Assembly: GCA_013115135.1 (NCBI GenBank)
Contig: JABANP010000322.1
Location: 1-58,973, forward strand
Reading direction: 5' to 3'
DNA from: Perkinsus olseni
Taxonomy: Eukaryota; Perkinsozoa; Perkinsida; Perkinsidae
DNA length: 58,973 nt
Shown in pieces: positions 1 through 58,973 of this stretch (within the stretch, counting starts at the first letter, position 1; each line of letters opens with the position of its first letter). The notes under the pieces are model-generated. The model searched no databases. It was not told where the DNA came from and saw only the letters and a list, made by a program, of their open reading frames with translations. A program made the translations under genes and the position numbers.

Positions 1-15
1 ATCCTTTATATGCAG

Positions 16-226
16 CATATCTGATGATATTGTTGATGATTCGATAGATAACGTTATTATACCAATAACAACCGCAACTGATGATGGAACAACATCATTA
101 CCACCACGACCACCTCCATCTGCTGCTGCTGATGCTGGGCATCATTATCATCACGGTATTATTGTGAAGAATACTCAGAGTAACGGTGATGAGGATAGCA
201 GTAGCAATAGTAGTACTGGTGAATAG
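16..226 (+). CDS. 3' terminal exon of an unknown gene (partial)
   Basis: An open frame enters after a plausible acceptor (TATGCAG) and runs to a TAG stop at 224-226. It encodes about 70 residues rich in Asp, Pro, Ala, His and Ser. The local composition resembles the disordered tails of other genes in this window, and the frame has no internal stop, but there is no recognisable domain. The gene body lies upstream of the window. It converges on the mitochondrial carrier gene that ends at 556. The function is unknown. The other frames here give hydrophobic poly-Val/Ile translations of GTT/ATG repeats, which I take as shadows. Confidence 0.4.
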
Positions 227-555
227 CAACTCTCTTCTTATCGAGGTTATCATAGTTTCTTCCAATATTATCCTATCCAGGAAATTCTGCAGATGCAATG
301 GCTTCTGTTGTTGTTGTTGTATCATAGTAGTGAGGGGTGTTACTAAGATGACACAATTGATGATGACTATGATAATATAATGAGTACTATAACTCAGAAG
401 GGTATAATAATATTATCATTAATGACAATCGTCACTTAATACAACAACAATGCAATGATAGTGGTGGTACTGCTGCTGATGCTGATGCTGCTATCAATGA
501 CAATAGACGGTAATTATTATTTACTGTAGGTATCATGAGGGTGTTGTTGTCGTCG
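227..555. other. Intergenic, triplet-repeat rich
   Basis: AT-rich spacer between two convergent genes, with scattered GTT, ATG and TGC triplet runs. I see no gene, RNA or mobile element in it. Confidence 0.5.
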
Positions 556-2077
556 TCATCCTTGCTGCTTTAATTGTAGTAAATACTCCATTATTGACAT
601 GGTTAAAGCCGTGTTCGGTGCGAAGAATAGTATCCTCATTAGAGAGCCACGAAACATACCCTTCACACCTTCAGTCCGGTATAATGTCATTAACCCATTA
701 ATAAATGAAGTATAGTGAAACGACGACGACAACGACGACGCCGATGATGATGCAGAGGCAGTAGTAGTGGTTGTGGCAGAAGGAGCGATGATGCTGTCAG
801 GGGGTCGTGGTCGTCGATGGTGATAAGATGATGAGCTGACGCCACGTTGTACCTGTGATGATAACATGTAGTTGCATTGTTGGTGTTGTGGTTGTTATTA
901 TTATTACTTGTAATCTCAATTTAACAAGATCCAAAGGTGTAGTAATAAAAGCAGCTGATGCACCAGCAGCGGCACATGATAATACATGAGCGTGGAATGG
1001 CAACATCATGTTCACCGTTGCATCATCATGCTCATTAGTGTTCAGTCGGTCATGACCACAACCATGATAGTATGATGATGATGATGCTATCCAGGATTTA
1101 TACCTCATCGACGAGCAATGTGATATGCAATATTATGAGGAGTATCGTTGTTGGTGTTATTACTTTTGGGCGAATGCAAAGTAAAGTGCCGAGAATGGAC
1201 CAAAACTAGCGAGAGTTGCCCAATAACCTTTATATAGCCTTGATAAACTATTACCACGTAATGCATCAATAGAACCTAATGCCAATTATGGTCAAGGTGT
1301 TGAGGGTTACTACTACTACTACTACTACTACTACTAATACAAGCATTATTGTTATTACCTTTAAAGTTAGTTATTCCCAACTCCTTTTGTGTCTGCAACT
1401 GTTCTTTACATACATCTATTGGTACCCATATCATACAACTAATACCCTCAGCGATGAATCCAGCTGTTAAATCAATAACAGCATCACCATGAATTGATGA
1501 TGATGATGGTGAAGACGACATTGATTGGCGTATATTAATACATTGATTACGTATAATATGATAACAAGTAAAGTATCTGTGATGACCACCATGATGATGA
1601 GTAGTAATATCATCATGATTATTATTATTACAATGCTCCTGCAGGTATACCTCCGATAGCAGCAACACCAATACCTTTATACAGTTCCTTTATTACCACA
1701 CCACCACCACCACCTACCAAACTTGATGATGATGACCGGGTATATGATAATACATTCTTCATAATAGTCTAATAAGCAATATTAGCATCATCATTAATAT
1801 CGATTATATTACCCTATCATGCAGGGTGTTGATCGTTGTTGGTGTATTATTATTATGTCTAATACTAACCTAAGGGTGTGTATTATTATTGCCCCCTCAC
1901 CATGATCATCACCTGTATTTTAGATTTGATAGTATCCAGTGGATGTAGTAGACAACGAGATATCAATGATGCTATTGATGATGTTAATGCAATATCATAT
2001 ATACCTCTCTCACAACCACAACCACCACCCGTCATCACGACGACTGCTGCTGCTGATGATGTGCAATACATGTACAT
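556..2077 (-). CDS. Mitochondrial carrier family (SLC25-like) transporter
   Basis: Solute carrier of the inner mitochondrial membrane. The substrate cannot be told. The three tandem repeats of the family are all visible on the minus strand in separate exons, each with the PxDxxKxxxQ signature: PLDTIKSKIQ near 1920-1950, PIDVCKEQLQTQ near 1390-1420 and PLDLVKLRLQ near 905-935. Between them lie the expected second-helix segments (LYKGIGVAAIGGIPAGAL near 1655, RLYKGYWATLASFGPFSALY near 1190, MFRGSLMRILFFAPNTALTM near 620). I count at least five exons with short introns. The stop is at 556-558. The ATG at 2077 is the first in the first exon but could be preceded by another exon. Low-complexity Ser/Thr/Ala insertions interrupt the loops. 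It is transcribed divergently from the aminopeptidase gene, with less than 100 bp between them. Confidence 0.8.
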
Positions 2078-2164
2078 CTTGCACTCTACCTATTCTTGCA
2101 ATTCCCTAACGATGTTGTCGCCTCTCCACCAAAGACAGAGCATCATAATCATAATCATCACTAC

Positions 2165-4155
2165 ATGATGAAGGCAGTCGGCTGTAACAAACCCTTGACT
2201 ACTACTACAAGCACTACTACTACCACTGCTGCTGCTGCTGGTAGAAGGTTTATCGATTTTGTTAATAGAACTGGATCGCCTTATCATTCGGTATTAGCTA
2301 GTAAAAGGTTATTACTTAATAAAGGCTTTATACCATTATCAGAGAAGAAATCATGGTCTTCCATTATTCAACCTGGTGGCAAATATTTCATAGCTCGAAA
2401 TCATTCGGAGATATTTGCCTTCATCGTTGGTAATAAATTCAATACTGATGCTATGTCCAATAATGCTAGCAATGCTGCTGCTGCTGGTGGTGGTGGTAGT
2501 CGTATCATTATGATTGGTGCTCATACTGATTCACCCTGTCTAAGACTGAGGCCAAGATCACCTATTAAGCCTAAAGAGGGTATTATACAACTTGGTGTTT
2601 CTACTTATGGTGGTGGTCTATGGCACACTTGGTTTGATCGAGGTCTTGGTATGGCTGGTAAAGTTGTTATACACAACAACAAGGGTTGTATTGAGGAAAG
2701 GCTTATTAGGGTCGACAGGCCAGTTGCTATAATACCAAATCTTGCTATACATCTACAAACCGCAGAAGAAAGGAATGCCGGCTTCAAGGTAACACTACCA
2801 GCTATTGCTGCTGCTGCTGCTTATCACCATTACCTATTCGATGCCAGTATGCTGCCTGATGTTGATGCTATTATCATGTTTACTCTTACTATTAGATTAA
2901 TCCAGAAGAACATCTGATGCCAATATTCTGTTCAAGTAAATATTATCATCAACAACAACAACAACAACAACAACAACAAGCAGCAGCATCAGCAGGAGGA
3001 CAAGATGATAAACAAAATACTGATGATGATGCCATGGTTAACGGTAATCATAGAGCATTGATGGAGTTGTTGGCGAAAGAAGCTGGGTAATAATATTAAC
3101 ATCATAATAATCTCCCTCTTCGCCATACTGCTGTGATGATCCTTAGATGCTCTATTAATGATATTATAGATTTTGATGTATGTATGATGGATGCAACACC
3201 ATCATCTATCATTGGTGTTTATGATGAGTTCATCAGCTCTCCCCGTATTGATAATCTATTGTCGACTTGGGCCTGTATGGAAGCGTTATCGTCACAATCA
3301 GATCATCTTATCGATGGTAATAATAATGACATTATCTTTGTTATTATACATTGTAGGTAAGGATATTTATATAGCAGCAGCATTCGATCATGAAGAGTGT
3401 GGATCAACTTCCTATACTGGTGCTAACTCTATGACCCTACAATCCTGGATCAAACGTATTCTATCGTCACTAGACCAACAATCCCATGCTGATACTAAAT
3501 ACTTCTCACAGATCATTGCAAGGTAGTAGTAGTAATCATCATCATCACTGTGATAGTGTGCATGTGTAATATTGGTGATCATGGCAGGTCGATATTAGTA
3601 TCGGCTGATGGTGCTCATGCTATTCATCCCAACTATCCCAGTAAACATCAATCTGAGCATAAAGTCTACCTACATGATGGTATTGTTATTAAGACCAATA
3701 CTAATCAAAGATATGCTACCAATGCACTCACTGCATCAATGATAAGGGCATTAGCATCATCATCTTCCAACGACACACGCACACCATGTGGTGGCAGTGA
3801 TGAGGGTGATGGTGGTGTTAGTACTGCTGCTCCTATACCTATACAGGACTTCGTAGTCCGTAATGATTCACCATGTGGTTCTACGATTGGTCCGATGATG
3901 AGTGCTAATATTGGTATCAGAACCATCGACCTTGGGGCAGCACAATGGGCGATGCATTCATGCAGGTAACAACATGTCCAGCATCACCATAATCATCAGT
4001 CAGGTTATTGTTGCTCTTCATTCAGGGAAACATGCAGCGTTGATGATGCCGCACATCTAGTGAGCTTATGTGAAGTTATATATAAGCATTGGGGTGATAT
4101 TGATGATAACCTGATAGAGGTTATGGATGATGATGACGAAGATGTTAGGCAATGA
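2165..4155 (+). CDS. M18 aspartyl aminopeptidase
   Basis: Cytosolic dinuclear-zinc aminopeptidase that removes N-terminal Asp or Glu from peptides (DNPEP family). I read six exons: 2165-2788, 2896-about 3086, about 3148-3318, about 3358-3522, about 3592-3964 and about 4026-4155. The introns are short (about 40-110 nt). Family motifs appear in order: IGAHTDSPCLRLRP (metal-binding His and the HxD pair) near 2510, STYGGGLWHTWFDR near 2605, NPEEHLMPIF near 2900, YDEFISSPRIDNL near 3220, FDHEECGS (paired Glu) near 3385, SADGAHAIHPNY near 3602, and VRNDSPCGSTIGPM plus AMHSCRE at the end. A poly-Gln/Ala insertion sits near 2950-3000. One oddity is DRGLG where most family members, as I recall them, have DRDL. 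The start is the first ATG of an ATGATG pair. The alternative upstream in-frame extension has no ATG. Confidence 0.88.
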
Positions 4156-4384
4156 TGAGAGGTTGATAATACTCATTTTTCCTGTCTGTAACAGTTCTTG
4201 TTGGGTTTGATTAATTCACCGGAAATAACGAAAGATAAGCGATAAAAGGAAAATCTAATGATATTAAACATTGAGGAAAAGTAGCCGTGATGGTAGTAGG
4301 GAGGATGCGAGAGGAAACTGCATGAAGATGCATTATGGACAACATTGATGAGTAGTATGCTCTTCACGAGAGTAAGTATTATTA

Positions 4385-4905
4385 TCACCAATTGAGGAAT
4401 GGATCTTGTTCCGGCGGTATCGCTGCTGGCAGGCCATCAGTTGAATCAGGATATTCATCAAAATTGGATGTATCAGTATCCGACTTAACCTTGGGTTTAT
4501 AAGGTGCTGGTATATTCTTATCATAAAGATCATACCATGATAAACCTAGCCATGGATGAATCATAATAATATCGATCTATTAATCCCCGTTATTATTACC
4601 TTTGAACCAATCACATCCTTTGATATCATCAACACCATTCCTCAAGTTACCATATCTTTTAGCTAACAAAAATGATGATAATGAACAAGAGAACGAAGAA
4701 AGAGAAGTTCCGATACCAGTTGTGGTATTATTACTCAGATCCGCAGTCAAAAGTCTTTTAACAAGACTCTTAGCATCTTTGTCGAAGTAACGAGGGAATA
4801 CTATCTTACCCGAAAGTATCTTTTGATAGATACCTATCATGATGATGATGATGTTAGAATGATGTAAAGAATAGTATTATTATTATTACCGAATGGAAAT
4901 TTGTC
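4385..4905 (-). pseudogene. C-terminal fragment of a PKA-like AGC protein kinase
   Basis: Three exons (about 4890-4905, 4600-4833, 4385-4545) encode only the last 130 or so residues of a cAMP-dependent kinase catalytic subunit-like protein. Diagnostic segments are GIYQKILSGKIVFPRYFD, the KRYGNLRNGVDDIKGCDWF element and the AGC C-tail IPAPYKPKVKSDTDTSNFDE. The last ends in a DPFLNW stop close to the canonical hydrophobic tail. An insertion of about 20 Ser/Thr-rich residues precedes KRYGNL. The glycine loop, VAIK lysine, HRD and DFG segments are absent: upstream of about 4905 the sequence changes to the repeat-rich element at 4905-5590, and no kinase exon is visible beyond it. It is either a truncated pseudogene or a gene whose 5' part lies far away or was lost in assembly. 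Confidence 0.65.
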
Positions 4906-5110
4906 CCAAGAGGGTGGCTCACTTCTCTTCCATCATCCACAGCAGGTTCGTTCAGATGTCTCGGGCTGTTCGATAGACAAGCGGGACTTCGTTCCCAGGA
5001 ACTTTCTTGAAGAACGCGCCTCAGGAAAGTTCCTAAAGCGTGAATCGCGTTCCGCTACGACGAGCAAGTTCAAAGGGAATTGACAACTTCGCTTGAGCTC
5101 GGTGAATTTG

Positions 5111-5173
5111 ATTCAGTACGTAGAGCGGCTGGCTTCTATTCTAGTGAGCCGGGTTCGATCCCCGGAGGAAGAC
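5111..5173 (+). other. tRNA-like 3' half (pol III B box), degenerate
   Basis: Positions 5149-5165 form a perfect 5-bp/7-nt T-arm (CCGGG, TTCGATC, CCCGG) carrying the GGTTCGATCC B box. Upstream, 5111-5128 resembles a D-arm/A box (TTCAGTACGTAGAGC). The anticodon stem does not pair (CTGGC against CTAGT), and no 5' acceptor strand matches AGGAAGA at 5166-5172. So this is a decayed tRNA or a SINE head, not a working tRNA gene. Confidence 0.5.
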
Positions 5174-5381
5174 AATCACTAATGAAGTCCAGAATGATGG
5201 TGGCAGTAGTAGCCGTAGTGGACACTGGACGGTGGCGAGTCTCGCTGGAACCGAGGGCCGAACTACTCTACGAAGTCCGAGAGAGTGTCACGCGCCACGA
5301 AATTCTCGAGCACGGGGTAGCCGACCGCTCCCTGAATTGACGTTCCCAGCAACGTGTTCAGGAATGTGCTTAGCGTCTTAT

Positions 5382-5500
5382 GAACATTCCTGGGCACGCT
5401 CATAGGAATGTTCCTGGGCACGCTCATAGGAATGTTCCTGGGCACGCTCATAGGAATGTTCCTGGGCACGCTCATAGAAATGTTCCTGGGAACGTTCCTG
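5382..5500. repeat. 24-bp tandem repeat, about 5 copies
   Basis: The unit GAATGTTCCTGGGCACGCTC plus ATAG recurs at 24-bp spacing from about 5382. The first and last copies are diverged. The multiple-of-three length leaves all frames open and gives artefactual repetitive ORFs on both strands. Confidence 0.85.
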
Positions 5501-5762
5501 AAACTCAGGAGCGGTTTATTGAACAGAATCCCGTATGCCTCTGCCATCATAGTCAGATTTGATAAGAAACGTCAAGAGCGGCGCAAGATGGTGTGTTGAT
5601 ACTATTACTACCACCCAACACGATTCATGGGGTGATAATGGAAGGATACGTGAGGAATAATGCAATTATAATTGTGCGATTAATATTACAAGACGATCAA
5701 GAGTGTGATAACTTCATTGTCAACAACCGTCATCATTGTTGTTGTTGTTGTTGTTGTTATCA

Positions 5763-6003
5763 TCATAATCGTGGCAACAATGGATGCTGACAACAGCATA
5801 CAACCATCACAAAGTCTCCTAGTATTACCCTGGATCTCCGCGATGATGATGATGCTGATGTTATTCCACCGGTATTATTCCCAGTTATTTGTGAAGTACT
5901 GGAAACAGCAGCAGCAGCAGCAGCAGCAGCCTTTCTGCTATTATTCATACCACCTGCTAGGGCTGTTGTTGATCTCTTTTCGTGCACCAATGATGGTATG
6001 GCC

Positions 6004-6038
<35 letters not shown>

Positions 6039-6540
6039 TTAACACTATCCTCTTTATCATCATTATCATGATACTATTACTTGTTCGGGCGGTGAACTAG
6101 GTAAAGGCATATCAGGTAATGACCATCCTAGTCTCCTCAATGTACCTACAACAACAAGAAGGCTGCTGCTGCTGCTGGGTAGTGGTGGGTGGTGGAGGTG
6201 GTTAATGTAGCATTATTATTATCACTACCAATAACATCTTTTATGTTAATATGATGTTCATCATCACTTCCTCCTTTAGAGGTCGTCTGAGTTGTGATAT
6301 TATGATCGGCAAGAAGACGTGATCCTGTAATATCAGCAGCAGTCCTCACACCACCACCACCAACAGTATCATCATCATAATCATAATCATCATGATGTAT
6401 TGATGATTGTAGGCTGGACATAAGTCCATGATGCACTGCCCCATCTTCGTTCGATGTCCTCTCAACCTTATCCTGGATAATCTCTCCTGCTAAATGTAGT
6501 ATGAGAACCTAATACCATCATCAATATTATTACATGTAAG

Positions 6541-6581
<41 letters not shown>

Positions 6582-7238
6582 GTTATTATTATTATTATCA
6601 CTACCATCATACGACGACAACCTACCTGCATATCACTTGCTAAATACGTTGCTGCTGCTTGGGTTACAGACGAGCCTGTTAACAACAGAGATGATGATAT
6701 GAGTAAATTATGGTATTAATATTACAAGAACTTTTAGATTTCATAAGATGAAGGGGTATCGCTGTTGGTATGGGTAATATAATATCCGTATTAGATGATG
6801 ATGATGGCATAACTAACAAACATGTATTATCATGTAAGTGCTACTATTAGATGGACGATGATAAGCATATCATTATTATTACCTTCTCCTTGTTTATTAC
6901 TATTTATAAAAGGCTGCTGACGGCGGCGGCGGCCGCGGCGGAGCGATGCGGTATTGTTGTAGTGCATACTATGCTCAGTTAAGGACACCTTCTCTTCACC
7001 TCCACCGCCGCCTCTCTCCTCTTCTTCTGTTACGCTCCTATTATCTACAAGATACCACAATAATGACAATCTCGCATACCGAGTATCGGGCTACCCTGCG
7101 CTGCTGCTGCTGCTGCTGCTGGTTGATGATCATCGTGAGAAGGCCGTAGTCCAATGACTGATGGTAAGTACAATAGGTGGTGAGTGCTATGGCTGATGAT
7201 GATGTCATCATTGTTGCTCTTATTATTACAATCATCAT

Positions 7239-7278
<40 letters not shown>

Positions 7279-7532
7279 GATTTGTGATATACTGATAATG
7301 CTAGGATTATCAGCATAAGTGTTAATTCCAGTACAAGTATTACCCTCACCTACCAATACTTAATGCGTTAAGAGTAGATGATGTATAAATTACTACCATC
7401 AATCTTATCATCGTCAGCAGCCTCAGCAGCTGGTGGAGGTGGTGGGGGTGGTGGGGGCCTCTTACCACCTATCGATGTTTGCAGTTGATCGTCATTATCA
7501 GTTGTTGTTGATGATGATGGTCCAGGATACAT
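5763..7532 (-). CDS. Hypothetical Asn/Pro/Ala-rich multi-exon gene
   Basis: Exon-like stretches on the minus strand join plausibly from an ATG at 7532. They are a Ser/Thr-Asp start followed by a run of ten prolines (about 7400-7530), a poly-Asn stretch coded by (GTT)n at 7230-7280, an Ala/Gln segment near 7100, SSVTQAAATYLASDMQ near 6620-6670, LAGEIIQDKVERTSNED near 6440-6500, and TLRRLGWSLPDMPLPSSPP near 6090-6140. A poly-Ala and Ser-rich C-terminus stops at 5763-5765. ATG and GTT microsatellites fill the introns (for example 6540-6590). I recognise no family. The conserved-looking hydrophilic pieces argue that it is a real gene. Exon borders were not all resolved. Confidence 0.4.
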
Positions 7533-7667
7533 AACGATAACTAGTATAATGATGATAGTAGTGGTAATAATCTCAGTAGGAAGAACAAGACTACTATTAG
7601 TTACACGAGGAACTCCTGATGCAGCCCAGTACCATAAGTGATGATAGTGATAGTAGTGGCATTGCCA

Positions 7668-8099
7668 TTATCCTGCTGCCCTTGAAGATGCATTGGACGC
7701 CCTTATATCATCCCAAGTCTGATGATGATGATGATGTTGGTGTTGATCAGATGATGGTGGTGGCGGTGGATTGTACGGTTCACCCCAAACATTAGTATCA
7801 TAGAAATTATTGGCTGATGAGTTCACATCTGCATCACGACGACGACGACGAAGCTCTTCCCCTTGATCAACCCCCCTTTGATGATGATCATCGTCATCAT
7901 CAACGGTCAATCTCTGATTGACCAATAACCTTTGCTGTATTGGGTTTAATGGCATCGGAGTACTAGGGGCAGCAGCATCACCACTCCTATTGATAGTAGG
8001 ACGAGGACCTACAATCATGTATGACTATAACACGGGTAGTGTCATCAATACCTGTTGATGATGGTTGTGGTGGCATCGGCGTGCCATCGGTAAAGGGGG

Positions 8100-8168
<69 letters not shown>

Positions 8169-11100
8169 GATAAAACCATCCAGAATTGGTGGTACTAGTA
8201 GTATTTGTCGTCGGTGATGTGTTAGTATGTTGATTGATGTTGTTAGTACCACCATCTGTGGTAGTAACGGATGATGATGATTATTAACAAGACTGAGGAT
8301 GTACTATTACATGGTGTGGCTGGTGGGGTGATTGGTGATGGTGGTGGTGGTGGTGGCACTATAGCATCATCACCATCTAGTGCCGATGGTGTTGTCCCTC
8401 CACCAACAGTACTACCTCTTATTTGTCCAAGAAAGGTTCGACACATATACCCTAGATTAGTATTCTGAGGATATTAACAACAGTAGGATAATGGCTGTAG
8501 TAGTTGTAATAGAGAAAACATTACCTGTTTTAATACATCATCATAACATGATGATATCATTATTGTATTCTGAATAACCCTACTAGTGATAGCAAACATG
8601 ATAGTGGCTGGTATAATGGCGGGTATGGTAGTAGTAGTAACAGCACCACTACTAGATGTACCTGCTGTACTACTAATGTTAGTAGTAATATTAACACTGT
8701 CAAAAGGTTTATTACCACTGAATATCCTTCTTCCTGCTGCTGTTGTGGCAGTCGATGATGATGTGGTAATGGTAGTATTATTATTAAAGATACTCTTCCA
8801 CATAAAAAAGGTTGATACACCCGCCATGGCACCAAAAGTTAAACCATAATTATTACGTCTCCATATCGGAGCACGCTCGTATGGTGATAATATAATACTA
8901 ACAACAACAGCAACAACAACAAGCATCAGCAGCAGCAGCAGACTGGTAATAACACTGATAACAACAATAGCAGCAGCAGTTGTTGTTGTTGTTGTTATGT
9001 CCAGATCCTGAACTCCGTTGGATCTGGAAGTTAGCGATCGCCCGAGATATCCGAAACGGCTGGCCGACCATCGGTGATGACAACTATTATTTTGGTTTGA
9101 TGATATTTTGGACTCCTATGGCGTGGTATATAAGCAATTAAGATAGATCTAGTGATAGCGTGTGCACGCATGAGTCCGTATTGAGCCGTAGCCATCTTGG
9201 CTCAAGTTTGTTTGTTCTAATCTCCATCCTTCCCCTCGCCTCGTGTTCCGCAGTCCTGGGACGGTGCAAACTAACATGGTGACAGCTGTCAACAACGACC
9301 CATCGGCGGACGGCTCCCAACGCTCGATCGACTACAATAAAGATGAGGCGTCGATCCAGAAGGAGCTTACGGCCAAGAGAATGGAACGCGGGCGACTACG
9401 AGGGAAGCTGACGAGGTTGCGAGAGTCCATCAGAAACATCCACGTCGGTGAGGACGAAGACAAACCAGAGGAGCTAGAGACCCTGGAGATACAGGAGAGC
9501 CTTCTGAAAGACCAACTACGGCGAGCAGAACTGGACGTCGCAAAGCTGGAAGAGGACAGTCTCCTGATCCTACGCGCGCAAGCGCAGGCCAGCGTGAGGT
9601 CAAGAGCGTCATCATCGGTGGCATCATCTCAACGCCCATTTCTGTCGGTCGACTCGAACGAGAATGAGAAGAGCAAGGGCGAGGGTGGTGACAATGATGG
9701 CTCCACGTATCCTCTGGGGAGGGCAAAAGTGACCGAGACTACCGAGCAGAAGGCTACCGTGACGACGGGCAAGACTGGTGTGACCACCACTGGTATCAAC
9801 GACGATGAGCTACCGGTTCGACGACATCCACAACGAGGAGATGATGACCGGCCGGTGGCAACGGTGAACAAGGTACGGTGTCGGTCCTCAGTCCGTTCTC
9901 TGGAATCCCAACTGATGGAGTGCGAGGAGGTCAGGAACTGCAAGGTGAGAAATCGGGGGGATGGCGTTTCGGTTGGGTTGGTATCGAAGTTAGTGATGCC
10001 GAAATGTCGAACTGTAGTGTCATTGAGGAGTCATCTGGATGTTTGTGAGGCAATTCTCGTAGAAGCGGGTGCAGGGGAGTTCGTGACGCGAGGGGCGTCG
10101 CCGGACGCCTATTTCCGTCCGGCCGAAGGTCTCAAAATCACGGTCGTGGAACGCCTGGTAGAGACACTTGGGGGGTCCCCAGACACACAGACACTCGTGG
10201 AGAGTGCACGGGATGCCGTGGAGCGATCTTGCTGGGACTGGAGGGTCATAAGAAAACACCTGCTGAACAGATTTGCACGAAGATCCACCTTGATAGCTAG
10301 GCTCAACCAGGAGCTAGCGGCACTCAAGTACTCGGGCGCTAAGGACATAGACCGTTTCCTCGAGGTTGGCGAAAGGGTTTTTAGACTGGCAGAGGCCACG
10401 TCTCATGACAAGAGTGAACATCGAAGGGTCGTTAAAAGGATACTTAACACTCTGCCCGAGAGGGATAGGGTCGACATTATCCAAGAGGTCAAGAGGCTCT
10501 ATCGGGAGGTCTCGGGGAGTTACACGGCGTCCTTGGACAAGGACTGGGCTGGCATGTTTCCTTTCACCACATGCATTGTGGGAAACGATGAACTGGATGA
10601 AGAAATCACACTTGTTGACATCATTAGGGACAGGTTTAGAACCCAAGAGTCTGCGGGTGTCTGTGGGGATGTCGACAAGATACATCAGATAACAGGTTCA
10701 CCGGGGAAGGACACCAGTTCGGGTCAGAAGCAAGGACGGCCAAGCGATAAGGGGAGCTTAGAGGATTGGGCCAAGCAGTATCCATCAGTGTGGGTGGTGA
10801 CCATGAAACAGTTCACGGAGGAAGAAGTTAGAGAAAACTTCAAGCCGGATGACATTAAACGAGTCGGAATGCGACCTAAGGGGGGTGTACGCAAGTACTA
10901 TGCTGTGATAGGCTATAGGGATGCTGATAGGGGAGGCGCAGTGGTGAGAGAGGTCATGAAAGCGACCGAAGGGACGGACCGCTTCAGGGCTAGGGAGTTC
11001 GTCTACAAGAAGTCGGGAAACGGGCAAGGCCGGGCATGACCGAGGAGGGGCATGCGCCGGCCGATAAGACATCCTCTTATTCACTGCTCAAGGGCAAGGA

Positions 11101-14100
11101 ACCACGAGGTTGGCACGCCAGTGGCGAGGAGGGTCAGTCACCGATCCAGAGCTCAGCTGATCACACTGACTACCAGTGTGACCGGGTCTGCCTCGTATAC
11201 CTGGAGGTTCCACAAGAGCTCAGGGTGGATGTAGAGCTGATCAGTGCACAGCAACCGACTCGAGCCATGAGGAAGTTGAAGGCTACAATAGACCCGGGAG
11301 CGGGTCGCACCTATCTTTGCGTCGAGCCGGCGGACTGTCCGCTGCCGACGAAGGAGATAATGAGGTGGGCTCAGTTGGCAGATGGCTCGAAGACGTCAAT
11401 CGTCAAGGCGGCCGAGGTACACCTCACGCTGAGTTTCGCTGACGGCAATTCGGTGAGTATCGGACCTATAGAGGTGGGCCTGTTGCCCACGGGGTCGGCT
11501 GGGGAGGCCAGCATGCTTATCGGTAGGGACGTCGGGAAGCTCGTGGGCCTCAGAGTCGATTTGGCCTCGGGACAGGTCACATGTGAAGCGTCGGGCCACG
11601 TGGGAACCGAGGGATCCTTGAGCCACGATGGGGTGGACTTGATCCGTTATGTTGAGTCGGAGGTTTGGCCGCTGGTAGGGAAACCAGCGACGGGGCTGAC
11701 AACCTTGCCATCGCCAGTAGAGGACCTATCAGGACCACGGGTGAAGCCTCGTTTGAAGGGTCCGGAGCGAGAGGCGGTAGGTCGGGTGGTAGAATCTCTG
11801 GTAGCCAAGGAGGCCGCGGAGGTTCCTGGTCTACCGGGATACACTCTAGAGTTCAGAAGGCTCCGAGAGGAGGAGAAGAAAGACGTGGACGATCAGGAGG
11901 CATCGGTGTTCGCGGACCTACCTAAGGGAGACGGGGGTCCGATCAGGATACCACGATATGAAAAACCAGCTTTCGCGAAGTTGAGCGACGATGAGAAGAC
12001 CATATATCGGCGTTTGACATCGGAGTTCGTGAACAGAGGCTGGTGGAAGGAGGAAACTGTCGAGGAGGAGGGTATGATCTACCTTCCGCACTCTCCGGCT
12101 TTCCTTGCACAGAGGGAGCGCAAACCTAGAATCGTACTGGATTGTCGAGGGGTGAACAATCATCTGGGGAAGGTGTCGGCGGCAGCTAGGATAGCTCCCG
12201 CGGAGATCCTAGCAGCAACCAGGCTTACAGGAGGTTTCATAGTCACGGGGGATTTGGAGAAGGCGTACTACGTCTGTAGGCTACTGAGACACAGGGTAAG
12301 GATAGCGGCCGCTGAAGCGTCCTTCGTGTCCGACAGGGTGACGTTCGGTCTCAATGGAGGAGCCGGAATTCTCCAAAAGACGGTGCAGGAGATCAGCGAA
12401 GAGGCGCGCAGGGAGCTAGAGGCGTTCGGTCCGGGACAAGAGGGCCGGACTAAGATAATCCTCATTCTCCTCTGGTACATGGACGACATGAGCCTGCAGG
12501 GATATTGCGTTCGACGACTAGTGGCCAGCTTTGCTTTCATCTGTGCCGTGTTGCTCCGTTTCGGATTCGGCATGCAGATCAAGAAGCTGTGGGCCTTGGT
12601 GCCTCCCAGCGCAGTTCAGGGTTTCCAGGAAGCCTGTCGGGAGTATGAGATAGATATTCCGAGAGTGGATGAGGGAATCCTTCTGGGAACAGGGATCTCC
12701 ATAACCGAAAGTGAGCTCGTCATCGACTGCAAGGGAGCAGAGAGATGGGAGAAGGTAGAGAAGTACCTGGACAAGGATGAGACTCAGAGGTCCAAGGCAG
12801 CAGCATTCTCGGCAGCAGGAGCGTGGGGCCACGACCCGGTATCAGCTCATCCACGACGCAGACTTCAAGCGGACTTACTAAGAGCGATAACAGGCAAGGT
12901 TTACTCGAGTCTAGGATGGCACGAGAATTTTAGACCGAACCTGATGTCGAAGGAGGTCAGGACGGCATATGAGGAGGTCTTGCGCTGGGTGAGGGAGGAC
13001 CGCAGGGAGGGTCCGTGTTTGCACAGAAGCTCGTTAGGAGTAGTGGGATCCTCTCATCTGACGTTGGTACTGGAGACGGATGCATCTCTGCTTGGCTGGG
13101 GGTATTGTTTGTGGGCTACCCGGGAACAGGGCCTGTCATCTTTTGCGGAGGGTCATTTTTTCGAAGTGTTGTCGGGAGCGGGCCGGTGGAATCACCGAGA
13201 ATCGTGTTATCATTCGAATAGGCGGGAACTGAAGGCACTCCTCGAAGGCCTCCAGAGGACAAGCAGAGCAGTGGAGGCATGGTGGCACGCGTCCGAGGGG
13301 GGCGCCGAGTGCACCATCTTCATCCACGTGGACAACAGTGCGACGGTAAGTTGGGGTAACGGCCGTCGGCCGTCGCGCGCTCTGGAGGTGCGGGCCATAG
13401 TTCGTCTAGCGGATGCGGTGAAGGGAGAGATACTCCATTTACGCAACCTGGGGACCGGGGTGGAGGTGAAGATGGAGCATTTGAAAGGAGAGGACAACGT
13501 GAGGTCGGACTCGCTTTCGCGCTTACTGGAGCGTCCATGTTCGGGAGGGGAGCAGCTGGGACGGCTACTTCAACAACACCTCGACGGACCGGTGGCGTTG
13601 GCGATTGCGTGTGACGACTTCATTTCCCGGATAGGAGACTTGGACCCGGGGCACTCGAGGGTGGACAGTGACATCATAAGATACTTCCCGGATACGACGG
13701 AAGCGGTATCCGAGAAGGAGGAGAGTAGGGATGCGACGGCGGCCTTGGCAGAGCGGATGGCAGCGCAGGTGTGGGACCTGGACGGATTATTAGAGTTGTG
13801 GAAGGCGGCGAGATTCCTTTTTCGCGGTTGGAAAGCCATCGTAAAGGGGGGCGAAAGAGCGTTATCGTATCCAGAGGCATACTCGGAGGAGGATCGGGGC
13901 AACATGATAGCGTCGTTGCAGCGGACGGCGTGGAACAAGGAGAAATGGGAAGTGCTGCGAAGGGAAAACCGTTTCGAACTTTCAGGTTCTGGCTCTTCTC
14001 TCCCTCTTCAGTATAGGTGCCCAGAGACGGACGGTAGCATACGACTGTGTTACTACGTTCCCAAGCCTTTCCGGTTGGTCCGCGGCCTGCTGGTCCGTAC

Positions 14101-15819
14101 TTGTCATCGTCGGTGTAGTCACGGTACTGTCTTGGTCACTAAGGAACGGGTCTACCAGGCTGGTTACTTCTCACCAGCACTGGCGAGACTCGTCAAGGAT
14201 GAGATAGCTACCTGCCTCATCTGCCAGCGGCTCTCCGCTAGAAAGAAGAGGGACCAACCCTTTGGGGTGGCGGGTCCGGGCTCGATTAACCCGGAACTGT
14301 CCTACGAGAGTCTGCTGCAGATGCGGAGGCCACCGTACTACGTGGCAGCAGTAGATGTCATCAAACTGTCGACCGACCCGCCATTGACGTACCTGTCTTG
14401 CTACTGTCTTCAGACTCGTCATGCCTGCTGGGTGGCGATAGGAAGCATGGAAGCGATGGAGTTGGTGTCGGCCGTCAGGCGAGCACAACTCCGGGAGGGC
14501 GGCTTCAACTACATCATCGCGGATGGAGCCGTTCTTACCAAGGCCTTTGTGTCGGAGGTAAGACGGGAGCTGGGATCGGCGGCTATACCGATCGATGCGC
14601 GGGCCCCGTGGTGCAGCGGTGTAGAGACTCATCATCGTTTTGCACTGAAGGTCGGTCGCGTCCTTTTGTCCCGTCGGTTTCGGGGAGTGAGAAACTGGTC
14701 TCTGATGGCTAAGCAAGATCTGGCTGATGAGCTGATCTGGCACCTTAATCATCGACCCCTCGGACGCGCGGATGTGTCATCTGATGGGACGCTCCTCATC
14801 CTCACCCCTGACCATCTCCGGTACGGATATCTCCGGGAAGGTAAGGACTGCAGCGGGGCGGTATTTGACTCGTCTCAGCTGGGGTCGCGTCGCGAGTACT
14901 TCGTAAAGACGTTCTTGTCTTTGTACTGGCCTTTGCAAAGACGGGAAAACATCGGTACTCGATTTGTCAAGTCAGGGACAGGTTTCAAGTGTGGCGATGC
15001 GGTCCTGATCTATGGACCCAAGTCCAAGGGATGTCCCGCCTGGCGTTGTGGCTGGGTACTCGAAAGGCTGAGTTCCCGGCGATATAAGGTTCTATACGCC
15101 GACAACGGCAACCGACGGCTGGAGAGGATCACCACCGAGAACCACTACAATCTGTTACCACTTCGCATTCGTGGTCTGGCCGGCGGCGTGGATGCTGAGT
15201 TGGAGCAGGGCCCTACCTTTGTCGGTCGGCGGCTGAGGTTCCTACTCACTCACGAGGACGGTGACAATCAGTTTCACTGGTGTTCTGTGGTTCATCACCG
15301 TGGCGGATCGGCTGAAGGTAAGTCTAGGGTCCTGGTGGTCTGGGATCAGGCTGATCCCGGGGTCTCGGCCCTGGAATGGCTTTGTCTTGATGATGAAGTA
15401 TGGAGTGGCGAAGATTCGACGGCCTCTCCAGGGGGGCGTGTCCAGATCCCGAACTCCGTTGGATCTGGAAGGTAGCGATCGCCCGAGATATCCGAAACGG
15501 CTGGCCGACCATCGGTGATGACAACTATTATTTTGGTTTGATGATATTTTGGACTCCTATGGCGTGGTATATAAGCAATTAAGATAGATCTAGTGATAGC
15601 GTGTGCACGCATGAGTCCGTATTGAGCCGTAGCCATCTTGGCTCAAGTTTGTTTGTTCTAATCTCCATCCTCCCCCTCGCCTCGTGTTCCGCAGTCCTGG
15701 GACGGTGCAAACTAACATTATCACCGATTCTGTATCATCCATGTCTGTAGTTGATTATCCAACTTCTTAAGCTCATCCTTACTCGGGGGTGCTAGGTCAT
15801 TATTAGAATACTCACTCAT
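7668..15819 (-). CDS. Small predicted membrane protein, gene split by a retrotransposon in intron 1
   Basis: A five-exon model keeps frame throughout: 15725-15819, 8525-8897, 8311-8464, 8052-8255 and 7668-8008 (minus strand). All introns are GT-AG, and the model gives 388 codons plus stop. The start is the ATG at 15819, followed by a charged N-terminus (KDELKKLDNQLQTWM). Exon 2 carries SPYERAPIWRRNNYG followed by a hydrophobic segment with Gly and Phe (LTFGAMAGVSTFFMW). Later come CYDDVLKQ, a poly-Pro stretch, about 23 Gln coded by (GTT)n at 8101-8170, and a His/Asp-rich tail with a TWDDIRA motif near the end. The layout loosely recalls OCIA-domain mitochondrial proteins, but I hold that as a weak guess. 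Intron 1 is 6,827 bp and becomes about 107 bp once the 6,720-bp LTR element is removed, the usual intron size here. Confidence 0.65.
8101..8170. repeat. (GTT)n microsatellite, coding poly-Gln on the minus strand
   Basis: An almost perfect run of about 23 GTT triplets. In exon 4 of the surrounding minus-strand gene it reads as CAA codons, hence a long glutamine tract. Likely length-polymorphic. Confidence 0.9.
9127..9133 (+). promoter_or_regulatory. TATA-like box of the LTR
   Basis: TATATAA, 58 bp upstream of the first base of the embedded spliced leader. Duplicated at 15568-15574 in the 3' LTR. The position fits a U3 promoter, but the start site is unknown. Confidence 0.55.
9185..9206 (+). 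other. Spliced-leader sequence embedded in the 5' LTR
   Basis: 22 nt: GCC followed by GTAGCCATCTTGGCTCAAG. This matches every position of the dinoflagellate/Perkinsus trans-spliced leader consensus as I know it, with C at the one pyrimidine-variable position. No GT donor follows (next bases TTTGTT), so it is not an SL RNA gene: it sits as the leader would in a finished trans-spliced mRNA, 69 nt ahead of the gag ATG. Confidence 0.9.
9276..11039 (+). CDS. Retrotransposon Gag
   Basis: 587-residue capsid-type protein that would package the element RNA. The frame is open upstream to 9243, but the first ATG is at 9276-9278, so I start there. Residues 20-110 form a strongly charged coiled-coil-like region (KRMERGRLRGKLTRLRESI, then Glu/Leu-rich heptads), followed by a Ser/Thr-rich linker and a globular region from about residue 200. 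No CCHC zinc knuckle is present, unusual for Gag but known in several element families. The start codon straddles the LTR end and the presumed primer-binding site (TGGTGACAGCTGTC at 9277). The stop TGA at 11037-11039 overlaps the first ATG of pol (ATGA). Confidence 0.85.
   Translation: MVTAVNNDPSADGSQRSIDYNKDEASIQKELTAKRMERGRLRGKLTRLRESIRNIHVGEDEDKPEELETLEIQESLLKDQLRRAELDVAKLEEDSLLILRAQAQASVRSRASSSVASSQRPFLSVDSNENEKSKGEGGDNDGSTYPLGRAKVTETTEQKATVTTGKTGVTTTGINDDELPVRRHPQRGDDDRPVATVNKVRCRSSVRSLESQLMECEEVRNCKVRNRGDGVSVGLVSKLVMPKCRTVVSLRSHLDVCEAILVEAGAGEFVTRGASPDAYFRPAEGLKITVVERLVETLGGSPDTQTLVESARDAVERSCWDWRVIRKHLLNRFARRSTLIARLNQELAALKYSGAKDIDRFLEVGERVFRLAEATSHDKSEHRRVVKRILNTLPERDRVDIIQEVKRLYREVSGSYTASLDKDWAGMFPFTTCIVGNDELDEEITLVDIIRDRFRTQESAGVCGDVDKIHQITGSPGKDTSSGQKQGRPSDKGSLEDWAKQYPSVWVVTMKQFTEEEVRENFKPDDIKRVGMRPKGGVRKYYAVIGYRDADRGGAVVREVMKATEGTDRFRAREFVYKKSGNGQGRA
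11015..11076 (+). promoter_or_regulatory. Programmed -1 ribosomal frameshift signal at the gag/pol junction
   Basis: GGGAAAC at 11015-11021 is in the gag frame as G GGA AAC, a canonical X XXY YYZ slippery heptamer, and a -1 slip enters the pol frame. A 6-nt spacer (11022-11027) precedes a stem: 11028-11033 (GGCCGG) pairs with 11057-11062, and 11034-11038 (GCATG) pairs with 11051-11055, with one bulged G (11056). Loop bases GAGGA (11042-11046) can pair with TCCTC (11072-11076), making an H-type pseudoknot. The pol frame is open only from 10994, so the signal sits inside the 46-nt overlap. Confidence 0.8.
11036..15475 (+). CDS. Retrotransposon Pol: protease, reverse transcriptase, RNase H, integrase
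   Basis: 1,479 codons from the first ATG, probably made as a Gag-Pol fusion through the frameshift signal. The aspartic protease lies near residue 84 (IDPGAGRTY, an unusual DPGA instead of DTGA/DSGA) with LIGRDVG further on. Reverse transcriptase has VLDCRGVNN near residue 365, VTGDLEKAYY near 400 and the YMDD catalytic box near 480. RNase H spans about 675-830 (ETDASLLGWGY, NRRELKALLEGL, HVDNSATVSWG). The integrase zinc finger has two His and CLIC near 1020-1065. The catalytic triad candidates are AAVDVIK, IADGAVL and SGVETHH near 1105-1200. A small SH3-like or chromodomain-sized tail follows. No stop or frameshift is seen. The last 12 codons lie in the 3' LTR. Confidence 0.93.
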   Translation: MTEEGHAPADKTSSYSLLKGKEPRGWHASGEEGQSPIQSSADHTDYQCDRVCLVYLEVPQELRVDVELISAQQPTRAMRKLKATIDPGAGRTYLCVEPADCPLPTKEIMRWAQLADGSKTSIVKAAEVHLTLSFADGNSVSIGPIEVGLLPTGSAGEASMLIGRDVGKLVGLRVDLASGQVTCEASGHVGTEGSLSHDGVDLIRYVESEVWPLVGKPATGLTTLPSPVEDLSGPRVKPRLKGPEREAVGRVVESLVAKEAAEVPGLPGYTLEFRRLREEEKKDVDDQEASVFADLPKGDGGPIRIPRYEKPAFAKLSDDEKTIYRRLTSEFVNRGWWKEETVEEEGMIYLPHSPAFLAQRERKPRIVLDCRGVNNHLGKVSAAARIAPAEILAATRLTGGFIVTGDLEKAYYVCRLLRHRVRIAAAEASFVSDRVTFGLNGGAGILQKTVQEISEEARRELEAFGPGQEGRTKIILILLWYMDDMSLQGYCVRRLVASFAFICAVLLRFGFGMQIKKLWALVPPSAVQGFQEACREYEIDIPRVDEGILLGTGISITESELVIDCKGAERWEKVEKYLDKDETQRSKAAAFSAAGAWGHDPVSAHPRRRLQADLLRAITGKVYSSLGWHENFRPNLMSKEVRTAYEEVLRWVREDRREGPCLHRSSLGVVGSSHLTLVLETDASLLGWGYCLWATREQGLSSFAEGHFFEVLSGAGRWNHRESCYHSNRRELKALLEGLQRTSRAVEAWWHASEGGAECTIFIHVDNSATVSWGNGRRPSRALEVRAIVRLADAVKGEILHLRNLGTGVEVKMEHLKGEDNVRSDSLSRLLERPCSGGEQLGRLLQQHLDGPVALAIACDDFISRIGDLDPGHSRVDSDIIRYFPDTTEAVSEKEESRDATAALAERMAAQVWDLDGLLELWKAARFLFRGWKAIVKGGERALSYPEAYSEEDRGNMIASLQRTAWNKEKWEVLRRENRFELSGSGSSLPLQYRCPETDGSIRLCYYVPKPFRLVRGLLVRTCHRRCSHGTVLVTKERVYQAGYFSPALARLVKDEIATCLICQRLSARKKRDQPFGVAGPGSINPELSYESLLQMRRPPYYVAAVDVIKLSTDPPLTYLSCYCLQTRHACWVAIGSMEAMELVSAVRRAQLREGGFNYIIADGAVLTKAFVSEVRRELGSAAIPIDARAPWCSGVETHHRFALKVGRVLLSRRFRGVRNWSLMAKQDLADELIWHLNHRPLGRADVSSDGTLLILTPDHLRYGYLREGKDCSGAVFDSSQLGSRREYFVKTFLSLYWPLQRRENIGTRFVKSGTGFKCGDAVLIYGPKSKGCPAWRCGWVLERLSSRRYKVLYADNGNRRLERITTENHYNLLPLRIRGLAGGVDAELEQGPTFVGRRLRFLLTHEDGDNQFHWCSVVHHRGGSAEGKSRVLVVWDQADPGVSALEWLCLDDEVWSGEDSTASPGGRVQIPNSVGSGR
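15439..15717 (+). repeat. 3' LTR
   Basis: 279 bp, same ends as the 5' LTR at an offset of 6,441 bp. The pol ORF runs 12 codons into it and stops at 15473-15475. Carries TATATAA at 15568-15574 and the spliced leader at 15626-15647. Confidence 0.95.
15626..15647 (+). other. Spliced-leader sequence embedded in the 3' LTR
   Basis: Identical to 9185-9206 at all 22 positions, with the same flanks. The match shows that the leader is copied as part of the element rather than acquired at one end after insertion. Confidence 0.9.
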
Positions 15820-15900
15820 GACAACAATACTACTATCAACAACATCGATTATTAATACTCATCACTATAACATGACGGATAATAACGAAACGATGCAGTC

Positions 15901-16384
15901 TCATGGTGACGAAGTAGTATTATTATCAATCTGCTGCTGTTGTTGTTTCTTCTTATTCCGAAGTGCATGAGAATACAATTCATCCAAACCCTCCTTCTCG
16001 TACCTACCTATGCTGTGGAGGTAGTAGTAGTTGATGTTGGTGTTATTATTACGCTTCTATACTGGATGTAATGGGTTCTCTGTCCATCATAATCTCATTA
16101 ATGATACTGGGATCAGACCGAGGTGGGTATTCTAATGGTCTATACTCCTCCATAAACCATAATAATAACTTTGGATTCGATCCAAATATTGTCATCAATG
16201 TTGGGCACAGGAATCCAAAGTACATAAAACTAACAACAACAACACCAATGGTGGTGTGGTAGTAGTAGTAGGCGTATTATTACAATAGTCCAAAGTTCTT
16301 CTCGAATATCCTCCTTTTACCGGGCTTATTATACCCAGTCTCCCAGAATGCAGCGAATAATCTAATACCACTCCTACGTATCAT
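15901..16384 (-). CDS. Hypothetical small protein (about 130-150 residues)
   Basis: Three exon-like segments on the minus strand. The first starts at the ATG at 16384 (MIRRSGIRLFAAFWETGYNK, then a basic stretch GKRRIFEKNFGLL). The second runs about 16075-16240 with GFLCPTLMTIFGS and LLLWFMEEYRPLEYPPR. The third runs about 15901-16015 with RYEKEGLDELYSHALRNKKK and a poly-Gln end. The stop is at 15901-15903. One hydrophobic segment and a basic N-terminus would suit a small mitochondrial inner-membrane protein, but this is inference and I recognise no family. It is divergent from RPB7 (117 bp between starts). Confidence 0.5.
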
Positions 16385-16500
16385 CAGGGTAGTAAGCAAC
16401 CCTTGACGATGACGAAGTATATCAACTCTTGCGCACTTGCATTTCCTTAAGGCTATGATACCTATGTAGTTGTTGTTGTTGTGGTTGTGTTGTTGTTGTT

Positions 16501-17289
16501 ATGTATTTCGTATTAACCGATAATAAAACAGTGGCTATGAAACCAAGTGACCTTGGTCCAATGTTTGATATGGTAATAATACCAACAACAAGTATGATGT
16601 TGATGATAATCATTCTCCTTCTTGTTGTTTATTGATCAGAGATTGGACACACAATTACGTCTTGAACTGGAGGGGAGTCTATCTAAGAATCATGATGGTA
16701 CTATAGTACATATCATAAATATCATTGATAAATCCAAACCTAAAATACAAGATGGTACGGGTATGGCATTAGTTAACGTCATATTCCAGGGTATTGTCTT
16801 TAGACCCTTTAAAAATGAGGTAACACCAATACCAATACCAAAACATGCGTAAATCATTGTTGTTGTTAGGTTATGGATTGCTGGGTTAGTGAGGTTAGTA
16901 AATTAGGATTCTTCGCGTATTTTGGCCCGATGAAGGTGTTCGTATCACGAAGTGTAATATCATCATCATCAACACCATTGGATCATTATTATACTTAGAG
17001 TATGCCTGATGATGTGATATTCCGTGAGACTGCGACACCAGTATGCTACAGTGATGCTGATCAAACTGTGGTTATACAACAAGACTCTGAGGTAGTAGAA
17101 GTATCATTGTTGTACACTTAGTGGTACAAGTTAGGTACGAGTACGTATAATGGGGGTACGGAGAGATGGGAATCAACTCTTTGCTATTGGCACTATCAAT
17201 GCTGATTACCTTGGACCAAGTATAGCCCCTGCATTACCCAATACTAGTATAATAGGAGGTAGTGGTACTGCCAATACCACTATTCTACC

Positions 17290-17323
<34 letters not shown>

Positions 17324-17356
17324 GGTCATTTATTACCACATACTATTGATGAATAA
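16501..17356 (+). CDS. RNA polymerase II subunit RPB7
   Basis: Stalk subunit of RNA polymerase II that pairs with RPB4 and binds nascent RNA. Five exons join in frame: 16501-16572, 16640-16819, 16870-16953, 16999-17091 and 17135-17356, 216 residues. The N-terminal RNP-like domain ends with GIVFRPFKNEV. The S1/OB domain follows with KLGFFAYFGPMKVFVSRSS, IFRETATPVCY, VVIQQDSEVRVRIMGVR and QLFAIGTINADYLGP. This order and spacing match RPB7 rather than the Pol I or Pol III paralogues, though I cannot exclude RPC8. The family is usually about 170 residues; the extra 40 here are a Ser/Thr and poly-Gln C-terminal tail. The introns are 44-67 nt. Confidence 0.85.
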
Positions 17357-17482
17357 TAATGATGCTGCCGATGACAACAACAACAGCAGCAACTACTACC
17401 AGTATCATTAGTATTCTTATCATCATGTTTAGTTATAATACTCGAGGGTTCCTCTTGTTGTTATGTTAGTGATCTCTCTTAT

Positions 17483-20256
17483 ATGATGATCAAATACGAC
17501 AATGAAGGCAATGGATTGCAGAACAACAGGGTAGCATCAAAGGGCGGTGATGATGAAATTAAGGAGAAGTGTGGTAGTGATAAGCATAATCACTGCGAAC
17601 CCCGTCCATTCTTAAAGAAGGGTAATACTCTATCTCAGTCGATCGATGGTGGTAGTATTGTTGTTGTTGACATGATGATGATGATGATGATGAGCAGGTT
17701 CGAGGATGCCGAGGAGTTACATACCTCCTAAAGCTTCGTCTAAAGGCAGTGGCCCTACTAATATCGCACCGAATGATAGTACTAATAACAGGACGAAGAA
17801 TAAACATCGATCCACAACACCGATAATACGGACTAATAATAGAAGTAATATCGTTATATTGCTAGGCACTTGGTAGTACTACTCTGAGATCTCTATGTGC
17901 AGGGCTCTCTATTCATGATACTGGTATTAGTAGTAGTAACAACAAGAGGCGCCAGCCGCAGCAGGAGGAGGAGGAGGGGCAGGGCAATACTCCATTAATA
18001 TCTCCATCACCGGTGGTAGTGTTACCACCGAAGACCACACTTCCCACCATTAGGGGAGGTCTGCATCATCATGATGCATGCGAGGATGGTGGAACATCTG
18101 CAACGGAGGTTGCCAATGATGATGATAATGATTACGGTTTGGACAATAATAATACCACTGATGATGATGACTATTGTTATTTATATGATTATCATATACA
18201 AGATACTAATCAGTATGGGAATAATAAGATATCATCATCAGTGCGGAAGAGTGTGGTGGGTGGTTATGATGATAATAATGCTGATATCATTGTACAAGAG
18301 GATGAGTCTGGTAGTAACATCGGGCATAGTCTAAACTTAGACTCTTCAACCACAGGTGCCCGCCGCCGCCGCCGACAGTCGAGTGATGATGTCATCATCA
18401 ATAATGTGAAGAATGGTCATGATGATGGTGTTAGCAGTAAGAGTAGTAGTAAAGTATTATCTGCGCATTGGGAGGGGGATGCTGTTGCTGCCCTTATATA
18501 TGGCAACAACAACAGCAGAGGACCAGCACCACCAGTACCAGCAGCAGGAGTGGTGAGACTCCTCATGCAATAATACTCATCAACATACTGTGCTGCTGCT
18601 GCTGCAGACAGAAGCGACAATGAGACATGGAGGGGGAGGAGGATACCATCGGAGGGTGGGTGGTGATGATGATGAAGGGGGCAAGTTATTGAAGGAGAAG
18701 CTCACATTATTAGATCAACAAATTCAGAGGTCATAAACATAGTATCATCATCAAGGAAATAATAGATGACTCATGATCGTGGTGATGGGTCTTCTTTTTC
18801 TTCTTGTTAGTGTTATTGACGTACTAAGGTTCACTAAGGAGAACGAAGTGTGCAAAACATTACGGATAGAGAGAGAGAATTTATTACAGGAAGCACGAGG
18901 GATAAGGTAATGATAGCGATGATGATCATACTAGTGATGATCTTAGAGATGATTCAACCGGTATTACTATCATGAGTTTACAGGGACAGAGCAAAGGAAG
19001 AAGCAGATGATATTAGAAAGGAAATTGATGAGGATAGGTTGGCTTTGAAGAGGGAAAGGAAAAGGTTTCAAGAAGAGAAGGATAGAAACAGGCAACTTAC
19101 TACACAGCAGGTGGGAGCAGTGGTGGTGGTGGGAATATTATAAGGATACTGGTAGGTTAAATGGAAGGACGAAGAGAGAATGCTGAGGGAGAAGATAGAG
19201 AAATTGGAAGTAGAAATGGATAATAAAACAAGAAAAGGGGAATTGGAGATCAAAAGGTTACATACCGTAATAATGGAAATACAAATGAAAAATAAGCACT
19301 TAGCCGATGAGGTAAGTATATGTGTAGTTAATGCCTCTATACACGACGATGATGTCGAGTAGGTTAAGAGGATGAGGTTATCGCTTGTTGTCTCAATCAG
19401 TTGAAACGAAGTAAAGAAAGATGGTTGAACGATGTTATTGAGAATAAAGGTGGTGAGGGCGGCGGCGGCGGCGGCGATGATGATGATGATGATGTCAATT
19501 ATGGCGCCGCCGCCGCTGAAATGATCAAAAATGGAAAGAGAAAAGCGAAGATCAAAGATGGCGTTATAAATGACAATAATGACAGGTAATATCAACAGGG
19601 TGCTATTATTACCATCATCATTTTGATCAGCATAAGTCACACCGGAATCGACGCTTATCGGCGCATCTCTGCCGCTGCTGCTGGTGCCCACCCAAAATAT
19701 AATACTACTAAGCTCTACGATCTTCCATCACATCATTTGCATCATAGTCATCTTCATCATCATCATCATCATCACGCTGCAGCCGCTACTACTGCCTCGT
19801 CAACATCCTCATCAACTTCCCAGCCCGCTGAAGGGAACCAGGATCCAATTACTCTCCACGCTAGTAGTCACGACGTTGATGATTACTCTCATTATTATTA
19901 TGGTTATAATGATGATGATGATAATTGTTATGGTGAAGTGATCTCGGAGAATATTAGAGATGATGGTAAGCGATGTGACAGAGTATATTCTACGGGCATT
20001 AGAACGGTCACATTTTCTACTGGTTTGAAGAAAGTTGTATGGCCCCCATCGGACACTCATCAGTCGTGTACTACGGTTGATGGTAGTGATAATATATCAT
20101 TAGTATCACGCACGTACCTGCCCAATGGTGATATAAGAAGTAAAATTAATAATGGTATTGAATTATATTGGTACGCTGATGGTGGTACAAAACAGAAGAC
20201 ATTACCAGATGGTACGGATATATTCATATTTAAGACTGGACAGAAGGTGAGCGGTC

Positions 20257-20290
<34 letters not shown>

Positions 20291-20390
20291 CGAGCATGTA
20301 GTAGTTCGACTTTAGGAATACCATTACACGGATGGGAGCAAGGAAATACACTTCCCTAGTGGTATTACGAAGAGGATAACAAAAGAATGA
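17483..20390 (+). CDS. CPAP/SAS-4-like centriolar protein with TCP10 C-terminal domain
   Basis: Centriole/basal-body assembly factor; the C-terminal G-box binds STIL/Ana2-type partners in animals. N-terminal exons (about 17483-18573) are disordered, rich in Asp, Asn, Ser and Arg. Middle exons (about 18660-19585) give a long coiled coil, for example KEEADDIRKEIDEDRLALKR and ERMLREKIEKLEVEM. From about 19960 the TCP10 beta-repeat domain appears: TVTFSTGLKKVVWPP, RTYLPNGDIRSKINNGIELY, KTLPDGTDIFIFKTGQK, then after an intron HYTDGSKEIHFPSGITKRI and the stop at 20388-20390. The last intron is largely (AGT)n. A flagellated zoospore stage would need this gene. The start is uncertain because the N-terminal exons are low complexity. 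Confidence 0.7.
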
Positions 20391-20567
20391 TGCAAGAGAA
20401 GAGGTTATCATTCTTGCTGCATCCCCCATGACCATGTCCATCTTCATCATTCTGCCACAAGTTCATTATTATTATCATTTTATGAAGCGTATTACTTATT
20501 GTATAATTAATCACAATCATCTCCTATCCACACCTATCGAGTTACGAACTCCAGTAGGGCAGTAGTT

Positions 20568-21020
20568 GAACGACGACACTACTAGTAATGGCAGTAGTAG
20601 TAGTAGAACGACGACACTACTAGTAATGGCAGTAGTAGTAGTAGAACGACGACACTACTAGTAATGGCAGTAGTAGTAGTAGAACGACGACACTACTAGT
20701 AATGGCAGTAGTAGTAGTAGAACGACGACACTACTAGTAATGGCAGTAGTAGTAGTAGTAGAGCGACGACACTACTAGTAATGGCAGTAGTAGTAGTAGA
20801 ACGACGACACTACTAGTAATGGCAGTAGTAGTAGTAGAACGACGACACTACTAGTAATGGCAGTAGTAGTAGTAGTAGAACGACGACACTACTAGTAATG
20901 GCAGTAGTAGTAGTAGTAGAACGACGACACTACTAGTAATGGCAGTAGTAGTAGTAGTAGTAGTAGTAGAACGACGACACTACTAGTAATGGCAGTAGTA
21001 GTAGTAGAACGACGACACTA
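20568..21020. repeat. 38-48-bp minisatellite, 12 copies, with variable (AGT)n spacer
   Basis: The unit core GAACGACGACACTACTAGTA followed by ATGGC and an (AGT) run of 4 to 8 triplets recurs at about 20572, 20612, 20650, 20688, 20727, 20766, 20804, 20842, 20884, 20925, 20973 and 21012. The core is nearly invariant (one GAGCGACGAC variant) while the AGT count varies. The last copy is cut by the MITE-like element. Confidence 0.95.
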
Positions 21021-21561
21021 CACCATTTCCAGACCTACTTAGTAAAACCCCACAGCAATTTAATAAAGCCCAGAGCAAATTAGTAAAACCCCAAAGCAAT
21101 TTGATTTTATGAAAGACCAATTTAGTAGAGCCCAACAAAATCACTAACAAGTACGGACAAACTCACAACGTCAGCCTACATTAAGTGAGCCCTCCTTATT
21201 CTACAGATTGCGGGTTAAAGTTTAATCGTTAAGCATTGGAATTGAGCCTCCGACCGTCATGCCTAACATAGCTGAGCAACAAGGGTACAGTGTTTGGGCG
21301 TGATTGAAGCAAAGTTGCAAATTGTATACAAAGTTGCATAGTAACCTCTTCAACCCCTTTTGGAAGCAACTTCTCACAGTACGGCAGGAGGTACTCTGCC
21401 TTCACTCCACCGCCACTCATGGGCCGGAGTCCCCGGGCCGGGAGGAAGGACCATCCGGATGCGTCTCGCGTGCCGACTAAATTGCTTTGGGGTTTTACTA
21501 ATTTGCTCTGGGGTTCTACTAATTTGCTCTGGGGTTTTACTAAGTAGGTCTGGAAATGGTG
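21021..21561. mobile_element. MITE-like element with about 85-bp terminal inverted repeats
   Basis: The left end (CACCATTTCCAGACCTACTT, then AGTAAAACCCC repeats) is matched in inverted orientation at the right end (AAGTAGGTCTGGAAATGGTG) with only a few differences over about 85 bp. The inverted repeats are themselves built of a 31-bp subrepeat (AGTAAAACCCCAGAGCAAATT type) present three times on each side. The interior, about 370 bp, has no transposase. The element is embedded in the last minisatellite copy, and satellite-like bases resume on the right (AAGTAGTAATGG). The target duplication is unclear. Confidence 0.85.
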
Positions 21562-21763
21562 AAGTAGTAATGGTACTCCATGAACACAACACTACTAGTA
21601 GTAGTAATAGTAACGTTCATCTGTTGCCGAGATTGGTCCGTGAGGATGGTATACGAACGGGTTTCCAACGATAATTACTATCACTCGGTTCTTCTTTCTT
21701 AACAACCACGGATGGATGATGACGATGATCCGCTCCTCCACCAGCGACGGCCTGAGGGAAGTA

Positions 21764-24700
21764 CTACGGAGGGTAGACCAGCTGATGGGTTATTACTGCT
21801 GTTGCCTCTCCTAGTGCTTGGCTTGCTGCTGTTACTGCCGCAGCAGTCATGGCAGCAGCCGCAGCAGATCCTTGTTGGTCTGCTGCTGCTGCTGCTGCTG
21901 ATGATGATTTACCCTTTACTGCATCTGGTTGATCTTTCTTGGCCAACCGATACTCCGCATTTTGACGAGTAGTCCGATCAATCTGCGTCAATTGTTGTTG
22001 TTGTTGTTGTTAAAGTATGAGGATTGTGTATTACGTCAATAAGTATGTCATCATCAACCTTTCTAAGTATTGGTATTGCCTTCATAGTCTTCGCACACTC
22101 CTCTGCAACTGACTGATAATTGCCTAACAACATAATGGGCAATCATAACACCAAGAGGGATTGTTGTACAATTGTACGATTAGTACTTGTCATAAGATCT
22201 CTCTTCGGCAGTACTTGGAGTACAGTTTGTATTATCATTGGTATCATCATCATATCATCCTCGTCAACACTACCATTTTTGCCATTCTTAGGATTACGAT
22301 GATGATGATGATGGTCATCCGCCGCTTGCCTCCCATACGCTGTCGTTGATGATGACGATGATGATACCAATCCAACACCTCCACTGAGGACCTGGTCCTC
22401 TTGTGGATTATATCTTAAAATGATAACAACAACAATGGACTGCTGCTGCTGCTGCTACGGTGGTCGCTTTATTATTACGGTAACATCTTGGTAACATCAG
22501 GTCTGTTAACATGATGTAATTCTATTTCTTTATCCCCTCCCATATCAGATGTATCCAATAACGTTGCTGCCAGATCACCAAGTTGAAGAGTTTTTAACTC
22601 ATCGTCGTCGTCGTCGCCTTCATGACGTTGTGTAACATCCCCATGCTCTTGTTGTTGATGAGGTGGACTATAATCTAACATCAATCACAGTTTCATCATC
22701 ATCGTCATCATCATCATCATCAGTACTACTCTTATCATTAAAGTGTTCCAAAAGTGCAGTGTCAGGCAACAAGATCTTACCAACTTTTAAATGACGAAGT
22801 GCCTGAAAGAATAATCGTTTATTCTTGTTGTTAGTAGTATTAATAATATCGTGAGGATGATGATGATCATCATCATACCTCATTTATTGATGGTTGTTGT
22901 TCAAACCAGCTCACTGCTTTTGATAAGTTTATCTCCTCTTCTTCCTCCGCCGTTAAATGATATATCATATCATTACTACTATTACCTCCTGCTGTTGTTG
23001 TATTACCACCACCAAGCACTGTAGTCATTGTATTATTAGTCGCTTTAGTACCTGTTAGTATTATCATAGTTGAGCCAGAGAGTTTACTCTCTTGTGGGTT
23101 ATATTATTATCCTCAGTACCTTCATGTTGTTGTTGTGTATGATGTATTTGCGATAATAATGATGCCACTGTTGATGGTCTGCCTCTGTCAACTGATCCGG
23201 AATGTCTCAGATACTCGCGGTGCAGGAACTGACAGAAAACAACAACAGCGGATGAGATAGATAAGGGCGTTGTTGTTATGAGGGTCTGGTGTAAGTAGTA
23301 GTAGTAGTACCTGCATTCCTTTGATGGTCTGTGCATCACAATCGAAATCTTTATTAATGATGTCTTCCCATTTCATCCATGCAGTTTTCCTTATTCTGTT
23401 GAGTTCAAGACTTGGTGTATTATTTATACAGGCCCAAAGGTAGAAATGCTCTAATAATAATAAGAAGAAGAAGAAAAGATGATATCCACAACAACATCAC
23501 TGGTGTAGTGGTAGTAGTAGTATTACCGATATCAACGATGAGCTTTGATAATGTAATAAATGCTGAGTCCTTATCGTTATTACAGTATGCTTGGAAATCT
23601 ACTAACGATACTTCTACCTGGGCCACTCTACCCAATAAATAATATTGATGCTGCTCATGTTGCTGTTGCAATAAAGATGATGTATTAGCATTGTTATACT
23701 GACTTGACTTCAACTGTTGTTGTTGTTGTGTAGTTGTGGATGGATAACTACTGGCACCAGCAGCAGTAGTGGTGATACTACTACTACTAGTAGTAGTAGC
23801 ATAAAGTGACCTTGTATTTGGGACTTGTAGTCCCTCGCGCAGCCTAAAGCACATTGTTAATTATGATGTATACTCGTTTACTTATGCTACTACTAATAAT
23901 ACTACCTCTTTATACCCTTCCTCAATATGGATATCGCCATGGTCCTTCTATCATCAATGGATAAATGATGATGGTCTACTCCTTGTGGTTGTGATGAAGC
24001 ACCATACCATGCAATTGAGTATGCAACAGCAATATAAACCTCCGAGGTTAACAATTCAGATTCGGCTGAAGAAATCAATAATAATAAGGATAAGGGAGAG
24101 GTTGTAGAAGTGTGTAGAAATATTACATTCGTATAGATCAGTAAAGATCTCTATAGCCGATTTAACCCCTTTTGTTCTGGTCACAAACTGAAGATACTGT
24201 AAGAGGGCAAGGGGTCCGCCGTTGTTATTAGATATTGACTGAGCACCCGAAGCCGAAGGTTGATTATTCATAACACCAGCAACGGTATTAATACTGGTGG
24301 TAGTAGTCGTGGTAGCAAATCTAAGATGAGAAGAAGATGATATGTGGTGGTGGAAGAGGTGGTTATGGTTATGATAGTACTCTAGTAACTCCTGATACTT
24401 CTCTTCTATCTCTTCAGTACCATATCTTCCGCACTGCATAGCAGATTCCATAACATGGCACTGCAACAATCGGAGTGGGAATGATGATGGTGTTGGTACA
24501 TAACCCCGATTTATTATGCTGAAGAAGAATAAAACTAAGACCATGATCATCATCATCATCATCCCGACCACATTACTACTACTAAAGGTAGTATTACCAT
24601 TCCAGTAGATTATTATTCCTGAGTGAGGATGTTGTTGTTGTTGTTGTTGTATTATCCCCTTCTTCAGCTGATGTGTTGATACTTGTAACACTGTTAACGT

Positions 24701-24992
24701 ATACATCATACCAGAACTCAGCATCAGATAAAGATGATAATACCCCACCAGCATCAGCATCATCAGTGGTCCTCCTAGATGTTATCTCATCCGTGACATA
24801 TGATCTAGCTTCTGACGGTACTAATGGCAAATGTGATATACTCATCTTCACCATCCTATTCTTATCATTAGTAGACTTAGTCATCATATAATAAAAGATA
24901 TCATCATCATAATCATTATCGTTATCCCGTTGTTGTTGGTTGTTACTTGACTGGTCTAGTGCAGTAAGACGAGGATGCGTAGAATCATTCAT
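21764..24992 (-). CDS. Large unknown protein, possibly helical-repeat, multi-exon
   Basis: A chain of minus-strand exons starts at the ATG at 24992 (MNDSTHPRLTALDQ) and ends in an Ala-rich tail at 21764. Informative pieces are SSLSDAEFWYDVYVNSV, CHVMESAMQCGRYGTEEIEE, LLQYLQFVTRTKGVKSAIEI (recalling HAT helical repeats of RNA-processing factors), SELLTSEVYIAVAYSIAWYG, DDRRTMAISILRKGIKR, RVAQVEVSLVDFQAYCNND, HFYLWACINNTPSLELNRIR with KTAWMKWEDIINKDFDCDAQ, HLTAEEEEEINLSKAVSWFE, KVGKILLPDTALLEHFND and ECAKTMKAIPILRKVDDDIL. Acidic and poly-Gln/Thr insertions separate them. The splice from LRKGIKR (about 23917) to LREGLQVPN (about 23845) through a GT-AG intron is what joins the two halves. I do not recognise the family. 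It could be two genes. Confidence 0.45.
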
Positions 24993-25123
24993 CACTGAAT
25001 GAATGACTATGGATAACATCACCACCGCGATGACCAACAACAACAACAACAACAACTAAACAATAAGGAGTAGAAGCGTAATAATGACAGTATTAATAAT
25101 AATAGCAAGGATAGTGATGCGAA

Positions 25124-26776
25124 CTAAGACGCAGCTACAACGTTGTTGGTGTCGCCGCCTGCCACACCGACAGCAGCAGCAGCAGCACTATTGTAAAGAG
25201 TCTTTAAAGCGTTTGTCAGGTTGTGTTTGAATCGGGGTGCCCCGTCCAGCACACAACCCACTATTGAGTGGAAGTATAATGATGTATCGTTGCTCACTGA
25301 TTCCCTATCACCATCATCATCATGCCTTACCGGTCTTGATGATGATAATGATGAGAAGGAAAGATTAACACCACCATCAGTATCATCATCATCAACGCTT
25401 TCCTTACCTCCTTGTAGATCATCTAATGCACGTTGGATAAGAGATGGTATGGCCTGAACATGGTGATGATGGCGATGATGATGATGACGGGAAGATTATG
25501 AGTGGTAGTGGTATTATCATATCTCCCTACGTTGTTGTCCTTCCTTCCCTTATCATCATCATCATCCTCTCCCTGCTTGTCCTTGATGTTGTTGTTGTAT
25601 TTGGCATTATTACTGTTAGTAGCGGCTGCTGACGTAGCCACTACTGCTAGATGAACAGCAGCTAATGCTATGACCCATACTCTATACTTATTATGTCTGT
25701 TATTGTCGGCATTATGAATGATATTATTGGAATAAATATTATTATAGAGTATATTATTAACAATAATCTCATCACATAATAATATAGCAGTACTAACAAT
25801 ACACGGATAGGACGAGGAGGACGAGTAGAATGCTGATGATGATGATGATGATGCGTAATTAATGACAACTTGCAATAATGTTGCAGCGTTATCCGTGTAT
25901 GATGATGTATCATATCCGATGGCGTCTAATACCATCTTTTCTGATAATAATAATAATAATAATAAAGATACCTTCTTCATACGTTATGATTGTCACTATT
26001 ACCTGTATTATTGATAATATAATCCCTATGCTTCCAGTAGTCCTCGATACTACTTCCTATATTATTACCAGGATCGGCAGAGGAGGTTGATGATGGTACA
26101 TGGTGGTCGTATAATGTTGATACAACCCTGTATGCCGAGTTAATACAATGACGTAATCTTACGATACCATCATCCACTTCATCATCACCATCCGATGTAC
26201 CTAAGGATGCCAATAGTATCCCTATTGTCAGGGTATCATCACTGCTCTAGTAAATAGTCTATCATCCTTCTCCTTGTGATGGTGGTTGTTGTTGTGATGT
26301 TAAGTTTTTTTGTATTACTTTTATTATCATCGGTAGTGTTGTGTATAACAAGACTATTAGTAACAAGTGTTGCCTTAACAGCTATCCACAATGTTGCTGC
26401 TATCATTCTTGCCAACTCCTCCTCCCCATCCAATAGTGTCCGTTTCCAATCTCTCTTCGTCATCATTACAGTCGAAAAGATTAAACATGATGCATAGAGA
26501 GTAGCCCTATCCCTGATGAAGATGATGATGATGATCATACTTATAACAACAAGATGATGATGATGATGATGATAAGTATCCTTATTATTACAATCCAGCA
26601 TCCCTCCCTGCTAGATACATCAACATCATAACATCATCATCATCATCATCTTCTCTATTACACTGCGCTCCGCTTTCATCGTTATCATTACCATGATGAT
26701 GATGATTATGTCGGACTGATGATGACATTTGAGAGGCCAAACGGCTATTGTCTATTGCCGGTATCTTCAGTGTCAT
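25124..26776 (-). CDS. Cyclin-like protein (transcription-type cyclin?)
   Basis: Starts at the ATG at 26776 (MTLKIPAIDNSRLASQMSSS) and stops at 25124-25126. The cyclin-box-like content is RATLYASCLIFSTVMMTKRD and MIAATLWIAVKATLVTNSL near 26380-26490, then HCINSAYRVVSTLYDHH near 26140, and KMVLDAIGYDTSSYTDNAAT with STAILLCDEI near 25800-25940. The order (box 1 helices, a VLxxLGFD-like segment, box 2 helices) resembles cyclins of the T/K/L group that regulate CDK9- or CDK12-like kinases. The resemblance is weak because low-complexity insertions stretch the domain. A C-terminal segment FHSIVGCVLDGAPRFKHNLT and an Ala-rich end follow. Introns are short with ATG repeats. Confidence 0.4.
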
Positions 26777-27047
26777 TGTGGACTTAATAACGCAATAACA
26801 AGGCGAGATTGATGATGGGGATGATGATACTATTATTGCCAACAACAACCACCACCACCAACACCTTATGATAGTAGTATCATTGTCGTAGATGATGATG
26901 AATGGGGGATTTATGGGAAGAAGAAAATTGCCACAATGATGATTTTAAGGATGATCGACAATGCCGTTATTAAAAAGGATGATGATGATGTTGAGTATCA
27001 TTAGTATCCTTACTATCCTTCTTCTTCTGCTGATGCTGTTGTTGTCT

Positions 27048-27994
27048 TCAAACCGCTTGATTACTACTATTAGTCGTGGTAGGCTTCTTACCAGGACCAG
27101 ATGACATCATAAGGATTGCTTGTTCCAGCTGAACAACAAGAAGAAGAAGAAGGACATCATGATGATGATCGTTCTTCACAGAGCGTTGTTCTTCTTCATT
27201 ATCACTACCTGATGCACGAAGTCCTCTTTGCCTGGCATCATACTACCACCTCTATTGGCCCAATTCTTTTCAGCAACATATTTATGAACAGTCTCTGATA
27301 ATAATAACCGCAACAGTAACCACCACATTCGCAATCACTTGTGATGCTCATTATTCTTATTATTACGCCTATCAAACTGTTGTTGTTGTTGTTTCCTTCG
27401 ACCCTCAGGTAACTGGGCCCACGCTGCATATCTTTCATTAGTAGCATCATATCCTGTTATTATAATAATACTAATCATCATCCTCGTCGATATATATGCT
27501 CACTTTTATTCAGGAACTCTGCAGCTTCCTTGGCATTGAAGGTAGTACTTCCTGAGCCTGCTTGTGTGGGAGATGTTGTTGCTGTTGGTGGTTGTGGTAG
27601 CAGATGCTGTTGTTTAGTAGTAGTAGTATTGGGTACACCACCCGTAGTGGGTGTTGTGGTACTTGTTGCTCTCTTAGTACCACTACCGGCGGATGATGAT
27701 GCTGCTGCAGCAGCTGCTGCTCTAGCCGCCCATGATGTGGTATTGTTGTTGTTATTGTTGTTATTTCTATTACCACCCCAAACGGAACCAATCATCGGAT
27801 CTACACTAATAATATTATCCTTCATCATCAGTGCATCACTTATTATTACCCCCTCTATTACTATGCCTACTGGGCATGCTTGTTGTCTGTTGATGAGGTT
27901 GACCTCCTCTACCACCACGAGATGATGATGGCGGTGGTGCGACTGATGATGATGTTGGGTTGCCTCTGGAAGTATTACTACTATTATTCATCAT
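27048..27994 (-). CDS. Hypothetical Ser/Gly/Arg-Ala-Thr-rich protein
   Basis: Starts at one of two adjacent ATGs (27994 or 27991) and stops at 27048-27050. The N-terminus is disordered with RGG-like spacing (SSSRGGRGGQPHQQ), then SVDPMIGSVWGGN, a poly-Asn run, poly-Ala, and FNAKEAAEFLNKSEHIY near 27500-27540. After an intron come AAWAQLPEGRRKQQQQQFDR, HKYVAEKNWANRGGSMMPGK near 27250-27300, and LEQAILMMSSGPGKKP at the end. The RGG-like and Gln-rich content is typical of RNA-associated proteins, but there is no domain I can name. Four exons are likely. Confidence 0.45.
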
Positions 27995-28069
27995 AACAAC
28001 AACAACTACGACAACAACAATCACAATAAGAGGCTCAGACAGCCATGAAGATGATCCTCACCATTAACA

Positions 28070-28305
28070 ATCGATTAGACGGGCGAGCGCTACTTACAGT
28101 CCAACGCGTGTAACATGAACGCTGGTGCGTCGTATAGACCAGAGCTTCCTGCCATACCCCTTGAGCGGTAGTGGCACGAGGCTGCCAATACACTATCTAC
28201 TTGTATTGGCCCACTCTCTTGGGAAGCCGTCCATGAGAGGCTATTGTGAGTACACTGTGCTTCCCATAATTTCCTGTGCTGTCCGCCAGTGAATGGTGGA
28301 CGTAG
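28070..28305. ncRNA. Candidate structured RNA or hairpin-rich element
   Basis: An intergenic block free of triplet repeats and richer in GC than its flanks. Three consecutive stems can be drawn: 28184-28192 with 28202-28210 (GCCAATACA, 9 bp, 9-nt loop), 28221-28227 with 28259-28265 (GGGAAGC), and 28281-28288 with 28294-28301 (GTCCGCCA, one G-U pair, 5-nt loop). No ORF of note. The strand is unknown. It could be an unrecognised ncRNA gene or a short repeat element. Confidence 0.35.
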
Positions 28306-28637
28306 GGATTAATAACAAAAGATGATGTTCTTTAGGACAACTATGATATATTGCTGTCGTGATAATAATCATCATGATACCATGTCGTGTACATGTTGAT
28401 GGTGCTGCAACACTCGTCGATGAAGTGTCGTTGTTCTTCTTCTTGTTGTTGTTGTCATTACTTTTAATACCTCCCCATCACCACATCTATCCTAAAGTAA
28501 TACTATTGGCAGTAGTTGATAGTAGGTGGTTATTACAAGTTGGGGTATCATCATAAGCGGTATCACCCAGTTGTCCTATTATCCTGCCTGTTGGCCTGAG
28601 GTAGTCAGCATACTATACATCAATGCATACCCCACTA

Positions 28638-30708
28638 TCACCTCCATCGTCGTGGTCGTCCATCACTCTCCTGCACATACCTCCTCAGTGATGATGACGC
28701 TGTGGTAGTATTCTCCCTTTTGTAATCCTCATCACCATTAACTTGTAGCATCATTGTAGGTGTATCACCATCACGGACACGATGATTATGATGATGATGA
28801 TGATGATGATGATGTTTGAGTACCCCAGTAGGCTTTAGTGCTATATCTAATAATAATAAAACATGGCGTACACTTCATCAACATCATCATACTACTCACC
28901 ATCCTGACACCAGCATCCTACAGTAGCCCCACCACGGTGTACTGCTGAAGATGATGGTATCTAATGTTGACCATGGTATTATACAGGTATACTCCTACTC
29001 CGACGAATACCTTCGGGATGGCTAGAGTCCTTATAGTCTTCAAAGTGCATACATGCTGTTGCTGATGATGATCTGCCGTAGTAGTGGTGGTAGTTGTTGC
29101 GTTACCATGAGAATGCATACCAAGCAGAGTGGCAGAGGCAGTAGAGTGTGAGAAATATGGTACTGGATCAGTAACTAACGAGGATCACTACTTCCCATAC
29201 TATCCTTCACACACTTACCATAATGATAGTCTTGATGATAAGCAGCAGCAGCAGGAGGATGGGCGTTATTGTATCTTATTTCACCTTCATTGATACATTG
29301 CGAGCATGCAGCATCCTCACATGCTACCCATGAATTACCTATTGTGCACAGCAGAAGGAGTAATCAAATACGTACTACTACTACCATTATCAAGTATGGT
29401 TATTGTCTTCCATAACGACCATTGTTGTGATGGTAAGGTAACATCACCACACACAGCAGCTACTAGATTTTGATGCCCTGGAAGCATGGGATAGATAGAG
29501 GAATGATGATGATGATGATGACTGTATCGGTATGATGAAGTAGAGATCGGCATATCATCAAGCGTAGTATTGGATGATAACATGTTCGGGTCGACTGCTT
29601 GTTGAAGGCACCTCTGTCCAATATCAGATGAATATCTTAATCTTATTCTATCACCGCCGCCGCCAGCACCATTATCTAGATGTCCTGTAGTAATGATGAT
29701 ATCCCATGATTGCCTTGACTCCTTATTAACTGTATTGGAGCATACATCACTAACTACCTGAATGATGATACCAACTACAACAAGATGATGATGTATCCTG
29801 TGGCTTGTATTACATGCCATGCTTGCCAAGCGTCTACTGCATGATGATCATCATGAGTGTTCCATGATGAGGTAAGCCTTCTTGAATATGGATATGCTGG
29901 TTTGGCCGTAAGACAGCTCCGACCATTGATCAATTGACCAGTGGATGGTATATAACTCCTACTAGAGGCAGTATACACATGCTCACAGTGTTACTATCAG
30001 TGTTGTTACCATATTGTATTATTGTTCTCTCCTGTTGGTGATGATGCACAGTCCTTGATCATTGTGACTAGCCCTCTTAACTCATCATGGTGTAGGCATT
30101 GATCATTGGATACTATACGATATCTTGATGCTTTACGACATTCACAATGACCATCACGACCATGGTCCAACTGTGGCCATAGACCCTTGTGAAAGGTATG
30201 ATATGTGCAATACAGCCCGACATACGCTGTTATTGGTCGTGTGTATCTCGTCATTGATGATTAGCTAGTAGTAGTAGCAGTAGTGTAGCTTACATTCCTT
30301 GCGCAATATCCCCTAGTCTGATGTTACCATCGCAAGAACAATAATCCCCGGTAATATTCGAACATTTCCTCCATGCACCTAATGCAGGCATTGAGACAGT
30401 TGTATTATAACGGTATTACCAAGATTGGTAGTCACTTTATTATTAGTAAGAGGAGTAGCATCATCTTCATCCTTGATAGATTCAAGGCTCGTCGAATCGT
30501 ACACGAGGGTAACTAGTAATGAGTACGTGGAGCGGATGAGAGTGATATTTATAATACCACAACATTCCGTAATCCTACCTGTATCACTAGGTTGATTAGT
30601 GTCATCGTCGGGTGATGATGGTGATACAGCAGGCCATACTTCAATACTGCTATTGGAAGTTGTTACTACCATCAGTAGATATACCAGACTCATAGATGGG
30701 ATCATCAT
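28638..30708 (-). CDS. Predicted secreted Cys-containing protein
   Basis: Starts at ATGATG (30708/30705) with a signal-peptide-like N-terminus (MMIPSMSLVYLLMVVTTSNS). The following exons hold spaced cysteines: GRITECCGIINIT near 30570, GAWRKCSNITGDYCSCDGNI near 30330-30385, HGRDGHCECRKASRY near 30130-30160 and NDQCLHHDELRGLVTMIKDC near 30050-30110. Next are IPSTGQLINGRSCLTAKPAY near 29900, RLRYSSDIGQRCLQQAVDPN near 29590, LVAAVCGDVTLPSQQWSLWK near 29410-29465 and CEDAACSQCINEGEIRYNNA near 29270-29320. The 3' end (SLRRYVQESDGRPRRWR, stop at 28638) is tentative. I know no family. An extracellular or surface role is inferred from the signal peptide and cysteines only. About 45 bp upstream of the start lies the tail of a non-LTR element. 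Confidence 0.5.
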
Positions 30709-30753
30709 AGTAGTACCATGAACAAGAAGAAGAAGAAGAGTAATAGCTGAACA

Positions 30754-31330
30754 ACAGTTCAATTCAATTCAATTCAATTCAAACTTTATTGCCTGGGCGT
30801 TACAAGCTCAAAGCTTATCGCCCATCACACGACCCGCGCAAGCGGATCCCGATATGGTTAGACCCAACCATAGAGCCTTAAAACAACAGAGGTTAATCAA
30901 TCTTTCATCATCAGCTCGGAGGCTCTTGAGAGGAACTTCGTCACAACTACGTCGTGCAGCCAGGCAAGGCGAGGAGGGAGGCATGCCACACTGGGCAGCC
31001 TACTAGGCATGAGGGAGAGAGAAGGTGAAAAGAGGATTAAGTAGTCCCAGGACCAACAACTGCGATTGCGGAAACCCAGATGAGTAGATGGTGAAAATTT
31101 GTGTAATAAGGGAGGGCCCAACCAATACCGAGTCACCAGCAAGGGGGACGTATGGGTATGGCAGGTTCGATCTCTACTTCGTACCGGGAAAACCCGGCCA
31201 CCCTCACGCGACGTTGAGATTGCCCAATAACTGCTTCTACGATCGCACTACCGCCAATCTTGCACTCTTATCATCACTTGCTGTCTCCTAACTCCGTGGT
31301 TGCGCCAATCTTGCATTCTTGCAATATCTT
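30754..31330 (-). mobile_element. 3' end of a non-LTR retrotransposon or SINE with (TTGAA)n tail
   Basis: Read on the minus strand, the block ends AATAAAGTTTGAATTGAATT and then repeats the TTGAA pentamer (30754-30780), a tail type seen on LINE/SINE elements. The body (about 30780-31230) lacks the host triplet texture and has a GGTTCGATCTC B-box-like stretch on the plus strand near 31165. Two diverged copies of an about 54-bp repeat starting CGCCAATCTTGCA lie at about 31252 and 31305. No ORF for a polymerase is present. The 5' limit is uncertain. Confidence 0.5.
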
Positions 31331-31382
31331 GTCATCTCCTAATGAGTTGGTGATGCTCTGTGATCCTGTTGTTGTTGCCATC

Positions 31383-33426
31383 ATGATATCCAGTAACGAA
31401 GCCTTCAAAGCTTCATTATTAGAGCAGAGTAAAGCAGATGAGGAGGCCATCACTAAAAAGAAGTTAGCACAGGCTAAGAAGAAGGAAAAGTGAGAAGAGT
31501 CTTTATTATCCTACTGTTATTGATGTTATGATCATTATTAGGTATCGTTTAAGACAGAGGGCTATCAATCAACAGGCGAAATCAACATCATCATCAAATG
31601 ACAAAGAAGGGGAGGCTGCTCCTACCCTCCAAGGGACTAGGTTATAGGGATAGAGTTTTGGAGAGGAGGAAGGGTAGGAGTGGTATGGTAATAATAATGA
31701 CGATAATAATGATGATAGGTATATCAAACGAGATCAATGCAGCGGAGGCAGATTGGGATAAATACAATAAACTGAGTGTTGAAGAGTCCATGTATCTTGG
31801 TGGTGATGAGGCGACGACACATCTTGTTAAGGGCTTGGATACACAATTGGCCAATAGGATTAAAGATGAGATGAGAAAGAAGGCAGCCCAACAAGGGGTA
31901 CAAAGAGGAGAAGGAGGAGGAGGACATCGAGATGATGATGACCATTATAATAAGAATAAATCAACCGCCATACCTCCGCACACCACTAGCCAACATAGTA
32001 GTATGGGGAGTGGCATAACGAGGTAATAATGGTAGTAGCATGATAGTAGTGATAGATTGACGAAAGTTAACATAATCGTCAGATCATTATTCGGGCCGGG
32101 GCAACTGCATCCTCATCGTTATGGTATACCGATCATAATACAGAAGCAGACGAAACAGATCGGGCAAATGGGGCTGAATGCAAAGATCAAGGGCGCATCA
32201 AGGCGGTAGTAGTATTCATAATACAAGCTTAGGAGTATCCATTATTATGGTATCAGATTCTTGGATGGTAGATGTGCTTATAATATGAATATTGATCCTA
32301 ATGATGTTGAGGAATCAGTACCGATAGAAGTATATCAGCCAGTACAAGATAATAATGAGGATTGTGATACTAAATTATACGTCGCCAGGTGATGAGCTAA
32401 TACCACTGCTGTATTGCTACTATCATCATTATCGGTATTAGATATAACGAGGAGATAGTAACAGAGATGATCGCTGCTATGTTGCGCAAGAAGACTGGTG
32501 GCAAAAGATCGCCTGGTCAACACGCTGATAATAACAATATTCAGCAGCAGAGGGAAGATAATACAACAGAGGGAAGGTAGTAGTACTATGGGTGGTGCTT
32601 GTTGTGAGTGTCATCATCGTACGGTATGCACTAGGCTGTCATCTCAACGACAACAACAACCAGTGTCGCAGGCAAGAGCTGTTGATGGTGATGTTGATAT
32701 ATTCGCTTATGATGGTGGAGATGATAGGAATGATGACACCAAAGGCAACAGCAGCAGCAGCAGTGGTCAGGGTGTACTTGCAGGGAAGGTAGGAGTACTA
32801 CACCACTCCTTGGTAATGCCATAACTGCTAGACTAATGAGTGGCAACAATCAAACGAAGCGAGATCATCGCGGAACTATTTCGGAGGTGATCAGGAACAG
32901 CAGGAGGGGGAAGATACCAATGATGAAGGTACCAATGTCTATTATAACAGTATTGGGGGTCTATACAGTACATATCGCCAGTTACTAGACTAACAAAGGC
33001 TGTACATGAGCATCTTGTGGCGAAAAAGATAGAAAAGGAAGAGGAGAGTAGGATGTCCCTGAGGGGAGGTATTAGTGATCATGTAGTAATTGATGTGACG
33101 TTATTGTTATTGTTATAATCAGATTTCCTAGCTGGGGGTGATTATGATGAATGTTACGTTGGTTATGGTACATTGGAGGGGTTTGGACAGGATGTTGGTG
33201 TCGATAAGGAGTTGTTATCTAATAAGAATAATAAGAATAATAAGAGGAATAAACGAAAGGGGTAATAATGATGGTGGAGGGTGTACAGGAGGAGGAGGAG
33301 GTACATATAATTATCGTTAGGTTAGATGATGATGATGATGAAGATGGTACGAAGAAGTCAAAGATGGGCGAGAGTGCTCAACTGAAGGCCGTGATGAAGA
33401 GAGTTGAGGAGATGAAGGAAGGATGA
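31383..33426 (+). CDS. RED/IK-type spliceosomal factor
   Basis: RED (IK) is a component of the activated-spliceosome precursor (B complex). Matches run in family order: NEAFKASLL, then a Lys/Ala-rich helix and KYRLRQRAINQQAK; LGYRDRVLERRKG near 31640; SVEESMYLGGDEATTHLVKG near 31780-31830 (the RED hallmark YLGGD..HTHLVKGLD); RFLDGRCAYNMNIDPNDVEE near 32255-32310; YNEEIVTEMIAAMLRKKTGG near 32445; a disordered middle; DFLAGGDYDECYVGYGTLEG near 33125-33180; and AQLKAVMKRVEEMKEG with the stop at 33424-33426. Eight or more short introns. A frame change without an obvious GT-AG intron lies between about 31590 and 31650. The gene is shorter in the Arg/Glu-repeat region than animal RED. Confidence 0.8.
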
Positions 33427-33593
33427 TGACCAGGAGAAGGAATACGACCACGTTGATATCATCTGTCTTATGCTGTAATATTATTATCCGACTATAATCC
33501 TATAGATAATGATTATTTCCTCCTACTCCTCGTAGTTCTGTTATGGTTTGGGTTATCTTATTTCCATATACATCTCAGACTCGTTATACTAAC

Positions 33594-35036
33594 ATGGATG
33601 ATCGTCATCATACCACAACAACAACACGTCCGAATCTACAACGACCATCGTCATCCGAGGATGATATTGCTGTGACCATGCGGCCCACCAATACTGATGC
33701 TAACTCTAATACCGAGGGAAAGAAGAAGGAGGAACAGCAGCAGCAGCAGCAGGATACGTATACCTCGTTAAAAGATGTAATACCATTATTATCACTATGC
33801 ACATACCATTCATCATCATCATCCGGCAGAGTATTTCCACTAGCTGCTCCTCTCGAATATAGCGCTATGAATGATGCTCGATTTCGGATGTCATGACGAG
33901 GAATCGCGAATCTAGAGGGTATCATCATCATCATTAGCACATCATCAGCAAGATATAGTCATAATCGTGATATCATCATGTTGCATCGCCTCATGTATGA
34001 AGGCATCCTTTCATCAAACAACTGAGGGCTCTGTGATGTATACCCGAGTATGTCGTTATTATTATTGTCATCATTCCCATCCTAGATTGGCTTACCATGG
34101 TTATATTTTGGGGATAAATATATGGCCAAGAATATGATCAATCTGAGAAAACATAATATCAAATACGTAATAACACCACGGTCATCATGGCGATCATACT
34201 CATCATGATGTAATCGTAGATACTAAATTGTACACCTACAAAGACAGAAGGGGGTGTACCAAATTATCATAATAGTAGTAGCAGTGGTGGTGTGGTATTC
34301 GAGTATTGTAGATTACCGATGCAGGACAACGGCACGGAGAGTCTGAGTTTATGGTGAGAATAATAACGATACAATAATACTCGATGATAGTAATCCTTTA
34401 ACTAGGTATGATACTGCATGGAACTTTATTGATAGATGCCGAATAAGGGAAGATGGCAATGTAATGCATGATAGCAATATCATCATTCTTACTATTATGA
34501 TTATATACTAGTGGCAATGTTATTACCATTCTTCAGATACTAGTACATTGTAATTGGGGACAATCCAGATCAGTTAGTATAGTAATAAGTTACCTTATCA
34601 AGTAATAATAATCATCATGTTGATACAACATCGACTAGTACTAGTCAGATATTATCGGTATTCATACGAAGACGCATTAGAAGCAGTACAGAAGGCTAGA
34701 CCAGAGGCCGTACCGAATGAGTCATTCTGTAAACAGCTTGTCAAACTATCAAAGCAATTACGAAGTACTTCGTGCTATCCCTGCTATCAAGTCATTGTAT
34801 GTCCTTCGGCAGTTACTAAGGATTATGCATCGATTGCATCACCACAGCAGCATAGGACTCGTCAAGAAGAAGTTAAAAGGCGTCATCAGTGTCTAGGGCC
34901 AGCGCCCCCAGCTTTCCTTGATAATAAAAGACAACGTTTGTTAACAGCAGCAGCAGCAGCTGTGGATTCTACTCTGTCATCGTCCTCATCAAGGCAAAGA
35001 ATGATTGGTCCAACTTTACCATCATCTGCAACATAA
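33594..35036 (+). CDS. Dual-specificity protein phosphatase
   Basis: Cysteine phosphatase acting on phospho-Ser/Thr and phospho-Tyr. After a disordered N-terminus from the ATG at 33594, exons give YMAKNMINLRKHNIKYV near 34120-34170, CRLPMQDNGTESLS near 34310-34350, AWNFIDRCRIREDGNVM near 34430-34465 and the catalytic loop VHCNWGQSRSVSIVISYLIK at about 34543-34602 (Cys and Arg of HCxxGxxRS present). YSYEDALEAVQKARPEAVPN follows near 34660-34710. The order is that of the DSP domain. A Ser/Arg/Gln-rich tail ends at 35036. Several introns, some with ATC/ATT repeats. The substrate is unknown; it could be a MAP-kinase-type or atypical DUSP. Confidence 0.75.
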
Positions 35037-35126
35037 CGTATCATTATCACATTAAACAGCATGTTGTGTACTATAACACGGAAGTGGTACAATAACAACA
35101 GATAAATCATGTGAACACCATCACAA

Positions 35127-36141
35127 CTACATGCTCATCTTCTTACAAATACCCTCCATCTGTCTACTATTAAGATCATCATCACTTCCCCTCCTAGGGG
35201 CATCAATGGCTCTCTTGATAACATCACAGGTCATTGGTATACCCATGTATACCGACGGTATATCAGCCTTAGATATCTTCTTAGATATATGCGAATACTT
35301 GATAAATTTATTACCATCAATAGGGGCATTGAGACATTGTCCACTATGAAACATATAACCATCATTATACTCGGAGTATTTTAATGTAACTTCACCTTTA
35401 CCACCCATATACGGTATATAGCATAATGATCCATCTTGTTGTGGTGTAGTATCGATACCACTACTACAGATGCTCTTCATTGTTTTGAATAGAACCTACT
35501 GCCCGGATGACATGTCTACGATAGTAATATAATCAACATTCACCTCGAGCTGATGATACATTTGTGAAGTAGGAATTGATGCCATCTGGTGGTGACCATG
35601 ATGCAATGTATTATGTACATCATTACAGTCGTGGGCACCGTCAATACCTGAATACTATCATCATCGAGAGTTGTGTTAAGTCTGCTGTTATTATTATTAC
35701 GTAAAAGGTTATCCTTCATAAGCGGATAACCTTCAACATCATTAAGATTTACTAAATGATTACCACATTTAATTTCAACACCTTGATAGACACCATCATC
35801 AACAGCGGCTTGAGTAGAAGTGAATGCAACCTGCATACCGAATACCTCAGCATAACAGCGATCTTCATGAACCTAATAAATAACCATCATTAGTAGTTCT
35901 ACATATACACGACTACTGTTGATGCAACATGGTCTGCTGCTGCTGCTGTTGCCTCTGGTGAACCTACTCCGAACCTTCTCACATTAATACCACCATAAGA
36001 GTAGCATCCACTCAGGTATAGGCTACAATCCACAACACCATACAACGATGATGATGCCATCAGCTTAGCCTACCTCATCAACATACCAACAGCGATGACG
36101 GTTGTGGCGTATGGCAGGTCATGTTTATTCGTAGTATGCAT
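35127..36141 (-). CDS. Predicted secreted protein of unknown function
   Basis: Exon 1 starts at the ATG at 36141 with a signal-peptide-like stretch (LPYATTVIAVGMLM). A GT-AG intron then joins to SLYLSGCYSYGGINVRRFGV. Next exons: VHEDRCYAEVFGMQVAFTST near 35815-35875, GVYQGVEIKCGNHLVNLNDV near 35730-35790, then GSLCYIPYMGGKGEVTLKYS near 35390-35440, FHSGQCLNAPIDGNKF near 35290-35345 and IPMTCDVIKRAIDAPRRG near 35190-35240. The stop is at 35127-35129. Six or so cysteines suggest an extracellular fold. It is divergent from formate dehydrogenase with a shared upstream region of about 200 bp. No family recognised. Confidence 0.55.
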
Positions 36142-36361
36142 TTTCCTGAGGTATTTATAATGACTGGGGGTTTATGGAAATGTATTACCGCACCAAGTGA
36201 GGCGAGCGAAGGAAAAGCCGATGGTCCATTACCATGTTGGGTGCTACGGCAAGAAAGTGAAGAAGGGGGTTTGGTTCGATCATGATGGCGAACGCTTGAT
36301 GGTGTACGCGTGTAATGGCACGCGTATACAGAACGTAGTGGAGGTAGTGCTCATTATTATC

Positions 36362-37547
36362 ATGCCGGCTAGTCGTGGTAAGGTTGTATGCGTGTTGTAT
36401 GATGATCCAATTACTGGATATCCACCTAAGTATGCTAGAGATGATATACCCACTATAAGTAATTATCCCGGTGGCCAGACTGCACCAACCCCTAAAGATG
36501 TGCATTTCAAGGCTGGTACTCTACTCGGTTGTGTATCCGGTGAACTTGGTATCCGTCAGTTGGTGGAAAAACATGGTTATGAGTTTGTTGTAACATCTGA
36601 TAAGGATGGTGATGGATGTGAATTTGAGAAGCATCTACCTGATGCAGTTGTCGTTATTAGTCAACCATTTTGGCCTGCTTATTTGACCGAAAAGCGTATC
36701 CAGATGGCATCCAAGTTGAAGCTATGCATCACTGCTGGTATTGGATCTGATCATGTTGATTTGGAAGCAGCTTGCAATAATAATGTTACCGTAGCTGAAG
36801 TCACATATTCTAATTCTATATCCGTTAGCGAACATGTTGTTATGCTCATCTTAAGTCTGGTACGCAATTACATACCTTGTTACAAAACGGTCGTTGAAGG
36901 TGGTTGGAACATAGCCGACTGTGTTAGTAGATCTTATGATGTTGAAGGCATGCACATTGGCACTGTTGCTGCTGGTAGGATTGGACTAGCTGTACTCAAG
37001 CGTCTAAAGCCGTTTGATGTGCATCTTCATTATACTGATCATTATCGTCTATCGGAAGATGTTGAGAAGGAGCTTGGTTTGATCTATCACGATAGCGTCG
37101 AGGATATGGTTAAAGTATGTGATGTTGTTACCATAAATTGCCCACTACATCCTCAAACTGAACATCTATTTGATGCTACTCTCCTAAGTAAAGATGAAGA
37201 AAGGTGCTTACCTAGTTAACACAGCTAGAGGTAAGATATGCGATAGAGATGCTATAAGGGCGTCATTGGAGGCGGGTCATCTGGGTGGTTATGCTGGTGA
37301 TGTATGGTTCCCTCAGCCTGCTCCAGAAGATCATCCATGGAGAGATATGCCACATCATGCAATGACACCTCATGTGAGTGGTACTACACTATCAGCTCAA
37401 ACACGTTATGCTGCTGGTACTGCTGAGATACTCGAAGCCTTTTTTGATGGTAAGCCTCTACGTAATGAGTATCTTATTGTTGATAAAGGTCATCTTGCTG
37501 GTGCTGGTAAACATTCTTATACTCAAGGTGATGCAACGAAGGGGTAG
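36362..37547 (+). CDS. NAD-dependent formate dehydrogenase, ORF interrupted by a +1 frameshift
   Basis: Oxidises formate to CO2 with NAD+. It is a D-2-hydroxyacid dehydrogenase-fold enzyme. From MPASRGKVVCVLYDDPITGY (36362) the frame carries SQPFWPAYLT, ITAGIGSDHVDLEAA, the Rossmann motif GTVAAGRIGLAVL and INCPLHPQTEHLFD. It runs out at 37217-37219, 24 nt after the true continuation begins at 37194 in the +1 frame: MKKGAYLVNTARGKICDRDA, WFPQPAPEDHPWRDMPHH, MTPHVSGTTLSAQTRYAAGT. One extra G (37193) between SK and MKKG explains the break; without reading through it the product lacks the catalytic Arg, Gln and His. There are no introns, unlike nearly all neighbours, which hints at transfer. The frame is open upstream to 36221 (another ATG), so the start is uncertain. 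Confidence 0.88.
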
Positions 37548-38038
37548 TGAAGAAGCCTCGAAGTATCATAAACATAGGAATATTCGTTACGAGAATGAAA
37601 CTACTACCACCCCTACTCCTGTGTCTAATGGTTATGAGAAGAATAAGAAACGCAGGTTATAGATGAACAGACGAGGAAGCTGCTGATCATAATCATAATC
37701 CTCATCGTTTTGTTGATACGTTGATCACACAATCACCGGAGTATGAAGGGGAGGAGAAGGTGGTTATTATTATCATAGTTTTACCATGGACTTGTGTCCT
37801 CGCCAGCCGTCCTAGCAGTCATTGATTTTTTGCTAATATCGAATATGGGTTTTTCCACATCAGTCATCACTGATGGTGTAGTAGAAGATAGTAGAGTTTT
37901 TATACTTACCTGTCTGAGGGGACAAGACCAGTTTCCATGAGTAGTTCTACTGACTTGTGTGAGGAGGAGTGGTCAATCATCACTGTCATCAACTCATCGA
38001 CAACACGGCAAATATATAGAAACAGTATGGTAATAGGT
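37548..38038. other. Intergenic between convergent genes
   Basis: Spacer between the formate dehydrogenase and TAP42 genes. A weak open frame after the dehydrogenase stop (about 37560-37660) is basic and probably 3' UTR. I see no other feature. Confidence 0.5.
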
Positions 38039-39197
38039 TTAACCAATATTGGTCATTTTATTGCCAGCTCCTCTGGGGTGATCATCTTTCCAATCATCCC
38101 ATTTACGCGCCTTCAACTCCGCTTCTTCATCGCTGTTGTCATCACTACTGCTATCGGAAGAAGCATCACCCTCTCGGGGTTGCTCTTGTTGATTGTTTGA
38201 CGATGAGATGAGATTCTGCTGCTCAAGTCTAGCCCATTCATCAAGAGTCATAGTTGGCATAGGTATATCGGGTCTGAGGTAATTATCAACTACATTATTA
38301 ACTATGATGGTATTACTTGAACACTTGATCTCTAACATTCAATCTGTTCCTTCTTGATTCAGGAGCAGCAACAGTAGGGGCATCCAATCGTACAACCCAT
38401 GGTTGTCGCCTCTCCATGGTCGCCGGTGCATGGCGTAGGCTGAAGACTAATGATAATTACTCATAGACGACGGGAGCATAACCTTACTCATTCTCTCGAC
38501 CACGACCACGATCATCATCGTCACAATCGGCTTCTCTCTGTTGAAGACACTTAATCTCGATCTCTAGCATTCTAACCTCATCCACAGATAACAACGTAAA
38601 GTATTTAATCAGGGATATATAACAATCTCGTTCGAACTCCTCATCATCATCATCCTTGCCATTGTTAAGATGATACTTTATATTCATATATTTCTGTTTC
38701 AGCCGCTTTTCCTCTCTTCGTCTATTTATTTTAGCATCTCTGTCGTCACCAGTTCCCAATAATGACGAATGATAATCAATTATCTTCAACCTTGCTGTTA
38801 TGATGGTTATAAACTGTTTCAAGTAAGTTTTAACCTTCATAAGATTCTTACTGCTCCTCTTGGTAATTGCCATACAATCTATATAATGGCTCATACAATC
38901 AGCAATTACATAAGGTAAAGTTAGAAGTAACAAAGAATCTGTATGAACTTCTTCGACATCATCGTCTTCATTATTAGATAATGTATATCCTTCAGACTGC
39001 AATGATTGTTGTAGATCCATGAAGGCTTCACATAGAGATCTCCACCATCCTTCTTTTCCTCTTTCTCCATCATCATGATCAACTCGCTGTCCTCTCGCTA
39101 GGTCAGGATGCCCTGCTGGTATATAAATATTATCAAAGTAATAATTGAAGGCTTGTAATGGATTATCGAAGGACGATATACTCTTAAAGTTTGACAT
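38039..39197 (-). CDS. TAP42/IGBP1-like PP2A-binding protein
   Basis: TAP42 (alpha4) binds PP2A-type catalytic subunits downstream of TOR signalling. The first exon (38484-39197) is a helical N-terminal domain with DNPLQAFNYYFDNIYIPAGH, LPYVIADCMSHYIDCMA and NRRREEKRLKQKYMNIKYH. A middle exon near 38345-38450 has LRHAPATMERRQPWVVRLDA. The last exon ends with the family's C-terminal block: MPTMTLDEWARLEQQNL, an acidic stretch, and RKWDDWKDDHPRGAGNKMTN before the stop at 38039-38041. The order and the RxWDxxKDxxPRGxGN motif are diagnostic. Length (about 330 residues) is normal. At least two introns. Confidence 0.85.
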
Positions 39198-39608
39198 ACT
39201 TTATAACAACAAGTATAACCGCCGCCCTGCACAATTGTAATCCATTTGCCCATCCATCTACTAGAACAACACAACAACGTCCTGATGGATGAAAGCTTCG
39301 ACGACGATGACGACGATGGATCAGCACTATTACTTCTATCAATGATGGGAGTAGTAATAGGAATAACGACGGTGGAATCATCGCCTTTTGGGGTGTCTTA
39401 TCATTACATTTCTTAGTACAGTGTTTGTTATTGTTGTTGATTAACCATTGCCTTCTCGATGGGGCTACGAGAGATGGTACGAGTATTGGTATAGAGTAGC
39501 AATAATGCTACCACTGCTGCTGCTGACGCTGATGCTTATGATGATGACGATGTTGATAATATAATACTGAGGTCACATCAAAAGCATATCATCATTATCA
39601 TAGGAGGA

Positions 39609-42600
39609 TTAATCAACATCCATATCCTTAGGGGAGGCCTCATGTTTAGTAGAAGCATCAGGCGAGGAACTATCGACCTCTTCAACAGTAGGGCCGCCAG
39701 CACCTCCCTCCTCTTCGCTAGATTCACCATTATCGCCGCCAGCAGCAGCAGGAGTATCATCAGCAGAAGGAGACTCGGACGCATCATTGGTCGTGGTGCT
39801 CTGCTGCTTCTCTTCCTTCTTGGGGGGCTTCTCAGATAATATACCATCAGCTAGTTTAATAAGAGCATCAGTCTTAGCATTGAGGTCAGCTACAGTATAA
39901 ACTGGGGTATCATAGAGAGGTTGACGTGCCTGTAATGCCTTCTGCTGAGATAACCATGATTCCAACTTCTGACACTCATCAATGATATGCTGCTTCCTTT
40001 CAATAGCAATATGTGAGTAAGCAACATCAGGTGACTGTGCTAAGGATCTATACTTCTGTATAGCATCTTGTGTCTTAGCTTCTGCCTCTGGTCTCAAGGA
40101 TGCTTCTGATGCACGATACTCAGCTCCATCTCCCAATGGTCGTATCGCTATCAACTTATCCATATACTCAGCTTTGGTAGCCTGAACACCATGATAATGA
40201 TCATCATCATCTGCTCTGCTAGAGGTGAAGGGTTATTACATCGTAATGGTCGTATATCCAATCCTCAGTTTGCATAAGTATATTAGATAGTTCATCTCTC
40301 TGTGCAGCACTCAGGAACTCATACCACTTTGGATGATGGTGAACTTATCTTATCCCTGATCAGCAGTAGTAGTAGTACTAGCATCATGAGTACCACCATC
40401 ATCAGCACCTACCTGCTCTCGAATACATAACTCTCCAATTCATTTCGCTTCTCATCAGTCTCAGCAACTTCTCTATCAATACCCCTCATCTTGGACTCAT
40501 CATCCTCAGCAGCAATGAGCTGCTCTTCCGTCATGCCGGGTACACCACAACCTGCCACATAAAACAATAACAACAATAGCGATGATGATGATGCATTACG
40601 TATGATGGGTATCTCAGTCTTCTTGGTACGTGTCTTGGTCTTCGTAACTTCAACCTCTTCATACTCTTCCTTATCACTAGCAGCAGTCTGAAAGCAACGA
40701 GCAATAATAATGACACATTGATAGCAGCAGCATTGTAGTGTTTACCACTACTACCTCAGCAGGCTGCATATTAACATCATGATCAGCATTAGTAGTGGTA
40801 GTAGCTGAAGGGGAGGCGTCCGGCATGTTCACATCATCATCAGCACCAGCAGGTTGTTGTTGTTGCTTGTCTTTAGGTCGACGTTCCTTCTCAACAACTT
40901 GATATTCCTCTTCCTCAATCATAGTGGCATTCTCTATGCTGAACGTACCGTGTAGACTGAGCTTAGCTCTAACTTTAATCTTCTTGGGAGCACCATCACT
41001 ATGAGGGACTTGCACAGTGAATCTTCCGAGCGACGCATCCTTCGAGTTAGGATACTGGGCCCATAGATCGAAGGCATCCTTACGATAGAAAGTGAGCATC
41101 TTAACCATATTCAGCGTCGACCGTGGTTGGAAAACTTCAGTCCTTTTAATAGATGCAGAACCATCAGAAGTATCATCATCAGCTCGTTCGTGTTGTTGTT
41201 CACTATCATCACCAGTACTAGTTGCTGCTGCTGCGGCCTTCCATGCAACCTCAACACCTTGCTGGGTGAAATCAGTGACAGCGAAGTCCCTGAAAAGAGG
41301 AATGATGAGTGAGGCTGTTTGGGAGTGTTGTATATTACCTAACCTTGAATAACGGTGACAACATGGCGGCTTGTAGTGCACAACCACGAGCAACGCATTC
41401 ATCAGCATTAAGGGTTCGGGATAGATCCTTGTGGAGGGTATCAACAATGGTACGTTGTATGAATGGCACGCGAGATACACCACCAATGATCTCAACAGAA
41501 TGTAGATCATCAGCAGTAACATTGGCCTCCTTCAATGCTCGGTCCATTACTGATTGCATCTTACCAATCATTGGGGTACATAACTCCTCCAACTTATCAC
41601 GAGTTACAACAGCATTCTGAAAACAACAAGAAAAGAATACTAATGAATAGCACTCTTAAATGATGATGATGATAAGGACCTACAATATCTTCATCTTCCA
41701 TCAAGCATTCAATCCCCAATACCGCCTCATTGTTGGCAGATAAGATCTTCTTCACCTTGTTCACAGCCTCCTCGAGCTTAAATCTAGCTTTAGCATTCTT
41801 CAGAGGGTCCAAACCTGTCTTCTTAGTAAACTCTTGACTATAATGTTCCATCAACAATTGATCAATATATCGACCACCAACAGTGGTATCAATAGCCTCA
41901 CCAAGTACAGTAAGATGGCTCTTAGTGAACTTAACGACGGAGCAACCAAAGTGTGATGCACCAACGGAAGTGAATGCTACTATAGTTGGCTTAGTAATAT
42001 CATCACTGAACTCGTTAGAACGATAAATACCGTATGCTAGTGCAGTAGCCGTGGAATCATTCATAACCCTTAAACAGTTGAGGCCAGCAATGCGAGCAGC
42101 GTCCAATACAGCGTGACGATGGGTATCTTGGAAATATGATGGTACAGCGATAACAACATCTTTACTATTGGATGAGGTAAATGCATCAGCAGTATCTTTC
42201 AACTTAGATAATAACATAGATGTAACGACAGTAGCTGACAATACCCTCTCCTCACCAAGATAGGATACACGATAACCAGCAGTACCTGAATATTACCAAC
42301 CATTACCAAGAGAGTACCCCTACTGTTGTTGTTGTTGTTACCATCATCAGCAATAGCATTATCACATATCTGGAAGAACTTCTCCTTCTTGAGCTCCTCA
42401 TCATCAGGCGATGATCTTCCCAATAGTTGTTTAGGGTTACGGCACGTATTCTTATAATTTGATTTTATGGACGTCATAGCAGCTTCGCCTGATGATGATG
42501 ACGAGAGTCCCCTGATCATCACTAGCAGCATGCTTATTAGTACCGATTAATCTGTTTTTATCAGTAAATCCAACCACACAGGGAGTCTTCCTTTCTGACA

Positions 42601-42691
42601 CCTCATTCCGTACAATGTCTACCACACCTCGCCCAACTGATGCAACAATAGCATCAGCAGTACCCAAATCAATACCAATAACACCAGACAT
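39609..42691 (-). CDS. HSP110-type (HSP70 superfamily) chaperone
   Basis: Nucleotide-exchange factor and holdase for HSP70. Exon 1 starts at the ATG at 42691: MSGVIGIDLGTADAIVASVG, RNEVSERKTPCVVGF, KNRLIG. The next exons carry SIKSNYKNTCRNPKQLLGR, DVVIAVPSYFQDTHRHAVLD with RVMNDSTATALAYGIY near 42050-42170, FGCSVVKFTKSHLTVLGEAI, and VEIIGGVSRVPFIQRTI near 41450-41510. The substrate-binding half follows: EVFQPRSTLNMVKMLTFYRK near 41100, an acidic loop, MTEEQLIAAEDDESKMRGID near 40490-40530, KWYEFLSAAQRDELSNILMQ near 40270-40335, and a helical lid ending in an acidic MDVD tail at 39609. The long acidic loop, the RNEVSERKTPCVV N-terminus and total length (over 750 residues) favour HSP110/SSE over canonical HSP70. 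About eight exons. Confidence 0.88.
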
Positions 42692-42859
42692 AATCACAAC
42701 AATAACTACTACAAGGAACGTAAGCTCTACTAAACTCCCCCACCACACAAGGCCCCCTGTCATAAATGCGACTAGCGCACGCCATTCCAATCGATATGGG
42801 CGCAACTATTCTGCTGTCTACTCCCCATCATAGATTGTTTGACGATTGCGTCTGGTACT
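42692..42859. promoter_or_regulatory. Bidirectional promoter region, HSP110 and TBP-like 1
   Basis: 168-bp gap between two divergent starts. It must hold both promoters. I see no TATA box or heat-shock element that I can support. Confidence 0.4.
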
Positions 42860-43687
42860 ATGAGTATGTCTGGTCCATCTAGCATTCTCACTCCGGACTA
42901 TTTTTTTGAAGGTGGTGGTGGTGATAACCGCAATAACCTCACATCAATCGATGATGCATTACTAGCAACAACTGACGATCAACAACAACAACAAGGAGAA
43001 GAAGAAGACCAGCATCAGCAGCAGCAGCAGCCTCTGTCTACAGAGGATGGGGCTATGGTTAAGCATAATAATGGTTATGTTGCTACTAATGATATTGATG
43101 ATGTTGCCAAATAATATGATACCTGATGGTATGAATCCAGTATTGGACAATGTTGTCGCATCCTTCGAGCTCTGCGTAAATGATGATGCTGATATTATTG
43201 ATATCAAAGACATTGCTTTTAAACTCCGTAATTGTGAGTATAACCCTCGTAAACAGAATTGTGCGGTAATCAGATTTACTAACCCTACTAAAGCCACTTG
43301 CCACATTTATCGTAATGGCAAGGTTATGATTAATGGTGCATATACTATTGAATTAGCAAAGAAGGCTGGTAAAAAAGTAGTAAAGCTCCTTAGGAAGATT
43401 ACACATAATCCTAGTATAAAGTTGAATAACTTTAAAGTTGAGAATATGATAGCATCAGTTGATGTAAGATTCCCAATACGTTTGGAAAGGTTAGCCTATG
43501 ATCATAGTGCATATGCTACTTACGAACCTGAGTTATCCCCTGGCTTAACATTCCGACTGTTCGATCCTAAAATGGTTATTATGATATATGTATCTGGTAA
43601 GATATCTTTTGTTGGTGCCAGGACATTAGAAGATATTACCAAAGCATTCTGCAGTATATATCCATTATTAACACAATACAAACATTG
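42860..43687 (+). CDS. TBP-like protein 1, diverged TATA-binding protein
   Basis: Saddle-fold core promoter factor with two direct repeats: IAFKLRNCEYNPRKQ, AVIRFTNPTKATCHIYRNGK near 43220-43320, and FKVENMIASVDVRFPIRLER, YATYEPELSPGLTFRLF, MIMIYVSGKISFVGAR near 43430-43620. Against canonical TBP the four DNA-intercalating Phe positions read Gln, Tyr, Ser, Tyr. The N-terminus from the ATG at 42860 is acidic and Gln-rich, as in its neighbour. The N-terminal frame meets TAA at 43112-43114, while the core is in the +1 frame from at least 43101. Homology of IPDGMNPVL with IPESVYPVL of the next copy shows that this junction is coding. The core could start at the ATG at 43101 or 43116, or a +1 shift occurs after AAA (43109-43111). 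Divergent from HSP110. Confidence 0.8.
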
Positions 43688-43791
43688 ACCATCACCACCA
43701 CCATACTGATCTGTGCAGATCATCCCTACTCTTGCGTTGCCACCACCATCACTGTATGCCATTCTCTAATAGTTGTTGTTATCTCCCCTAC

Positions 43792-44699
43792 ATGCTGGCA
43801 GATTTTGATATCGACTCACTGCTGGTTGGTCATGACGACCAGAAGCAACAACAACAAGAAGAAGAAGGAAGAGAACGGCAGATGATACCATCCGGTAGGG
43901 GACACAAAAACAGCCTGCTGTCTTTCAGGGGGTATCTTATCATTCATACTCAGGTAATGTTGATGGATCGGATAATAATGTGTTAGCATCAGCACAGCAA
44001 GATGGTTGTTATGATGAAACAGTTACAAGTACAACAACAAGTCCAAATGGTAGTGATGATAACATTATCATGACTACTACTAATGATGATGGGGAAGATG
44101 GTATAATACCAGAATCGGTATATCCAGTATTAGAGAATGTTATAGCATCAGTTGAATTGGGTATCAATGGACGACATAGCGATGATGGTCATGATCATGA
44201 TGGTAGTGGTCTTATTGATTTGAAGAAAGTAGCATTCAAAGCACGTAATGCTGAATATAATCCTCGGAAAGTTAATGCAGTAGTAATAAGATTCAGAGAA
44301 CCAAAAGCAACTGCTATGTTATATGGCACTGGTAAGGTTATGGTCACTGGTAGTAATTCTGAAATAACAGCAAAAGATGCGGCGAAGAAGGTTGCGAAAA
44401 TTGTAATAAAAAGTGGTTACCCTGGTGCAAGATTTAGGAAATTTAAAATTGAGAATATGGTTGCATCAGCGGATGTCAGATTCCCAATACGTTTGGAAGC
44501 ATTAGCTTATGAACATCGTTCGTATTGTAGTTATGAACCGGAAATATATCCTGGTCTGGTATTCCGTTTATTCGAACCTAAAGTTGCTTTGTTAATATTT
44601 GTATCAGGAAAGATTGTATTTACTGGTGCTAAAAATAGAGATGATATAAGTAATGCTTTCCGTAGCATATACCCATTATTATTGAAGTATCAGAATTGA
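43792..44699 (+). CDS. TBP-like protein 2
   Basis: Two exons: 43792-43894 and 43954-44699, joined in frame through a 59-nt GT-AG intron. Exon 1 gives MLADFDIDSLLVGHDDQKQQ, an acidic/Gln start like that of TBP-like 1. The core has ARNAEYNPRKVNAVVIRFRE, TAMLYGTGKVMVTGS, FKIENMVASADVRFPIRLEA, SYEPEIYPGLVFRLF and LLIFVSGKIVFTGAK. At the four intercalating-Phe positions it has Val, Tyr, Tyr and Phe. A 14-residue His/Asp/Gly insertion (GRHSDDGHDHDGSG) sits in the first repeat before IDLKKVAFK. Exon 2 is near-identical to TBP-like 3. Confidence 0.88.
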
Positions 44700-44798
44700 T
44701 AACAACAACAACAACCCAACCAACACTATCATCATCACTCTCCTACTACTGCTACTCATCATCATCATTATCGTCATGTGGTGGTATTACGTATGGGA
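43950..44798 (+). repeat. Segmental duplication, copy 1 (TBP-like 2 exon 2 and 3' flank)
   Basis: Nearly identical to 46365-47220. The match begins at the last bases of the intron (CTCAG, exon starts GTAATG at 43954) and continues past the stop into the 3' flank, where small indels appear in (AAC)n and (ATC)n runs. The coding part differs by one GAT codon. Confidence 0.9.
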
Positions 44799-45259
44799 TG
44801 GTACAAAGATTGTAGAGTCATGTAACGTCTACCAGCCGGATTGGTATAACTATTGTATTCCATACTACCTGTAGTATTGTTATTATCACCATTATCACGT
44901 TATGCTCACATTCATCAATAATACTCTCCTTATCCTTCTTCATCCTCTTCCTCCTTCGGTTGTTGTTGTTGTTGTCTATTATTGGACTGGTAGTATTATG
45001 TATTCTACTGTATCTAGTACCACACGTTACATTATTGTAACTAAATAGCAGATAACACCAACAACAACGACACTGCTATCCTCAAGCAGCATCAACAACA
45101 ACTATTACTATTACGTCGTCCTTCATCACGTCATCATCATCACCACCGTTACTCCTTCTTCTGCTATTACTGCTGCTGCTGCTAGCATAACAACAACGAT
45201 ATCTAAAAGTAGATGCTGTTTGGTTGTGATCAATTCGCCAGTGTAACCATTCTCTCGTC
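44799..45259. other. Intergenic, no gene seen
   Basis: Pyrimidine-rich spacer with CAT, CAA and CTT repeats downstream of TBP-like 2. No ORF or RNA that I can support. Confidence 0.5.
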
Positions 45260-45972
45260 ATGATTGGTAATCCTCAGGGATGGATGACAACATCATCATC
45301 ATACCACTTGTTTACCAAACCCATCCAGAGTGGTAGTAATAGCATCTTGGATATTACTATGATAGACATACCATCATCTCCTTCTACTACTACGACCACC
45401 ACTGATGAATTCCTATTGGACCTTCTCGGATCGGAAGGTGGTGGAGGAGGTATTACTCATAACACTACCACCACTAGCATCATCATCATCTATAGGATCT
45501 TTGTTCAGGTGATGTTGGGGATGCCTTATCAACAGCAATACGCTCAGTACCAACTCTCAGAAGAGGCTCTACTGCTACGGAAGGTAATGATAGATGGTGC
45601 TCATGGAGGTGTTCGATTACCCACATCATGTTGTATATGTTGTCATTATTATCGTCATGATGGTAGTGAGGGACCCCATGGGCACTTCCTGAGAATGTAT
45701 GATACTACTACTATTACCAGCAGCAGCAGCAGCCTGGCATCATCAACTGATCGTATAAACTATTGTCCATGTCATTTTTCTTCCCTAATAATCACCATCC
45801 TTATGAATCCTATGATTACTATTGATGAGCTCGAGTGGTACCACTGAGTCAGGCTGCTGCTGCTGCTGCCTCGAGATTCTTTGTGGACTCCAACGCAGTA
45901 GTGTATTGGAGTTATGGAAGAACATACTTGCATCTCCTCCGACAGCAGCATCATGAACACTACTCAGGGTTC
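45260..45972 (+). CDS. Doubtful hypothetical gene between the TBP copies
   Basis: An ATG at 45260 opens a 195-codon frame with MTTSSSYHLFTKPIQSGSNS, DEFLLDLLGSEGGGGGI and QYAQYQLSEEALLLRK. A second stretch at about 45845-45970 reads ASRFFVDSNAVVYWSYGRTY and LHLLRQQHHEHYSGF before TAG at 45970-45972. Both look like protein rather than repeat shadow, and a splice could join them. No family, and the minus strand is also open over 45785-46021. It could instead supply upstream exons of TBP-like 3. Confidence 0.3.
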
Positions 45973-46298
45973 TAGCGATCAGTGGTTCGCTAAGAGACCA
46001 CTCGGCAGCCTCAATGTCCATCCTAGTTCAGCGGCTGAACCGTCACCACCCAGTTAAGGCAGATCGAAGAGGAAGGCGGAGGAGTTGGCTGAGCAATCCC
46101 CATGTGGAGTAGACAGCTATCCTTCCTCCCTCGCCATAACCGAAGTTCTGCCATCTGTGCTGTGCTCCGTACGAAGTCCCATCAACACTGCTATGTGTCC
46201 AAATGTTCGAATTAGCCGTCTAGTGTAGTCATTCGCGGCATTATAGGCATGTAGGCTACTCTAAGATATCTGATATAAGTCACTCAAGTATTACTGAC

Positions 46299-47117
46299 AT
46301 GCTGTGGGGGCTGCTGGTCCTCATGTCGATGATCATCTACTTCTCTCTCAATCGTCGATCATCCTCAGGTAATGTTGATGGATCGGATAATAATGTGTTA
46401 GCATCAGCACAGCAAGATGGTTGTTATGATGAAACAGTTACAAGTACAACAACAAGTCCAAATGGTAGTGATGATAACATTATCATGACTACTACTAATG
46501 ATGATGGGGAAGATGGTATAATACCAGAATCGGTATATCCAGTATTAGAGAATGTTATAGCATCAGTTGAATTGGGTATCAATGGACGACATAGCGATGA
46601 TGGTCATGATCATGATGATGGTAGTGGTCTTATTGATTTGAAGAAAGTAGCATTCAAAGCACGTAATGCTGAATATAATCCTCGGAAAGTTAATGCAGTA
46701 GTAATAAGATTCAGAGAACCAAAAGCAACTGCTATGTTATATGGCACTGGTAAGGTTATGGTCACTGGTAGTAATTCTGAAATAACAGCAAAAGATGCGG
46801 CGAAGAAGGTTGCGAAAATTGTAATAAAAAGTGGTTACCCTGGTGCAAGATTTAGGAAATTTAAAATTGAGAATATGGTTGCATCAGCGGATGTCAGATT
46901 CCCAATACGTTTGGAAGCATTAGCTTATGAACATCGTTCGTATTGTAGTTATGAACCGGAAATATATCCTGGTCTGGTATTCCGTTTATTCGAACCTAAA
47001 GTTGCTTTGTTAATATTTGTATCAGGAAAGATTGTATTTACTGGTGCTAAAAATAGAGATGATATAAGTAATGCTTTCCGTAGCATATACCCATTATTAT
47101 TGAAGTATCAGAATTGA
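46299..47117 (+). CDS. TBP-like protein 3, partial duplicate with a new N-terminus
   Basis: From 46370 onward it is the same protein as TBP-like 2 apart from one extra Asp in the His/Asp loop. The four intercalating positions are again Val, Tyr, Tyr, Phe. It lacks the MLADFDIDSLL exon; the upstream sequence is unrelated. The frame stays open upstream to the ATG at 46299, which would give a hydrophobic MLWGLLVLMSMIIYFSLNRR leader, odd for a nuclear factor. Alternatives: an unrecognised 5' exon spliced at the conserved acceptor (CTCAG before GTAATG), internal initiation, or a pseudogene with an intact core. The stop is at 47115-47117. Confidence 0.75.
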   Translation: MLWGLLVLMSMIIYFSLNRRSSSGNVDGSDNNVLASAQQDGCYDETVTSTTTSPNGSDDNIIMTTTNDDGEDGIIPESVYPVLENVIASVELGINGRHSDDGHDHDDGSGLIDLKKVAFKARNAEYNPRKVNAVVIRFREPKATAMLYGTGKVMVTGSNSEITAKDAAKKVAKIVIKSGYPGARFRKFKIENMVASADVRFPIRLEALAYEHRSYCSYEPEIYPGLVFRLFEPKVALLIFVSGKIVFTGAKNRDDISNAFRSIYPLLLKYQN

Positions 47118-47220
47118 TAACAACAACAACCCCTCGACCACCAACAACAACACTATCATCACTCTCCTACTACTGCTACTCATCATCATTATCGTCATGT
47201 ACTGGTATTACGTATGGGGT
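46365..47220 (+). repeat. Segmental duplication, copy 2 (TBP-like 3 core and 3' flank)
   Basis: Second copy of 43950-44798, 2.4 kb downstream in the same orientation. Near identity in the coding and 3' flanking parts points to a recent duplication or gene conversion. Confidence 0.9.
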
Positions 47221-47654
47221 TATTGCTGATGCTACCAAGACCACTGAACTGAGGTTCCAGCCGGAAGGTGAACCGTGCACTCTATTCTACTAAGTGTGAT
47301 GTTCTTATTATTATCTCATGTGTGTTAATATTATGGTGGTCATATTAAGTAATTGTTATTGATGATGATGATGATGCTTCTAGTGTGTTTGTCCGAGTAG
47401 TGTTGTCATGATGAGGGTTACTACTACCTTAACATTAGTGTGATAATGATGATTGTGTCATATCCCACTCCAGAGGATGATCATGATACATCATCATCAT
47501 CATCACAGTGGATACCAACTGGAGGGAGGAGTCGTCATACCCCCATCCCGGTAATACTCATCCGATGAGGCATGCGTGTAGCTGAACGATAGGTGGATCG
47601 TATCATGCTGCTCGAGTGACATCTCGATACAGCGATAGCGAATCACCAGAAAGG
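47221..47654. other. Intergenic, no gene seen
   Basis: Spacer with ATG/GAT repeats between TBP-like 3 and the coiled-coil gene. Nothing supportable. Confidence 0.5.
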
Positions 47655-49914
47655 ATGAGTGCCAAAATGAGGTATGATGGGGAACATGGAGAGGGGCGGT
47701 TTTACGCCGACCTCAGACGTGGAAGGAGTATCAGCAAGGAATGTTGACGAGGAACAGTTCAATAAAGCCCTGATGAATGCCAAAAGAAGGGAGTTAGAAA
47801 TGGGAAGGGTGATAATAGCGGAGCATCGTCGAGCGTCTTGTTATTGTTATCATCATGAAAGGTACTGAAGTCACATCATGATTTAGTAGATCGATTAACT
47901 CGACGTAAACTGCCAACACGCCGGGAATGCCGTCGTGAGATGAATAACCTCTTGAGGAGCGCCACTGAATGGCAAACAGCATTGGAGAAGGTGAACATTA
48001 TGTAGTATGAAGGAAGGCCTCATGATGATCACAATCAGGCTTTAGAAGACCATAAGTTGCACATACTGGACTTGGACAATCGTCATACGGAAGCTATCAC
48101 TATCGTGGCTGGGAATAATGTGATGATGTCTAATCGTAATTTAAGACATGAACTCATTGTCACTTTAATACGAGAGGCTAAGGGAAGAGATGTTAGATTG
48201 GCTAAGGTAATGATTGTTGATGCATTGCTGATGACGGCGATCATGGTGGTGGTGGTGGCTGTTGTGTAACAGGCATTAGCACGTCATAGACGAGGCTTGG
48301 AGTACTTACAACGTGAAGCTACTCTATTATTGGTTAGACAGGAGAATAACAACGACAGTAACAATAATAAGAATCAGTTGAATCATTACCATCACTACGA
48401 GCGTATACACTCGCTAAGGAAGGCTAATACGACAGTGGAAGTAGAATCACCGGATAAGAATATTAATGATCATGTAATACGAGACGAGAGGGATCAGAAT
48501 ACTGACGATGATGATGCAGTGGTGACACGAGAGTAAGTCTAGTCTGCTTTAATGAGAAGTAACGTCATCAGTACAGACAATCAACAATGCTGCAAGATTA
48601 TCACCATACACCTGGGCACCATAACCATCATCAACAGCATTCAAGACGTCCTCAGCATCCTAACAGTAGTAGAGGGAGATCTCCGCAACGTGCACATCAG
48701 CAAGGGGGAGCTCCATTTCATGTCGATAATAATAAAACAATCTCATCAGGGTAAGAGGGAGGTGGTCATTGCTGGTGTAGGAACTACTATGCTCGATAGA
48801 TACGTTTCATTAGCTGATCTTTATCGTGAACTAGGAGGCCATAAAGATGCCCTACAACAAGTTACTAACGCTGTTGAGAGGATGCTCAGAAAAAGAGATA
48901 AAGTGAATTATGTAATACTACCGATAGGGCTGATGATTCATATGCATCACTATCTACTGTTAGAATGTGCAACAGTATCATGCCCAGGGGGGTAATAGCA
49001 TTAATAGAGTAAGGCAGTGGCAGAGAGCTCTTGATGAAGCCAACCATCATGTGGCAGAACAATTGGATAATAGGAGAAGGGGAGAAGGTGGTATTAATGT
49101 CAGCATATGCTTGTGTAGAATATCTACCAGGTTACTATGTTGTATCCCAAGGACAAGATGCGAAGAGGCAGGGAATGGGGAAAGGAGTGAGAATAAGAGA
49201 GTCGCGCGGACGGGGCACTGACGTGGGCTGTTTGCAGATGAGTATTATCATCATCACGAAGCCTTCGCACATACTAACGCATTCCACCATAATGATAATA
49301 CCGCTGCAGCACACAAGAACGATATGATTGCACTTGAAGGGACGCCCTCCACCACTGGGTACTAATGATGACTCACTATTGCCAATCCACGCCTTCAGTA
49401 ATATTATCAGGGACTTTCATAAGTATGATGAGGTACTGCAGCAAACGGCTCGGTTTGGGATTATTAATGATAACGAGAAGAGCGAACATCGTCCACAACA
49501 CGGCGTTCAACGGCAAATACCCAAGGGCCTCGACGACGAGATATTCCGTGAGACTACTACTGCAGCATCAGCAGCTGTTGATGATACATTAAACCGAAAG
49601 GAGGAAGTTATTCCAAAAGATTGTAATAATGCTGTTGATATTCGATAGTTCGACTATTCCCTTCAGATGTATCCAATCTTCTATTACATAATGATGCCGA
49701 ACCTCCAACAATGATAGACAAATCTAAGGCAGCTGATGGTCAGCTACAGAAGAAGGATATACCAACCCATTTGCCTGCAGCAGCCTATAGGGCACTACAA
49801 CATAAGACAAAGAATATCACATTATCACACACAGTTATCAATGCAGTTGATAACGGTGAAGTTGATGATATGCCAAAGCGGCTGCCGCCCCAACCTTCTA
49901 TTGAACGACCTTAA
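47655..49914 (+). CDS. Hypothetical coiled-coil protein, many short exons
   Basis: Exon pieces on the plus strand give a charged helical protein: NVDEEQFNKALMNAKRRELE near 47740-47800, HDLVDRLTRRKLPTRRECRR with MNNLLRSATEWQTALEKV near 47876-47990, ALEDHKLHILDLDNRH near 48040, LARHRRGLEYLQREATLLLV near 48280-48340, LADLYRELGGHKDALQQVTN with AVERMLRKRDK near 48810-48900, and WQRALDEANHHVAEQLDNRR near 49020-49080. A Gln/Arg/Ser low-complexity middle lies near 48590-48740. The tail has GQLQKKDIPTHLPAAAYRAL and LSHTVINAVDNGEVDDMPKR before the stop at 49914. The heptad-like pattern suggests a cytoskeletal or centrosomal role, but no family is recognised. The start is uncertain (ATG at 47655 or 47674). 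Confidence 0.45.
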
Positions 49915-50097
49915 TGAGACTATTCCCGAATGTTGAGTTCAGTAACACCCCAATAGTCCCAACATTATCATTGTACTAAACACAAGTTGAGAATATACCC
50001 GAAGCAGGATAGCAAGTAGCGGCTCGTCAACATTGGTCTCAATAGTAGTGGTAGGCAATGGGAATGTTGACCATAATCATCGTCATCATGAGGCTAC

Positions 50098-50874
50098 TTA
50101 GGCGGTCATCTCGACAGCAGCAGGGGCCTCCTCAGCGGGGGCGGCGGCCTCAGGCTGCTGCTGTTCCTCAGTCGGCTGCTCCTCAGCGGCGGCCTCAACA
50201 GGGAAGACGGTATCCTCCTTAGGCTCATGAATGGTGATATCATCAGGAAGACGAGTCTTAGGGCCACTCTTACCCTCGGGATCATAAGCCATCATAATCT
50301 TAACTCTGATACCGAGAATACCCTGACGCATGTCAACGTTACGGATAGCTTGGTCGACATACATCTCCTTAGGAGTACCAGTAGAGAGAAGATAACCATC
50401 AGCAAACTTCATAACCTTAGCACGCTGAGCACGCAACTTACCGGATACGGTAACCTCAACACCCTTGGCACCATTCTCCATAACAAACCTCAATACACCA
50501 TAGGCAGCCCTGCGGACGGGAAGACCACCGAGAAGCTTGTAACGGAGAGACTCGGCCTGAGCCTGGGCGCAGAGGGCACGGTTGTCGACACGCTCGGCGA
50601 AGAGCTCGACAGAGTTCTCCGGGAAATCGAAACGTCTCTCGACAAGAGCAGTGAGCTCTCTAATCCTGCGACCCTTCTCACCGAGGACCTCACGAGTCCT
50701 AGTAGCACGGATGATGATCTCGGTCTTGATAGGAGTCACACGGACCTCAACACCAGAGTAACCATCCTCAGCAAGGATAGTAGTAAGGAGTTCGTTAAGC
50801 TCCGCGTAGAACACGCCATCAGCGACGAACTTACGCTTCTTGGAGACCTGCTTTTGACTTGCTGCGGTTGCCAT
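50098..50874 (-). CDS. RPS3: 40S ribosomal protein S3 (uS3)
   Basis: Small-subunit protein at the mRNA entry channel. A single uninterrupted exon of 258 codons starts at [20 protein letters not shown]. The KH domain has [20 protein letters not shown] (GEKG loop) near 50680-50730, followed by [60 protein letters not shown] and [20 protein letters not shown]. The C-terminus is an Ala/Glu/Gln-rich tail. Length is close to that of other eukaryotes (about 240) plus this tail. It lacks introns and uses C/G-ending codons far more than its neighbours, as expected for a very highly expressed gene. Its start faces the snoRNA-like array. Confidence 0.95.
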
Positions 50875-51013
50875 CTTGGATAGGGGGTGCAATCACACTT
50901 CCTCGAAGGGCTATCGATCGACTAATCGATCAATTATGAAAAAAGCGCTCGCCCTGAAAATTATGAGCTGCTGGGAGGTGGGGGAGCCAAGTGTGCGACG
51001 AAATGTAGCGGAT

Positions 51014-51097
51014 TGATGATGATAAACAGCACGACGGTCTTATGAGCCTGAATAGGTTCTGATTAATTGACTGCTACTAAACCCAGCTCTCTGAATA
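51014..51097 (+). ncRNA. C/D-box snoRNA-like unit A1
   Basis: C box ATGATGA at 51016-51022, D box CTGA at 51091-51094, about 80 nt apart. The 13 nt CTAAACCCAGCTC end one base before the D box and complement the conserved LSU rRNA stretch GAGCUGGGUUUAG. Upstream, CACGACGGTCT complements the next rRNA bases AGACCGUCGUG and ends one base before ATGA, a plausible D' box. Confidence 0.7.
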
Positions 51098-51127
51098 CTC
51101 CGAAAATGGTCGATTAGATGATAATCA

Positions 51128-51217
51128 TAATGATGATAAACAACACGACGGTCTTATGAATAGCCTACTTGTCGTAGGATCTGATTCAAATATTATTAAC
51201 TCAGCTCACTCTGATGA
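51128..51217 (+). ncRNA. C/D-box snoRNA-like unit B1
   Basis: C box ATGATGA at 51130-51136, terminal D box CTGA at 51211-51214. It shares the CACGACGGTCT guide plus ATGA with unit A. The D-box guide AACTCAGCTCAC can pair with GUGAGCUGGGUU of the same rRNA segment (one G-U pair). A further CTGA lies at 51181. Confidence 0.62.
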
Positions 51218-51235
51218 CTATTACTAATTACTTTA

Positions 51236-51319
51236 TAATGATGATAAACAGCACGACGGTCTTATGAGCCTGAATAGGTTCTGATTAATTGACTGCTACT
51301 AAACCCAGCTCTCTGAATA
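51236..51319 (+). ncRNA. C/D-box snoRNA-like unit A2
   Basis: Essentially identical to A1, 222 bp downstream. C box at 51238-51244, D box at 51313-51316. Confidence 0.7.
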
Positions 51320-51349
51320 CTCCGAAAATGGTCGATTAGATGATAATCA

Positions 51350-51439
51350 TAATGATGATAAACAACACGACGGTCTTATGAATAGCCTACTTGTCGTAGG
51401 ATCTGATTCAAATATTATTAACTCAGCTCACTCTGATGA
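51350..51439 (+). ncRNA. C/D-box snoRNA-like unit B2
   Basis: Essentially identical to B1, 222 bp downstream. C box at 51352-51358, D box at 51433-51436. Confidence 0.62.
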
Positions 51440-51457
51440 CTATTACTAATTACTTTA

Positions 51458-51541
51458 TAATGATGATAAACAGCACGACGGTCTTATGAGCCTGAATAGG
51501 TTCTGATTAATTGACTGCTACTAAACCCAGCTCTCTGAATA
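51458..51541 (+). ncRNA. C/D-box snoRNA-like unit A3
   Basis: Same as A1 and A2, another 222 bp on. C box at 51460-51466, D box at 51535-51538. The flank after it diverges (ATCATTCATTTG), so no B unit follows. Confidence 0.7.
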
Positions 51542-51606
51542 TCATTCATTTGAAAAACAAAAAAATGCAGCTCGACTCTAGATGACTATCACTAATGACT
51601 ATTACA

Positions 51607-51690
51607 TAATGATGATAAACAGCACGACGGTCTTATGAGCCTGAATAGGTTCTGATTAATTGACTGCTACTAAACCCAGCTCTCTGAATA
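51607..51690 (+). ncRNA. C/D-box snoRNA-like unit A4
   Basis: Fourth A unit. C box at 51609-51615, D box at 51684-51687. Spacing from A3 is 149 bp, breaking the 222-bp period. Confidence 0.7.
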
Positions 51691-51802
51691 ATGGTTATCG
51701 TAAGTAACTATCTCCGGTGTACCCGGTCTCCCTTTCAACTCTTCTACTACAATCAACTCAAAGCTGGACCGAAACACACAGAAACGAGTATCATGAAAAG
51801 CT

Positions 51803-52765
51803 TCATCGTTCATCGCTAGCATTATCATCATCATGAACATCAGATGTAGAGGGCACTTCTAACATGGGGTTAGCTGCAGTATTCTTAGCAGCTATTTTAA
51901 TGATAGCATTCTCCCTTCTTTCCATCTCCTCCCGAACTGCCTTCCTAATACCATAATCATGAAGGTTTGGATCATAATGACCATGATGGCAGAAGAGCAC
52001 CTGTACACCAATCATAGTCAATACACTCATCCCCTTCAACAGCACTTTGCCATTATTCTTCATTAATAAAACGTATGGCCGACCATCATTAATGATACCT
52101 AATCTCTTCTCAAACCATTCCTGAACAATAATGATGAATCTATACGATGCTGCAGTGCTACCAGCAGCAGCAGCAGCATGAGTAGTGGGGTTGTTACCTT
52201 ATCAGTGTATGCTACTAAGATCCTATCCTCTCCTGGCATGATGGGCTGCCCCTCTCCTCCTTCTCTCGATGATGCTGCCGCTGCCCATTTGCGACATCGT
52301 CTTATCCAAAAGTAGCTCCACAACCATCGGAACCTGAGCAGGTGGTCATGGTGATGATGGCCATGATGATGATGATTGCGATGCTACCTTCCAAACAGCC
52401 ATAAGTAATATAGTTTGGGAGGTGTAAACGGTGGCAGATCATCATCATCAACAGCACACACTCCTTCATATTCCTTTAATATAGATCTATGAGCATGATC
52501 AACGAGCTGAGACACTTTATCATATAACCCATGCCATGTACCTCACAACAACAACTACAATACCAATGCTACTACTCCAACTACCACTACTACTACCAGC
52601 ATCCCAATGATGATTATTCTTGAACATGAGTATAACAATATGGAAGCCTGGCGGTAGGTCTGTAGGGAATCTAACCCTTTTAGAATCTTTAATCATCTTT
52701 GCCTTAAGATTGGGGAATCGTCGTAGGCCCACTGGTACTGCCCTACCGTAATGAGCCGTACTCAT
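51803..52765 (-). CDS. Hypothetical protein, four exons
   Basis: Starts at the ATG at 52765: MSTAHYGRAVPVGLRRFPNL, KRVRFPTDLPPGFHIVILMF. The next exons give WHGLYDKVSQLVDHAHRSIL with DDDDLPPFTPPKLYYLWLFG near 52390-52530, then RFRWLWSYFWIRRCRKWAA with QPIMPGEDRILVAYTDK near 52200-52330. The last exon has QEWFEKRLGIINDGRPYVLL, MKNNGKVLLKGMSVLTMIGV and HYDPNLHDYGIRKAVREEME; the stop is at 51803-51805. A moderately hydrophobic patch precedes a basic, acidic-tailed C-terminus. Good coding signal but no family that I can name. Confidence 0.55.
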
Positions 52766-52919
52766 TATTATAGTGGTGATGGAAAACACTGCAGATCATT
52801 GTTGTAATACCAACAACCATCGCTCTGCTTCCACAGCGCTGAGCAACGAGACGGGTCGTTATGATGAAACTGTATGGCGAGGATGATAGTAATAAATTAT
52901 TAAACTAAGCATGGTACAA

Positions 52920-54947
52920 CTAATATCTTATACGAATAGCATCATTATAGTTCATACTGCTACCACCAACGCTATCTGCAGGTGCAATGGTACTAGAATT
53001 TAAATTAGGAGTAGCAGCTGCACTAGTTTTCATTATGTTCATGATCGCTGTTGTCGTACCGAGTATTAAAAATACAATCCTGAGGGGAGTCTTCCGTGGA
53101 TGACACGAATAATGGTAAATTACCCGAGCATTAAGATGAATGCAGCCTTCCTCTTTCTCCTTGATAATACACTACCAGGCACGATGGTTATATAGAAAGT
53201 TGCTGGGCATACGAACGCTATGATAGATCCAGCATATGCTCCTACCAACTCGAATACAATTGATATCTGAGTACCAGCAAGAATAAGGGCTGCTGCTGAC
53301 GATGAGGCGGCGGACTTGTGGTATGGCGATTGCTAGTAGTAGGCTAAGAATGCAGGTTAGTATAGCAATAAGCATTGGTATGGCAGTACGGGTGTCATGG
53401 CTCATGTCTGCATAGTAGTAACTGATAATTCTTCTACTTATCTGTTCCCGTAATGTTGTTGTTGTTCGGTTCTTACCATAGCATTTGTTCAACAGTAAAC
53501 TTGATAGGTAGTATATTACTGGGGAATGATAATACAACAGCCAAACACATGCATATGTATGCTACCATTACTATTCTATTGCCTGATACGAACTCATCCC
53601 TAAAAACAACAACAGTAGTGGTAACCGAGCATTATCATGCTGACTTCGATTGTGAAAAGTGTGGTATTACTACTTGAGATTGAGTAATACTGAAGTTTGT
53701 GTATCAGTACCCCATGCTAAGAAGCCCCCAATACCAATAGTTGAATATAATATAAAGCAGAGCAGTACTGCTTGGAGGGTTACTCTCCTCATACGATTGA
53801 ATGACCTTATCATAATCATCATGATGATGATGATCGACCGTAGTATCACTACTACCGTCTATCTAGATCAGTAAATATTGCAGGGACGTTAGTCTGACAA
53901 CAGAAAGCAAAGGTAAGGAGGGCAATAGAGGATGCACAGGGTAATATACCATGGGTAGGGAGTAATACCTGCCACCACCACAATGATGATGATACCTATA
54001 CCAATATTGATGGATGATTGTGCTACCTGAGACCAGCTGTTGAGGGATTCACTCATACCCCCATGTGTTAGTACTTCCATCACTACTACTATCATAAGAT
54101 ATACTATACATACCATACCAATGAGGCATACAAACCGTAATGATGAGAGCTGAGCAGCAACAGGCAGCAGCAGGCACGGGGTTGATAGACTACTGATGAT
54201 GATGACTGTGAGTATTACTGTATCAACCAAGCATAGTGGTGTTAGCACTACAACAGTGATGAAGCATAGGAAGGATGTCCTCTCCGTGAATAGGGTGAAG
54301 GGGAAGTACTGGTTACCATCCTAACATAGTTCATCATGTTCCCCATGCTGCTAATTGGTGTACTACTCCTATAACCTTGATGGCTACCTGCGTACCAATA
54401 TCCCCTATAGTGATGAGATACCCTACACCCGTACCAAAACTGAATAGTATCTACCATCATCATGATGATGATCTCTCCAACTGAACATGGTATTGGTAGT
54501 AGTAGTATTTGATATTATTACAATATGCATATCGAAGATTATCCCTGCTCTTTGACCGAATAGTTCCACTACAAGTTCTTCATAAGAATGCTTACCAAGT
54601 ATTGATAAACATGCAGTTATCATCCGTACACTCTCTATGCATAACCATGCCTGCTCACAGGTCAACAGTGGTGTGGACCATCGAACCATCGTTATTACTT
54701 GTAATATTAACATTGATGATCCGATAATGACACCCGACCTAGCTATACATATCGGTAATGATAATGCCCCTGCCCCTAACGTTGCTACCGATAGATTCAA
54801 TACCGATGCCCGAACTGAAAGACAATCCTCAGACATAGTGTAGTCGTTGGCAGTCGTGGCAGTACTTGATCCAGATGGTAGGATTGATGATGACCTAGGG
54901 CCCACTGCCGCTGCTGCTGCTACTGTTGGAGGGTGTCCGTCGTCCAC
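52920..54947 (-). CDS. AAAP-family amino-acid transporter
   Basis: Multi-pass transporter of the amino acid/auxin permease superfamily, probably moving amino acids across the plasma or vacuolar membrane. The N-terminal exon has SVRASVLNLSVATLGAGALS then LPICIARSGVIIGSSMLILQ, the GAGxLxLP helix typical of the family. Later exons give LFSFGTGVGYLITIGDIGTQ near 54390-54440, a run of helices near 54040-54300 (SLRFVCLIGMVCIVYLMIVV), LLCFILYSTIGIGGFLAWGT near 53705-53770, MVAYICMCLAVVLSFPSNIL near 53500-53570, IPMLIAILTCILSLLLAIAI near 53320, and FELVGAYAGSIIAFVCPATF near 53190-53260. The stop is at 52920-52922. About ten helices. The first ATG in the first visible exon is at 54836; open sequence extends to 54947, so a further 5' exon is possible. 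Confidence 0.75.
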
Positions 54948-55139
54948 GTGGCCTTCCTAAAGTGTAGAGTATGCATGGGATGGTGGTGTTTACGATCATC
55001 ATCATACCAGCATCTCGGAGGGTTCACTCCTTGCCAGTAGCGGTAGGAGGTCAGGTATAGCTATACCAACATGATACCTGTTAATTACTCTTCTGTGTAT
55101 CATCACGCCATAACTACATATATCTTTGCCTTTGCCTTG

Positions 55140-58100
55140 CTACACTCTTTGCTGCAATAATGTGATATTACGATTCACAGAATTCCATGGCAACAATGAT
55201 GATGATGATGACTGCTGTGTATCCCTATCATCTAGAGGACATTCATGATGGTGTGGTATGCCAGGCGTATTGGACATTATGATGATGCTTATCTGAGGAG
55301 CCCTGTCCATAACTACTTACTATAACACAACAATAATAGAGCAACATCAAGGAGTGGTTATGTTACTAATGCGTAGTGTACAGCATGGTCCAGTGATAAA
55401 TGTGATTATACTACCATGTGCTAGCGTCATGACTGAACGACGCCTACCACAACTGATGACGGGGACAGGGAGCATGATACGATGATGGAGATATCTTTAC
55501 CGCGCGACTACAGCATGCTTCAACCTATGATACCTACCTCTACGATTGATGAGTAATGATATGATAATACTGATGACCGGACTTGTACGACGTATCAAAC
55601 ACTTGGGGATCGATAGATGCCTACATGATGATGATGGTTAACTCATAGAAGGCTGCTGTTGTTGTTGGTATTACACCCAGCCTTCTTATTTTATTGAGTC
55701 TATGTCGTAGTATAGAATCCTTTATTATAGCTGCATTATTGAACCCTAATTCTTTCAGCTTTACTCTGAGTAATCATTATCATAAACAAGAAGACCCCAT
55801 AATCGGTGAGGGGAGGTGATAATACCTGCGCATGCCCCTGGTCGTGACTATGGCCTTCAAAGGCTCTGGAGTGGTACTGTTCTCTGATACCTGATAGTAT
55901 ATACCATGACCATTCTAATAGGCACGTCATCATTGCCTCTTTCTTCAGATTATCCAAACCCGCCACTGCATGAGGCCCCATACAGGAGAATGTTATGAGT
56001 ACTTCACCAGTGCCTTATACAACAGCAACAACTACTACCATCATCAGGAGTAGTAATATTAGTATGATCATTACCATTAGGTTGAATATGTTTGACATGG
56101 ACCATCACACCAGGCATAGCTGTCTCTAAGTGCAAGCGGGCCATACTCATTGCTCTACTCATCGATATACCCCTCTTTATACCACACCCCGGTATGCGTA
56201 ATACACCATCCACCTATTAACATGAGCTAAGGTGAGATCATACTACCATCACTACTACTACCATTGTATAGGATGGAGGCCTTGGTGGTGCTGTTGTCGG
56301 TGTTGTATTCGAGTTAGGCATCTGTAGTAAGGTGGGAGGATGGTCTACAGAGAGGCCCTACCTGTAGGTTAGGAACACCTTCTACATGATGATGATGGTT
56401 ACGAATCATGTGACTAGTTTGACTACAACTATATGTAGCCAGTCCTTTACCATTGCTATGATGAACACAAGGAGCATCCTGCTGCTGGTGGTGGTAGTAA
56501 TAACATCTATCATCATACTGGTAACATGTCCATCAATACGTCTGTTGTAGGCATCTAGACATGACTACTTTCCTATCGTCTTTCCTAGCGGGAGTATCTT
56601 CTGGTAACAAGACTCTAGCAGTACCATTGCCACACAGTATAAAGTGATGTTTATCTGATAACAACGATAACACTGTTGTCCATCGTTATTGAGTATATTA
56701 CCTGTGTCGATCCTCAATGTATTGTACACGCTAGGCTGCTGCTGACGATGATGATGTCGTCCATCCATCCTTCTACTACCGCCATCACCACTGTCATGCA
56801 TGTCATCATCGCACTGTTGCCGAGCTGCTGCTGCTTCTGCTGCCGTACTCCTCACTACTCGAGCATTCCTCTTACTATTCCCTCGACACACTTCGTATAA
56901 CCGACTGATAGCAGTCGTTGTGATGATGACTATGAGTAGTAAATCATCCCTTACTATCTTTCCTCCTTATCCCATAATATTGATCCTATCGGTCCGGTCC
57001 TGAGTGAACTAGTAGGGTCTTTAACCTGCCCTCAATACTACACTCTACCACCTGCTGCTACCACCATCACCGACGTCACCTGTGCTTCCAATTCGCGTAT
57101 GGCATCCTCGATACTGTGTCCTCTAACTAGAAATGATATTACTACACTACCATCAGAGGTGGATGTGGGGCCGTATGATGATACTACAACAACAGCAGCA
57201 GGAGGAGCAGCATACTCATCAGTGTGCCTCATCATTGCTACTACTACTACTACCTTGAGTAACCCTTGTAAGGGACACTTTCCCCCTCTTCTCCACTACC
57301 CTCTGTAACTCATCCCATACTATTCTCATAACTTCCTCTCTACTTATCCCCTTACGAATGGTTCGCTGCGGGATCCTTAATGATACCTGATGATGACGTT
57401 GTACTGGGCATTACCACTACCCATGAGATCACCTCCTTCTCCATCCTGCTGCCATCTGCTGTAGGTGATCTAGCATCATCATCAACTGCTGCTGCTGTTG
57501 TACCCACCACCCCAGCTTGCCTTCTACCCTCCTTACATAAGGTAGGCAGCGGCCTGTTATCGTCCTTCCCCTCCTCTTTGCCTATCCTCCTCTTCTACCC
57601 TTCCCTTCCCCCATCTTTACTAACCCACCGTTACCCTTCTCTGATGCCACATAAGGGATAGGGCGATCGAGTACCTCACCGTTCGTAGTAGTGTTAGAAT
57701 AGTGTTACTATCATACTACTACCTCCACTGCTGGACTGTCCTCATTGTCCCTTCCCTGCTTATCATCTAATACTCTCTTTAATCTATCGACTACAGCCTG
57801 ACAGGACCACTACCCCCACAACAATGCTTTCTGTCATTACCCTCTTTTGTGTATCACTCAATGTTGGCCGTTTATCCCTATTCCCGTTCATACGTGGCAT
57901 CTTGTACGAGTTACCACTCTTCCCATTACTCGCACCAGGCCTGGTGGACGCTGAACCTTTGGCCATTACAGAGGTAGCTATAGTATTATCGATCTTCTCA
58001 TCCTTCTGACTCGATGAAGGTAGTCTGATACCAAATACTATAACCAACACTAGACTTCTCCTGCTTCTACTACTACCCATAGACACCCTGAGTATCATCA

Positions 58101-58880
58101 CCCTGCGGCCTATCATTCACACTACTATCACCAGACGACACACTAGGTAGTATCTACATCATGGATAGTAATACCAACTTTATCAATCTGAATATTACAT
58201 TATTGGTGGTAGTAGTCTGGTGACGTGCAGCTACTTCCATTATTAACCTCCGCAACCATTGTTGTATCACTGTTGTTCTTGTTGCAGCATTACCATCCCT
58301 ATACCGGTAGTATTGTTATGAACATGTACTTGTGATATATTACCCTCTAGTAGTAGGAGTACCCTCCTGCATCCCTGTCCTACTATCATCACTGCTACTA
58401 TCAAGTGAATACCTCCTCCATTGCCCTTGTATAACCTTTGCTGCTGCTATAGCCCTTATCCCACTACCATGCGTTGGCCTGATGACCATGATGATACCAC
58501 CTTCAATGCTACTCGCAGTAGTACTTCCAACTCTGGCTCTGGCTGCTCATCACCGCCTGTTGTTGACTCCCAGTATCCCTTTTAGTATACCTGATAGCTA
58601 CATCAACACTAACATATCAGCTGCTATTACACTGGTATCGTATCCTCCGCCGTTACAGCGTTCGGTGTGTACCCTATCCAGGAGGTAGGTGGTGGTGGGG
58701 TAGTATGATGTATCACTCTCTTTCTAGTAGGCCCTGCTGTAGTTGTGGTATAATTACTAGTAGTTATTATTATTACCTTTCTTATTATGTCTAACCTCAC
58801 TACTTCCGTAATGCCAATAGCCGAGGAGCTACAAACTTATCCTTGTGCTCAGGAATCATCCTCTTCCATTAAGATATGTC
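55140..58880 (-). CDS. Large hypothetical protein with IQ motifs (5' end uncertain)
   Basis: Minus-strand exon pieces cover the last 3.8 kb of the window. Two IQ-like calmodulin-binding motifs are visible: AIAAAKVIQGQWRRYS near 58390-58450 and TVIQQWLRRLIMEVAARHQ near 58210-58280. Other pieces: ITEVVRLDIIRK near 58780-58820, MAKGSASTRPGASNGKSGNS near 57890-57970, LVRGHSIEDAIRELEAQVTS near 57070-57140, GVLRIPGCGIKRGISMSRAM near 56150-56210, AVAGLDNLKKEAMMTCLLEW near 55900-55970, and KELGFNNAAIIKDSILRHRL near 55690-55760. The stop at 55140-55142 follows a Ser-rich exon. Exon borders are not resolved, and this could be two genes. Calmodulin binding is inferred from the motifs only. Confidence 0.4.
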
Positions 58881-58973
58881 TCCCCGCACTGCAAGGAAAG
58901 TAATCGATCACGATGGCGCGCGCGAAAAAGATGCGCATTACCAATGCGCAGTTTCTACCTGATGACACCCTTT

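Follow-up and report, generated by a model that had tools for sequence, protein, structure and literature searches.

Why should a retrotransposon carry the spliced leader (SL) of its host inside its long terminal repeats (LTRs)? The question is raised by the stretch of Perkinsus olseni DNA analysed here (the window, 58,973 nt), which contains one gag-pol LTR retrotransposon with an SL in both of its LTRs, a pair of 279-bp direct repeats (Table 1). By alignment its pol frame runs RT (reverse transcriptase)–RNase H–integrase, the Ty3/gypsy-like order being protease, RT, RNase H, integrase, with the integrase zinc domain below the Pfam cut-off; among the related families introduced below, Pfam finds rve and H2C2 below cut-off in F2, a protease above it in F5 and RVT_1 just below it in F3. 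The gag-like product resembles F2 gag (25% over 363 aa, E 9e-27), and the pol ATG overlaps the gag stop in ATGA (11036-11039), an arrangement that would require reinitiation or a frameshift. Target-site duplications flank both this element and one of F2 (L059, CTT/CTT), each weak evidence alone because it is only 3 bp long. A DNA search of the genome found no other copies of the window family (F7), and none of 7995 candidates scored in the protein collection was related to its pol at E 0.001. Ribosomal protein S3 places the host in Perkinsus, with 96% identity to P. olseni over 96% and 100% identity to P. marinus over 86%. Elsewhere the window holds a row of three similar ORFs (two of them nearly identical; 43047-47117), which by eye we take to be like TATA-binding protein genes, a 222-bp segment duplicated perfectly in tandem with additional partial copies (51016-51690), and an array with 38-bp spacing (20485-21083).

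Table 1. Features of the SL-bearing retrotransposon, in window coordinates.
Feature	Position	Strand	Basis
Target-site duplication TTA, left	8995..8997	+	sequence
5' LTR	8998..9276	+	direct repeat, 98.9% identical, TG...CA ends
TATATAA upstream of the 5'-LTR SL	9127..9133	+	sequence; putative promoter
Inverted repeat TTGAGCC...GGCTCAA flanking the SL	9181..9205	+	sequence
SL in 5' LTR	9185..9206	+	bases 9186-9206 equal host SL bases 2-22
Pyrimidine-rich stretch ending CAG, possible acceptor	9207..9253	+	sequence; post-SL pyrimidine enrichment in nine families
gag-like ORF, ATG at LTR edge	9276..11039	+	similarity to F2 gag
Primer-binding site TGGTGACAG directly after 5' LTR	9277..9285	+	motif TGGYGACA
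pol ORF: reverse transcriptase (YMDD), RNase H, integrase	11036..15475	+	alignment; Pfam scores weak
Purine tract AGGGGGGCG preceding 3' LTR	15430..15438	+	sequence
3' LTR	15439..15717	+	direct repeat, 98.9% identical, TG...CA ends
TATATAA, 3' LTR copy	15568..15574	+	sequence
SL in 3' LTR	15626..15647	+	sequence
Target-site duplication TTA, right	15718..15720	+	sequence

The string GTAGCCATCTTGGCTCAAG stands at 9188-9206 and 15629-15647 and, at up to three mismatches, nowhere else in the window, where its chance expectation is 0 (100 shuffles). A first, sequence-only reading of this DNA had assigned the full 22-nt leader to both LTRs. In the host assembly (61.5 Mb, 968 contigs) the SL RNA genes in arrays (n=36) read ACCGTAGCCATCTTGGCTCAAG followed directly by GTAAA, and ACCGTAGCCATCTTGGCTCAAG is the 22-nt leader reported for P. 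marinus (PMC9399869); the window leader is thus the host's, at both positions, over bases 2-22, while base 1 is G in the window and A in the host genes (ACCGTAG...CAAG/GTAAAT, the slash marking the end of the leader), so that the earlier assignment held for 21 of the 22 bases. The same reading was right that a TATATAA precedes the SL (by 59 nt, counted to SL base 2), that the gag ATG begins 69 nt past the SL end, and that no donor GT follows the SL, which continues as CAAG/TTTGTT where true SL RNA genes continue as CAAG/GTAAAT.

Genome-wide, CCGTAGCCATYTTGGCTCAAG has 85 exact matches, all with C at the variable place, against 0 for the reversed control, and on this result and the shuffles a chance origin is rejected; 199 places lie within three mismatches of the SL against 2 for the control. 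Of the exact matches, SL RNA gene arrays hold 36 and nine LTR families 46, and three lie elsewhere (contigs C289, C445 and C810), as judged from the context of 84 of them, C270:43077 being placed by its array. In one array (C268:207896-235713) the SL RNA genes are often paired about 165 nt apart inside a larger repeat, and some SLs are mutated; on C289 (L035, 4453-7473) two SLs lie at a distance of 67 nt, and an ATG that opens a 493-codon frame comes after the second.

The nine families, defined by flank clustering and by search for a purine tract and primer site, thus account for all but three of the 49 exact SLs that lie outside arrays, each family with one or both of these marks (F1 12, F2 12, F3 4, F4 3, F5 6, F6 2, F7 2, F10 2, F11 3); four further contexts (F8, F9, F12 and F13) lack clear LTR marks and are excluded from the nine. 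Every family has at least one copy in which a G-run ending in C precedes the LTR, and TGG(C/T)GACA follows it in F1, F2, F5, F6 and F7, a primer-site motif common to these five families and five SL-less relatives. The F4 and F6 LTRs are partly similar; the flanks of the remaining families did not cluster. The sequence-only reading had proposed a genome search for elements with the leader in both LTRs, and six families of the host genome contain them: F2 (two elements), F3 (its second LTR truncated by the contig end), F5, F6, F7 and F11. Two F1 matches on C11 were rejected as an element, since their common outer flanks make them look like a duplicated single LTR. SL RNA genes or pseudogenes are likewise ruled out as the nature of the LTR copies, which have no intron and an LTR context, as are SL-tagged retrogenes, the SL lying inside both LTRs of gag-pol elements. 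The tie between element and host leader claimed for this one locus is well supported: the same 21 nt recur in the LTRs of nine families, the other eight having them at a comparable place, and in the host SL RNA genes.

Past the SL, the first ATG occurs at position 24-42 (eight families) or 70 (F7); it falls within the LTR in F1, F5 and F6, and opens a frame of more than 100 codons in F1, F2, F3 (L017), F5, F6, F7 and F11, an order of SL and ATG that corresponds to the layout of an SL-tagged mRNA. Across the nine families the 30 nt past the SL are pyrimidine-rich (0.69 versus 0.43-0.55 upstream; 0 of 5000 draws). An AG occupies exactly positions 6-7 after the SL in F2, F4, F5, F6 and F11, and in F6 (L018, L019, C156) the SL runs directly into GCTCAAG, which repeats the final seven bases of the SL.

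Among 13 SL contexts, with one representative each, mean identity is 0.99 over the SL, a figure biased by the use of the SL as bait, and 0.27-0.34 over the adjoining 21-nt blocks on either side. Comparison of the SL with the rest of the LTR across copies, as had been suggested, was made with whole LTRs as bait, which reduces this bias, and returned a weak excess: the SL is exact in 24 of 55 F1 and F2 copies versus 17.8 expected from identity (p 0.011), rows that do not span the SL (5 of 37 in F1, 16 of 39 in F2) being left out. The 5' edge of the SL is ragged: base 1 is T in seven contexts, G in three, A in two and C in one, compared with A in the SL RNA genes, and a search for variants at bases 2-3 and 20 found 19 places that keep the last 19 SL bases but differ at base 2, and five that differ at base 20, of which two belong to the SL RNA array. 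It is as if the cDNA had stopped before the cap, and P. marinus cDNAs often end inside the SL, which has been attributed to 5' modifications (PMC2868825). One variant, CTCGAG, is common to three F1 copies (C20, C48 and C370), so that an altered SL is heritable and any renewal of the SL is not strict.

Relatives of these elements also exist without an SL. The F2 reverse transcriptase, likewise a less biased starting point than the SL, detects 79 pieces in 66 genomic loci, at least 11 of which have a co-oriented SL no more than 7 kb away (a minimum, since the count used the 49 exact and 15 one-mismatch places); at the seven loci where a 5' SL was found, it lies 2359-2840 nt before the RT. For 10 of the other 55 loci we read 1.8 kb upstream, where the best SL match was 15/21; five of them (L073-L076 and L080) have a primer site with more than 800 nt before it and no SL in that stretch, and the remaining five, in which no primer site was seen, are not counted as SL-less. 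The SL is hence not indispensable. Between SL-bearing families, identity of the pol proteins or RTs is about 21-45%, and a tree of 13 RTs groups F7 with F10 and F6, and F2 with F11, and sets F5 and F3 apart on long branches. The minimum number of SL-state changes on this tree is one, on a branch with support of 37/33, and one or several gains both fit.

Possible traces of the process that maintains the SL come from copies that differ just downstream of it. Among 41 fetched family rows, a subset of all copies, comparison with family references gave gaps of at least three bases after the SL in L055 (46 nt), in L041 (both LTRs) and L057 (7 nt each), and in L050 and L069; from the limits of the LTR match, we read L050 as a copy that probably ends there and L069 as a probable insertion. 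In F5 a 7-nt stretch follows the SL in L007, L040, L061 and the diverged L067 (as GTTTCAC), and also in the P. marinus 'L2-like' primer discussed below; L041 and L057 are without exactly this stretch. In F1, L055, which is preceded by a purine tract, is without the 46 nt from the SL end to an AG; it is known from one LTR only, the 3' LTR of an element on C748 whose 5' LTR was not found in 14000-15300. Both junctions would fit the products of splicing the SL onto that AG. Random deletions of 3-60 nt produce such junctions in 14 of 3277 cases for F1 (0.43%) and 9 of 4379 for F5 (0.21%), and the plain alternative, a deletion through the shared AG, would give the same products.

SLs of this kind have been seen before in P. 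marinus, in which more than 100 genomic SLs without an intron are reported (>60 PmaSL1, >40 PmaSL2), most beginning with T and variable downstream, alongside SL RNA genes of both L-type and S-type (PMC3101222). They were judged non-functional as SL RNA genes and, in the text available from that study, are not assigned to LTRs; 3' RACE and RNA blots on them gave no clear product (PMC3101222), and putative ESTs from parts of genomic SL loci are mentioned (PMC2868825). Two of the P. marinus sequences match our families: the 'L2-like' primer matches F5 sequence downstream of the SL, and the 'S-like' piece, with a 21-nt SL, is similar to F10 (PMC3101222; joined from printed primers, it scores 20, the best of 300 shuffles 17). 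F10 in the host genome has the 22-nt SL, and the related P. marinus locus has the 21-nt SL, a form also in use in P. marinus. In the host genome no SL RNA gene of the 21-nt type was found, and the one exact match to this type, in an F2 LTR (L071, C291:40275), is perhaps a one-base loss. On these few loci, the kind of SL carried by LTRs seems to follow the SL types of the host, and SL-bearing LTRs offer a home for the intronless SL copies of P. marinus. A search of the viral contig collection found an SL in a single contig (L072, IMGVR_UViG_3300045993_001077) and none of the 21-nt type; two TTTT-form dinoflagellate-type SLs lie 147 nt apart at 2746-2913, the second followed by an ATG 60 nt later, and this is perhaps a retrogene-like dinoflagellate stretch.

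Trans-splicing should harm an LTR element, because the 5' end of its RNA is replaced and the two copies of R no longer match; a host leader encoded in the LTR would solve this mismatch. We lean, with some reserve, towards the view that the SL in the LTRs of the nine families is likely the first part of R, kept because the element RNA is likely trans-spliced before reverse transcription. We infer a transcription start within U3, ahead of the SL (the TATATAA of the window family would suit this), and then splicing of the host SL RNA onto an AG, either that of the CAAG closing the encoded SL or one further down, as the two junctions would fit. The mature RNA would then begin with the SL and reach its ATG within 70 nt, a spacing that is observed; reverse transcription from the primer site would yield a short DNA ending in the SL complement; and this end would anneal to the SL of the 3' R and regain U3, so that promoter and SL are restored in both LTRs. 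The SL would thus serve as the homology of R and be renewed, at least partly, from host SL RNA. Of this picture, the SL sequence, its placement, its distribution over families and the junctions are observed; the start of transcription, the splicing and the strand transfer are inferred. The sequence-only reading had offered two explanations, capture of the leader by reverse transcription and its retention by selection through a match to the 3' R; they are best joined, with the SL as the start of R, and the CTCGAG passed on in F1 speaks against strict renewal. In its fullest form, that a guild of Perkinsus LTR retrotransposons replicates via host trans-splicing, with R receiving its 5' end from host SL RNA in every cycle and the 3'-LTR SL serving as the docking site for first-strand DNA, the proposal is a serious possibility to which we would not give even chances.

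Several observations would favour a trans-spliced RNA: the SL appears constant while flanks differ between families, the host SL and its RNA genes are in the same genome, nearly all non-array SLs are in LTR families, six of which have it in both LTRs, the F10-related P. marinus locus carries that species' 21-nt SL, and two junctions that appear derived are bounded by AG while SL base 1 is not fixed. Against it stand the relatives without an SL, the inherited CTCGAG, the weak excess of intact SLs within families, the want of a clear RNA product from the P. marinus loci in the reported experiments (PMC3101222), and a TAT just upstream of the SL that could also suit transcription starting at the SL itself.

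This last point belongs to the strongest competitor, leader mimicry without splicing, in which the SL encoded by the LTR would itself be the transcription start, as happens in an SL RNA gene, and the SL-like 5' end would serve translation and strand transfer. The bases upstream of the SL are AT-rich with a TAT within 12 nt in six of the nine families (43 of 5000 draws gave as many), SL RNA genes carry TATAGG or TATATG at the same distance, and SL base 1 is free; yet the TATATAA of the window family lies 59 nt away, and the AG-bounded junctions are left unexplained, and we consider mimicry unlikely, though worth keeping in view. A single old capture under selection, in which an SL-tagged RNA was copied once and the SL stayed internal to R for translation or RNA handling with no present trans-splicing, strikes us as distinctly doubtful. 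It is permitted by the fewest-change count on the RT tree and by the mutated SL that three F1 copies have in common, but the support of the relevant branch is low, the junctions are again unexplained, and 21 identical bases across such divergent RTs would need very strict selection, yet SL-less relatives exist. A role of the SL as a promoter motif, which has been put forward for the SL copies that precede dinoflagellate retrogenes (PMC6050394), seems very improbable: the TTT(G) named there is CTT(G) in the host SL, and a promoter has no need to end sharply at CAAG. Ordinary SL-tagged retrocopies or chance, already disfavoured, we regard as scarcely credible, for although such relics are common in dinoflagellates (PMC6050394), all but three of the 49 matches are in LTR families, the control was empty, and the genome search found no tandem relic of the form CAAGCCATCTTGGCTCAAG.

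If the trans-spliced-RNA reading is true, a splicing RNA of the host is a replication part of mobile elements, and the life of LTR elements in hosts with SL trans-splicing becomes directly testable; in addition, SL-primed libraries and SL-based counts of retrogenes may include retrotransposons. Our search of the literature on the SL with LTRs or retrotransposons, or on Perkinsus with either, mostly in papers outside subscription, turned up no description of an LTR with an SL inside it, and none appears in the available text of PMC9399869, PMC6050394, PMC12014239, PMC3229502, PMC11453091, PMC4558846, PMC3315495 or PMC2868825.

Several known systems are nevertheless related. Cer1 of C. elegans, a Gypsy/Ty3-related element, also has RNA that is trans-spliced to an SL, but SL1 is found on a short spliced mRNA, the 8-kb RNA is not trans-spliced at that site, and the available text mentions no SL in the LTR (PMC3315495). 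Transcripts of the ta-TRIM solo LTRs of Echinococcus likewise meet the SL machinery, but they compete for the acceptor of a host gene, again with no SL in the LTR mentioned in the text available (PMC4558846). In the SL-tagged retrogenes of dinoflagellates, as here, the SL has been written into DNA by reverse transcription; theirs, however, are copies of host genes, whereas the Perkinsus SL lies within both LTRs of autonomous elements, downstream of U3 (PMC6050394, PMC12014239).

A different bond with the SL is that of the non-LTR retroelements SLACS, CZAR, CRE and NeSL, which insert into SL RNA genes. To our knowledge these do not carry the SL as a part of their own, unlike the Perkinsus LTR elements.
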